Assembly: GCA_039679385.1 (NCBI GenBank)
Contig: JBDKVB010000073.1
Coordinates: forward strand, 81,539 to 129,305
Reading direction: 5' to 3'
Length of the DNA stretch: 47,767 nucleotides
Source of the DNA: Armatimonadia bacterium
GTDB lineage: Bacteria > Armatimonadota > Zipacnadia > Zipacnadales > JABUFB01
Each line of letters begins with the position of its first letter. Positions within the stretch are counted from its first letter, which is position 1. The translations under genes and the position numbers were made by a program. Below the pieces are notes generated by a model that saw only the letters and a program-made list of their open reading frames with translations, was not told the DNA's origin and did no database searches. Of the stretch, positions 1 to 47,767 are shown piece by piece.

Positions 1-902
1 CTTTCCCGCTTGCCGGGGAGGAATTGGAGCCAGTCAAGGGCCCAGTTCGCTGCCCCGCAGTCCGCACGGTTCCTGATGTAGTCCCACACGCCCAGGGTGA
101 TCCGCAGGAGCTCGTGGCGCAGGACCTCTGTGTCACGGATGCTGTCTTGCTCGCCGCCCAGCTCCACCCACCAGTAGCCGCCGGTGACGGGTGTCGGCAA
201 CCCCGAGAAGCGGAAGCGCCCGCCATAGGGGAGCTCGTCGCCCGTCTCGAAGTGCTGCACCCAGTCGGGCGCAGTGTAAGGCTGCACAGTGTCATACTCT
301 CGGGCGACGAACATGCAGGTCATGCCCATCGTCTTGCGGTCGGCTTGCTCGGGAGCGACGGACTCGCCGAACTCGCTCCGCGCTTCTCTGCCCACTCGGA
401 ACTGGGCCCCGGTCAGCGGCGCCAGCACCGAATCACCGGAGGCGTCAACGAACAGGTGAGCCTTGACCTTCTGGTAGGTCTGCGTGGTCGTCTGCCAGCC
501 GGTGACACTGGCAATCCGGTCGCCCTCCATGGCCGCATCGAGGCACGAGCAGTTGAGGATCGTGGTCAGCCCCGGCTGGAGCATTGCCTTCTCGTATAGC
601 ACCAGGTCCCAGACCGAGTAGTTGTGATCCGGATTGCGGAAGAGGTTCTCCATCTGGATCTCCTCCAGGATCCCCGTCTCCCGCATGTCCTTGTTCGCCG
701 CTCCACGATCGGCGCCGCAGATGTGCATCCGGCACTCGCTCGAAGCGTTGCCTCCGAGCACCGGCCGATCGTGCATAAGGGCAACCGTGGCGCCATGGCG
801 AGCGGCGGCCAGGGCGGCCACCAGCCCCGACATTCCGCCTCCGACCACGCAGACATCGACCTCGTGCTCAACCGTCTCAAAGGGTCGGTTCGCGTCCTTC
901 AT
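1..902 (-). CDS. FAD-dependent oxidoreductase (FAD_oxidored type), 3' end outside window
   Basis: About 300 residues are visible from an ATG at 902-900; the reading frame stays open to the window edge, so the C-terminus is missing. Near the N-terminus is a dinucleotide-binding fold, VCVVGGGMSGLVAALAAAR, followed by VLGGNASSECRMHICG, the second conserved block of the FAD_oxidored family. A later VDASGDSVLAPLTGA segment is the usual third FAD contact region. No signal peptide is seen, so it is probably cytoplasmic. It starts 21 bases after the stop of the upstream sulfatase and is probably co-transcribed with it. Family members are common in polysaccharide-degrading bacteria, but their substrates are mostly unknown. 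Oxidation of a sugar or sugar acid is a guess from context. Confidence 0.85.
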   Translation of the reverse strand, partial: MKDANRPFETVEHEVDVCVVGGGMSGLVAALAAARHGATVALMHDRPVLGGNASSECRMHICGADRGAANKDMRETGILEEIQMENLFRNPDHNYSVWDLVLYEKAMLQPGLTTILNCSCLDAAMEGDRIASVTGWQTTTQTYQKVKAHLFVDASGDSVLAPLTGAQFRVGREARSEFGESVAPEQADRKTMGMTCMFVAREYDTVQPYTAPDWVQHFETGDELPYGGRFRFSGLPTPVTGGYWWVELGGEQDSIRDTEVLRHELLRITLGVWDYIRNRADCGAANWALDWLQFLPGKRE

Positions 903-923
903 CTCTATCAGACTCCCCTTGGT

Positions 924-2426
924 TCAGTGCGCAAACTCTTGCAGTCCAAGGCGTAGAAGCTGCTCCGGCGGCGCTGCGAGGTCTTGCAGCTTCGCCGCTA
1001 GGGCCGCCTGCATCTCATGCAGCTTCTCGGGCCGACTCCCCACCAGGTTCTCCAACTCACAGGGGTCGCTCTTCTTGTTGCTAAGCCAGGTCGGTTGCTC
1101 GAACCGGCAGTCCGTCACCTTTCGACGCCCGTTCTCGTAGGGCCCAAGGTTGTAGTGTAGGAACTTCGCGAGGCAGTGCCCATACCAGTTCAGCGGCTGG
1201 TTTCCCGCCACCGGCGATTGGTGCAGAATCCACTCCCCGTCTGTGAAGGTGACGCTCTGGCCGAACATCCCTGTCACCGCAGACTCTCGCGTCCTTGCCG
1301 CCGGGTCTGCCATCACGGGCAGCAGGTCAACACCATCGAGGTCCGGCGGACAGGGCCTCCCGAGCGCACTCAGCACGGTCGGGTACACGTCCACCAACTG
1401 CACAAGCTGCTCTCGCCGCTCGCCATGGCCGAGGGTCGGGTGGCAGACGATGAAGGGTGTGTGGCTGATCGGCTCGTGCATGTGGGTCTGCATCTTGCCG
1501 ATGCGTCCGTAATCGCCGTTGAAGGTGCCGTGGTCGGTCGTCAGAATCAGCAGCGTGTTGCTCCACAGGTCCAGCTCATCCATCGCACCCAGCAGCGGCC
1601 CAAGCCAGCGATCTACCAGCACCACGTTCGCCGCATAGCGCGCTTGGATGTTGCGCAACTGCCGCTCTGTGTAGTGATTGCGCCACTTGTCATAGCGCAC
1701 CGCGCCGGTCCATCCCTCAAGGTACCCCTCGGGGTCGAAGAGCTTGATCAGCTCCTCCGGCGGATCCCAGGGCTCATGAGGAGGGAAGCAATCCAGATGC
1801 AGGTAGAAGCTGTCGTGGGTGTGGTTGCGCCGTAGCCAATCGGCTGCATGGGTCATCAGACGGGCTACCGTGTAGTCCTCTTCGGAGTGCCGCGTCAGGA
1901 ACATGTTCCGGTAGTGCCGCTCGTTCTTCGAGAGCAACTCGGCCGTCGGACACGGGAACTGCACCGGATCGGTCTTCCAGGCATCAGCCTCCAGGCCCCG
2001 GATGAACTCAAACCCCGAATAGCCATGATGGTAGTTGCCCGCCCCCTGCTCCCACAGGTGGAAGTGGTCGGTCGCAAGGTAGCTGATCGGCCTGCCTTCC
2101 TGTCGCTGCTTGGTCAGAGACTGGTTCGGCGGTCCGGACACCTGTCTTGGGAGGTCGAGGTCGTCCTCTTCCAGCGGACCCCAGCCACGCCGCAGGAACT
2201 CATACCGGCCCGTGTAGATGTCCCGCCGGGCAGGCATGCACGGATAACTCCCGCTGTAGCAGTTGTCGAACACGGTGCCCCGTGCGGCCAGCCGGTCCAG
2301 ATTCGGTGTCGGCACCACCCAGTCCGGTTGCTCTGCACTCCAGCGCTGGTTCAGCGGCAGCCCACCATGGTAGGGACCACAGTGGTCACGTCGGAGCGTA
2401 TCACACAGGACGAAAATGACATTCAT
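924..2426 (-). CDS. Sulfatase (alkaline phosphatase superfamily), cytoplasmic, CMPAR type
   Basis: A 500-residue sulfatase. The start at 2426 (MNVIFVLCDTLRRD) places the first core beta strand at the N-terminus as in the family; 22 further codons upstream are open but look non-coding. The formylglycine site is C63 in YPCMPARR, followed by a DIYTGR helix. Metal-site residues include D9 and a later TTDHG motif. It should hydrolyse a sulfate ester after C63 is oxidised to formylglycine; no maturase lies in the window. There is no signal peptide. It is a clear paralogue of the sulfatase at 12074-13549 (shared PCMPARR, GPLE and TDHxH segments). The FAD oxidoreductase follows 21 bases downstream. 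Substrate unknown; a sulfated sugar is inferred. Confidence 0.9.
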   Translation of the reverse strand: MNVIFVLCDTLRRDHCGPYHGGLPLNQRWSAEQPDWVVPTPNLDRLAARGTVFDNCYSGSYPCMPARRDIYTGRYEFLRRGWGPLEEDDLDLPRQVSGPPNQSLTKQRQEGRPISYLATDHFHLWEQGAGNYHHGYSGFEFIRGLEADAWKTDPVQFPCPTAELLSKNERHYRNMFLTRHSEEDYTVARLMTHAADWLRRNHTHDSFYLHLDCFPPHEPWDPPEELIKLFDPEGYLEGWTGAVRYDKWRNHYTERQLRNIQARYAANVVLVDRWLGPLLGAMDELDLWSNTLLILTTDHGTFNGDYGRIGKMQTHMHEPISHTPFIVCHPTLGHGERREQLVQLVDVYPTVLSALGRPCPPDLDGVDLLPVMADPAARTRESAVTGMFGQSVTFTDGEWILHQSPVAGNQPLNWYGHCLAKFLHYNLGPYENGRRKVTDCRFEQPTWLSNKKSDPCELENLVGSRPEKLHEMQAALAAKLQDLAAPPEQLLRLGLQEFAH

Positions 2427-2635
2427 GGCCCTATCCCCAGGGCGTTGCAGCTCCTCTGCGCCGTAGCACCGAAAACTACACCGCAACACCACCGCGCAAG
2501 GTTCTCCAAGTGAGCCCGGCTATCCTGCCTTCTGGCGCAACGGGATTGCTGCACGGCCACGAGGGGGAAGGGACCGGGAAGGAGGGGATCGGCCACTGCA
2601 AGGCGAAGAAAGCGTTCTCACGCTCTCTGGGGGCC

Positions 2636-2652
2636 TGTCCCAGGTCGGGACA
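2636..2652. promoter_or_regulatory. Inverted repeat upstream of the PP2C gene
   Basis: TGTCCC (2636-2641) and GGGACA (2647-2652) form a 6-bp perfect inverted repeat with a 5-base spacer, 26 bases before the PP2C start. It lies just upstream of a TACATA sequence (2656-2661) that could be a -10 element, though no good -35 is present. Another near-palindrome, GAAAGCGTTC, lies at 2608-2617. Either could be an operator in this divergent gap (2427-2678); both could be chance. Confidence 0.2.
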
Positions 2653-2678
2653 AGCTACATACACGCGGGAGGCCGGCT

Positions 2679-3527
2679 GTGCTGTTCGCTGCCTGTACGG
2701 ACACAGGATTGGTGCGCACGCTGAATCAGGACGGGTTCATCGTCCTTGACCTGCGGACAGGCGCCCGCTTCGCGGGGGAGCAAGTCGTGGGGTGCACCTC
2801 TGGGTTCACGGTGTGGGCCGTGGCAGACGGCATGGGCGGCGCGGCTGCAGGCGATCTGGCGAGCAGAATCTGCCTTGATACCTTCGCCGACGAACTAGGC
2901 GGGGCTCTGGCCACCGGAGCGCCGGAGTCCGACCAGATCTCCGACCTCCTTCTCGACGCCCTGGAGGCCGCCAACACCGCCGTCTACCGTGCCGCTTCCG
3001 AGGACCTTGCGCGGTACGGGATGGGAACCACCTTCACCGCTGGTCTTCTGCACGCAGGCACCGTGTACGTCGTCCACGTCGGAGACTCCAGGCTCTACCG
3101 TCTCCGCGGCGATAGCCTGGATTGTCTCACCACTGACCACTCCGTGGTGAACCGTCTCGTCGAGCTCGGCGAGATCACCCGTGACGAGGCACGCACGCAT
3201 CCCCTGAAGCATCAGATCACCCGTGCCGTCGGGCCTCACCTCTCAGTCCCCATCGACCTTGAGGCGCATCCCGCCCAGCCGGGCGACCTCTATCTCTGCT
3301 GCTCTGACGGACTGTGGGAGATGGTTGCGGAGGAGGTCCTGATGCAAACCCTCCTCACCTCCCGGGATCTCCTGACACGCGGCCCGGAGGTGGTGCTGCA
3401 GGATGCCTGTCGCCAGTTGTTGCTGCTTGCTTGTGAAGCGGGCGGCCTCGACAACGTGACGGTGCTGCTCACCCTCCTCGGCGAGTCCGAAGCGCCCTCA
3501 GGCCCTTCACCTGACACCGCGAACTGA
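2679..3527 (+). CDS. PP2C-family serine/threonine protein phosphatase
   Basis: A 282-residue single-domain PPM/PP2C phosphatase, soluble, without signal peptide. The start is GTG at 2679, chosen because GCGGGAGG (2665-2672) ends 6 bases before it. Metal-binding motifs appear in order: NQDG (D18), AVADGMGG (D50), VVHVGDSRLYR, LCCSDGLWE and the terminal DNVTVLL. These are the aspartates that hold the two Mn/Mg ions in bacterial Stp/PrpC-type enzymes. It should dephosphorylate phospho-Ser/Thr proteins. No Ser/Thr kinase gene is visible nearby, which is unusual, so its partner is elsewhere. It converges on the LacI gene with only 30 bases between stops. Confidence 0.92.
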   Translation: MLFAACTDTGLVRTLNQDGFIVLDLRTGARFAGEQVVGCTSGFTVWAVADGMGGAAAGDLASRICLDTFADELGGALATGAPESDQISDLLLDALEAANTAVYRAASEDLARYGMGTTFTAGLLHAGTVYVVHVGDSRLYRLRGDSLDCLTTDHSVVNRLVELGEITRDEARTHPLKHQITRAVGPHLSVPIDLEAHPAQPGDLYLCCSDGLWEMVAEEVLMQTLLTSRDLLTRGPEVVLQDACRQLLLLACEAGGLDNVTVLLTLLGESEAPSGPSPDTAN

Positions 3528-3557
3528 CGGCCGCTCGCTGATTCCTGGGCGACCCGA

Positions 3558-4601
3558 TCACATCGGAGCCGGGCCACAGGATCGACCCGCCATACACGAG
3601 ACGGGCACGGTCCGCGGTTCCAGTGCCTCCTCTGGAGCCTCGATCTTCGCCAGGATCATCCCCGCCGCCTCCTCCCCCAACTGAGCCCAGGGAAGCATCA
3701 TTGTCGTGACGGGCAAGCCGGCGGCAGTACAGAACTCGTGACCGATCGTCACGAGCGACAGGTCTTCCGGGACCCGTAGACCAAGCTGCCCGGCCGCCAG
3801 AAGTAGCGGGATAACGTGGTCCTCCCCGTTGGCAATCACGGCGGTCGGCCTGTCCGGCAGAGACAGGTACTCACGGGCGAGCCCGAGACGTTCCCCTCGA
3901 TGGACCTGCCGTTCGCATAGACGAACATCCAGCTCCAGGCCCTCCTTCTCCAGCGCCTGACGGCAGCCGGCCCGCCGATCACTGAAACTGTAGTGCCTCG
4001 GACCACTCCACCAGAGGGGCTTGAAGGCAGCAAAGGCAATCCGCCGGTGGCCGAGCGCGATCAGGCTCTCCGCTGCTTCGCGTCCGCAGCCCAGATCATC
4101 GGGATGGATGCAGTCGGCCTCCTGCTTCACATTCATCCACACCGCGGGCACGTGGTACTTGTCTACCAGTTGCTGCATGACCTCGGGCACCTGGCTGTGG
4201 TAGTTGACCAGCAGGCCATCCACCATGGACTCTCGCAGGAAGTTGAGGACCACGCGGCGTTCCGTGAGCCGCTCATCGGGCTCCTGGTTGATCACCAGCC
4301 GCATCCTGTGGCCTGCCAGTGCTCTCTGGATGCCCGGGATTAGGCTCGGGAACAGCGGGCTGCGCCAGGCCTGGTCGCTGAGTACGAGCCCAACGCTGTT
4401 GAAGCGCCCAGTGCGGATCGCCTGCGCGGAGGGGTTCGGACGGTAGCCAAGCTCTTCAGCGATCTCCCACACCCGTTTGGCGGTCTCGGGGCTGATGGCC
4501 ACCGGGCTCGCAGACCCATTGAGGACTCGCGAGACCGTCATGGCGGATACGCCGGCCCTCTGGGCGATGTCGCGCAGCGTGACCCGTCCATTGTGGGACA
4601 T
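3558..4601 (-). CDS. LacI-family transcriptional regulator
   Basis: A 347-residue LacI/GalR regulator. The start at 4601 gives MSHNGRVTLRDIAQRAGVS, the standard N-terminus; the open frame extends 75 codons further but would run over the likely promoter. The helix-turn-helix covers about residues 8-27, followed by a hinge helix (ISPETAKRVWEIAEELGYRPN) and a periplasmic-binding-protein-like effector domain (about 65-340, beginning GLVLSD). It is divergent from the glycyl radical enzyme at 4792, so that gene and the downstream membrane protein are the likeliest targets, with autoregulation. The effector is probably a sugar or sugar-derived metabolite, but the sequence alone does not identify it. 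Confidence 0.93.
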   Translation of the reverse strand: MSHNGRVTLRDIAQRAGVSAMTVSRVLNGSASPVAISPETAKRVWEIAEELGYRPNPSAQAIRTGRFNSVGLVLSDQAWRSPLFPSLIPGIQRALAGHRMRLVINQEPDERLTERRVVLNFLRESMVDGLLVNYHSQVPEVMQQLVDKYHVPAVWMNVKQEADCIHPDDLGCGREAAESLIALGHRRIAFAAFKPLWWSGPRHYSFSDRRAGCRQALEKEGLELDVRLCERQVHRGERLGLAREYLSLPDRPTAVIANGEDHVIPLLLAAGQLGLRVPEDLSLVTIGHEFCTAAGLPVTTMMLPWAQLGEEAAGMILAKIEAPEEALEPRTVPVSCMAGRSCGPAPM

Positions 4602-4638
4602 CGATGACCATGCCTTCCTGTTACCGCAGGACTGAGAT

Positions 4639-4681
4639 AACGGTTTATGGTTAAACAACCACATGAGCTCCTGTTTGTCAA
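4639..4681 (-). promoter_or_regulatory. Candidate promoter and LacI operator in the lacI-type/GRE divergent gap
   Basis: On the minus strand a perfect -35 box TTGACA lies at 4681-4676, followed 17 bases later by a weak -10 (TTGTTT, 4658-4653). Overlapping the -10 are two small inverted repeats: GTTTA/TAAAC (4643-4647 and 4652-4656), and the LacI-like odd-centred AAC-G-GTT (4639-4645). This is an AT-rich island in an otherwise GC-rich region. Repressor binding here would block the regulator's own promoter and could also affect the divergent gene. The -10 match is poor, so the promoter call is tentative. Confidence 0.35.
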
Positions 4682-4791
4682 CCCATACCCTCCACCGGGC
4701 ACGAAGGACGGCACCTCGTCCCTGTCGAACTAAGCGCCTCGGTAGCGCCCCAACACAGCAGCCGCAAAGGACGCCTGAAGGAGTCCTCAGG

Positions 4792-6975
4792 ATGCCCGTC
4801 GTGTCCCTCCCTGAGATCGTGGCCATACCTGGTCTGCCCGAGCCTTTCTCCCTCGACTTGCCGCCGAGCCTGGTAGCTCTTCGTGAGGAGGCCCTTCAGG
4901 TTCAGCAAGCACCTTGCCCGGGGCAGCCCGAACTGCGCCTCTCCGACGCTGTCGAGTGGGCCGCGCACACCCCGGAGGAGGACTGGCTCCTATGGCGCGC
5001 CCGGCGGTGTGCGGGGCGACTGCGGTGCATGCGCTTGAAGGTCGAGCCCGGCGAGTTGATCGTCGGCAAGCCTGACTTTCGCCCTCCCACGCCTGAGGAA
5101 CTCGAGCCGCTTCGGGCTGCCGATGAGGTACTCAAGGACGTGCCGCCCTTCCCTGGTGGCGACCCCGGGCATTTCCACCCGAACTTCGAGAAGCTCTTCC
5201 GCGTCGGAATTGGTGGTCTGCTCGCGGAAATCGACCAGCTTCGGGCCGCGCTGCCGTCCCACGATGAGCGCCAGACGTTCTACGCGGCCTGCCAGGTCGT
5301 GACCGAGGCTCTCTCCGACTTCGTGCTCCGAGCCGCCGAGGCCTGTGCGCAACTGGCGCAGGAGGACCCCTCGGACGCCAGCCGCTGGCACGAACTCGAG
5401 TCGATCTGCCACCACATCGCCACCGAACCACCCGCAACCTTCCACGAGGCGATCCAGCTCATGTTCCTGACGCAGATCGCCCTGTGGTTCGCCGAGGACC
5501 ATCACCTCACCACACCGGGGCGAATGGACCAGACGCTGCGCCGGTTCTACGAGGCCGATGTCGCGGCCGGACGCCTCCATGCTCGCCGGGCCTTCGAGCT
5601 CATCAGTTGCCTCTACATCCACATGAACCGCATTCTGTGGCCCGGGTCAGCGGTCTCCGTCCTGGTTGGCGGTCTCGACACCGAGGGCAGGGACGTCACC
5701 AACACACTGACTTACCTGTGTCTGGCCGCCCGGCAGGCGACCCATCTCGTCTACCCGACCGTGGGCCTGGTGTGGCATCCCGGGAGTCCGGACGAGTTGC
5801 TGGACTATGCCGTGAGGATGATCGCCACCGGTGTCGGCGACCCGGCGATCTTCAACGACGAGGTCATCTCCGCCGGACTGAGAGACCACGGCGTTGCACC
5901 CGAGGACTGCCGCAACTATATGAACTCGACCTGCGTCGAGATCAAGGTCTGCGGAGCCTCGAACATGTGGGTCACGCAGCCCTACTTCAACTGCGCACAG
6001 GCGCTGCTTGAGGTGATGCAGGAGGCCTCGCTGGGCGTCACGCCGCAGCCGGAGTCCTTCGAGGCACTGTGCAAATTGGTGAGGACACGCCTGGCCCAGC
6101 GTATCAAGGATGCGGGCGACCATCTCGACCGCGTCTGGCACGAACGTGAGACCAAGGGCTGCTTCCCACTCGCAAGCTGCCTCGTCGACGACTGCCTGGC
6201 GCGAGGTATGGACTTCGACCGCGGAGGCGCCCGCTACAACTGGGTGGAGAACTCCTTCGTGGGGTTAGCGAACCTGGTGGACGGTCTCGGGGCGATCCGC
6301 GAACTGGTCTACAACACCGGAGAGCTCACGATAGCCGACCTCACCCGGATTCTGGAGGCCGACTGGGAGGGGCACGAGGTCCTGCGCCAGCGCATCCTCA
6401 ACACGTTGCCCAAGTATGGCAACGACGATTCCCAGGCCGACGAGTTGGCTGCGGAATGGACCCAGTTCCTGGTGCAGGCCACTGAGGCATGCCACGTAGG
6501 TCTGCACCGATACGTTCCTGGCTTTTTCTGCTGGATCCAGCACGAACGGATGGGCTCGCAGACCAAAGCGACGCCGGATGGTCGCCATGCCGGGTTCCCG
6601 CTCGCCGATGGTGCCGGAGCCGCCCAGGGACGCGAGAAGGCCGGCCCGACGGCCTCCGCTCTTTCGACGACCTGCTGGTCGCATCGGCCCATTCTCGGCG
6701 GACTGGTTCACAATGCCAAGTTCTCTCGCAGCCTGCTGCGGTCAGCCGAGGCGCAGAAGGCCCTCCGTGGTGTGATCGAAACCTACATGCAACGCGGCGG
6801 CTTTGAGATCCAGGTCAACGTGGTCGGCCGCGAGACCTTGCTGGAGGCCCAGGAGCATCCTGAACTCCATCCTGACCTGCTGGTGCGCGTCGCCGGGTAC
6901 TCAGACTACTTCGTACACCTCAATCGCAGCATGCAAGACGAAGTCATCGCGCGGACGGAACACGAGCTGGCCTAG
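4792..6975 (+). CDS. Glycyl radical enzyme (pyruvate formate-lyase-like), Cys-x-Glu eliminase type
   Basis: A 727-residue glycyl radical enzyme. The ATG at 4792 follows AAGGAG (4778-4783) by 8 bases; the frame is open upstream but unlikely to be translated. The active-site loop is NSTCVEI with C381 and E383. The C-terminal radical loop is RVAGYSDYF with G702, 25 residues from the end, the family's usual distance. GGLDTEGRD, GDPAIFND and GGARYNW blocks are also typical. Pyruvate formate-lyase has Cys-Cys here; Cys-x-Glu is the arrangement of dehydratase/lyase members such as glycerol and propanediol dehydratases and choline lyase. It is therefore more likely an anaerobic C-O, C-N or C-S bond-cleaving enzyme. 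No radical-SAM activase is in the window. The membrane protein starts 46 bases downstream. Confidence 0.92.
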   Translation: MPVVSLPEIVAIPGLPEPFSLDLPPSLVALREEALQVQQAPCPGQPELRLSDAVEWAAHTPEEDWLLWRARRCAGRLRCMRLKVEPGELIVGKPDFRPPTPEELEPLRAADEVLKDVPPFPGGDPGHFHPNFEKLFRVGIGGLLAEIDQLRAALPSHDERQTFYAACQVVTEALSDFVLRAAEACAQLAQEDPSDASRWHELESICHHIATEPPATFHEAIQLMFLTQIALWFAEDHHLTTPGRMDQTLRRFYEADVAAGRLHARRAFELISCLYIHMNRILWPGSAVSVLVGGLDTEGRDVTNTLTYLCLAARQATHLVYPTVGLVWHPGSPDELLDYAVRMIATGVGDPAIFNDEVISAGLRDHGVAPEDCRNYMNSTCVEIKVCGASNMWVTQPYFNCAQALLEVMQEASLGVTPQPESFEALCKLVRTRLAQRIKDAGDHLDRVWHERETKGCFPLASCLVDDCLARGMDFDRGGARYNWVENSFVGLANLVDGLGAIRELVYNTGELTIADLTRILEADWEGHEVLRQRILNTLPKYGNDDSQADELAAEWTQFLVQATEACHVGLHRYVPGFFCWIQHERMGSQTKATPDGRHAGFPLADGAGAAQGREKAGPTASALSTTCWSHRPILGGLVHNAKFSRSLLRSAEAQKALRGVIETYMQRGGFEIQVNVVGRETLLEAQEHPELHPDLLVRVAGYSDYFVHLNRSMQDEVIARTEHELA

Positions 6976-7021
6976 CCGGCGTTGACGATCTGAGGGTTCC
7001 CATCCCTGTGGAGGCAAGCCG

Positions 7022-8518
7022 TTGCACGCTCTGTCACTGGCACAGACTGAACCCGACGAAGCACCCAGGGCACCCTCGCCCACGTACCAGGAGGCGGAGC
7101 GTTGGCGGCTGCGGCGTGCCTCGTGGATGCTGGCCCTGATACTGGTCTTCGCGACCTGCTACCAGTTCCATGTCGGCGGCGGGTGGAACGTGATGACCCG
7201 CATCGCGTTGATCCGCGCCATCTTCCACGACCACACACTTTCCATCAACCGCAGCCAGGAGCGCACGGGCGACAAAGCCGAGTACCCACCCGGCAGTGGC
7301 ATCTACTACTGCGACAAACCCGTGGGCGCTCAGATCCTCGGTTTCATCGGCTATGTGATCGGCCATGACGCGGCGTGGTGGACCCTCAACAGCCACTACT
7401 TCGCCCTTCTCAGCGGCGCGGTCGTCGCCACCTTCTTCGCCTCGGCACTGCCGGCAGTCGTCCTCGGTCTGCTCATGTTGCGACTCCTGGTGGCGATGGG
7501 ACAGCCGGTGCGCCGGAGCGCCTTCGCCGTTCTCCTGGGCATTCTGGGCACGCTGCTGTGGACCTACGCCACGGTATTCTACGGTCACGAGGCAGCAGCA
7601 AGCCTCGGTATGATCTCCTTCCTCTGCGCCTTCTTCGTGCTGCACGGCGGTCGTCGTCCCTGGCTGCTGGCGTTCCTCGCGGGGATGTGCGGGGCCTGGG
7701 CGACGATATCGGAGTTCCCTGCGGCCTTCACCTGCGCCGTCGTCCTGATCTACCTGCTCCGCGCCGGTCTGCGCTATCTGGTGCCCTTCGTTCTGGGAAC
7801 AGTCTGGCCGGTGGCGGTCCAGCTCCTGTATAACCAGGCCTGTTTCGGCAGCCCCTTCCGCTTCGGCTACATGTACGAGGCCAACAAGGACTTCGCGAAC
7901 CCGTCTGGATGGGTCTCCTATCCTCGTCTGAAGCCGCTGCTGGCCGTCTGCTTCTCCACCGACAAGGGCATCTTCTTCCTCTCACCGGTCCTGATCTTCG
8001 CCTGCTGGGGCCTGTACCTCCTGGTACGCAACCCCCGCTGGCGCCGGGAAGGAATCGTCGCTGCCACGATGGTTGTCGGCTTCCTGCTGTACAACGCCGG
8101 TCACTACATGTGGCAGGGCGGCGTGTGCTTCGGACCCCGACACCTCGTGAGCATGCTTCCCTTCCTGATGCTGGGGCTGCCCTTCGCGTGGGAGGGGCTC
8201 AGTTCGCTAGGGCGAGCCGTCTATGTCGCCTTCGCAGCCTGGTCGCTGCTGGTGTCCTTCGCCGCAGTGACGACCATCGCTGAGCCCGCCATGCGGCTGC
8301 TCACTGGTGAACCGGGAGCCGTCGAGGCCCTGGTGCGCCTGAGTGTGGGCATGCTGGACTGGCCGAACCTGGGGATGTGCCTGGGCCTGCCGGGATGGGC
8401 CTCGATTCTGGCCCATGCGCTCCTGCTGAGTCTCCTGACCTGGTGGATGGCCTACACGCTGAGGCCCCGGCCGGACGAACCGACCGGGGCCCCTGAGGCT
8501 CTGCAGAAGGTTGTCTAG
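7022..8518 (+). CDS. Multi-pass membrane protein, GT-C glycosyltransferase-like
   Basis: A 498-residue integral membrane protein with roughly 11-12 hydrophobic segments; the first is at about residues 33-50 and the last ends near 485. The start is TTG at 7022 with GGAGG (7010-7014) 7 bases upstream. After the first membrane segment a loop contains YYCDKPVG, resembling the DKPPG loop of GT39-like GT-C enzymes. Later YNQACFGSPFRFGY and GGVCFGPRHLVSMLPF also match that group of poorly characterised proteins. It would transfer a sugar from a polyprenyl-linked donor, but the acidic catalytic pair is not obvious. A transporter role is less likely from these motifs. Its TAG stop shares CTAG with the convergent GH2 gene. 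Confidence 0.6.
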   Translation: MHALSLAQTEPDEAPRAPSPTYQEAERWRLRRASWMLALILVFATCYQFHVGGGWNVMTRIALIRAIFHDHTLSINRSQERTGDKAEYPPGSGIYYCDKPVGAQILGFIGYVIGHDAAWWTLNSHYFALLSGAVVATFFASALPAVVLGLLMLRLLVAMGQPVRRSAFAVLLGILGTLLWTYATVFYGHEAAASLGMISFLCAFFVLHGGRRPWLLAFLAGMCGAWATISEFPAAFTCAVVLIYLLRAGLRYLVPFVLGTVWPVAVQLLYNQACFGSPFRFGYMYEANKDFANPSGWVSYPRLKPLLAVCFSTDKGIFFLSPVLIFACWGLYLLVRNPRWRREGIVAATMVVGFLLYNAGHYMWQGGVCFGPRHLVSMLPFLMLGLPFAWEGLSSLGRAVYVAFAAWSLLVSFAAVTTIAEPAMRLLTGEPGAVEALVRLSVGMLDWPNLGMCLGLPGWASILAHALLLSLLTWWMAYTLRPRPDEPTGAPEALQKVV

Positions 8519-10812
8519 ACCAGTCCGGCCTTACTAAGCCACGCCCGGTACTGCTCAAGCTCGAAGGGTGGATTCCCGGCAAGGTAGTGGCTGAGGCTCT
8601 TGCCGCTCTCCGTCTCCCACTCAATCACGTACATCCTCTTCCACGAGGCCGAGAAGGGCACGCGACCCAGATTAGTGGTAGCATCCGCCGGGGCCACTCC
8701 CTCGCCCTGGGCCATTACCTCGTCAGTATCCACATCGCGCACTCGCCACTTCAGCCGCAGGTCTTCCCGGCCGTCATTGCAGGCGACGACGTCCTGTCCC
8801 CAGTTGCCAGGTTCCCGCAGGGCCACCAACAGCGGCTCCTGTGCCCGCTTGATGAACCCGTAGGCGAGCTTCTTCACGAAGTAGTAGTCGACGATGGCAT
8901 CGGAGAACTGCGGCCACCCGTCGATCAGGTTCCACCACAAGATGCCCGTGCGGCGCCACTTGGCACAGCGGAACATCTCGATGAAGAACTTCTTCGCCTC
9001 AGCTTGCGAGGCCTGACTGGCGAAGGCGAAGTCGTCGAGGTTGTCCGGCACCGTCCCGAACAGCTCGCGAATCTGCTTGGCCATGAGCTCGATCCGGTAT
9101 TCGTACTGGTTGACGCCAGGGACTGGGTTGCTGGCGTGCAGCAGCCATTCCTCGTTGTTCTGATAGGGCCACACCTTCTCCGGCGAGATGAAGCGGCGAA
9201 GGGACTCCGGCGCGGGGCAGCCGTGATAGCCCATCTCGCTGGCGAAGTGACACAGCGACCGCGTGTAGAAGTTGCTCTTGTAGTAGTCCCGGGGCCCCCA
9301 GAGATGGTTCTCGGACAGGTACTCGGAGGGCTGCTTGACGGCCTCCTCGTCGATGTAGGGCGAGCTCCCCAGATAGGGCCGCGTTCCATCCTCCTCAGCC
9401 ACCACCTGGGGCAGCACCTTCCGCGTGAGGACGTTCGTGTTCGGGTCAATCCCCAGGCCCTTGTAGAAGGCGTCGCACTCGTTATCGCCCGACCACAGCG
9501 CAATGCAGGGGTGCTGGCGCAGCCGCTGCACGACCTTCCGGGCCTCCTGCTCCAGTCGCTTCTGAAACTCGGCGTCCTGCGGGTACAGAGTGCAGGCAAG
9601 GGCGAAGTCCTGCCAGATCAGAATCCCCTTGCGATCGCAGATCTCGTAGAACAGGTCATCCTCATACACGTTGCCACCCCAGCAACGGATCATGTTGCAG
9701 CGCAGGTCCTCGGCCATCTCCAGCATCTGCGGGATACGCTGCGCATCGCGGGAGTGGTAGGCATCCGCAGGCACCCAGTTGCTGCCTTTGGCGAAGAGCT
9801 TCTCACCGTTCACGCGGAAGCAGAACTCACCGCGCCCGAGTTCATCCGTGGTGCTGGTGCGATCCAGCGCCACCTTCCGTAGCCCGTGCTCGAACTGCAT
9901 CTGGTCGATCTGCACACCGTTCTTGTACATCGTCGCGGTAACGGTATACAGGTTCGCCTCTCCCCGACCGGCGGGCCACCACAGCTTCGCCTTGCTGACA
10001 TGGGCATGCATCCGGCCGGCCTGGAACAGCATTCGCGACCGCGCCTGGAACTCCGAATCCCCACAAACGCCCTGGAGGGCGATCTCGTACACGTCCTCCG
10101 GCTTCCCGATGGTCTTCGCGTCATAGCACAGCAGCAGGTCGGCACTGCTGTGGGCCGTCGATACGGACTGCGTCTGGAGGTACACGCGCTCTAGCCTCTC
10201 AACCGGACGCAACTGCAGCCGCACCGGACGCCACAGCCCCGCTGAGATCGCCCGGGGCATGATGTCCCAACCATACATATGCGGGGCCTTGCGCACATAC
10301 AGCGAGTCGTAGTTGCTGCCCAGAGCGCGCAGATGCGGAGGATAGTCGTACTTGCGTGCCTCCTCGAGGGCCGGACGCAGATGCACGAAGACCTCGTTGT
10401 CCTCCTTGAGCTTGCCGCCAACCGGGAACACATGCTCAACCAGCATGTTGTCGCACTCGCCGATCAGCTCGCCATTGAGGTAGATCTCGGCGAAGCAGTC
10501 GACGCCCTCGAAGACCAGTTCGGCGTCCATACCCTCCACCTCGGACGCCTTGAAGCGACGCCAGTACCACACGTGAGCCGTCTCATAGCGAAACAGCTTC
10601 GCCATGTTCATCCCATAGAAGGGTTCTTCGATGATGCCGTTGGCCTGTAGGTCCAGCTCGAAGTTGCCGGGCACCTGAGCGCGAAGCTCCTGGAGACCGG
10701 CGGCCTGCAGCTCCTCCTGGCATCGATACTGGCCCTGGGGTTCTCCTTCGACGTAGGCAAAGGACCACTCACCGCACAAGTCCACCTCGGGTTGCTCTCT
10801 GCGGAAACGCAT
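8515..10812 (-). CDS. GH2 family glycoside hydrolase, beta-mannosidase-like (shorter form)
   Basis: A 765-residue GH2 enzyme. The start at 10812 (MRFRREQPEVDLCGEW) follows GAAGGAG by 9 bases; an 88-codon upstream extension is antisense to the intergenic region and rejected. Order: sugar-binding jelly-roll domain (about 10-190), Ig-like domain (about 200-310), TIM barrel with acid/base E445 in SGDNECD and nucleophile E526 in SEMGYHG, then a C-terminal Ig-like part. The architecture and QVPGNFE/WYWRRF segments place it near the beta-mannosidases, but the catalytic blocks differ from the canonical NGNNE and SEFGFQ seen in the second GH2 gene here. No signal peptide. It is divergent from the GH43-like gene, suggesting shared control. 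Specificity uncertain. Confidence 0.85.
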   Translation of the reverse strand: MRFRREQPEVDLCGEWSFAYVEGEPQGQYRCQEELQAAGLQELRAQVPGNFELDLQANGIIEEPFYGMNMAKLFRYETAHVWYWRRFKASEVEGMDAELVFEGVDCFAEIYLNGELIGECDNMLVEHVFPVGGKLKEDNEVFVHLRPALEEARKYDYPPHLRALGSNYDSLYVRKAPHMYGWDIMPRAISAGLWRPVRLQLRPVERLERVYLQTQSVSTAHSSADLLLCYDAKTIGKPEDVYEIALQGVCGDSEFQARSRMLFQAGRMHAHVSKAKLWWPAGRGEANLYTVTATMYKNGVQIDQMQFEHGLRKVALDRTSTTDELGRGEFCFRVNGEKLFAKGSNWVPADAYHSRDAQRIPQMLEMAEDLRCNMIRCWGGNVYEDDLFYEICDRKGILIWQDFALACTLYPQDAEFQKRLEQEARKVVQRLRQHPCIALWSGDNECDAFYKGLGIDPNTNVLTRKVLPQVVAEEDGTRPYLGSSPYIDEEAVKQPSEYLSENHLWGPRDYYKSNFYTRSLCHFASEMGYHGCPAPESLRRFISPEKVWPYQNNEEWLLHASNPVPGVNQYEYRIELMAKQIRELFGTVPDNLDDFAFASQASQAEAKKFFIEMFRCAKWRRTGILWWNLIDGWPQFSDAIVDYYFVKKLAYGFIKRAQEPLLVALREPGNWGQDVVACNDGREDLRLKWRVRDVDTDEVMAQGEGVAPADATTNLGRVPFSASWKRMYVIEWETESGKSLSHYLAGNPPFELEQYRAWLSKAGLV

Positions 10813-11036
10813 ACTGATGACTCCTTCGCTGTACCGGGCTGCTCCACGCAGCTTTGCCTGTGCCGCGTGTCCGGGCTGTGCATCCTCACATGCCCGCGCC
10901 ACTTCCCGTCTCAAGGTCAACAGACCTTCGCTAGTTGCGCTCGCTGCGAGGTACAAGCCCTTTGGAAGGCGAACCGGTCCCGAGTGAGCGGCAGACATCG
11001 ACGGAAGGTCTGCAGGCCCACGCAGGAGGTCACCAT

Positions 11037-11987
11037 ATGCCAACACAGCGCTTCGACAGTTTCCGACCCGGAGCAATCTGGCCCGATACCGACGGCGCTC
11101 ACATCAATGCCCACGGCGGCGGACTGCTCTGGGATCAGGGCACCTACTACTGGTTCGGCGAGCACAAGATCGCGGGCCCGGAGGGCAACCGGGCCATGGT
11201 CGGCGTGTCCTGCTACTCCTCGCAGGACCTGTACAACTGGGACAACCGTGGGATCGTCCTGCCGGTGGTCGAGGACGATGAGGATCATGACCTCGTGCGA
11301 GGCTGCGTGATTGAGCGGCCCAAGGTCGTCCACAATGCGCGCACGGGCAAGTACGTTCTCTGGTTTCACCTTGAGCTGCGAGGACAGGGCTACAGCGCAG
11401 CTCGCACCGGTGTGGCGGTCGCCGATAGCCCTCTGGGACCCTACGAATACCAGGGGAGCTTCCGGCCCGATGACCACATGTCCCGCGACATGACCCTCTT
11501 CGTCGATGACGACCAGACCGCCTATCTGCTCTGCGCCTCCGAGGACAACCAGACCCTCCATATCTCGCAGCTTACCGACGACTACCAGCGTCCTGCCGGG
11601 CACTTCGAGCGCGTCTTCGTCGGTCGGTACATGGAGGCCCCGGCGATCTGTAAGTGTGAGGGGCGCTACTGGTTCATCGGCTCGGGCTGCACGGGCTGGA
11701 AGCCAAACACGGCTCGCTCGGCAGTCGCGTCCTCAATCTGGGGGCCCTGGGAAGAGCAGGGCAACCCTTGCGTAGGTCCTGACGCCGACCTGACCTTCCT
11801 GGCGCAGAGCACCTACCTGCTGCCCGTGCATGACCGCCCAGGCTGCTTCCTGTTCCTGGCCGATCAGTGGCATCCTGAGAACCCCATCGACGGCCGCTAC
11901 GTCTGGCTGCCGCTGGAGTTCATCGACGGCCGCCTGGTCGTGCGCTGGCGCGACCAATGGGACCTGAGCTTCTTCGATCAGCAGTAG
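11037..11987 (+). CDS. GH43-like glycoside hydrolase (five-bladed beta-propeller)
   Basis: A 316-residue protein. The ATG at 11037 has a near-perfect AGGAGGT (11024-11030) 6 bases upstream. The repeated blade-like sequence AHGGGLLWDQGTYYWFGEH, RGCVIERPKV, SRDMTLFVDDD and YMEAPAI is that of GH43 enzymes of the exo-galactanase-like group. Likely catalytic residues are an early Asp of the first blade, D151 (pKa-tuning Asp in RDMTLF) and E200 (general acid in MEAP). No carbohydrate-binding module and no signal peptide are present, so it probably trims imported oligosaccharides. It is divergent from the GH2 gene and ends 14 bases before a strong hairpin. Galactosidase or arabinosidase activity cannot be told apart from sequence. 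Confidence 0.82.
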   Translation: MPTQRFDSFRPGAIWPDTDGAHINAHGGGLLWDQGTYYWFGEHKIAGPEGNRAMVGVSCYSSQDLYNWDNRGIVLPVVEDDEDHDLVRGCVIERPKVVHNARTGKYVLWFHLELRGQGYSAARTGVAVADSPLGPYEYQGSFRPDDHMSRDMTLFVDDDQTAYLLCASEDNQTLHISQLTDDYQRPAGHFERVFVGRYMEAPAICKCEGRYWFIGSGCTGWKPNTARSAVASSIWGPWEEQGNPCVGPDADLTFLAQSTYLLPVHDRPGCFLFLADQWHPENPIDGRYVWLPLEFIDGRLVVRWRDQWDLSFFDQQ

Positions 11988-12001
11988 CGTCTCGATACAG
12001 A

Positions 12002-12035
12002 ACGACCTCCGCTCTCACAAGGGAGCGGAGGTCGT
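12002..12035. terminator. Bidirectional hairpin terminator between convergent genes
   Basis: ACGACCTCCGCTC (12002-12014) pairs perfectly with GAGCGGAGGTCGT (12023-12035), a 13-bp stem with an 8-base loop. It sits between the GH43 stop (11987) and the sulfatase stop (12074). There is no T tract on either side, so it may act with other factors or as a 3'-end stabiliser. Confidence 0.75.
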
Positions 12036-12073
12036 AGGGTCTCCTCCGTATTGCCAGTCGCCTCGATCCCCGC

Positions 12074-13549
12074 CTAGTCGCCAGGCTCCAGACCAAGACG
12101 TTCGTACTGTTCCGCCGGTGCATCGTTCTCGCGCATCAGCCGCGCCATGTGCTCACACATCCTCGCTTCCACCTCGGGGTCGTCGATCGGCGTCTCCTGC
12201 AACGGGTCCTTCTCCAGGTCGAACAGCATCGTGCCGAACTGGTGCGAGTTGAGCCAGGACCGCGCTTTGATCTTCATCGTGCGGCAGCCCTTCGTGAACT
12301 CGAAGGGCTCCTGAAGCCCGATGTCCTGCAACTCGTCCACGCCGAAGCAGGTACGCATGTGCGTCGGCATCAGCGTGTACTCGTACAGGGGCTGGTTCCC
12401 CGGATCGGCCGCAGCCCGCATGTACACGTACCGGCCGTCGGTGCAGTTCACATGCCCACCGAAGAGGCCATATAGCCCGGCTTCGCGGACGGGGGTATCC
12501 CTGGCAACGGTATCCGCAAGGCACTTGCCCTGCATGTCCGCCGGAATCTCCTGCCCGAGGAACTCCAGCACTGTCGGAGCCAGGTCAATGGTCTGCACGA
12601 GGCTCTGTCGACGCTCGTCCTTCACCCGGCAACGTGGATCCCAGATGAACAGCGGCGTATGGGCCACCTCATTGTAGAAGGGCTGCGAGCACTTCGCCCA
12701 CCAGTCGTGCTCGCCCAGCAGGAACCCGTGGTCGGTGTTTACGATCAGCAGCGTGTCGTCCCACAGGTTCATCTCGTCCATCATGTCCAGAACGCGTCCC
12801 AGGTAGTAGTCACACATGCTGTGCAGCGCGGCGCTCTGATAGCGCATGTGCTGGACTGCCTCGGGGCTCTGGTTGACACGCTGGTAGGGCGGCCAGTCCC
12901 AATGCGGGCCCTTGTAGTCGTGCGGGTAGAGGTCCTTGAACCGCTGCGGGCTGAAGTAAGGCTCGTGGGGATCGAAGGTCTCCAGGTGCAGGAACCAGTT
13001 GTCCTCCCCGTGGTTTGTCCGCAGGAACTCCTCTCCCATGCGGAAGGTCGTCGGCTGCGGCTGGTTCTCCTCCTGCTCCATATAGGACCGGTTCACCCAG
13101 TCCTGACGCATCCACGGGCCCTTGCGGTGGAGGTTGTTGTCACTCTCCGGAAGCTCCTTGAGCCGCAGGTCGCACTTCCAGGGGTCGCCCTCCTGTCCGC
13201 GAGAGTTCTCCCAACTGCTGTACTTGGTGTGGTAGTCGCAGCCGCCCTCCTCGAAGTAGTGGTAGTGGTCGGTGATGAGGTGGCTGCAGACCCCCTTCGC
13301 GCGCAGGATCGCGGGCATCGAGTCATCGAAAGGCTCCAGGGGACCCCAACTGCGGTGCAGGAAGTTCAGACGTCCGGTGTGCAGCTCCCTTCGCGCCGGC
13401 ATGCAGGGCATGCTGCCCACATAGCTGCGGTCAAAGGTGACCGTGTGCTCGGCCAGCCGCTGGAAGTTGGGCGTATGGACCCAGTCGCAACCGTAGGGCG
13501 ACAACATACGGCGATTGAGCGAATCGAACATCAGCATGATGGCTCGCAT
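12074..13549 (-). CDS. Sulfatase, cytoplasmic, CMPAR type (paralogue of the first)
   Basis: A 491-residue sulfatase starting directly with the core strand MRAIMLMFDSLNRR (metal-binding D9); a GGGGG stretch lies a few bases upstream of the ATG at 13549. The formylglycine site is C49 in MPCMPARR. Later NTDHGFLLGEHDWW carries the second metal-site Asp and His. It shares HTGR, SWGPLE and TDHYH blocks with the 924-2426 enzyme, so the pair arose by duplication and may cut different sulfate positions. No signal peptide. It follows the secreted GH36-like gene by 64 bases on the same strand, and its stop faces the GH43 gene across a hairpin. Substrate not determinable. Confidence 0.9.
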   Translation of the reverse strand: MRAIMLMFDSLNRRMLSPYGCDWVHTPNFQRLAEHTVTFDRSYVGSMPCMPARRELHTGRLNFLHRSWGPLEPFDDSMPAILRAKGVCSHLITDHYHYFEEGGCDYHTKYSSWENSRGQEGDPWKCDLRLKELPESDNNLHRKGPWMRQDWVNRSYMEQEENQPQPTTFRMGEEFLRTNHGEDNWFLHLETFDPHEPYFSPQRFKDLYPHDYKGPHWDWPPYQRVNQSPEAVQHMRYQSAALHSMCDYYLGRVLDMMDEMNLWDDTLLIVNTDHGFLLGEHDWWAKCSQPFYNEVAHTPLFIWDPRCRVKDERRQSLVQTIDLAPTVLEFLGQEIPADMQGKCLADTVARDTPVREAGLYGLFGGHVNCTDGRYVYMRAAADPGNQPLYEYTLMPTHMRTCFGVDELQDIGLQEPFEFTKGCRTMKIKARSWLNSHQFGTMLFDLEKDPLQETPIDDPEVEARMCEHMARLMRENDAPAEQYERLGLEPGD

Positions 13550-13592
13550 TGGGTACCCCCTGAGTTCCTTTTCGGATGGTGCCGTCTGGACA

Positions 13593-13606
13593 CGAGGCCC
13601 TTGGGC
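13593..13606. other. Small intercistronic inverted repeat
   Basis: AGGCCC (13593-13598) and GGGCCT (13601-13606) are separated by 2 bases, giving a stem of about 5 bp with a 4-base loop in the gap between the GH36-like and sulfatase genes. It may be an RNA-processing hairpin or chance. Confidence 0.2.
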
Positions 13607-13613
13607 CTGAACC

Positions 13614-16397
13614 TCAATCCTTGGCGAAACGCAGCGTCCAGCGCATATCGCCGTCGGCCTGCGGCACGACCTCGACCGTCAGCAGTTCTCCCTGCGTGGC
13701 CACCTTCGTGTTCAGGCCGCCAACCTGGGCATCGGCCAGGCGGTACGCCGGTGGCAGGTACACCCGAAGCTGGTACGGATCGCCTTCGACGACCTTCGAG
13801 GTCCCACTCAAAGCCTTCGCAGCCGGGTCCCAGCGCAAGTCGAGGATATCGTAGGCCATCTGGCGTAAGTGGCGGCTGGTGGAGACCAGCACCGGGCGGT
13901 CCTCCCGCGGTACGATCGAGTACACTTCGCAGTCCGGTGCCTGAAGCGTGCGAGTGAAGCCGCCCTTCACAGTGCCGAGGAAGCGCTGACCCCAGAACTC
14001 ATAGACGAGGTACTCGCGGTCCGGCTGCAGTCCCAGGTCAGCGAACCTCACTTCCTGCGTCACAGGTGTTCCCGAGTGGTCCATGTCCACGTTGAACAGT
14101 CCCACCACGTTCCACGTACCGAAGGGCCGCTCGACTCTCAGGTTCCACAATCGCGCCGGGCAGTGCTCGAAGACATCCACCGCGGTCGCTGTGTCGGCCG
14201 TTGTCGGTGAGACCCGTCGGATCATGTCCAGCCGGTCCTGCGGGATCTCCTCGTCGGTGAAGGGCTCGGCCAGGTGCACGAGGTTGCCCGCGATGGAGCA
14301 AAAGGACGCATGGACCTTCGCCTGGTTGTAGCTGTACAGGCCGCCCACATACACGTGGTAGGAGTCCGGGCTGTTCCACCACACCCGACCGTTGTAGAAG
14401 TACCGGCCGCTGATCTGGCGCGGCAGTCCCTGGATGAAGGTGCAGGAGCCGCCGTAGTACCCCTGATCGCTGTCCGCACCGATATGGATGACGTCGACCC
14501 GATCGTAGTTGATCCCGACCACGTTCATCCAGATGAAGGCGTAGCCACCCCCAGGGTGCTTCCGTACCAGGTCTCGCCAGATGCCCGTCCCGGTTCGATA
14601 GGTGTCGGCAGAGGTCATGGAGGGGTCATACTGGCCCGGTAGCTTTCGCCACTGGTCGGTGAAGTCCCAACTGTACTGCACGATGCTCTGGGGATCGGCG
14701 AAGGCCGGTTCGGCCCGCTGTCGCTCCAGGGCCTGCGTCGCCGGGTTCGAGAAATCCACGCGCCCATCTGCAAAGCACTCAGGATGGTCCTTCGCGATGG
14801 CCTGCGCCTCTGGGAAGAAGGCGTCCGGTGCACCATAGCGGCGCACGAGCGGAGTCCGGGCTCCCTTCAGCCGTAGGCCGGCCGGGCGCACATACCCGTA
14901 CTTGCCAAGCCCCAGCTCCGAAACCTTGCGCTGATTGGCCTGCCGCCACGCCGGGTCCCACAGCGGCAGGTCATACTTGTCGCGGTCGAACTTGTACGGG
15001 AACCCCTTCACGACCGAGGAGCCCCAGCTATTCCAGGTGGTGAACAACGACAGATACTCGGGCACGTAAGGATCGATCGGGTGCTGCCTCCGCAGGTCAA
15101 TGCCGTTGGCGCGGGCGATCAGGTCGCCGAAGCGCTCCAGGCAGTCGGTCCCGCGTCGTCCGAAGGCCAGCAGCGTCCGCTCACCCTCGATGCGGCCCTC
15201 GGGCGGCAAGACGATCCCTTCATAGTCGCTGTAGGCCGCCAAACGGATCGAGGCATCGCTCCTCGGGGTGACCAGGAACCTGCCCAGGCCCTTGTTGTTC
15301 GTGAGGCTGCCCGCGACGACGGCCCTCCCTGCTTCGGCGCTTCGAGCCGCTGTGTACCACCAGCAGTTGAACTCGCTCAGGTCGGCCCCACTCAGACTCG
15401 TATACGGCTGCCCGTTGGATTTCGCATCGCCGATGATGCGCCAATCGGCCACACGCCCCCCGAGCGTGACTGACGGTGACACGAAGGGTGCGATACGATA
15501 CACCGTCAAGGGCTTGCCGGAGCGGTTCACCAGGTCCACTCGCACCACAACTTCCTCCCGATCACGCCCGAAGAGTAGGGTGTAGTCGAGATCGAGCTCG
15601 CCCGCCTTGCGGTACTTCAGGACCACGCCGGTGAAGTCCCCCAGGGCATCCGAGACCTGCTCCCTCACCTCGCACGTCACGGCGTACTGCGACAAGTCGA
15701 CCGGCAGCCCACCGAGACCAAACACGGGCGACAGGCTCTCTGCCCGGCAGGCGCCATCAGCCGTCTCCACCGTCCAGTGTCCGCTCGCGGGATCCACGCC
15801 GGCCTTCAGGGAAGCGGTCTCGACGCGTGTGTGAGCTCCAGTAGACGGGCCTTGTGGCGTCTCGCGCTCAGGGTCACCGAACAGCGCATAGGCGACTTGC
15901 GTGTAGGGCGCACGCCGAGCACCCTCGACCTGCATCTTCTGAACGAGGAGGTGTCGCAGTAGGCCCGCCTTCTCATCCACGACGCGGTTCAGGTGCCGCA
16001 GACGCAGGCCGAATACTCCCGGACGGACGGGCAGCTCCACGCGGTACTGCGCGAAACCAGAGGAAACGATCGCCACCGTCGCGACCTGCCGCGACTCACC
16101 TTCCGGCCCAATCACCTCCACCGCCAACTGCGGCGGGATGTCCAGCAAGGTCTTGCCTTGTGCGGTCAGGACCAGCGTCACCTGCGGCCCGGTCGCAAGG
16201 AACCAGTCGCCAAGGACACCTTCGGTCCAGAAGCTGAAGGAACCCGCAGTGGTGATGTTGCCCAGCTCGCGGACGCGAGCTTCCTGTGGGGTCACCGTCA
16301 CAGTCTCGGCGGCCGGCTCTTGCGCCCATAGGGGGAGACCGAACAGAACCACCAACACGCAGACGAGACAGGGGCAACGGTATCTGAAGGAGCTCAT
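13614..16397 (-). CDS. Secreted GH36/raffinose-synthase-like glycosidase (clan GH-D, tentative)
   Basis: A 927-residue exported protein with a Sec signal peptide (about 1-26, cleavage near LWAQ). A beta-rich N-terminal half (about 40-460) is followed by a TIM-barrel-like region beginning FTTWNSWGSS (about 485), a typical start of the GH36/Sip1 barrel. In the barrel, YSWDFTDQW supplies D578 at the nucleophile position, and VDVIHIGADSD supplies D642 near the expected acid/base. A C-terminal beta sandwich (about 760-927) completes the order known for GH36. Alpha-galactosidase or related activity is inferred, but overall resemblance is distant, so the specificity and even the family are uncertain. 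It lies just after the peptidase gene and before a sulfatase on the same strand. Confidence 0.55.
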   Translation of the reverse strand: MSSFRYRCPCLVCVLVVLFGLPLWAQEPAAETVTVTPQEARVRELGNITTAGSFSFWTEGVLGDWFLATGPQVTLVLTAQGKTLLDIPPQLAVEVIGPEGESRQVATVAIVSSGFAQYRVELPVRPGVFGLRLRHLNRVVDEKAGLLRHLLVQKMQVEGARRAPYTQVAYALFGDPERETPQGPSTGAHTRVETASLKAGVDPASGHWTVETADGACRAESLSPVFGLGGLPVDLSQYAVTCEVREQVSDALGDFTGVVLKYRKAGELDLDYTLLFGRDREEVVVRVDLVNRSGKPLTVYRIAPFVSPSVTLGGRVADWRIIGDAKSNGQPYTSLSGADLSEFNCWWYTAARSAEAGRAVVAGSLTNNKGLGRFLVTPRSDASIRLAAYSDYEGIVLPPEGRIEGERTLLAFGRRGTDCLERFGDLIARANGIDLRRQHPIDPYVPEYLSLFTTWNSWGSSVVKGFPYKFDRDKYDLPLWDPAWRQANQRKVSELGLGKYGYVRPAGLRLKGARTPLVRRYGAPDAFFPEAQAIAKDHPECFADGRVDFSNPATQALERQRAEPAFADPQSIVQYSWDFTDQWRKLPGQYDPSMTSADTYRTGTGIWRDLVRKHPGGGYAFIWMNVVGINYDRVDVIHIGADSDQGYYGGSCTFIQGLPRQISGRYFYNGRVWWNSPDSYHVYVGGLYSYNQAKVHASFCSIAGNLVHLAEPFTDEEIPQDRLDMIRRVSPTTADTATAVDVFEHCPARLWNLRVERPFGTWNVVGLFNVDMDHSGTPVTQEVRFADLGLQPDREYLVYEFWGQRFLGTVKGGFTRTLQAPDCEVYSIVPREDRPVLVSTSRHLRQMAYDILDLRWDPAAKALSGTSKVVEGDPYQLRVYLPPAYRLADAQVGGLNTKVATQGELLTVEVVPQADGDMRWTLRFAKD

Positions 16398-16521
16398 GGG
16401 CCTACCTCACGCGTCCCTAGTGTTATGGATAGCACAGGTGTGGGACGATTTCGTCACCCGTCCTCGGCTCTCCTCTGACCGCCGAACCGACCGGCACAAC
16501 CGCGCCCCGTCAGAACGAACA

Positions 16522-16547
16522 CGGGCAGCCCGTTACTGGGCTGCCCG
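16522..16547 (-). terminator. Hairpin terminator after the metallopeptidase-like gene
   Basis: CGGGCAGCCC (16522-16531) pairs with GGGCTGCCCG (16538-16547): a perfect 10-bp GC-rich stem with a 6-base loop. It starts 34 bases beyond the stop at 16581 on the minus strand and separates that gene from the GH36-like gene. No run of T follows. Confidence 0.65.
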
Positions 16548-16580
16548 CGTTACTCACCTGTGCGTTGTCCTGAGACGAGC

Positions 16581-19406
16581 CTAGCGAGGCAGCGCCAGCC
16601 CGCGGTCGATGACCTGGTTCTGCTTCGAGAGCAGAGGTCGGTACTCGACGACGCTCGGGGGCACTGCGCTCAGCTTCGCCGTCATCTGGTTGACCTGAGT
16701 GCCGCTGAACTGCTTGCTGGGCGCATCGAAGAGCGGGTCCTGCCCCAGCTTCTGCAGCGCCGAGGCCAGGGCTCCGCGCAGCTTGTCTGCCTGGGCACTG
16801 ATCGCTGCCATCCGGCCCTCGCCCTGGGCGATGGACTGACGCAGCGCTTGCAGTTCAGAGCGCTGGTCATCATCCAACGACTTCGCACCCAGTGCGGTGC
16901 CCCCGATCGTCTTGTCCAGAAAGGTCGTACTGGGCAGCTTGAGGATGCCCGTCGACGTCATCATGTCGGGTCGGAACAGCTTCCCACTGGCGGCTAGCGC
17001 AGCAGAGGGAATCGGCCGTGCAATGGGAGCACCGAAAGGCTGGCGCACGGTGGGCCTCGTCATGCCCGTTCCCATCGTCATCCCCATCCCTGTGCCTGTC
17101 GTAGGAGGTCCGGCAGCTCCCAGCTTGGCCTCGAGCTCCTGCGACGCCTCAAGTGTCCGCGCCTGCAGCCGCGCGTACTCATCCATCAACTGCGACGACC
17201 GCGAGAGCAGCACGGTTGGCGTCTCCTGGCCGGTCAGTTCCGACGTCGAAACCATCGCTGTCTGCGCCGCACCGAGCGCCAGTCGCGGGCTCACCTTGGA
17301 AGGACGCGCCACCGCGGAGATTGGCAGCGGCAGGATGTCCTTCAGCAGCACGGCCACGATCGGGATGAAGGTTGCGGTCTGTACGGGCCGGATCTGATAC
17401 ACAACATCCACCGTCGTCCGGCACTCCACAGAGAAGAAGAGCATCCAGGTGCGATGCTCAACGCGAGTCAGCAGGTTCCTCTGGTGCGTCCCAAGGCCGA
17501 AGTTGCCGCTGCGCAGGTACCGGTCGGTAACGGTCTGGTTCAGCGATGTCGATCCATCCCGGCCCGTGGTAGTGAAGGACACCTCGACCCAGTCCCGCAG
17601 GTTGTTGGTGCTCAGCACCTGCGTGGTCTGGTCGAAGCGTAGCTCACCCTCACCGCCCGGCAGTGCCCAGCCTCCGGCCTGCGGCATGCGGGTCGATGTC
17701 TGATTGGTCCCATCGCGTCCGACCACGTTCAGCACCACGTCCTGCAAAGTGCCGAAGCCCAGTGCAAGCGCGCTAGCCAGAGGAGGTACCACCTCGCGTC
17801 GGATCGCCACAGACAGCACCTCGGCCACCACACCCGAGACCGATGCACCGGCTGGCGGCTTCAGCGTCCGGGTCACGTAGCTGGTCTGCATGTCGTCATG
17901 CACCGCGACGATCACCTGCGGCTGCGGATCGCCCGTGCGCCACACAATCGACTGGTCAACCGTGCGGCTGTTCGTGGCTCCCGACCATCCCGAGGACAGC
18001 CACTGGGAGTAGACCTTGCCACCGTTCACAAACAGCTCCAGCCTCACGCGCGTCCGGTCCTCCGAGTCATTCTCCGTGGCGACGACGGGGATGTGGGCCG
18101 TTGACCCGGTCCACGTCACCGTTCCCACACTCAGGGTCGGTCGCGACTGCGGCATCTCGGGCACCGTAAAGCCGCGGTTGAACAGGATCGCCTTCAGCTC
18201 ATGCTTGAGCCCATAGCTACGGTGCTCGAGCCAGTAATGGACGATGTTGTCCGGCGAGCCAAGGTAGGACTCATGGCTGAAAGCGTGAGGGTGGTACTCG
18301 GAGAAGATGCTCCAGATCTTGTCCAGGTTGAGGTCGGAGATCCCGTCGTAGAACATCTCATCGCCGGGGAGGGCGCTGACCTGTTCATAGCGTTTCTCCC
18401 AGCCGGTGGGATCGTAGATGTCCCACATGCAACTGGCAACTTCGCCCTCCACCTTGGAGCGGTCGGCCCCGGCGGGAATGCCCGCTCGCCAGCTGGCATC
18501 CTGGGTTTCGAAGTCGTAGTAGTTACCCCAGCGCGGTTGCTCTGTGACCTCGGCCATGAACTCCGCCCAGGCCTCAGACCAGGCATACTCGCGGTAATCG
18601 GACACCTTGTCGAGGGTGTGACTACCCGCATTGCCGTGCATCCAGCCCGGCCAGGTGAAGAACTCGTCGGCCATGATTCCATGGCTCAGCTCGTGCCGGG
18701 CGGCGTTGGAAGCCCAGGGGAGGTTCCCGGAGCCGAAGTACAGGTCTGGGTACTTGATGTAGTCGAGGATGCCCACGTAACTGGCGACATTCGTGTCTTC
18801 GGGGAAGCTGACTTCCTTCTCCTCGAAGTTGCCCTCCGACAGAGCGTCAGACACCAACTGCAAGCGATGGTCGGTCAGCTCGCGGCAGAGGAAGAACGCC
18901 CGCCAGCCGTGAGTAGCGTCTGTCCGGTCGGAGTTGTCCAGCGCCGCTACTCCGCCGACCTGGAAGTGGTCGGTGTTGGCGCTTGGGCCGCCAATGTTGA
19001 GGTTCTTGGTTGTCGTCGCGCTGTCGTGGGAGAAGTAGCTACCGGACACCGCCTGGTAGCCGTCGATCTGCATATAGTGGCTCTGGACTTCGAGCTTGTT
19101 GTTGACCTCGGCGAACACAATCAGGTACGTGTCATAGCCATCGCGCCACCAGGCGTTCCCTTTGGTCACCCGGTACGTGCCGGAAGCGTCGGTGCTGCCC
19201 TCCACGTCGAAGGTGTCCCAGTCGTTGTACTCGCCTATCACCAGTCGAACGCGGGCGTTCTTGAGCGGCTCGTAGATGTTCTTGGTCGAGTTCCAGACCT
19301 TCACGTCCCCCGTCATCGTGACTGTGGCTCGAGCCGGCAGGACACCGGCAACGAAGGTCAGCGTAAGGACAGCAGCTACTGCCATCATCGTCATCGGCCT
19401 GGGCAT
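16581..19406 (-). CDS. Secreted HExxH metallopeptidase-like protein with transthyretin-like and coiled-coil regions
   Basis: A 941-residue exported protein; the signal peptide spans about 1-27 (cleavage near ARA). GAGGAGGGG lies about 8 bases before the ATG at 19406. Residues about 30-140 resemble a carboxypeptidase-regulatory/transthyretin-like fold (KNARVRLVIGEY, STDASGTYRV). The catalytic part has HELSHG (H238, E239, H242), and 36 residues after H242 SEAWAEF offers E278 as third zinc ligand, the gluzincin pattern. Then DGISDLNLDKIWSIF, an Ig-like stretch (about 425-520), a less clear middle, a helical region near 735-770, a Gly/Thr/Met-rich linker (GTGMGMTMGTGM), and a final heptad-like helix (about 850-895). 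It probably cleaves extracellular or surface protein. It sits 91 bases downstream of the cohesin-bearing gene and likely shares its transcript. Confidence 0.7.
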   Translation of the reverse strand: MPRPMTMMAVAAVLTLTFVAGVLPARATVTMTGDVKVWNSTKNIYEPLKNARVRLVIGEYNDWDTFDVEGSTDASGTYRVTKGNAWWRDGYDTYLIVFAEVNNKLEVQSHYMQIDGYQAVSGSYFSHDSATTTKNLNIGGPSANTDHFQVGGVAALDNSDRTDATHGWRAFFLCRELTDHRLQLVSDALSEGNFEEKEVSFPEDTNVASYVGILDYIKYPDLYFGSGNLPWASNAARHELSHGIMADEFFTWPGWMHGNAGSHTLDKVSDYREYAWSEAWAEFMAEVTEQPRWGNYYDFETQDASWRAGIPAGADRSKVEGEVASCMWDIYDPTGWEKRYEQVSALPGDEMFYDGISDLNLDKIWSIFSEYHPHAFSHESYLGSPDNIVHYWLEHRSYGLKHELKAILFNRGFTVPEMPQSRPTLSVGTVTWTGSTAHIPVVATENDSEDRTRVRLELFVNGGKVYSQWLSSGWSGATNSRTVDQSIVWRTGDPQPQVIVAVHDDMQTSYVTRTLKPPAGASVSGVVAEVLSVAIRREVVPPLASALALGFGTLQDVVLNVVGRDGTNQTSTRMPQAGGWALPGGEGELRFDQTTQVLSTNNLRDWVEVSFTTTGRDGSTSLNQTVTDRYLRSGNFGLGTHQRNLLTRVEHRTWMLFFSVECRTTVDVVYQIRPVQTATFIPIVAVLLKDILPLPISAVARPSKVSPRLALGAAQTAMVSTSELTGQETPTVLLSRSSQLMDEYARLQARTLEASQELEAKLGAAGPPTTGTGMGMTMGTGMTRPTVRQPFGAPIARPIPSAALAASGKLFRPDMMTSTGILKLPSTTFLDKTIGGTALGAKSLDDDQRSELQALRQSIAQGEGRMAAISAQADKLRGALASALQKLGQDPLFDAPSKQFSGTQVNQMTAKLSAVPPSVVEYRPLLSKQNQVIDRGLALPR

Positions 19407-19497
19407 GGCAACACCCCTCCTCGTCAGGATAACGGTCGAGTTGCGCCCTCTACGAGTGAGTAGCCACCTCCCTGGAGGACTTCAGGACACAAATGCT

Positions 19498-22400
19498 CTA
19501 CGGACCGACCTCGATTGCCCCCCCGGTTGCGCTGATGACGGCAATCCGACCGTTGATGGCCGTCTCGCCCAGCATGAGCTTGGCGGTGGCCGACCTGGGA
19601 GTCGCACTGGCGAAGCTGACGGCAAGCAGACCGCCACGAACCGGCAGCGCCTTGGCCCCACTGAGGGTGACCAGTGCACCGTCAGCCCTTGGTGTCACCT
19701 GGAGGTTCCAGCCCAGTGACGCGAGCGGAGTACCGGCCAGGCTGAATCCTGAGACCTTCAGCAGGGCAGGGCTGTACTTGAGCACGAACTTAACGCCGTT
19801 GACCGTGGCGCCACCCTTCACTTCGTAGCTGATCACTACCGGCCTTCCTGCTGTGAGGCTGCCGGAGGGCAAGGTGAGCGCAAGTGGCGTCGCTAGCGTC
19901 ATGGTCGCTGCACCACCGGGCAGTGTGGTCCCTGTCCTCCCGGCGATTGTGCCGGCCGTGGCGCCGATTGTCGGCCCGGCAGTTGTCCCGGTCGTGGGCG
20001 TCGGCAGCGTAATCGGCGCCCGCACTGTACCAGTGGTCGGGGTCGGCGTGAGTGTGCCTGCTGCCGTGCCCGTCGTCGCACCGGTCGTTGCGCCTGGCTT
20101 GATCGTTGGCGTCGTCGTGATTGGGCCCGGGAGCGTGAGGCCTGTCCGACCTGTTGGCGACGTGATGGCGCCCGTCGTCGGCGTGCCGGTCGTCGCCCCA
20201 GCCGTGGTCCCCGGCTTGACCGTTGGTGTCGTCGTAATCGTACCCGGAAGCGTGAGGCCCGTCCGGCCGGTCGTCGTCGCAGCAGTCGTGCCCGTTACCG
20301 GCGGCGCCGTCGTGCCGCCCGGCGTCGTGCGGCCTATTGTGGGCAGGCCACCCGGCAAGGTCAGCACCGGTTTGGTCCCCATGGTGCCGGTCGTGGTCGC
20401 ACCGGTCACCGGAGGCTTTGTCGTGGCCGTCGTCCCAGTGAGGGTGCCCGGGGTCGTTCGACCTGGCAGGATCACGCGCGTACCTGTTGCGATCGGCGTC
20501 GTTCCTGTGCCGGTCGTCGGTGTGGTACCAGTGCCGGTCAGGGGCGGTGTTACGGTGCCGGTGCTCGCAGTGGTGCGCGTGCCGGCGGTTCCCACCGTCG
20601 AGGGCAGCCTGGTGCCCGTCGTTGCCAGTGTCCCAATCGTGGCACGTGGCGGTAGGGTCCCCAAGGTCGGAGTGACTGCTTTCGCCGCCTGTGTCGCAGC
20701 CGACGTGATGGCTGTAGATAGCGACGAGGCTACAGGGATCAGCCGGCCCGTCGGGGTCACAGTCGAGGTAGCGAGACCTGCCGCGCCCTTCGAGAGCGCG
20801 CTGGCCACTTCAGGCGTGCGCAGCACGCCGGGGAGACGCTGCAATCCAGTGCCCGCCTCCTCGACGGTCAGCGACTTGGTGACCACTTGCTGGTTGAGGC
20901 CGCCGCCAACGACCTCAAGTACATGCGCACCCGGTGTCGTCGGTGTCCACAGGAACAGCGCCTTGGTCGCCTCCCCGCCGGTGGTGGAGCCTAGCATCGT
21001 GCTGGCAACCTCGTTGCCATCCACACGAAGGGTGACGGGACCGCGGAGCAGTTTGACGGCATCCTGCGTCAGCTCAACGCCCACTTCGACCTGCGAGCCC
21101 ACCTTCGGCTTCGGCGGCTTGGGGATGAGAACCAGGCCCTTAGGCAGCTTCAGCAAAGGACCAGGGATACGCCCCGGCCTGATGACAGAGCCGCCGGAAC
21201 CAGTCCCAGTACCCGTCCCCGTTCCCGTTCCTGTGCCTGTCCCCGTTCCAGTGCCAGTGCCAGCGCCCGTCCCTGTGCCAGTTCCTGTCCCGGTACCAGT
21301 CCCCGTTCCAGTGCCGGTGCCAGTACCAGTACCAGTACCAGTACCAGTACCAGTACCAGTTCCTGTGCCTGTGCCCGTGCCTCCGCCGACAAGCGACGAG
21401 GCATCGGCCACCATCTTGTTGTTGTCCTCGTTGGGGTCGCTACCGGTAGTGCGACCGGCCACTACACCGAGGGAGGCAAGGTTGGCAGGCACCGTCCACG
21501 GCGGCGTGACCGCGTCAGCATTCCCGCTTGCCGGGACCGATGCCGCGACCGCTGCGTCGTGCGTGAACTGCCACTCGGTGCCGCCCGCCAGGAGATAGCT
21601 GAAGTCCACCAGCAAGTCATTGACCGCACCCTCGGCAGAGGGGTTGTGCAGCGATGCCGCGATCGTGACTTGCTGGCCCTCCTGAAGCTGGCCGGAGGCG
21701 ATCTTCAGTGCGGTCACGGACACGTCGGAGCTTGCGGCAACCGCCGGCGTCGTCCCACCGGTGGTCGTTGTGGTTCCGGTCCCTTCCCCCGTCGTGCCGG
21801 TGGTCGTTGTGCCGGTACCACCCGTCGTGGTACCCGTTGTCCCGCCGGTCGTGGTTCCGGTTCCGCCTGTGGTCGTGCCCGTGCCGGTGGTAGTCTCACC
21901 CGTGGTACCGGTCGTCGTGCCACCGGCCGCCGCGGTCGAGACGCCACCACCCGCGAGATCAGCAGCGGTCACCGCCAGCGCATCGTTCGAGGCGTTCGCA
22001 TCGGCCCCCGTCGACAGGGCCACGGTGACGCCAACCTGCTGCACACCTGCCGGGACCGTCCACGCCGGACAGGGCACAGTCACCTGTGCGCTTCGTGCCA
22101 CTGCCGTCAGCAGCGGCTCCGCAGTGATAAACTGCCAGTTAGCGCCATCCACTGTGTAGCTGAAGTCAACCTGCACCTGCGGCAGGTCCGTAGCCAGTGC
22201 CGAGTTGGCCACCGTCGCCGCGATCACGACGGACTGCCCTGCCGCGAAGGTTCCCGAGCTCAGTGCAAGCTGGGTGACCCCGACATCGACGACGTCGCCC
22301 GCAGTACCTGTCGTTCCTGTCGTCCCCCCGGTGCCGGTCGTTGTGGTTCCACCAGTGTAGTAGCCGCCCGATTCCGTCGAAGCCGTCGCGCCCGGAATCG

Positions 22401-24354
22401 TGGTGCCGGGCGCCATTCCGAGTTGCTCACCAAAGACGCTCTGCAGGATTCCGCCGGCAGGACCACCGACCTGCGAGATCAGGTACTGCCCAACGGCGCT
22501 CACCAGCTTCTCAACGATGCCCGGCTTGTCTTCTTCCGTGGCCACATACCCGCCAGTGCCCTCGGGCGTCGTTCCAGCCGGCTGACCTTCCCCGGTCACA
22601 GGTTGACCCTCGGTCGAGGCCACCACGGGCGCACCACCGGCCAGAGATTCCGGCGTCGCGCTGAGCAGGTTGTTCTGCTCGTTGGCCTCTGTGACGCCTT
22701 CGCGAGAGACCCATGCCCCGACCTCGACCACACCTTCAGGCACGACCCAGGCAGGAGCCTCGACCTCCACCTGTCCGCCTGCCGGGATCGTCGTCATGAC
22801 TGGCGTGGCATTCGCCAACTGCCAGTCCTGCGTGCCCGCCGTGCCATAGACGAAGCTCACCGCAGCGTTAGGCACTTCGGCCGCCGAGGGGTTCGAGATC
22901 GTGGCCTTGAGGACGACCTCCTGGTTGGGCTGGATCGTCCCTCGCACCAGCGCCAATCCCGTGACGGCCAGATCCGCAGGCCCTTCGGCGGGAGCTGTGC
23001 CCGGAGCCTCGGTCGCCGTCCCTGTCGGGGCCTCTGTGGGAGTTGTCGTCGGGGTCTCGGTAGTGGCTGCCGGTGGTAGCTGGGCAATGCCTACGCCCTT
23101 GGCCGCCAGGTCCTGTAGGGCGGTCGCCACCGGTTTTGGCGCCGGTGCGCCGGCCGCATCGAGGGCGTTGATGCCCATCGCAGCCTCCACGCGGCCTACC
23201 CACCAGCGGGCATCGGCGTCGGCCTCCGGATTCCACAGCGCTGCCGCGACCTTCGGCCCGGCGTCCTGACCGGTCCATGCCGCTACCCGGTCCGCAACGT
23301 CAGCGTCTGGAGGCTCGGGCGCTGCACTGTCCACATCACAGCTCCAGGAGAAACCGGCGAAGTTGGTCGTCTGCGCCAATCCGGAGGCCACACTGGCCAG
23401 CAGCGACAGACCCCACTCGCTCTGCTGGGTATGAGTGTTGAAGGCCGTGGAGTACCCGGTATCGAGCAGAATCTGGTTCGCCGGGTAGTCGGTTGCCAGG
23501 CGCTGCAAGGTCTGGGTCATCTGGTCGGGGGTGCCCGGCGAGAGTGACCCGGCGTGCCACTGCAACACGACGCAATCCACTGCCCGGCCCGCGATGGTCG
23601 CATCGATAGTCGGCCGCAGGTCACCGTAGGCCGCGTCAAGATCCTCGGCAGCGAGGTCACCAGGCGCGATCTTGCCCCGCGACAGGAGCGCGTAGTCCAT
23701 CGAGACGGCGGCCTGAACCGGCGTCGGAGTGAAGGCGGCGCCCAGTACCGAACGCTCCGCAGCGCCAATCGCAGCCCGGACCATCAGTGCCAAGGACATC
23801 GGATCTGCAACCGCGCCACCCTTGGCGGCAAGCAGGTTCAGCGCCGGTCCGAGACGGTACGCAGCGATACGCCGATACGTCGTCGCCTCGGCCCCTTCTG
23901 CGGGTTTCAACTTCGTAGCCAGGGCCTTGACCAGCGCCTCGATCGTCCCCGCCACCTGCGTCAGGCTCTCGGCCTTGTCGAGGTCTGTTAGGTTCACAAT
24001 CAGATGCGGAGCTGGGGCTCCAACACCTGCCGCCCACGAACCTAGGTTAGCGAGCTTCGTGGCCGTGGCTTCAGCATCGTCCCAGGGCGAAACGGCCACC
24101 ACAAGCGAGTTGTACCCGGCGCCCGCGATGCTCGTCCGGTAGAAGGTGTCAAAGGCCTCGCTTACCCCCTGTCGCGCGAAGGCCGGGTCGACACTGGGGA
24201 AGGCGGCCCCATCCACATTCGAAGTCCAGGTCCGGCTTTCCAGCGCCACCACTTGGAAGAGCCCCTGCGCATGGCAAAGCGTCAGGCTACCCGAAAGGAG
24301 CAGTGCCAGCGCGAGAGAAGCAAACCACCCTGTGCGGCCCATTCTTCTCACCAT
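19498..24354 (-). CDS. Large secreted protein: barrel-like N-domain, three CARDB-like domains, Gly-Thr linkers, C-terminal cohesin-like domain
   Basis: A 1,618-residue exported protein. The signal peptide is about 1-29 (LTLCHA/QG); an alternative ATG at 24342 would shorten it by 4 residues. Residues about 30-430 form an alpha/beta domain with barrel-like strands ([28 protein letters not shown]) that I cannot assign. Three CARDB-like Ig domains follow, about 460-568, 688-800 and 877-985, each with a DVxVTxL start and an FxY strand. They are separated by Thr/Gly-rich linkers, including a Gly-Thr dipeptide run at about 989-1053. Another Ig-like domain is near 1080-1166, then a Thr/Pro/Gly-rich region to about 1485. 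The last 130 residues resemble a cohesin ([25 protein letters not shown]). No dockerin or anchor motif is seen. Probably a surface or extracellular scaffold or adhesin. Confidence 0.72.
20101..20277 (-). repeat. 117-bp imperfect direct repeat in the Thr/Pro-rich region
   Basis: Two copies of about 50-60 bases, beginning near 20101 and 20218, are offset by exactly 117 bases (39 codons). Both encode the peptide RTGLTLPG followed by ITTTPT and a KPG element. The in-frame spacing indicates internal duplication in the linker of the large secreted protein. Confidence 0.7.
21200..21389 (-). repeat. Hexanucleotide tandem repeat encoding (Gly-Thr)n
   Basis: About 30 in-frame six-base units encode alternating Gly and Thr, interrupted by a single Ala (GAG) unit. 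Most units differ by synonymous changes, but 21321-21360 is a perfect CAGTAC-phase repeat (more than six units). The unit length of six keeps the frame whatever the copy number. A second, less regular Gly/Thr-rich tract lies at about 21755-21930. Confidence 0.9.
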
Positions 24355-24528
24355 CCTCGAGGACTGGAGACAGACACCCTCCCACGGAGGAACGGCTCTC
24401 GCCAGGACACCGGTACACCGTCGCCGGCACCCACGGTACTCGCTGACGCCCGGGCGCCAGAATACACCCGTGGCCGCCGCCGGCCATACCCGGCGAGGCC
24501 ACGCCCATCTTCCGTCGTCTTACCACTG

Positions 24529-24557
24529 ATAGTATGATACCACCTTGCGGCTACCAA
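24529..24557 (-). promoter_or_regulatory. Sigma-70-like promoter for the large secreted protein
   Basis: On the minus strand TTGGTA (24557-24552) and TACTAT (24534-24529) are separated by exactly 17 bases, each matching 4 of 6 consensus positions. It lies in the only AT-rich patch of the 24355-24640 gap. It would give a 5' leader of about 165-170 bases. The rest of that gap shows no gene. Confidence 0.45.
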
Positions 24558-24640
24558 CCTTCTCCAGATTTGCTGTAGCTTGGACACCCCGAAACACGTC
24601 CTTGTCCAGTCTGCGCCGGTCATCCGGTCACCGGGCGCCG

Positions 24641-25282
24641 TCAGCTCAGCTCCAGCACCGCATATCCCGGGAAACGCCGCACCCCGACGATATCGTGCCT
24701 CACAGGCCGGCGAAACAAGGGCCCGTCCAGGACAAGGGTGTGGAACTCGCCACCTTCGCCGGCCACATCCACCCCTACAGACCTCAGCCTGGCGAGGAAT
24801 CGCCGGGTATACCGCTCACCCAGGAATTCCTCCGGCAGGGCATCCGTGCGGACCGTCACCACGATCGCCTCATACCCGGCCGCAAGAAACTCCTCCGCGA
24901 GCGCTTCGTGGGCCTCATGCCACAGGGGAAGCTCTGCCTGCATCCCGGCCCGCGAACAGACCATCTCCTCCCACGCCCGGTGCTCGTCAAGGTCAAGGTC
25001 CCCGAAGACGCCGGTGGAGACGCCCTCCGATGCCATGCCCTGCAGCGCCTCGACGAAGACCCGTTCGTAGTCGTCCCACGAGGCCACTCCATAGCGCAGG
25101 ACCGTCTCCAGAGCCTCAGCCTGGTCCTCGAGGATCCGGCGAGGGATCCCATGGGACCGTGAGTGCGTACCCTCCTCTGCCAGCATGCTCAGCAGGTACT
25201 GCGGCTTACCCCACTCCTCAACGGCCCTGTGCAGCGCAAGACAGCTATCCTTACCCCCACTCCACGAGCACACATACTGCAT
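24641..25282 (-). CDS. Dph6-like ATP pyrophosphatase (diphthine-ammonia ligase family)
   Basis: A 213-residue soluble protein of the adenine nucleotide alpha-hydrolase fold. The PP-loop SGGKDS is at about residues 8-13 and binds ATP, activating a substrate carboxyl by adenylation. The C-terminal EGGEFHTLVLDGPLF block is the signature of the Dph6/COG2102 group, and GDLDLDEHRAWEE lies in the middle. GGAGA precedes the ATG at 25282. Archaeal and eukaryotic members amidate diphthine on elongation factor 2, a substrate bacteria lack, so the bacterial substrate is unknown. Its start faces the second glycyl radical enzyme across a 184-base gap in which I see no convincing promoter. Confidence 0.88.
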   Translation of the reverse strand: MQYVCSWSGGKDSCLALHRAVEEWGKPQYLLSMLAEEGTHSRSHGIPRRILEDQAEALETVLRYGVASWDDYERVFVEALQGMASEGVSTGVFGDLDLDEHRAWEEMVCSRAGMQAELPLWHEAHEALAEEFLAAGYEAIVVTVRTDALPEEFLGERYTRRFLARLRSVGVDVAGEGGEFHTLVLDGPLFRRPVRHDIVGVRRFPGYAVLELS

Positions 25283-25466
25283 CGGTTCTCTCCGTTCTCA
25301 CTGTCACAGACAGATTCGGTACGCTCGGTGCGGGTCCTGCTACCCGTTACACTGCTCTGTACGCCCTGAAGCAGGCAGGTGTTCGGCCACCTCCGTCGAA
25401 TCACTCCCAGAGACCTCCCAGGCAGGCTCTGCCCGCACGCCTGGTACCCAGCGATCAGGTGACCAG

Positions 25467-27632
25467 ATGAGGGATCCGCGGCCGGACACCAAGATACTTG
25501 AGCAGCTTGGTGAGTTCTTCGCAGCAGGCTACTTCGAGAACCCCGCCGCAGGACCCATGGAGCGCTGGTCGCGAGCTCTGCGCCGACGTCTCGAGGCACG
25601 TACACCGATGGCCTACGACGGAGGGCTGCTCTACCCGTGCGGTGTGAACAGGCCTCCAGCCCGGGTTGTGCAGGACCGTTTCGTGTCGTTCTCCTACAGC
25701 TTCACTTGGTCCTTCAATGATCAGGCGCTGGCGCAGGCCTTGACCGAGGAACCCGATCCCGCGACGCAAGAGACCCTCGAGGCCCTGCGCGACGCAATGG
25801 TCGAGGAACGCCGGCGCCTTCGCTTCCTTCCTCCTCCCCACACTGTCGGCGGGAACGGCTACACTCACAGCATCCCCAACTACGGCCGTGTGCTGCGGGA
25901 GGGACTCAACGAGCATGCCCGGCGCGTGGCGGAGGGTCTGGAGGAGGCGCTGGAGCGCGAGGACGAGGAGAGGATCGCCTTCTACCGGGGGCTTCAGGAC
26001 GTGCTCGCGGGCATCCAGGCCTGGCACCGATCCGTCTGCGGGTATCTCGAGTCCTGGGCGCCCACGGACCAGGCTGCTGCAATACGCCGTGACGAGCTTG
26101 CAGCCGCTCTTCACCAGGTCCCCTTCTCACCTGCCAGGACCTTCCTCGAGGCCGTCGTCGCCTACAACTTCGTCTACTACCTCGACGACTGCGACAACCC
26201 GGGGCGTCTCGACCAGGAGCTGCAGCCCTTCTACGAGGCCGACCGCAAGGCAGGCCGCATCGACCGGGAGAAGGCAGCCGCGCTCATCGCTGCCTTCGCC
26301 GACAACGTTCGCACCGTCGCGGGATGGAGTGCGGCAATCGGCGGCACCACCCCGGACGGCGCCCCCGCCTACAACGATGTGACGCTGATGCTGCTGGAGG
26401 CTGCTCACGGTCGCTACCGCCCAAGTCTCGAGCTTCGCGTTCGCAAGGACATGCCCGACGAAGTCTGGGACGCCGCCCTGGAGGCCGTCACCACCGGTTC
26501 CGGCAACCCGGCCTTCTACAACGAGGAGGCCTACCTGCAGAGCCTCCACGATGCCGATCTCGGCCTCAGCGCGGAGGATGCGACCCGCTGGAATGGCGGC
26601 GGCTGCACGGAGACCATGATCCACGGCTGCTCGAACGTCGGGTCACTCGAGGCCGGCCTCAATCTGGGCGTCGTGCTCGACCAGTCCCTCCACCGCCACT
26701 TACCGGCGGCGACCTCCTTCGACGAACTCCTTGGGACGGTCAAACAGGACATCGCCACCGAGACTGAGCGACTGGTGGCGCAGATGAATGAGCATCTGGC
26801 CGCCAAGGCTACCTGGCTTCCGCAGCCCATGCGCAGCCTGCTCATCGATGACTGCATCGACCGCGGCATCGACTTCAACTCCGGCGGCGCTCGCTACAAC
26901 TGGAGCGTCGTGAACCTTGCAGGCATGACGAACCTGATCGACTCCCTGGCTGCGGTGCGTGAGGTGGTCTTTGATCAGGAGGAGCTCTCGGGGGCTGAGC
27001 TGCTCTCGGCGCTCGAAGCCAACTTCGCGGACCGCGAGGGCCTGCGCCGGCGGCTGGCGCACTGCGCCGCCTTTGGCAACGACATCGAAGCAGTGGATAC
27101 GCTTGCAGCCGACGTGGCGGGCTTCGTCTACGAGCAGTTCCGCCGTCACAAGCAGTTCCGTGGCGGGCGTTTCCTGCCGTCCTGCATCATGTTCGTAACC
27201 TACGCCGATGCGGGTGCCCGAGTGGGTGCCACGCCTGATGGTCGCCGGGCGGGCGAGCCACTGGCTGACTCCATCGGTCCCAGTCGCGGACGCGACACTC
27301 ACGGACCGACGGCCATGCTGCGCAGCGTAACGCATCTTCCCCTCCACCTGGCAACGGGCACACCGGTCCTGAACCTGCGCTTCTCACGGCACTTCCTCAC
27401 TCGGCCGGAGGAACGCCCGAAGGTACGCGCCCTGCTGGAGACCTACTTCGCCCTCGGCGGGATGCAGGTCCAGCTCTCGGTAGTCGATCGCGCCGAGTTG
27501 GAGGACGCGCTGATCCATCCCGAGCTTCACCGCGACCTGATCGTCCGCATCGGCGGCTACAGCGACTACTTCGTCCGCCTGTCACCCGCCCTGCAGCAGA
27601 CGGTAGTGGAGCGCACTGAGTACGCCCTGTGA
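25467..27632 (+). CDS. Second glycyl radical enzyme (PFL-like), Cys-x-Glu type
   Basis: A 721-residue glycyl radical enzyme. The ATG at 25467 is chosen because the upstream open frame (from 25185) overlaps the divergent Dph6-like gene; CAGGTG just before it is a weak ribosome site. The active-site loop is GGGCTET with C380 and E382, and the radical loop is RIGGYSDYF with G697, 24 residues from the end. GIDFNSGGARYNW and GATPDGRRAGEPLADS are family blocks. It aligns along its length with the 4792-6975 enzyme but is clearly divergent, with its own N-terminal region. The Cys-x-Glu pair points to an eliminase or dehydratase rather than pyruvate formate-lyase. No activase is nearby. A hairpin follows 26 bases after the stop. 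Confidence 0.9.
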   Translation: MRDPRPDTKILEQLGEFFAAGYFENPAAGPMERWSRALRRRLEARTPMAYDGGLLYPCGVNRPPARVVQDRFVSFSYSFTWSFNDQALAQALTEEPDPATQETLEALRDAMVEERRRLRFLPPPHTVGGNGYTHSIPNYGRVLREGLNEHARRVAEGLEEALEREDEERIAFYRGLQDVLAGIQAWHRSVCGYLESWAPTDQAAAIRRDELAAALHQVPFSPARTFLEAVVAYNFVYYLDDCDNPGRLDQELQPFYEADRKAGRIDREKAAALIAAFADNVRTVAGWSAAIGGTTPDGAPAYNDVTLMLLEAAHGRYRPSLELRVRKDMPDEVWDAALEAVTTGSGNPAFYNEEAYLQSLHDADLGLSAEDATRWNGGGCTETMIHGCSNVGSLEAGLNLGVVLDQSLHRHLPAATSFDELLGTVKQDIATETERLVAQMNEHLAAKATWLPQPMRSLLIDDCIDRGIDFNSGGARYNWSVVNLAGMTNLIDSLAAVREVVFDQEELSGAELLSALEANFADREGLRRRLAHCAAFGNDIEAVDTLAADVAGFVYEQFRRHKQFRGGRFLPSCIMFVTYADAGARVGATPDGRRAGEPLADSIGPSRGRDTHGPTAMLRSVTHLPLHLATGTPVLNLRFSRHFLTRPEERPKVRALLETYFALGGMQVQLSVVDRAELEDALIHPELHRDLIVRIGGYSDYFVRLSPALQQTVVERTEYAL

Positions 27633-27658
27633 CGCCGCGCCCACCCGCGACTCACACA

Positions 27659-27686
27659 ACGGCCGCCGGCAGTTCCCGGCGGCCGT
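27659..27686. terminator. Bidirectional hairpin terminator
   Basis: ACGGCCGCCGG (27659-27669) pairs perfectly with CCGGCGGCCGT (27676-27686), an 11-bp stem with a 6-base loop. It lies between the convergent stops of the second glycyl radical enzyme (27632) and the third sulfatase (27717). Only CTTG follows on the plus strand. Confidence 0.75.
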
Positions 27687-27716
27687 CTTGCGAATCTGCT
27701 CGGCGCATCAGCCGGA

Positions 27717-29480
27717 CTACGAGAGCCACTCGACGACCACGTAGTAGGCTCCGCACTCGTCACCGTCTTCCTCCACAAACCATGCTTCCAGTTGCGTCTC
27801 CCCGGTGCGGTCCAGATGCAACTCGAAGCGGACCTCCTGCGCACCGGGCTCGACCCGCGCCCACTGCTCCTCGTCGAAGATCCGCAGCCGTGCCTTCACC
27901 GGATGCAGTGCTCGACACTCGGGGATCTGCCGCGCATACCCCAGCTTGTCGGCTTCATCCCGAGATAGAGCCTCCTCAATTGGCAACGGCAACTCCTCGG
28001 GCCAGCGCCGAAGGCTGAAGCGGTACCTTCCGGCCCGCTCCACCTCAACCGCCCATTTCCCGGTAGCCTTCTGCGCTGCCACAATGTGCCCCTGATGCCA
28101 GGCCACGTCGCCAAGCACATCCATCGCATTCAGCCGAGTCGGGGTCTCTTGCGCGCTCCCCAGGCAGATCGGGCAGTAGCGGGCAAAGAGCGGCGAGATC
28201 TCTTCCCACCACTCCTCATGGGCGGCGCGAAGCCGGGCGACGACTTCGGGGTGAGCTGTGGCGACGTCCCTGCGCTGTTGAGGGTCGGCCTTGATGTCGT
28301 ACAGCTCCGCTCCCCGCACCAGCCGCCAGCGCCGTGTCATCACCGCGTTCTCCCACTTGTCGGGGGGCTCGGTGTTCTGCCGATACTGCACGAAGGTGGT
28401 GCGGTCGCCGGGGAGACTTGCCTCCTCCCCCCGCAGCAGAGGCGCGAGACTGGTTCCATCCCACTCGATGCCCTGCGGAGCCTGTAGCCCACACAGGTCC
28501 ACGAAGGTCGGCAGCAGGTCCACGTGCAACGCCATCTCCTGCACCTCTCGGCCACCACTCATCTCCGCCTCAGGCCAACGCAGGTAGAAGGGCACACGGT
28601 GCCCGCCATCGTAGTACGACGCTTTCATCCCACGCAGGCCGGCACTGTAGCCCTGGGTCGTGAAGCCCTGCCGGTCCTGCCGAGAGCCACCGGAGCTACC
28701 GTTGTCGGTCATGAAGATCAGGATCGTTCGGTCTTCCAGGCCTCTCTGCTGCAGGTGCGCACGGAGCCGCCCGAAGTTCTCGTCGATGTTGGTGATCATC
28801 CCGTAGAAGGCCGGCTCCAGAATGTCCGGGTTGCCCCGGTACAGGTCCGTATAGCGGTCGGCCACCAGGTATGGGCTGTGCGGCGCATTCGTCGCGAGGT
28901 AGCAAAAGAACGGTTCCTGGCCGCACTCGTCGATGAACCCCAGGGCTTCCTTGAACCACACGTCGGTGCAGTAACCCTCGTGGGCCACGGCTTCGCCGTT
29001 ATGAAAGTACGTGTCATCGAAGTAGCTGTTGCCCCAGAAGTCCGGGGTCTGCCCCACTCCGCCGCCCTTGTGCGCGACCACCTTCTGGAAGCCTCGGTCC
29101 TGTGGCCGGTAGGGGTAGTTGTCGCCCAGGTGCCACTTGCCGAACATGCCGGTGCGGTACCCACTGGCCGCAAACACGTCCGCCATCGTCACCTCGTCAC
29201 GCCGCAGCAGCGACCGTCCCCAGCAGGTTGCCCAGGCACCGTTGCGGACCGGCAGGTGCCCGGTCATGATCGCCCCGCGCGTCGGCGTGCATAGGGGCGA
29301 CACGTGGAAGTCCTGGCAGCGCACCGCATCGCGACTGAAGCTATCGATGTTCGGCGTCTGGATCCACGGGTTCCCCGTGCAGCCAAGATCGCCATATCCC
29401 TGGTCGTCCGTCAGGACCAGGATCACGTTGGGCCGGCTGCAGGTTGCCCTTTCTGACTCTCCTGTGCCTTGCTTGCTCAT
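27717..29480 (-). CDS. Sulfatase with C-terminal beta-rich extension, CTPTR type
   Basis: A 587-residue arylsulfatase-type enzyme. The start at 29480 (MSKQGTGESE) leaves a short polar lead before the first strand PNVILVLTDDQGYGDLG, whose paired aspartates bind the metal; GGAG lies 13 bases upstream, a loose fit. The formylglycine site is C64 in CTPTRGAIMTG, and TDNGSSGG is the second metal motif. Residues about 440-587 form an extra beta-rich domain (WAVEVERAGRYRFSLRRW) often seen behind sulfatases of planctomycete type. No signal peptide. It is a different subfamily from the two CMPAR enzymes. It is the last gene of a run with the URO-D-like and Gfo/Idh genes, 56 bases after the former. Confidence 0.92.
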   Translation of the reverse strand: MSKQGTGESERATCSRPNVILVLTDDQGYGDLGCTGNPWIQTPNIDSFSRDAVRCQDFHVSPLCTPTRGAIMTGHLPVRNGAWATCWGRSLLRRDEVTMADVFAASGYRTGMFGKWHLGDNYPYRPQDRGFQKVVAHKGGGVGQTPDFWGNSYFDDTYFHNGEAVAHEGYCTDVWFKEALGFIDECGQEPFFCYLATNAPHSPYLVADRYTDLYRGNPDILEPAFYGMITNIDENFGRLRAHLQQRGLEDRTILIFMTDNGSSGGSRQDRQGFTTQGYSAGLRGMKASYYDGGHRVPFYLRWPEAEMSGGREVQEMALHVDLLPTFVDLCGLQAPQGIEWDGTSLAPLLRGEEASLPGDRTTFVQYRQNTEPPDKWENAVMTRRWRLVRGAELYDIKADPQQRRDVATAHPEVVARLRAAHEEWWEEISPLFARYCPICLGSAQETPTRLNAMDVLGDVAWHQGHIVAAQKATGKWAVEVERAGRYRFSLRRWPEELPLPIEEALSRDEADKLGYARQIPECRALHPVKARLRIFDEEQWARVEPGAQEVRFELHLDRTGETQLEAWFVEEDGDECGAYYVVVEWLS

Positions 29481-29536
29481 CGCTGATGGATCGCTCCAGT
29501 CGGACTTCGTCCGGGTCTTCGTACGTGCCGTGCGCT

Positions 29537-30712
29537 TCAGGCAAACTCGGCGGTGACCTCGTCGGCCAGGCGAGCCCATTCCCAGAGCCGCTGAGGCTCC
29601 CAGCGTACGGTGCTGATGTCTTTGAGGTGGATCTCCATCACGCAGCCTCCGCCGAGCGCTTGTTCCAGGTGCTCATGCAGGTAGCGTCGCACTTCCTCCG
29701 GCTGCCAGGTCTCACTGGCCAACCACGCCGGATTCGGCTTCCACGCAAAGATGAGGTCCGAGCCCACCTTCGGCACCGCGACCGAGAAGTCGACCCACGG
29801 ACTCATCGAGATCTTCTTCAGGTTCGGGAAGGCCTCACGGATGATGTCCACCTTGTTGTGCAGCGGTTCACAGCACCCGTAGTAGGTCCAGCCGAAGCGC
29901 GAGTACCAGCGGGCCTCGTGCTGAAGCGCAAACTCCCTGTGCATCGCCGGCGAGACCTCCGAGAAGATCTGCGCCGCACCAACTCCCCACATCTCCTTGC
30001 AGGGCACGGTCAGCAGTCCCTGCTCCTCGTACTGGTCCAGCCGACAGATCCACGCGCTGACCAGGCGATCGACGATCTTGTGCACGTAGTCGGGGCGCAG
30101 CGCCATGTCCATCAGCACCTCCTGCACTCCCGTCCAGCGCACCAAATCATCCCAGGGGTTGAACCAGAAGCTGCCCACGCCCTGCTTCACGACCGGCATG
30201 ATGCCCTCGAAGATCTGGCTGCGTGCCTCGAACTGTTCCTCCGTCTTCGCCACGTCGTGATGCACCCGGGGGAACTGGATCTTCTCAGCGTCGCTCTCCT
30301 CTTTGATCTGGATATGGAAATGGCGCGACACCACGTCGCTGCTCTCACTCGTCTTCCGGATGTCGACGTCCTCGCGGATGCCGAAACCGGTGTCCACGAT
30401 GCACAGCGGCTGGACCATCGCTTCACCGACGATCATGTCGCCCTGGTAGTGCCGCCACTTGTAGAGGGTTCGGCGCAGGTTCTGCTCGATGCCTCGACAG
30501 AAGTTCTCCTGGCAATGCAGGTCCAGCTCGCCTTCGACGTTCAGCTCATTCCACGGCTCCTGGTAGATATGAACCGGCGGCTTGGCCTGTTCGAGTCGGT
30601 CGATTCGCGCCTTCAGCTCACGACGCTCCTGCTGAATCGGCAGCGACGCGATCTCGGCCACCTGCTCACCCAATCCGCGTAGGATGTCCACGTCTCCCGG
30701 TGGTATCTGCAT
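29537..30712 (-). CDS. Uroporphyrinogen decarboxylase-like (URO-D/MtaA superfamily) protein
   Basis: A 391-residue soluble protein. The start at 30712 follows GGGAGGT closely; 10 more codons upstream are open. An N-terminal charged helical region (about 15-45, QQERRELKARIDRLEQ) precedes an alpha/beta barrel. In the barrel, WTYYGCCEPLHNKVDII stands where MtaA/CmuA-type members carry their HxCG zinc motif, and FAWKPNPAWL is a late block of this clade. It is most likely a divergent URO-D-superfamily enzyme, not a heme-pathway enzyme, and perhaps a methyl or carboxyl transfer enzyme with a Cys-bound metal. Its position between a Gfo/Idh dehydrogenase (48 bases upstream) and a sulfatase suggests a role in sugar catabolism, but the reaction is unknown. 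Confidence 0.65.
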   Translation of the reverse strand: MQIPPGDVDILRGLGEQVAEIASLPIQQERRELKARIDRLEQAKPPVHIYQEPWNELNVEGELDLHCQENFCRGIEQNLRRTLYKWRHYQGDMIVGEAMVQPLCIVDTGFGIREDVDIRKTSESSDVVSRHFHIQIKEESDAEKIQFPRVHHDVAKTEEQFEARSQIFEGIMPVVKQGVGSFWFNPWDDLVRWTGVQEVLMDMALRPDYVHKIVDRLVSAWICRLDQYEEQGLLTVPCKEMWGVGAAQIFSEVSPAMHREFALQHEARWYSRFGWTYYGCCEPLHNKVDIIREAFPNLKKISMSPWVDFSVAVPKVGSDLIFAWKPNPAWLASETWQPEEVRRYLHEHLEQALGGGCVMEIHLKDISTVRWEPQRLWEWARLADEVTAEFA

Positions 30713-30760
30713 GGGGACCTCCCTGCCACCAAGCGCTTGCACGGGTCGCGCCGACCGGCA

Positions 30761-31816
30761 CTACACAATCTCGACCGCTTTCCCCGTGGCCGCCGACTCG
30801 TAGATGCCGTCCGTGATCTGTTGCATGACCAGCGCACGCTCCAGGCTCGTGGTGGGCTGTCCGCCTTCACGAATGGCCCGCGCGAAGTCCTCCAGCAGCA
30901 CGAGGTTCGAGCTGCCGACGTCGTCGCCTTCCCAGATCGTCTGGGTGGAGACGCCTTCCTTAGCATCGGAAGTGTCGAGCAGTATCTTCTTGTTCTTGGG
31001 CTCGCGCATATGCATCCGCAGCGAACCCTTGGAGCCGAGGATCTGCCAGGCCTCATCGTTGGCTGCGGAGACGAACTCGCCGCGCTCGAAGCTGATGACC
31101 GTCCCGCCCTCGCACACGATCAGGGTTGCGAAGTGGTTCTCGGCGTCGGAGGCCGGGTCGACACGCGCCTTCAGATGCGACGCCAGCGGCCAGGCCTGCG
31201 CCAGAACCGTCCGCGGCTTCAGTTGCCAGCCGGTGAGTCCCAGCAGATAGTCGAGGTCATAGCAGCCCCAGTTCACGAGGATGCCGCCGCCGTTGAGTCC
31301 CTTGTTCACGCGCCAGGGCGGCGGCGGGTTGGTCGGCTCCGGACCAGCCGCGATGATCGCTCGCGCCCTGATGACACGCAGGTCACCCAGCACACCACTG
31401 GCCACACACTCCTGGGCCGCACGTGCCGACGGTGTCAGACGAAACCGCGGCGAGCAGCAGCCGATCACACGGTCACCCCGAGCCGCCATCATGTCCTTGA
31501 CCTGCTGCACGCTCATCGCCACGGGCTTCTCCACCAGCACGTGTTTGCCTTTGGCCAGGGCCCGCATCGCCAGAGGCGACCTGACCCCGGTGGGCATCGC
31601 CAGCACGACCGCCTCGACGTTGTCGTCCTCGAGTAGTTCGTCACCGCTGCTGTAGGCTACCGGGATGTTGTACTTCTCCTTAGCCGCCTGCACGCGCTCC
31701 TCGATCAGGTCGGCGACGGCTACCACGTCGATCAGCGATGACTGCGCCGTGCTGGGAAGGTGGGCTCCATTGCCGATCACGCCGCAGCCGATGATGCCGA
31801 GTCGCAGGGGTTCCAT
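30761..31816 (-). CDS. Gfo/Idh/MocA-family oxidoreductase
   Basis: A 351-residue NAD(P)-dependent dehydrogenase, probably cytoplasmic. AAGGAG lies just upstream of the ATG at 31816. The N-terminal Rossmann fold has GIIGCGVIGNGAH (residues 7-19), and the conserved EKP motif is in LVEKPVA with catalytic K97. The C-terminal alpha/beta domain contains NWGCYDLDYLLGL, the substrate-binding helix region. The family oxidises or epimerises sugars, inositols and sugar phosphates. It heads a minus-strand run with the URO-D-like gene 48 bases downstream and the third sulfatase beyond. A hairpin at 31839-31867 sits in its leader. Substrate not determinable. Confidence 0.93.
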   Translation of the reverse strand: MEPLRLGIIGCGVIGNGAHLPSTAQSSLIDVVAVADLIEERVQAAKEKYNIPVAYSSGDELLEDDNVEAVVLAMPTGVRSPLAMRALAKGKHVLVEKPVAMSVQQVKDMMAARGDRVIGCCSPRFRLTPSARAAQECVASGVLGDLRVIRARAIIAAGPEPTNPPPPWRVNKGLNGGGILVNWGCYDLDYLLGLTGWQLKPRTVLAQAWPLASHLKARVDPASDAENHFATLIVCEGGTVISFERGEFVSAANDEAWQILGSKGSLRMHMREPKNKKILLDTSDAKEGVSTQTIWEGDDVGSSNLVLLEDFARAIREGGQPTTSLERALVMQQITDGIYESAATGKAVEIV

Positions 31817-31838
31817 GGGTCCTTCTCCTTGTCCCGTC

Positions 31839-31867
31839 AGGCAGGGCTCTTGCCGGGGAGCCTGCCT
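31839..31867 (-). other. Leader hairpin upstream of the Gfo/Idh gene
   Basis: AGGCAGGGCTC (31839-31849) pairs with GAGCCTGCCT (31858-31867) with one bulged G, giving a 10-bp stem with an 8-base loop. It ends 23 bases before the start codon, next to the ribosome site. It could influence translation or mark the start of the transcript. The rest of the 31817-32051 gap shows no gene or clear promoter. Confidence 0.45.
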
Positions 31868-32051
31868 CTCACGGGTCTGGTTTCACAATCCGGTGTCGTC
31901 GCAGGACGGCACGGCTGCCCACTTCTCTCCTCACAAGGCTCTGACCTGCGGCACTGGAGCAGGTGGCCGAGGCCACAGGGTCGAACCGTCCTGCCGCAAC
32001 AGACGCCGGCAATACCGACGCACATGACACGATAGCAGGGAGCGCTTCACC

Positions 32052-32795
32052 ATGCGCACCGGAAGACTGCACGAACCCATGGGACACTTCACGGCAAAGC
32101 TCTGGTGGGCTGCAGCGACGGCACTCGCGGTTCTAGGTACAGCCGTCGCCTTCGGTCAGGGCGCGCCACAACAGGAGGCACCAATGCAGAGCCCAGTTAT
32201 CCGCGAGCAGTACGAGTGGTCGAATATCTGGTGGGACTGCGCCAATGACGCGAAGCTACCCCGGGTCCTGCTCATCGGCGACTCGATCTCCGTCGGCTAC
32301 AGCCCGGTTGCCACGAAGCTGCTCAAGGACAAGGTGCACGTCGACCGCCTCGGCACCTCGCGCAGCATCAATGACCCGATGTTGCTCAAAGAGACCGCCA
32401 TCGTGCTGGAGGGAACCCCCTACCTGGTCATCCACGTTAACAACGGCCTGCACGGCTTCCACCTCACGGGACCCCAGTACGCCGAGGGTCTGCGCAAGTA
32501 CCTCTCCATGCTGCGTGGTCTGTGTCCACAGGCGAAGGTGATCTGGGCCACCTCCACACCCATCACCGCTCGCGACGACACCAAGACCCTCGACGCCAAG
32601 AACGAGGTCGTTCTCACCCGCAATGAAGTCGCCGCGCCCGTGGCGGCCGAGTTCGGTCTCCCCACCGACAACCTGTACCAGGTAGTCGTGGGCAAGCCTG
32701 AGCTGCGGGCCGGGGATGGCTACCACTACAATGCCGCCGGTTACGACCTACTGGGTGCTGCCGTCGCCGAGTCGATCCGCAAGGCCCTTCCTTAG
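32052..32795 (+). CDS. Secreted SGNH/GDSL-family hydrolase
   Basis: A 247-residue exported esterase-type protein. AGGGAG lies about 9 bases before the ATG at 32052; a second ATG at 32079 would also keep the signal peptide (hydrophobic core about 17-34). The four SGNH blocks are visible: LLIGDSIS with nucleophile S78 (block I), a Gly in the RLGTSRS region, HVNNGLHG with the oxyanion Asn (block III), and DGYHYNAAG with the Asp-x-x-His pair (block V). Such enzymes remove acetyl or other acyl groups from polysaccharides. It lies alone on the plus strand, divergent from the Gfo/Idh gene and convergent with the GH2 gene. Lipase or phospholipase activity cannot be excluded. Confidence 0.85.
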   Translation: MRTGRLHEPMGHFTAKLWWAAATALAVLGTAVAFGQGAPQQEAPMQSPVIREQYEWSNIWWDCANDAKLPRVLLIGDSISVGYSPVATKLLKDKVHVDRLGTSRSINDPMLLKETAIVLEGTPYLVIHVNNGLHGFHLTGPQYAEGLRKYLSMLRGLCPQAKVIWATSTPITARDDTKTLDAKNEVVLTRNEVAAPVAAEFGLPTDNLYQVVVGKPELRAGDGYHYNAAGYDLLGAAVAESIRKALP

Positions 32796-32831
32796 CCCCG
32801 GCAACGCAGTCCGCGAGCACACACAATGGAA

Positions 32832-32864
32832 AAGGCCGGAGAGGGCATGAGCCCCTCCGGCCTT
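32832..32864. terminator. Bidirectional hairpin terminator
   Basis: AAGGCCGGAG (32832-32841) pairs with CTCCGGCCTT (32855-32864); inside, after one bulged A, GGGC pairs with GCCC around an ATGA tetraloop. It follows the SGNH gene by 37 bases and precedes the convergent GH2 stop at 32898. Flanking A and T residues at the stem base make it a plausible intrinsic terminator in both directions. Confidence 0.75.
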
Positions 32865-32897
32865 CACTGTTCCCGATAGACGACACCAGTCCGTTCC

Positions 32898-35375
32898 CTA
32901 AGCGAAGGTGTCGACGAGACTGCGCACCTTCAGTTGTGCCTCGAACTGCTCGCGCGTCAGCTTCCCCTGCGGCCGCACCTCAATCGTCACCGGCCTCCCC
33001 GGCAGCAGCGTCACGAAGTTGTCCGAGTACCGTGCGTCTGCCTGGGCAAGCTCCAGCCACACCCACAGGGCGGGAGCGTGAGTCTCCAGCTCCACCGCAA
33101 ACACACCGGGCGCGCTCTCGGTCACTTGCGTGCTGATCTTCGGATCGAGCAGCTCCAGGTGCTTGGGCCGCGCGAAGTTCACCAGGTTCGACGACACGGT
33201 CTCTCCCCCACTCTCCAGCTCAACCCACAGCAGCAAGTCTCGCACGCCGTAGGCCTGCACTTGCGAGGACAGGTCAAGCGTGGTGACCTTGCTGTTGGCT
33301 CCGGGAGGCGCCGTCACCGGCATCTGCCCCTCCTCAACAACCGTCCCGTCTACCTTCACCAGCCACCACTTGAGCGTCGCCTCTGCCTCCTCGCGCAGGT
33401 CGCTGGTCACGTGCAGCTCGACCGTGCCGGCCTGAAGGTCCTCGAAGGCCGATACCAGCAGCGGCGCATTGAACCGTCGCGCCATATAATGCAGGGCCTT
33501 CCAGCGCCCGAAGTAGTCGATCGACGCCCAGCTTGCCACGGGCCAGCAGTCGTTGAGCTGCCAGTACAACGTGCCCATGCCTCGGGGCATCGCCCGCCGC
33601 CAGTGTTCCACCGCATACTTCATCGCCATTCCCTGCAGCACCTGACTCAGCCAGAGGGTCATATCGAAGCTGGTCGGCAGGCGGAACCAGTCGAGCATGT
33701 ACTGCATGATCACCGCGTTGCCGATCCCGCTGCGCTGATGGTGCTCCATCACATAGGTCGTCACGTTCCGGTCCTTCGGTTCGGTGTAGCCGTACACCGT
33801 CCGCGGCTCAGGGAAGGACTGGAAGCCGAACTCGCTGTTGAAGCGGTGCTCGCAGGTGCGGTACCACTCAAAGGGCTTCCGGCCATGCCATACGTCCCAC
33901 AGGTGCGCGTCGCCGCAGCGCGGGTTGCTGTGGTTCTTGCGATCACCGTGCGGTGAATGGGGACTGCTGGGCCAGTAGTTGCCGTCCGGGTCCAGCCGCG
34001 CGATGAGCTCCGGCAGGAACTTGTCGAAGAGCTTGCCGTAGTCCTCCCAGGACATCTGGTGATCGTTCCAGGTGTCGCCGACAAGCCCCTGTTCGAGCTC
34101 GTTGTTGCCGTTCCACAGCGCGATGCAGGGGTGATGGCGCAGGCGTCGCACGTTGTCCTCAAGCTCCGCCTTCACCGTCGCCATGAAGGCCTCGTCGAAA
34201 GTCGGGTAGGTCGAACAGGCGAACATGAAGTCCTGCCAGATGCAGACTCCCAACTCATCGCACAGGTCGTAGAAGACGTCCTGCTCGTAGATGCCGCCGC
34301 CCCACACCCGCAGCATGTTCATGTTCGCGTCAGCCGTGCTCTGCAGCAGGTCGCGGTAGCGTTCGTCCGTGATCCGCGCCGCGAAGGCATCCGCCGGAAT
34401 CCAGTTGGCGCCCTTTGCGAAGAAGGGCACACCGTTCGCGACGAACTGGAAGGACTCACCCCACTCGTCGGGATGGCGGTCCAGGCGCAGCGTGCGAAGA
34501 CCGATCCGCCGGGTCCACTCGTCCAGTGCTTTGCCCTCTGCGCTCTCCAGAGTCACCTTCACTTCATAGAGCGGTTGTGCACCCATGCCCCTCGGCCACC
34601 ACAACTGCGGATCGGGGATCGCAAGCGTCGCAGTTGCCTTCCCATCGCTGAACGGCGCCTGGCCGGTCGCCACGGTCCGGCCCTCCAGAGTCACTGTCAC
34701 CTTCGCCTGCAGGGCGCCCTTGTCGACTGTCTCGGCCTCCATCAGCACCTTCACCGTGACGCTGCCGTCGGCGCCATGATCCTGTCGCACGGCCACATCA
34801 CTCAGCCGGGCCTCACTGAAGGCCACGATCTCCAGCGGACGCCAGATGCCGCAGGTGACCAGCACGGGGCCCCAGTCCCAGCCGTAGTTGCAGGGCTCCT
34901 TGCGCACCCAGGCACGCCCACGGATCTCCTTCGGACCGCCCCAACCGGGGAGCTTGAAGCGTTTCTGCCCTTCCTCGATCACCGGCATCGTAGAGGAGAA
35001 GAGAACCTCGATGCGGTTCTCGCCCTCCTTCAGCGCACCCTTCACCTCGAACTCCCAGACGCGGAACATGTTGTCACTGCGCCCGACTTCGGTGCCGTTC
35101 ACCGTGACCGTCGCCAGCGTGTCCAGGCCCTGGCAGGTCAGGACGACCTTGTCCTGCGCCAGCATCTGCGCGGGGACCTCGAAGGTCCGCGAGTACACCC
35201 AATCCACGTCGCCGATCCACCGCAGCCGGTCCTCGTTGTCGCCAAAGAACGGGTCCTCGATCTTGCCCGCCGCGAGAAGGTCGGTGTGAACGCACCCCGG
35301 CACAGTGGCCGCAAGGGTCTCCTCCTTGTCGGCCTGACGTACTTCCCACGCGCCGCAGAGGCTAAGCTTATGCAT
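32898..35375 (-). CDS. GH2 beta-mannosidase
   Basis: An 825-residue GH2 enzyme close to the canonical beta-mannosidase length. The start at 35375 (MHKLSLCGAWEVRQ) follows GGGAGG. Order: jelly-roll sugar-binding domain (about 5-185, VPGCVHTDLLAAGKI), Ig-like domain (about 190-300), TIM barrel with acid/base E426 in WNGNNELE and nucleophile E515 in NSEFGFQ, then C-terminal Ig-like domains. It releases non-reducing beta-linked mannose from mannan or glycan oligosaccharides. No signal peptide, so cytoplasmic. It is the last gene of the five-gene minus-strand run, 134 bases after GH31, a gap large enough for its own control site. I am confident of the family and fairly confident of the activity. 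Confidence 0.93.
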   Translation of the reverse strand: MHKLSLCGAWEVRQADKEETLAATVPGCVHTDLLAAGKIEDPFFGDNEDRLRWIGDVDWVYSRTFEVPAQMLAQDKVVLTCQGLDTLATVTVNGTEVGRSDNMFRVWEFEVKGALKEGENRIEVLFSSTMPVIEEGQKRFKLPGWGGPKEIRGRAWVRKEPCNYGWDWGPVLVTCGIWRPLEIVAFSEARLSDVAVRQDHGADGSVTVKVLMEAETVDKGALQAKVTVTLEGRTVATGQAPFSDGKATATLAIPDPQLWWPRGMGAQPLYEVKVTLESAEGKALDEWTRRIGLRTLRLDRHPDEWGESFQFVANGVPFFAKGANWIPADAFAARITDERYRDLLQSTADANMNMLRVWGGGIYEQDVFYDLCDELGVCIWQDFMFACSTYPTFDEAFMATVKAELEDNVRRLRHHPCIALWNGNNELEQGLVGDTWNDHQMSWEDYGKLFDKFLPELIARLDPDGNYWPSSPHSPHGDRKNHSNPRCGDAHLWDVWHGRKPFEWYRTCEHRFNSEFGFQSFPEPRTVYGYTEPKDRNVTTYVMEHHQRSGIGNAVIMQYMLDWFRLPTSFDMTLWLSQVLQGMAMKYAVEHWRRAMPRGMGTLYWQLNDCWPVASWASIDYFGRWKALHYMARRFNAPLLVSAFEDLQAGTVELHVTSDLREEAEATLKWWLVKVDGTVVEEGQMPVTAPPGANSKVTTLDLSSQVQAYGVRDLLLWVELESGGETVSSNLVNFARPKHLELLDPKISTQVTESAPGVFAVELETHAPALWVWLELAQADARYSDNFVTLLPGRPVTIEVRPQGKLTREQFEAQLKVRSLVDTFA

Positions 35376-35430
35376 GGTTCCTCCCTCACCCACCGGGCAA
35401 CCCCGGAGGCATTGTGTTGCTGGGTTGTGA

Positions 35431-35446
35431 GTCGAAAGCGCTACAG
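35431..35446. promoter_or_regulatory. LacI-like half-palindromic site upstream of beta-mannosidase
   Basis: GTCGAAAGCGCTACAG contains the core palindrome AGCGCT (35437-35442) with a GAAAGC left half, like many LacI-family operators; the right half is degenerate. It lies 56 bases before the beta-mannosidase start. GAAAGCG also occurs at 2608-2614. Such short matches can arise by chance. Confidence 0.2.
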
Positions 35447-35509
35447 TACCACGAATCCCCTTGCAGGCCAACGGACCGCCCACGGAAGCACCTTCGCCGC
35501 CGGTCGGCC

Positions 35510-37804
35510 TCAGTAGACGATCTGCACCGTCACCGGCACCGTGCGGTGCGGGTCCTCCTCCACGTGCAGACGCACCTGGCTCTCCCCCAGATCATACCAC
35601 CAGCCGAGGCCGCCCTCGGACGAGGCAGACTCAGGCAGGGCGACGTCGTTGACTTCCACATGGTGCGGCTTCGCCGGCACGCTGATCCTGAGGCGGAAGT
35701 CGCGCCCTTCCGGCATCCCCTCATACTCGCCCCGGCGCGGGTCGACGGTCACTTCCACCTTGCCTCCCTTCGCGAGGCAGGTGATCCGCGTCTCGGCGAC
35801 CTCTCCCTGCTCATAGCCAAAGCCAACACCGTCATCCTCGCAGAGCGTGAACTCCGACCGTCCCTCCGGGTACACGAGCAACTCCAGAGTCGCCGTCGGC
35901 TTGTGCCCCACGTAGTCCATCTCCGGCCCGAAGGGGATGATCGCGCCGGACCGGACGTACAGCGGTCCGCCACGGTCTTCAGGGAACTCCACCGGCAGGT
36001 CTATCGGACCTCTGAGGCGCTCACCCGTCCAGAAGTCGATCCAGTTCCCGGCGGGCAGGTGAATCGTCTCCGCGAAGGCCGCCGTAAGGAAGGCATCCCC
36101 GAACATGTACTGTCCGAGCGCCTCGTCAGCGCCCTCCTCCTCGGGGAAGGCCAGTGGCATCGCCCGCATCATCGGCATGCCTGTCCGGTGCGCCACGTGC
36201 GCAATCGAGTAGATGTAGGGGAGCAGCCGGTACCGCAGCCGGGCGTAGAACCGGAACATGCTCTCCAGCTTCTCGCCCAGCAGCCAGGGGTGCCGCCAGT
36301 AGGCCCACGAGCAGACCTGCGACCACGGCATCCAGAATCCGAAGTGGATACCCTCCGGGGTGAACACATCCATGTCGCAACTCGCGTTCGAGTGTCCCGA
36401 CAGCCCGTGGTTGAGCATCGACACCAGCGGTCGGGGCCCTCCCCCAGTGTCACCGGCCCAGGTCGCGCTGTAGCGCTGGATGCCCGTGTACCCGCCCGAG
36501 GAGTAGATCATCGGCCGCCGACCGGTGTGCTCGGCGAAGCCCCGGCTCATCTGCTTGTTGAGGATCACCGGGTACAGGTTGTGCATCTCCTCATCATCCA
36601 TCCCGTTGCCCCACTTGCGATCCGGGTGCTCATTGACCTGCAGGGCCCCGTCGAGCTTGAAGGCGGCGGCACCGAAGTCCACGTACTTCTTGAGGTGCTC
36701 GAACCAGGGCTCCTCGGGCCGAGTGAGCTTGTCGATGTAGGTCGCCGGGTGGCCGAAGTGCTCGTCCTGTTCGAAGTCGTCCGGGTGCCGTGCCGGTGTC
36801 GGCTCAGCCTCCTGTTCCTGAAGGGCAGCGCCGGCCTGTCGCTCTTCCTCGAAGGACAGGTCGTAGTCGCAGCAGAGCCATAGGCTCAGTTTGAACCCCA
36901 GGCGCTCGAGAGCTCCACCAAAAGTATGCGGTCCGTGTGGCGACCACGGCGGCGTGTAGAACCGCTCCGGGTGCCACTGCTTCTCCACCGAGTAGTCGTA
37001 GTTCCTGCTCATCCAGCCGGGCTCAAGCCCGATCAGGTCGCAGGGAATGTCCTCGCGGCGGAAGCTGAGCGCATCGTCCAGCATCTCGCGGGCTGAGGCC
37101 TGCTGGTTGCACACGAAGGTCAGACCGTAGCCCCACAGCGGAAGCATGGCCGGACGACCGACCAGGTGCGTATAGCGGTCGAGTAGCGCGGGCAGGTCCT
37201 TCCCGGCGATCAGGAACAGGTCCAGCTCGCCCCGATGACCCCACAGGCACAGACGGTCCTCCTTCGTGTGGCCCAGGTCGAAGAAGTGCCGCCAGGTGCT
37301 GTTGACCAGCAGCGCCCACCCGCCGGTGCTCATGACATAGGGGATCGGCACGTAGCTGGCGACGTTGCGCACCCACATCCGAGTCCGGTGGCCGCGCTTG
37401 GCGATCCTATCTCGCGTCTCATCACCCAGACCGTACAGCCGCTCCTCCTCACGCAGCAGGAGCTCGGCACCAAAGCCTTCCTCCGCGGAGGACCACGGCG
37501 CCTGCGCGGTCTGGGTGAGTACGGTCCCACTGCTGTCGCTGAACACGAAGGAGCCATCCGCACGCGAAACGGTAAGCTGCACGCCGTCGGTGCTGACGCA
37601 CACCGCCTGCTCCTCCTCGCTCACCGAGAAGGCCGCTCTGTCCGTGCAGTGCTCGAGGATTCCGTAGCGCACCAGCGCCGGTTCGTCGAACCGGCCTTCC
37701 GGGCACAGCCTCACCCGCAACAGGTGCGGGGTGATCGGCTGAACCCGCAGCACTCCACCGGTTGCCAGGCTCACATCAACATGCGAAGCCAGATTGCCGC
37801 TCAT
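35510..37804 (-). CDS. GH31 family alpha-glycosidase
   Basis: A 764-residue GH31 enzyme. The ATG at 37804 follows AAGGAG with good spacing. Order: N-terminal beta sandwich (about 10-200, including RLYGLGDETRDR, a GH31 lid motif), barrel (about 205-560) with nucleophile D385 in AFKLDGA and acid/base D452 in TWAGDT, then two C-terminal beta domains. The FKLDGA block differs from the WxDMNE of alpha-glucosidases and is nearer the FKxD pattern of alpha-xylosidases and other GH31 subgroups, so the substrate may be alpha-xylose, alpha-galactose or another sugar. No signal peptide. It lies between the methyltransferase (62 bases) and beta-mannosidase (134 bases) genes on the same strand. Confidence 0.92.
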   Translation of the reverse strand: MSGNLASHVDVSLATGGVLRVQPITPHLLRVRLCPEGRFDEPALVRYGILEHCTDRAAFSVSEEEQAVCVSTDGVQLTVSRADGSFVFSDSSGTVLTQTAQAPWSSAEEGFGAELLLREEERLYGLGDETRDRIAKRGHRTRMWVRNVASYVPIPYVMSTGGWALLVNSTWRHFFDLGHTKEDRLCLWGHRGELDLFLIAGKDLPALLDRYTHLVGRPAMLPLWGYGLTFVCNQQASAREMLDDALSFRREDIPCDLIGLEPGWMSRNYDYSVEKQWHPERFYTPPWSPHGPHTFGGALERLGFKLSLWLCCDYDLSFEEERQAGAALQEQEAEPTPARHPDDFEQDEHFGHPATYIDKLTRPEEPWFEHLKKYVDFGAAAFKLDGALQVNEHPDRKWGNGMDDEEMHNLYPVILNKQMSRGFAEHTGRRPMIYSSGGYTGIQRYSATWAGDTGGGPRPLVSMLNHGLSGHSNASCDMDVFTPEGIHFGFWMPWSQVCSWAYWRHPWLLGEKLESMFRFYARLRYRLLPYIYSIAHVAHRTGMPMMRAMPLAFPEEEGADEALGQYMFGDAFLTAAFAETIHLPAGNWIDFWTGERLRGPIDLPVEFPEDRGGPLYVRSGAIIPFGPEMDYVGHKPTATLELLVYPEGRSEFTLCEDDGVGFGYEQGEVAETRITCLAKGGKVEVTVDPRRGEYEGMPEGRDFRLRISVPAKPHHVEVNDVALPESASSEGGLGWWYDLGESQVRLHVEEDPHRTVPVTVQIVY

Positions 37805-37866
37805 GACGGTCTCCTTGTGTCCACAGCCTGGGCAGCCAGCAAGGCCGGTGCCCATCAGTCACACTC

Positions 37867-38655
37867 TCAGCGCGGCTTGCGTCCGCGGATATGCAGGAAG
37901 TAGGCCACCACGCGAGCATCGACGAGGTCGGGGTGCTCGGCGATCGCCTGGTCATCAGGCGCAGGCTCTCCCAGTCGCTCGACGACGAAGCCCACGCCGA
38001 GCACCAGGTTGATCCAGTAGCTCAGCGTGCGCGTGAACCGTGGCGTGTTGAAGAGAGCATACTGCTCGCGAAGCTCCGGCGGCGCAGAACCGAAAGTCCA
38101 CTGCACGAGGTCTCCGTCAAGGGCACGGAAATAACCGCCGATCTCGTAGGCGCAGGGCGTGCCTTGTTCGTCCCGGACCTTCACCCGATGGGGCGTGTCG
38201 TAGCATGGATGAGTGATGGAGAACTGCAGGAACCCTCCCGGCTTCAGCACCCGGTAGGCCTCAGCAACGACGCGCTCAGGTGTGGGGATGTCCATGAAGC
38301 TCATGAACCCCGTCGCGAAGTCAAAGGTCGCATCGGCGAAGGGCAAGTCCAGAGCACTTGCCCGCAGGAACCGGATCCCCTGAGGCTTCTCCTGCTCGCG
38401 TTCCCAGGCATGGCGCAGGAAGACAGGAGCGATATCCAGCGCCGTCATCCCGGCGCCCCGATCGGCCAGCAGGCGAGTGTTGTGACCCTCGCCGCAGCCG
38501 ATATCCAGGCCTTCGAGGCCTGCTACCTCGGGCAGAATCGTCAGGAAGCCAGGAGTGTTGACGTAGTCGCGGTACACGTCGTAACCGGCTCGCGCCATGC
38601 GCGTCCAGCCTTCAGCGTTCCCGTTCCAGTAGTCGCCGACGGTCTTCTCATCCAT
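37867..38655 (-). CDS. Class I SAM-dependent methyltransferase
   Basis: A 262-residue soluble methyltransferase. Motif I, GLDIGCGEGHN (about 49-59), binds S-adenosylmethionine; ALDIAP is the acidic end of strand 2; YRVLKPGGFLQFSI is the post-motif III region. It resembles the UbiE/COQ5-like Methyltransf_11 group, with an insertion (HRVKVRDEQGTPCAYEIGGYF) typical of small-molecule methyltransferases. GAGAGG lies 12 bases before the start. It is embedded in the operon-like run between the alcohol dehydrogenase (36 bases) and GH31 (62 bases) genes. Placement among glycosidases could mean sugar methylation or metabolite repair, but the acceptor cannot be read from the sequence. Confidence 0.9.
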   Translation of the reverse strand: MDEKTVGDYWNGNAEGWTRMARAGYDVYRDYVNTPGFLTILPEVAGLEGLDIGCGEGHNTRLLADRGAGMTALDIAPVFLRHAWEREQEKPQGIRFLRASALDLPFADATFDFATGFMSFMDIPTPERVVAEAYRVLKPGGFLQFSITHPCYDTPHRVKVRDEQGTPCAYEIGGYFRALDGDLVQWTFGSAPPELREQYALFNTPRFTRTLSYWINLVLGVGFVVERLGEPAPDDQAIAEHPDLVDARVVAYFLHIRGRKPR

Positions 38656-38691
38656 CTGACGGACGTCCTCTCGCTTGCGGCACCGGGCCTG

Positions 38692-39660
38692 CTACTCCCA
38701 GGGCATGAAGCAGACCTTGATCGCCTTCCGCTGCTCCAGCAGGTCAATCCCCTCGCCGTACTTCTCCAGCGGAAGCTTGTGCGTGACCAGCGGCGCCAGG
38801 TTGAGCTTGCGCTCCCTTATCAACGCCGCCGCATACTCAGCCGACTCCCGTGAGTGCCCCTTGTACCCGCACAGGCGCAGGGAGTGGTGGCGCACCGCGA
38901 AGGTGTAGTCCTCGCGCTGCACGCCGAACAGGGCCACGACGTCCGCAGTCCGGTCCATCAGCGCCTCCACCGAGACCTTGAGGCCGACGCAGTCCACGGA
39001 GGTCTGCAGACGCGGACCCGCGGGACGGGACGGGAACTCGGCGGACAGGTCTGCGGCGGGGTCGAAGCTGCCATCGGCTCCGAGGGTCACTGCCATCTCT
39101 CTGCGGTCTTCGAGCAGGTCAAAACCGTAGACCTCGACAGCACCTTCAGCCCGGGCCATCTGCAGAGCAACCAGGCCGGCCGGTCCAAGGCCGCCAATGC
39201 CCACACGACGCCCCTTGAGGCAGTCCATGTCATGCAGCATCCGGAACACCGTGGCCACACACATCGCCAGTTCCAGCGGCGCCACAGCCTCCACCGGCAG
39301 GTCCTCCGGGACCTTGATCACGTTCCGGGCGTCGTGAACCACGTACTGTGCATAGCACCCCCAGCGGTGATGTCCGGCGTCACGCCAGGCACACACGCGG
39401 TCACCAGGCTTGAGGTCGGTCACTCCCGGCCCAACGGCCTCCAGAACACCCGTAGCCTCATGTCCCGGCTGGCCGGGTGTGTAGGGGTACTCGAAGTGGT
39501 GCCCGACGAACATCGGCTCGTTGTGCCGCAGGTGCAGGTCCCACTGCGGGCAGGTGGTGACGGCCTCGATGCGCAGCAGGACTTCGCCCTCACCCGGCGT
39601 CGGCGTGGGCACTTCCTTCACTTCATACTCTCGCTGTCCGGTCACTTGCAGTATCTTCAC
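38692..39660 (-). CDS. Zinc-type alcohol/polyol dehydrogenase (MDR superfamily)
   Basis: A 322-residue medium-chain dehydrogenase. The start is GTG at 39660, with GGGAGGG 6 bases upstream. Catalytic-zinc residues are C37 (TTCPQWD) and H67-E68 (GHEATG). The four-Cys structural zinc loop of classic alcohol dehydrogenases is absent, as in some sugar dehydrogenases. A Rossmann fold with GIGGLGPAGLVALQMA binds NAD(P). A His-rich loop (GHHFEY, AGHHRWG) is notable. It probably oxidises a polyol or sugar C-OH. Gaps of 18 bases to the aldo/keto reductase and 36 to the methyltransferase indicate one transcript. Confidence 0.9.
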   Translation of the reverse strand: MKILQVTGQREYEVKEVPTPTPGEGEVLLRIEAVTTCPQWDLHLRHNEPMFVGHHFEYPYTPGQPGHEATGVLEAVGPGVTDLKPGDRVCAWRDAGHHRWGCYAQYVVHDARNVIKVPEDLPVEAVAPLELAMCVATVFRMLHDMDCLKGRRVGIGGLGPAGLVALQMARAEGAVEVYGFDLLEDRREMAVTLGADGSFDPAADLSAEFPSRPAGPRLQTSVDCVGLKVSVEALMDRTADVVALFGVQREDYTFAVRHHSLRLCGYKGHSRESAEYAAALIRERKLNLAPLVTHKLPLEKYGEGIDLLEQRKAIKVCFMPWE

Positions 39661-39678
39661 AGGAGTCCCTCCCGGGTA

Positions 39679-40626
39679 CTATCGAACTTGCCACTCAATG
39701 CGGCCAAACAGCTCCTGCAGTTTCGTCAGTCTCTTCTCGTCGAGGTAGGGCGGATCGATCGTCTTCAGGTTCTCCTGCAGGCGCTCAATCGACCGCACCC
39801 CGACGCAGCACGTCGTGATGTCATGGCTCAGCACGTACCGGATTGCGGCCGCCGGGACCGAGTAGGGCTTCAGGAAGTCCAGCAGACCCGGCTCCGTGTA
39901 GGGCGACTCTGCTGGCAGATTCCCCTCGGCCACGTGCCGGCGGATGCACTCCAGCGCCGCCTCTTCACTGACCAGACCGGACGTCTTCGACGCCTGATTC
40001 AGCGGCATCATGACGACCATGCCCACGTCGTGCTTGCGGCAGAGCGGGACCACGGACTGCGCCGCCGTCTGCAGCAGGAAGTTGAGGGTCAGCATCACCA
40101 CATCGAAGGCCCCGGTCGGCACCGCCTTCTGCAGGATCTGGTGTGTCCCATCGCCCTCCGAGAGCTCACTGATCCCGATGAAGCGAACCTTGCCCTGCTC
40201 CTTGAGCCGCACCATCGCTTCATAGCAGCCATCGTTCATGAAGCGGTCGAGGGTCTCCAGCGTCCGAATCCCGTGACCCAGGAATACATCAATCCGGTCG
40301 CGCTGCAGCCGCTTCAGGCTTGCCTCAGCCGAAGCCGTCAGCGCTTCCGGCGTCGCAGTGTAGGTGGCATCCGGGCGGTGACTGTCATAGGGCAGGTACT
40401 TGGTCTCGACGAGCACGTCGTCATACCCCTTGAGGGCCTCGCCAACGACGCGTTCGCTCTCGCCCTTCTCGTAGCTCTCGGCCGTGTCCACATAGTTGAT
40501 CCCGGCCTCGAAGGCAGCCCGTATCGTTGCGATGACCTGCTCCGGGTTGTCGGTGGCCCCTCGGGCAGCCCCGTAGGAGAGCTCAGACACCTCAAGCCCG
40601 GTGCGTCCCAGGCGTCGGTACAGCAT
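39679..40626 (-). CDS. Aldo/keto reductase
   Basis: A 315-residue AKR. The start at 40626 (MLYRRLGRTGLEVS) is the family's standard N-terminus and follows GGGAGA; a longer open frame reaching 41742 is antisense to the GH106-like gene and not real. The catalytic tetrad is D47 and Y52 (NYVDTAESY), K76 (VETKYLP) and H118 (FLGHG). The C-terminal ATTCCVGVRSIERLQENL-like segment near 270-290 carries the NADP-binding region. It is a cytoplasmic reductase of sugar aldehydes or ketones, possibly paired with the adjacent dehydrogenase to interconvert an aldose and a keto sugar. It is the first gene of the five-gene run. Confidence 0.92.
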   Translation of the reverse strand: MLYRRLGRTGLEVSELSYGAARGATDNPEQVIATIRAAFEAGINYVDTAESYEKGESERVVGEALKGYDDVLVETKYLPYDSHRPDATYTATPEALTASAEASLKRLQRDRIDVFLGHGIRTLETLDRFMNDGCYEAMVRLKEQGKVRFIGISELSEGDGTHQILQKAVPTGAFDVVMLTLNFLLQTAAQSVVPLCRKHDVGMVVMMPLNQASKTSGLVSEEAALECIRRHVAEGNLPAESPYTEPGLLDFLKPYSVPAAAIRYVLSHDITTCCVGVRSIERLQENLKTIDPPYLDEKRLTKLQELFGRIEWQVR

Positions 40627-40845
40627 CACGCTATCTCCCTTCAGACGTCGCATGCACTCCAGCACTTGCTCGCAGGGGTTCCGCGTCGGCAGCCTTGAGA
40701 CCTGTCTGAATCGCAAAGCGAAGCCCTCTTGTGTCTCACAGAGGCCACTCCGGTCCCCTGCGTCACTCCGAAGGCAGGACAAGGGGCTCCCCGATGGGAA
40801 TATCCCCTCCAGAGCTGTCGCCCCCCTAGAGAGAAGGATAGCACC

Positions 40846-43800
40846 ATGACCGTGTCCGAACTGTACCAGCTCTTCACCTCCCCCGACGCGCGCTATCGCG
40901 GCAAGCCCTTCTGGGCGTGGAACGGGAAGCTCGACAAAGACGAACTGCTCCGCCAGGTCCACGTGATGCACCAGATGGGCTTCGGCGGCTTCTTCATGCA
41001 CTCTCGCGTCGGCCTGGCCACCGAGTATCTGGGCGACGAGTGGTTCGACCTCATCAACGCCTGCGCCGATGAGGCCGAGAAGCTGGGTATGGAGGCTTGG
41101 CTGTACGATGAGGACCGCTGGCCGAGTGGCACAGCAGGCGGCATGGTCACCTGCGAGCCTCGCTTCCGTCTCAAGTTCCTGCGCTGCCGACCTGTGCCTG
41201 GAGCTGAGTTCACCTGGCAGCCCGAGCTGATCGCCGCCTTTGCCTGCGACCTCGACGGTCTCACCTGCACGAACTACTCTCGCCTTCAGCCCGACACGCC
41301 CGCAGAGCAGTACCGTGACCGAACGGTCCTCGCCTTTACCACCGAGGAGTCCTACCCTTCCAGCTTCTACAACGGCTACACCTACGTCGACGCCTTGAAC
41401 CGTGAAGCCACGGATCGATTCCTCGAGGTCACCCACGAGCGTTACCGGCAGCGCTGTGGCGATCGCCTCGGCACCAGCATCAAGGGCATCTTCACCGATG
41501 AGCCCCATCGCGGCACCCTGATGGGCAGCTTCAGCGTCGACAATCCCGACCCACAGTGGCTGGTGCCATGGACCTACACCCTCTTCGACCGCTTCCAGCA
41601 AGACTTCGGCTACGACCTTCGCGATCGCCTGCCGGAGCTGTTCCTGTGGCCCGAGGGCGAGCGCATCTCTCCGGTCAAGTGGCACTTCGTCGAGTTGCTG
41701 CAGCGTATGTTCCTCGACAACTTCGCCGCACCCATCAACCACTGGTGCGAGAGCAACGGAATCCTACTCACCGGTCACGTCCTGCATGAGGACGCCCTCT
41801 CGTGCCAGACGGCCATGTGCGGCTCCCTGATGCGCTTCTACGAGCACATGGGATACCCCGGCGTGGATGTGCTGAGCGAGGGCAACCGCGCCTTCTGGAT
41901 CGTCAAGCAGCTCTCCTCAGCCGCCCGGCAACTGGGGCAGAAGTGGCTCCTGTCCGAGCTCTATGGCTGCACCGGCTGGCAGATGCCGCTGGAGGCCCAC
42001 AAGTCCGTCGGCGACTGGCAGGCGCTTTTCGGCATCAACCTGCGCTGCCCACACCTCTCCTGGTTCACGATGGAGGGTGAGGCCAAGCGCGACTACCCGG
42101 CGAGCATCCTGCACCAGTCTACCTGGTGGGAGGACTACGACTTCGTCGAGACCTACTTCTCGCGCCTCGGCGTGCTCATGACCGAGGGCAGCCCGGTCTG
42201 CGACCTGCTGGTCCTCAACCCGATCGAAAGCCTTTGGTGCCAGATCCATCCCGGATGGTGCTCCGGTCTCGCCTCGGCTACCGAACCCCTGAAGGAACTC
42301 GAACAGGGCTACAGCGACCTCTTCCACTGGCTCTGCGGCGCGCAGATCGACTTCGACTACGGCGACGAGGAAATGCTCAGCCGCCTCTGCTCCGTGGAGA
42401 CCGGCGAAGACGGAACACCACTGCTGCGGGTCGGCCAGGCCACGTACCGTGCCGTGCTCGTGGGCAGAATGACCACGCTGCGCTCCAGCACCCTTAAGTT
42501 AGTGACCGCCTTCCACCAGGCCGGCGGCCAAGTCCTCTTCGCAGGCGAGCCACCTGCCTGCCTCGATGCCGTGCCTTCCGACCAGCCTGCCGACCTCGCC
42601 CGTGAAGCGCAGCAGCTGCCCTTCACACAGGAGGCGTTCGTCGCCGCCCTTTCCGCTACGCTTCCCGTGACTGTGCAGGTTTCGGCAGTGGGTGACTCCG
42701 ACGTCGCCAGTATCTACTGCCAGGTCCGCCGCGATGCCGACTTTGGCGTCGTGATGCTGCTGAACGTGGATCGCGAGCAGGGGCGTCGCTGTCGAGTGCA
42801 GATCCGCCACGACGGTGCCCTCGAGGACTGGGACTGTGCGACCGGCCGGCGTCAGGCCGTTGCCGCGACCAGGGAGGGCGACGGGCTGAGCTTCGAGACC
42901 AGCTTCGCACCCTCCGGCGAGCGGCTGTACGTCCTCACTCCCGGGGCCGACCCTTCCGTGCAGCCACTGCCTGTCCGCGAGGTTGTCTCGACCCAGGCCA
43001 TCAGCGGGCCCTTCGAGTACCGCCTCTCGGAGCCGAATGTCTGCGTCCTCGACCTCGCCACCTGGCGTGTCGATGACCAGCCGTGGCAGCCCCAGACCGA
43101 GATACTCAAGATCGACCGGGCCGTCCGCAAGCACTTCGGCTGTGACCTGCGCGGCGGACACATGCTGCAACCGTGGTTCACAGCGGGGAAGGACAAGCCT
43201 GTCCTCGGACGGGTCTCACTGCGCTTCGAACTGCAGGTCGACGAGCTCCCGCACGGGCCGACCGAGCTGGTGCTGGAGCACCCCGACCACTTCGCCCTCA
43301 GTGTGAACGGCAAGACGATCGCCTCAGACAACCCCGCGGGCTGGTGGATCGATTGCGCCCTTCAGCGACTTGCCTTGCCCGAGAGCGCCCTTCAGGTCGG
43401 CAGCAACACGGTCGAGCTGAACGTCGACTTCCATGAGGGAATCGATCTCGAGGCTCTCTATCTCCTCGGCAACTTCGGCGTGAAGCTCACCGGGTCACGC
43501 CAGACCCTCACTGAGCTTCCTGAGAAGCTCAGCCTGGGCGATCTCGGTGACCAGGGCCTGCCCTTCTACTCGGGCGTCGTCACCTACCTGATCCCCGCGC
43601 CCAAAGTCGAAGCCGGAAACCGCGTCGTGCTCGAGGTGCCGCAGTTCTCGGCCGCCTGCCTGCGCGTCAGCGGCAAGCGCGAGAGCCCGCTGCGGATTGC
43701 CTGGCAGCCCTACGAGGCAGAGGTGACGGACCTGCTCGCCGGTCAGGATCACCTTGCCCTGGATCTGGTCCTGACCCGGCGCAACACCTTCGGTCCCCTA

Positions 43801-43932
43801 CACCAGCTTCCGCTACGGGCGGGTTCCTGTGGCCCCGGCTCCTTCACGACAGAGGGGCAGGGCTTCTCGCAGGATCACGTTCTGTGGCCCGGCGGTCTGC
43901 TGGGAGCACCACAGTGGCGATCTGAGCACTAA
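40846..43932 (+). CDS. GH106-like glycoside hydrolase (alpha-L-rhamnosidase-like)
   Basis: A 1,028-residue enzyme without signal peptide. AAGGA (40834-40838) lies 7 bases before the ATG at 40846. The N-terminal barrel starts with KPFWAWNGKLDKDELLRQV and GFGGFFMHSRVGL, blocks typical of GH106 and its uncharacterised relatives. KGIFTDEPHRG offers a catalytic Glu and LLSELYG another barrel-end acid. The second half (about 560-1028) is beta-rich, with a galactose-binding-like domain near 830-900 (LVLEHPDHFALSVNGK). GH106 enzymes release alpha-L-rhamnose, but relatives have other or unknown activity, so the activity call is weaker than the family call. The divergent gap to the aldo/keto reductase is 219 bases. 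The GH42-like gene follows 74 bases downstream. Confidence 0.75.
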   Translation: MTVSELYQLFTSPDARYRGKPFWAWNGKLDKDELLRQVHVMHQMGFGGFFMHSRVGLATEYLGDEWFDLINACADEAEKLGMEAWLYDEDRWPSGTAGGMVTCEPRFRLKFLRCRPVPGAEFTWQPELIAAFACDLDGLTCTNYSRLQPDTPAEQYRDRTVLAFTTEESYPSSFYNGYTYVDALNREATDRFLEVTHERYRQRCGDRLGTSIKGIFTDEPHRGTLMGSFSVDNPDPQWLVPWTYTLFDRFQQDFGYDLRDRLPELFLWPEGERISPVKWHFVELLQRMFLDNFAAPINHWCESNGILLTGHVLHEDALSCQTAMCGSLMRFYEHMGYPGVDVLSEGNRAFWIVKQLSSAARQLGQKWLLSELYGCTGWQMPLEAHKSVGDWQALFGINLRCPHLSWFTMEGEAKRDYPASILHQSTWWEDYDFVETYFSRLGVLMTEGSPVCDLLVLNPIESLWCQIHPGWCSGLASATEPLKELEQGYSDLFHWLCGAQIDFDYGDEEMLSRLCSVETGEDGTPLLRVGQATYRAVLVGRMTTLRSSTLKLVTAFHQAGGQVLFAGEPPACLDAVPSDQPADLAREAQQLPFTQEAFVAALSATLPVTVQVSAVGDSDVASIYCQVRRDADFGVVMLLNVDREQGRRCRVQIRHDGALEDWDCATGRRQAVAATREGDGLSFETSFAPSGERLYVLTPGADPSVQPLPVREVVSTQAISGPFEYRLSEPNVCVLDLATWRVDDQPWQPQTEILKIDRAVRKHFGCDLRGGHMLQPWFTAGKDKPVLGRVSLRFELQVDELPHGPTELVLEHPDHFALSVNGKTIASDNPAGWWIDCALQRLALPESALQVGSNTVELNVDFHEGIDLEALYLLGNFGVKLTGSRQTLTELPEKLSLGDLGDQGLPFYSGVVTYLIPAPKVEAGNRVVLEVPQFSAACLRVSGKRESPLRIAWQPYEAEVTDLLAGQDHLALDLVLTRRNTFGPLHQLPLRAGSCGPGSFTTEGQGFSQDHVLWPGGLLGAPQWRSEH

Positions 43933-43936
43933 GTCC

Positions 43937-43976
43937 GGGGTCGGCAGACCTCCGCCGAGGAGGGAAGCCGAACCCC
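43937..43976 (+). other. Nested intercistronic hairpin
   Basis: GGGGTCGGC (43937-43945) pairs with GCCGAACCCC (43967-43976) with one bulge, and inside it CCTC (43949-43952) pairs with GAGG (43957-43960). It starts 4 bases after the GH106-like stop and ends 30 bases before the next start. It could attenuate read-through or protect the upstream message. Confidence 0.5.
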
Positions 43977-44006
43977 CACCTCTCCTGATTGGAGTGTTGA
44001 CTCTTG

Positions 44007-47000
44007 ATGTCGCGAATCCTGACTCTCCTTGCCCTGCTCGTCGTCGCCCTTTGCCAGGCGACGGAGACCGAGGTCGTCTTCGAAGGCAACAACGTCGCCC
44101 TCTGGGACAACGCCCGCGATGCGTCTCGCCTCGCCCAGGAGTTTTCGAAGGCCGAGCTGTCCGCGGCGAAGGACCCGGATTCCATCTCATGGCGCTTCGT
44201 CTCCAAGAGCGTGGCCTTCAACGACATCTTCCTGCGCCGGCCGGTCGATCGGCCCTTCAGCGCTCTGCGAGTCCGGGTGCGAAACGAGGGTGCGCCGGTG
44301 TCGCTGGCCATGAAGCTCGCTGATGCCGGTGGCGCGGAGTGGACCGTCAGATCAGTCCCCCTCGCAGCCGGCGGCGACTGGCAGTGGGTCGAGTTCCCAC
44401 GTGAGGACTGGAAGGTCGCCGGCTGGTCCAACGACCCCGACGGCCGTCTCGACTTCCCTCTGCGCTACGTCACCCTCATCGCCTTCGACGTGAAGCCGGG
44501 GCCGGAGTACTCTCTGCGCCTTGCCCGCGTCGAGGCCGTGCGCCCCGACCCGCCCCTCGCGACACTCACCAGTTGGAACCTCGCGAAGGAGCTGCAGGCC
44601 GGAGGCCACTATCCCTTCTCAGCAACCTTCTCCCTGGACAAGCCGGCGCTGCTCGATGACGCCTTCCTGATCCTGCGCAAGGGCAAGGCCACCGTGCTTC
44701 GGGTTCCGCTGCCGACCTCAGTTCCCCTGACTCGTGCCGCTGCCGGCGAACCCATCACCGTACGGGTTCCCGACCTGTCCATCACGCTCTTCTGCCCGGG
44801 AGGAGAGCTATCGGCCCTCCTCCAACTGGGTGATGCACGCGTCATTCAAGGTGGCCGTGATGCCACCGAGGAGGTCTGCAAGGTGACCGTCAACGCTCGC
44901 AAGCCGGGTACCACAGTCGCCGCCGTGAAGCCCTACAAGGGAGTGCCCACTCTGTTCATCAACGGCGCTCCGCATCGTGGTATGGCCTATGCCGCCTATG
45001 CGCCTTCGGTCGAGGTCTTCACCGACTTCGCCAAGGCCGGGGTCGACCTGTTCACCTTCAGCGCGACTCCCACCGAGGCCGGCTATACCCTCTCGCGCAC
45101 CACCTGGACCGCTCCGGGCGAGTACGACTACTCACAACTCGACGAGCGGGTGATGATGGTCCTGCAGGCCAACCCGAACGCCTACTTTTTCCCTCGCCTG
45201 TATGTCCACGCCCCCAAATGGTGGAGCGAGCAGCACCCCGACGACCTCGTCCTCATGGACCCCGGCGACGGCAAGCCGGTGCCTTTCATCCACAGCGGCG
45301 GCAAGCTCACGCCAAGCTGGGCCTCGGAGACCTGGCGCCAGGACACCATCGAGGGGCTGCGCCGTCTCATCGCGCACATCGAGGCGTCACCCTATGCGGA
45401 TCGCGTGATCGGCTACCACATCGCCTCGGGCACCACTGAGGAGTGGATGATGTGGGGCGCCAATGAGCGGAGTTGGGTCGACTACTCGCCCGTGAACCTC
45501 GCTCGCTTCCGCGACTGGCTGCGCAAGCGCTACGCCACGGTTCAGGACCTGCGTGCGGCCTGGAAGGACCCGGAGGTCACCTTCGAGACCGCGGCCATCC
45601 CGCTCAAGTCCGTCCGAGAGCGTGCTGAGCTTGGCTCCCTGCGCGACCCCGAGAGGGAGCAGCAGTCGATCGACTTCTACGAGTACAACTCGGACCTCGT
45701 CGCCGACACCATCTGCACCTTCGCCACCGCGGTCAAGGACATCACCCGCGGCGAGAAGACCGTTGGCGTCTTCTACGGGTACCTGCTGCAGTTGTGCGGT
45801 GAGCAGCGCCAGCAGAATGCCGGCCACCTCGCCCTGGAGAGGGTGCTTGCGTCGCCCGACATCGATTTCGTCTGCAGTCCGACCAGCTACGCCTTCCGGC
45901 AGTTGGGTGGCGAGGGCACCAGCCACTTCATGTCGCTACTGGGCAGCGTCAAGCTCCACGGCAAGCTCTGGTTCGACGAGAACGACATCCGCACGTCCCT
46001 CTCCGGTGGCAAGCCCGGCGAATGGGGACGCCCCGTGGATGTCGCCGGTGATCTCCTCCAGCAGGACAAGGAGCTTGCCAATGTCATCACCAACGGCGTA
46101 GCCCAGTGGTGGTTCGATGTAGGCTCCAACAAGTACAACGATCCGGTGCTGATGGATCGTATCGCCCACCTAACCACAGCGGCCAACCAGGCACTGAGCC
46201 TCGACCGCACATCGAAAGACGAGGTCGCCCTGGTAGTGGACGAAGACAGCCTGCGTTACCTCAAGGTCGGCGACCCGATGGGGACCCATCTCCTCCTTCG
46301 ACAGCTACCGACTCTGCAGCGCATCGGTGCCCCGGTCGGTCACTACCTGACCTCGGACCTGCCCAGCATCATGGACTGCAAGATGCTGCTGCTCACCACC
46401 AGCATCGCGCCCTCGGACAGGGACCGGCGCAACATCGAGGCGGCCAAGTCTGGCGGGCGTGCGCTGGTTTTCTGCTGGGCACCGGGCCTGTATCGCAACG
46501 GCAAGCTCGACGAGACCGGCATGGCCGACCTGAGCGGCATCCGCCTCAAGCTCTCCCGCGAGGCAACGCCGCTGCGCGTCACCATCAGCGGAACTGATCC
46601 CCTCGTCGCGGGTCTGCAGGGCCAGAGCTACGGGATCGACACCGCTGTCACTCCTGTGGCCATCCCGGACGACCCGTCGGCGACCGTGCTGGGAACACTC
46701 CCTGACGGACGGCCTGGCCTCGTGGTCAAGCGCTATCCCACCTGGACCGCCGTCTACTCGGCCGCGCCGGTGCTTCCGAGTGCGCTGCTGCGCCGAATCG
46801 CCGAGGCTGCCGGGGTCCACGAGTACATCACGACGGAGGACGTGGTCTGGGCCTCGCAGGATCTGGTCGCCGTCTGCGTGAAGGACCCAGGCCGCCGGAC
46901 CATCAGCCTGCCTCGCAAGGCTGACGTGACGGACCTGTACAGCGGCGAGAAGCTCGGGACCGCCGTCGACCACATCGAGGCCGACTTCGCCGACCACACG

Positions 47001-47024
47001 ACCCGGGTGTTCGTTCTGCAGTAG
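44007..47024 (+). CDS. Secreted GH42-like beta-galactosidase-family protein (clan GH-A)
   Basis: A 1,005-residue exported protein with a clear signal peptide (about 1-19, cleavage near CQA). The ATG at 44007 is used; an in-frame TTG at 44004 is 9 bases after GGAG and is an alternative. A beta-rich N-terminal domain (about 20-310) precedes the barrel, which contains TTEEWMMWG, then FRDWLRKRYATVQDLRAAW, the helix typical of GH42. KLWFDENDIRT probably carries the nucleophile Glu. The usual Asn-Glu acid/base pair is not evident: TTEEW stands in its place. A trimerisation-like domain (about 740-930, LLTTSIAPSDRDR) and a terminal beta domain follow, as in GH42. It may act on exposed beta-galactosides, or be a divergent member with other specificity. 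Confidence 0.7.
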   Translation: MSRILTLLALLVVALCQATETEVVFEGNNVALWDNARDASRLAQEFSKAELSAAKDPDSISWRFVSKSVAFNDIFLRRPVDRPFSALRVRVRNEGAPVSLAMKLADAGGAEWTVRSVPLAAGGDWQWVEFPREDWKVAGWSNDPDGRLDFPLRYVTLIAFDVKPGPEYSLRLARVEAVRPDPPLATLTSWNLAKELQAGGHYPFSATFSLDKPALLDDAFLILRKGKATVLRVPLPTSVPLTRAAAGEPITVRVPDLSITLFCPGGELSALLQLGDARVIQGGRDATEEVCKVTVNARKPGTTVAAVKPYKGVPTLFINGAPHRGMAYAAYAPSVEVFTDFAKAGVDLFTFSATPTEAGYTLSRTTWTAPGEYDYSQLDERVMMVLQANPNAYFFPRLYVHAPKWWSEQHPDDLVLMDPGDGKPVPFIHSGGKLTPSWASETWRQDTIEGLRRLIAHIEASPYADRVIGYHIASGTTEEWMMWGANERSWVDYSPVNLARFRDWLRKRYATVQDLRAAWKDPEVTFETAAIPLKSVRERAELGSLRDPEREQQSIDFYEYNSDLVADTICTFATAVKDITRGEKTVGVFYGYLLQLCGEQRQQNAGHLALERVLASPDIDFVCSPTSYAFRQLGGEGTSHFMSLLGSVKLHGKLWFDENDIRTSLSGGKPGEWGRPVDVAGDLLQQDKELANVITNGVAQWWFDVGSNKYNDPVLMDRIAHLTTAANQALSLDRTSKDEVALVVDEDSLRYLKVGDPMGTHLLLRQLPTLQRIGAPVGHYLTSDLPSIMDCKMLLLTTSIAPSDRDRRNIEAAKSGGRALVFCWAPGLYRNGKLDETGMADLSGIRLKLSREATPLRVTISGTDPLVAGLQGQSYGIDTAVTPVAIPDDPSATVLGTLPDGRPGLVVKRYPTWTAVYSAAPVLPSALLRRIAEAAGVHEYITTEDVVWASQDLVAVCVKDPGRRTISLPRKADVTDLYSGEKLGTAVDHIEADFADHTTRVFVLQ

Positions 47025-47114
47025 CCCCGCGAGCTGCAGCACGCAACCGCGGCAGTCGGCCCGGCGACGGTGATGACTTCCAGTCTCCCACCATCCTTTG
47101 GAGGGGGCTCGCAG

Positions 47115-47767
47115 GTGACCCAGACTCGGCGGACGAGGCGGGTGGATCGCTTCCCGCGGGCGTTAGCGCAGGGCAGCCTTGCGCTCGCCTTCGGTCTGCT
47201 GATGGCTGCGAGGCCGACTATGGCACAGCTTCCCGACCTGTCAACCGTCGCGCCGGACTTGCAGACCCCGGCGGTTGTTGACGAAGCGCCGGCTCCCGGC
47301 AAGCGTGTTCGAGGGGTCCTTTCCGCCTGGGCAGGTACGGAGGTGCATCACGCCCTGTACCTGCCCACCGACTGGACCCCACAAGGGCGCTTCCCCGTCA
47401 TCGTCGAGTACGCGGGCAATGGCCCCTACTCCAACGCCTACGGGGATGTCTCGACCGGTAAGGTCGAGGGCTCCAGCCTCGGCTACGGCATCACCGCAGG
47501 CAAGGGCTTCCTGTGGCTCTGCCTGCCCTATGTGGACAGCGTCAACAGGCGCAACCAGACGCAGTGGTGGGGTGATGTGGAGGCGACGGTGGGGTACTGC
47601 AAGGAGGCTGTACGCCGGGTTTGTGAGGAGTGGGGCGGCGATCCGGGAGCGGTGATTCTCTGTGGCTTCTCGCGCGGGGCGATTGCCTGCAGCTACATCG
47701 GTCTGCACGACGATGAGATTGCGCGACTGTGGCGAGGGATGATTGCCTACAGCCACTTTGATGGGGT
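47115..47767 (+). CDS. Secreted alpha/beta hydrolase (esterase-like), 3' end outside window
   Basis: 217 residues are visible from a GTG at 47115, with GGAGGGGG (47100-47107) 7 bases upstream; the frame is open to the window edge. The N-terminus is Arg-rich (TQTRRTRRVDR) followed by a hydrophobic stretch ending TMAQ, a signal peptide. The mature part has VIVEYAGNGPYSN and the nucleophile elbow GFSRGA with S186. Asp and His of the triad would lie beyond the window. It resembles the prolyl-oligopeptidase/acetyl-xylan-esterase-like hydrolases found with glycosidases. It probably deacylates a polysaccharide and is the third gene of the plus-strand GH106-GH42 run, 90 bases downstream. Confidence 0.8.
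   Translation, partial: MTQTRRTRRVDRFPRALAQGSLALAFGLLMAARPTMAQLPDLSTVAPDLQTPAVVDEAPAPGKRVRGVLSAWAGTEVHHALYLPTDWTPQGRFPVIVEYAGNGPYSNAYGDVSTGKVEGSSLGYGITAGKGFLWLCLPYVDSVNRRNQTQWWGDVEATVGYCKEAVRRVCEEWGGDPGAVILCGFSRGAIACSYIGLHDDEIARLWRGMIAYSHFDG

Follow-up and report, generated by a model that had tools for sequence, protein, structure and literature searches.

The C-terminal end of a 1,618-residue exported protein is best explained as a divergent, non-cellulosomal cohesin-like docking module, a reading that we hold to be probable without being secure, and its partner would be either the dockerin of an S8 protease whose gene lies outside the window or a ligand other than a canonical dockerin. The gene lies in the window, i.e., the whole stretch of 47,767 nucleotides that was analyzed (G000:C73:81539-129305), which comes from a 5.6 Mb draft genome of 184 contigs, 96.6% complete (hereafter G000). 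The source organism falls in Zipacnadia, a class of the Armatimonadota known from anoxic sediments. Exported S8 proteases are described as common in this class, while cohesins and dockerins are nowhere mentioned in its description (PMC10290634). The window was rich in sugar genes, with sulfatases, GH2, GH31, GH42 and GH106 proteins, LacI and two glycyl-radical enzymes. The latter two are pyruvate-formate-lyase-like (window 4663-6975 and 25185-27632, both on the + strand) and belong to one sugar-utilisation region. Adjoining the giant gene, an exported 941-residue protein (window 16581-19406, - strand) had a significant match in neither Pfam nor NCBIfam; based on its HELSH motif it is possibly a zinc peptidase. 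All phylum comparisons below span 291 Armatimonadota genomes.

The open reading frame of the giant protein was found as the first-pass annotation had described it, and its features are listed in Table 1. The protein is probably extracellular. Its N-terminal domain was predicted, with moderate confidence, as a TIM barrel of glycoside hydrolase-like fold, the AlphaFold2 model (pLDDT 61, pTM 0.66) fitting best to GH10, GH53 and GH1 barrels in Foldseek and VIA-align (Z ≤ 16.4, rmsd 4.1, 270 residues aligned). The first CARDB domain scored just over the Pfam cut-off, and that of a relative in genome G001 reached 29.7 bits. Within the dipeptide linker, some 60 residues form a near-perfect Gly-Thr run, a kind of repeat that tends to vary in length and to be misassembled. 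The end domain had previously been placed at 19498-19890. That location held, with the best boundaries lying 3 bases past the earlier edge.

Table 1. Features of the giant exported protein (window coordinates) and of the dockerin/PEP-CTERM gene pair (locus coordinates).
Feature	Position	Strand	Basis
Gene of the 1,618-residue exported multidomain protein	19498..24354	-	ORF; same-layout relative in G001
Signal peptide, residues 1-29	24268..24354	-	Inspection: positive charges at the start, then a hydrophobic core and CHA-Q
Predicted N-terminal TIM-barrel-like domain, residues 30-420	23095..24267	-	AlphaFold2; Foldseek/VIA-align, nearest are glycoside hydrolase folds
CARDB domain 1, residues 460-574	22633..22977	-	Pfam PF07705, 22.9 bits vs cut-off 22.7
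CARDB-like repeat 2, residues 689-803	21946..22290	-	Inspection: internal repeat of domain 1; missed by Pfam alone
CARDB-like repeat 3, residues 876-991	21382..21729	-	Inspection: internal repeat of domain 1
Gly-Thr dipeptide repeat linker, residues 992-1082	21109..21381	-	Sequence
Ig/CARDB-like beta domain, residues 1083-1168	20851..21108	-	Inspection only; not matched by Pfam
319-residue Thr/Gly/Pro/Ala-rich linker (34% Thr), carrying the end domain	19894..20850	-	Composition
Cohesin-like C-terminal domain, residues 1488-1618 (~131 residues)	19501..19893	-	Profile, profile-profile, predicted fold
Dockerin protein + PEP-CTERM candidate cohesin-like protein	L025 5777-10403 (G000:C45); L105 3809-8453; L106 1-2793; L114; L117 2964-5146; L118 332-4122		Conserved order

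The Pfam cohesin model PF00963 (cut-off 24.1 bits) gave no match to the end domain, either by hmmscan at E ≤ 1 or in the search of the source genome, and the domain is therefore called cohesin-like rather than a member of PF00963. Searched as a single sequence, the end domain had no significant match in Pfam, NCBIfam or the PDB sequences, and a genome-wide search with a generic cohesin profile missed it at a threshold of E ≤ 1, probably because of the first filter of that search and the biased linker, since the isolated domain scores well. When 32 cohesins that Pfam recognizes in the phylum were made into an HMM, the end domain scored 24.2 bits and its G001 relative 21.4 bits. Of 1,000 shuffles of matched composition, none exceeded 10.5 bits; the reversed sequence scored 0.4, and the protein's own CARDB domains did not rise above 0.9 bits. 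Profile-profile comparison with hhalign gave a probability of 94% and a score of 45.1. None of 200 column shuffles scored above 21.0, and a CARDB control reached 26.1 over 35 columns only. The reference cohesin profile is genuine, as it retrieved 39 distinct solved cohesin sequences with a best E-value of 6e-18. These scores, together with the presence of all three motifs cited in the first-pass annotation, bore out its call of a cohesin-like C-terminus.

An HMM built from the end domain and its G001 relative retrieved two cohesins of a multi-cohesin protein from genome G063, in register with Pfam, and also a protein from genome G116 whose chain later includes a dockerin-like repeat. The G063 protein (L076 2-6592) has about eight tandem Pfam cohesins, and a Pfam dockerin was not found in that genome. 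The G116 protein (L078 1951-4230, - strand) combines on one chain an N-terminal cohesin-like domain and the dockerin-like repeat, the latter recognized by inspection. Three further matches from the various searches were rejected: one in G112 (E 0.001) to a short beta domain below cohesin length, one in G219 to an SMC protein, and one in the source genome (G000:C147, E 0.16), which sits in a sugar-enzyme-like ORF and was attributed to chance. Other cohesin types use contact residues different from those of type I. In type I cohesins, Asn37 and Asp39 contact the Ser/Thr motif of the dockerin (PMC5772552); at the equivalent of these two 1OHZ positions, the window domain has Gly and Lys and the G001 relative has Ala and Ser.

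The contig search for relatives of the end domain found nothing beyond the G001 copy, and its structure was therefore predicted from two sequences. The AlphaFold2 model (pLDDT 65, pTM 0.60) was a sandwich of 9–10 strands at moderate confidence, in line with a nine-stranded cohesin-type jelly roll, and its best PDB matches were almost all cohesins, so the outcome that the first-pass annotation had named as refuting its call did not arise. The sequence motifs fell on or beside predicted strands (KFVLKYS, E34-43; LLKVSGF, E49-56; LLAVSFA, E94-100; IEV, E131-133). Foldseek ranked cohesins at positions 1–16, with CBM3 chains low in the list, and the first 21 rows of VIA-align were cohesins, led by 2jh2 (Z 9.1, rmsd 3.3, 108 residues aligned), although a Z of about 9 only slightly exceeds the 7–8 that unmatched models often reach. 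Each of these sequence- and model-based lines is moderate, yet taken jointly they leave little doubt that the predicted end domain belongs to the cohesin fold family.

The G001 relative, of 2,012 residues, had the same layout as the giant protein, with an end domain at the equivalent place (41% identical to the window domain) and a longer Pro/Thr repeat in place of the Thr-rich linker. For the N-terminal domain, the only other clear match among the 291 genomes was in G183, in a protein that terminates in CARDB repeats and lacks a cohesin, which implies that the cohesin end was gained or lost locally. In the source genome, the end domain was single-copy.

The window itself was devoid of dockerins, as had been noted before: Pfam recognized none in 20 further gene-sized ORFs, an HMM made from dockerins of the family scored at best 5.6 bits (E 0.46) in the window, and none of the window's glycoside hydrolases carried a dockerin by either search. 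The first-pass annotation had proposed that the partners either lie elsewhere or are replaced by another ligand. Exactly one dockerin over the cut-off was found in the source genome, outside the window on G000:C45 (next candidate, E 1.75), so that a partner elsewhere is possible; this dockerin has a conserved cohesin-like neighbor of its own, and the two proposals are about equally likely. The dockerin comprises two repeats of GDVNSTRTVNTLDLM type and sits within an exported S8 protease of 1,292 residues that also has a prodomain, an Ig-like domain and a FlgD-like end, and related dockerins occurred in the relatives G001, G002, and G003. Over the phylum, dockerins were detected in 128 of 291 genomes versus Pfam cohesins in 36. 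Dockerins were found in 23 of these 36 genomes versus 105 of the 255 others, a weak association (Fisher p = 0.012, relatedness ignored), and no Pfam dockerin was found in the remaining 13 genomes with Pfam cohesins.

Directly downstream of the S8 dockerin protease, and on the same strand, was a gene for a PEP-CTERM protein. On L025 the protease occupies 6525-10403, its dockerin falling at about residues 790-850, and the PEP-CTERM protein occupies 5777-6535. The order of a dockerin gene followed by a PEP-CTERM gene was conserved in six genomes (G000, G001, G002, G017, G037, and G040) representing three families of the order; the dockerin-bearing partner was an S8 protease in G000 and G002, and dockerin proteins were likewise present in G017, G037, and G040. 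In G003 the pair was interrupted by a contig end, and G008 had a PEP-CTERM protein with no adjacent dockerin. When six outer domains of the PEP-CTERM proteins were aligned and compared with the cohesin profile, the match spanned nearly the full length (probability 88%, score 40.4, shuffle maximum 20.5) and was weaker than that of the window domain. Compared directly with each other, the profiles of the two domains gave a probability of only 0.5–0.9%, so the domains are linked only via the general cohesin profile. Exosortase genes were present in all seven genomes searched. In the source genome, the exosortase was found as two overlapping pieces (G000:C176:2-529 and G000:C91:101753-102106, both on the - strand), one of them at a contig end, which are probably one gene broken by assembly. 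From sequence comparison, the PEP-CTERM protein is thus a candidate exosortase-anchored protein with a cohesin-like outer domain, and the gene order suggests that the dockerin's natural partner is this protein and not the giant one in the window. The 98% complete genome G002 retained the pair of dockerin protease and PEP-CTERM gene while a window-type cohesin was not detectable, indicating that the dockerin protease and the window cohesin are not inherited together. The gene pair is a better lead than the window domain. A search of a limited literature found no paper combining PEP-CTERM, cohesin and dockerin, which is no proof of novelty.

In the explanation that we favor, the end domain would be a divergent cohesin-like module of non-cellulosomal type that, tethered by the long, flexible Thr-rich linker, works in protein–protein docking and holds another exported protein to the giant protein. 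That partner may be the S8 protease dockerin or, about equally likely, a ligand that is no canonical dockerin. No other dockerin is recognisable in the genome, which speaks for the former; the different inheritance seen in G002 and the absence of the type I contact residues speak against it. A more elaborate version, which we regard as rather unlikely, is a small surface-display system in which the exosortase-anchored cohesin-like protein holds the S8 protease, and a second, diverged cohesin, on the giant protein, can take over that protease, or a different exported protein, and carry it to the target of the TIM-barrel and CARDB domains.

The strongest competing explanation, less probable than the docking reading but to be taken seriously, is that the cohesin-like fold is real and binds carbohydrate or another non-dockerin ligand, or forms a structural or surface-attachment end, while the single dockerin serves another system. 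The unconserved type I contacts, the cohesin-like gene conserved beside the only dockerin of the genome, and the 13 genomes with a Pfam cohesin and no Pfam dockerin are consistent with this. So are the CBM3 chains in the Foldseek list, cohesins and carbohydrate-binding modules having related jelly-roll folds. As a general sorting or attachment signal, however, the end domain would not be expected in a single copy per genome. It is improbable that the domain is a generic Ig-like or CARDB-like beta-sandwich unrelated to cohesins, whose likeness reflects nothing more than beta strands in a Thr/Gly-rich protein: the lack of a significant family in single-sequence searches and the moderate confidence of the model would fit, but the protein's own CARDB domains, the shuffles and the reversed sequence all failed against the cohesin profile, and the leading structural matches were cohesins, not Ig folds. 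A diverged cellulosome-type scaffoldin organizing multi-enzyme complexes, suggested by the long linker and cohesin-like domain amid glycoside hydrolases and sulfatases, is very improbable and was rejected on counts, barring many unrecognisable dockerins, as the giant protein has a single cohesin-like stretch instead of several cohesins per chain, the genome has one dockerin and the window's glycoside hydrolases have none; with one cohesin in the protein and one dockerin in the genome, there is no cellulosome.

The source genome offers a very small test case, in which a single dockerin goes with two cohesin-like domains and a conserved pair of neighboring genes ties dockerins to exosortase anchoring. 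The Pfam cohesin model misses both cohesin-like domains, so that 'orphan' dockerins are probably overcounted in phyla like this one.

Noncellulosomal cohesins and dockerins have reportedly been reviewed by Peer et al. in 2009. Many organisms that lack cellulosomes nevertheless have lone cohesins and dockerins, of mostly unknown function, and in ANME archaea CARDB, cohesin and dockerin domains are reported to be abundant and to co-occur (PMC5244752). A cohesin homologue has also been described, by profile comparison only and with no known dockerin, beside the Ig-like domains of the animal membrane protein TMEM132 (PMC6030884); the likeness is one of description, the window protein being bacterial and exported. 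The window domain could be aligned over most of its length with the type I cohesin Coh2 of CipA (1ohz), with a common YDP/YSP strand and a terminal GG-x-x-x-V strand, but it differs at Asn37 and Asp39, and the tandem cohesins and CBM were not found in the giant protein. The best structural matches (Z 7.8–9.1) were the cohesins of Clostridium perfringens GH84 NagJ (2jh2, 2o4e, and 2w1n) and GH33 (2vo8), which are likewise single non-cellulosomal cohesins on large exported multidomain proteins, although only ~9–15% identical in sequence to the window domain. The partner of the C. perfringens cohesins is a FIVAR-dockerin module. The non-cellulosomal cohesin of Archaeoglobus fulgidus (2xdh) matched the predicted fold with a Z of 7.3 and is similarly a lone cohesin in an organism without cellulosomes; its dockerin partner is usable and has been applied in surface display (PMC12484212), whereas the window domain has a candidate partner only. 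Compared to these systems, the window domain adds one new, diverged case to the already known non-cellulosomal cohesins, and the addition is real but modest.
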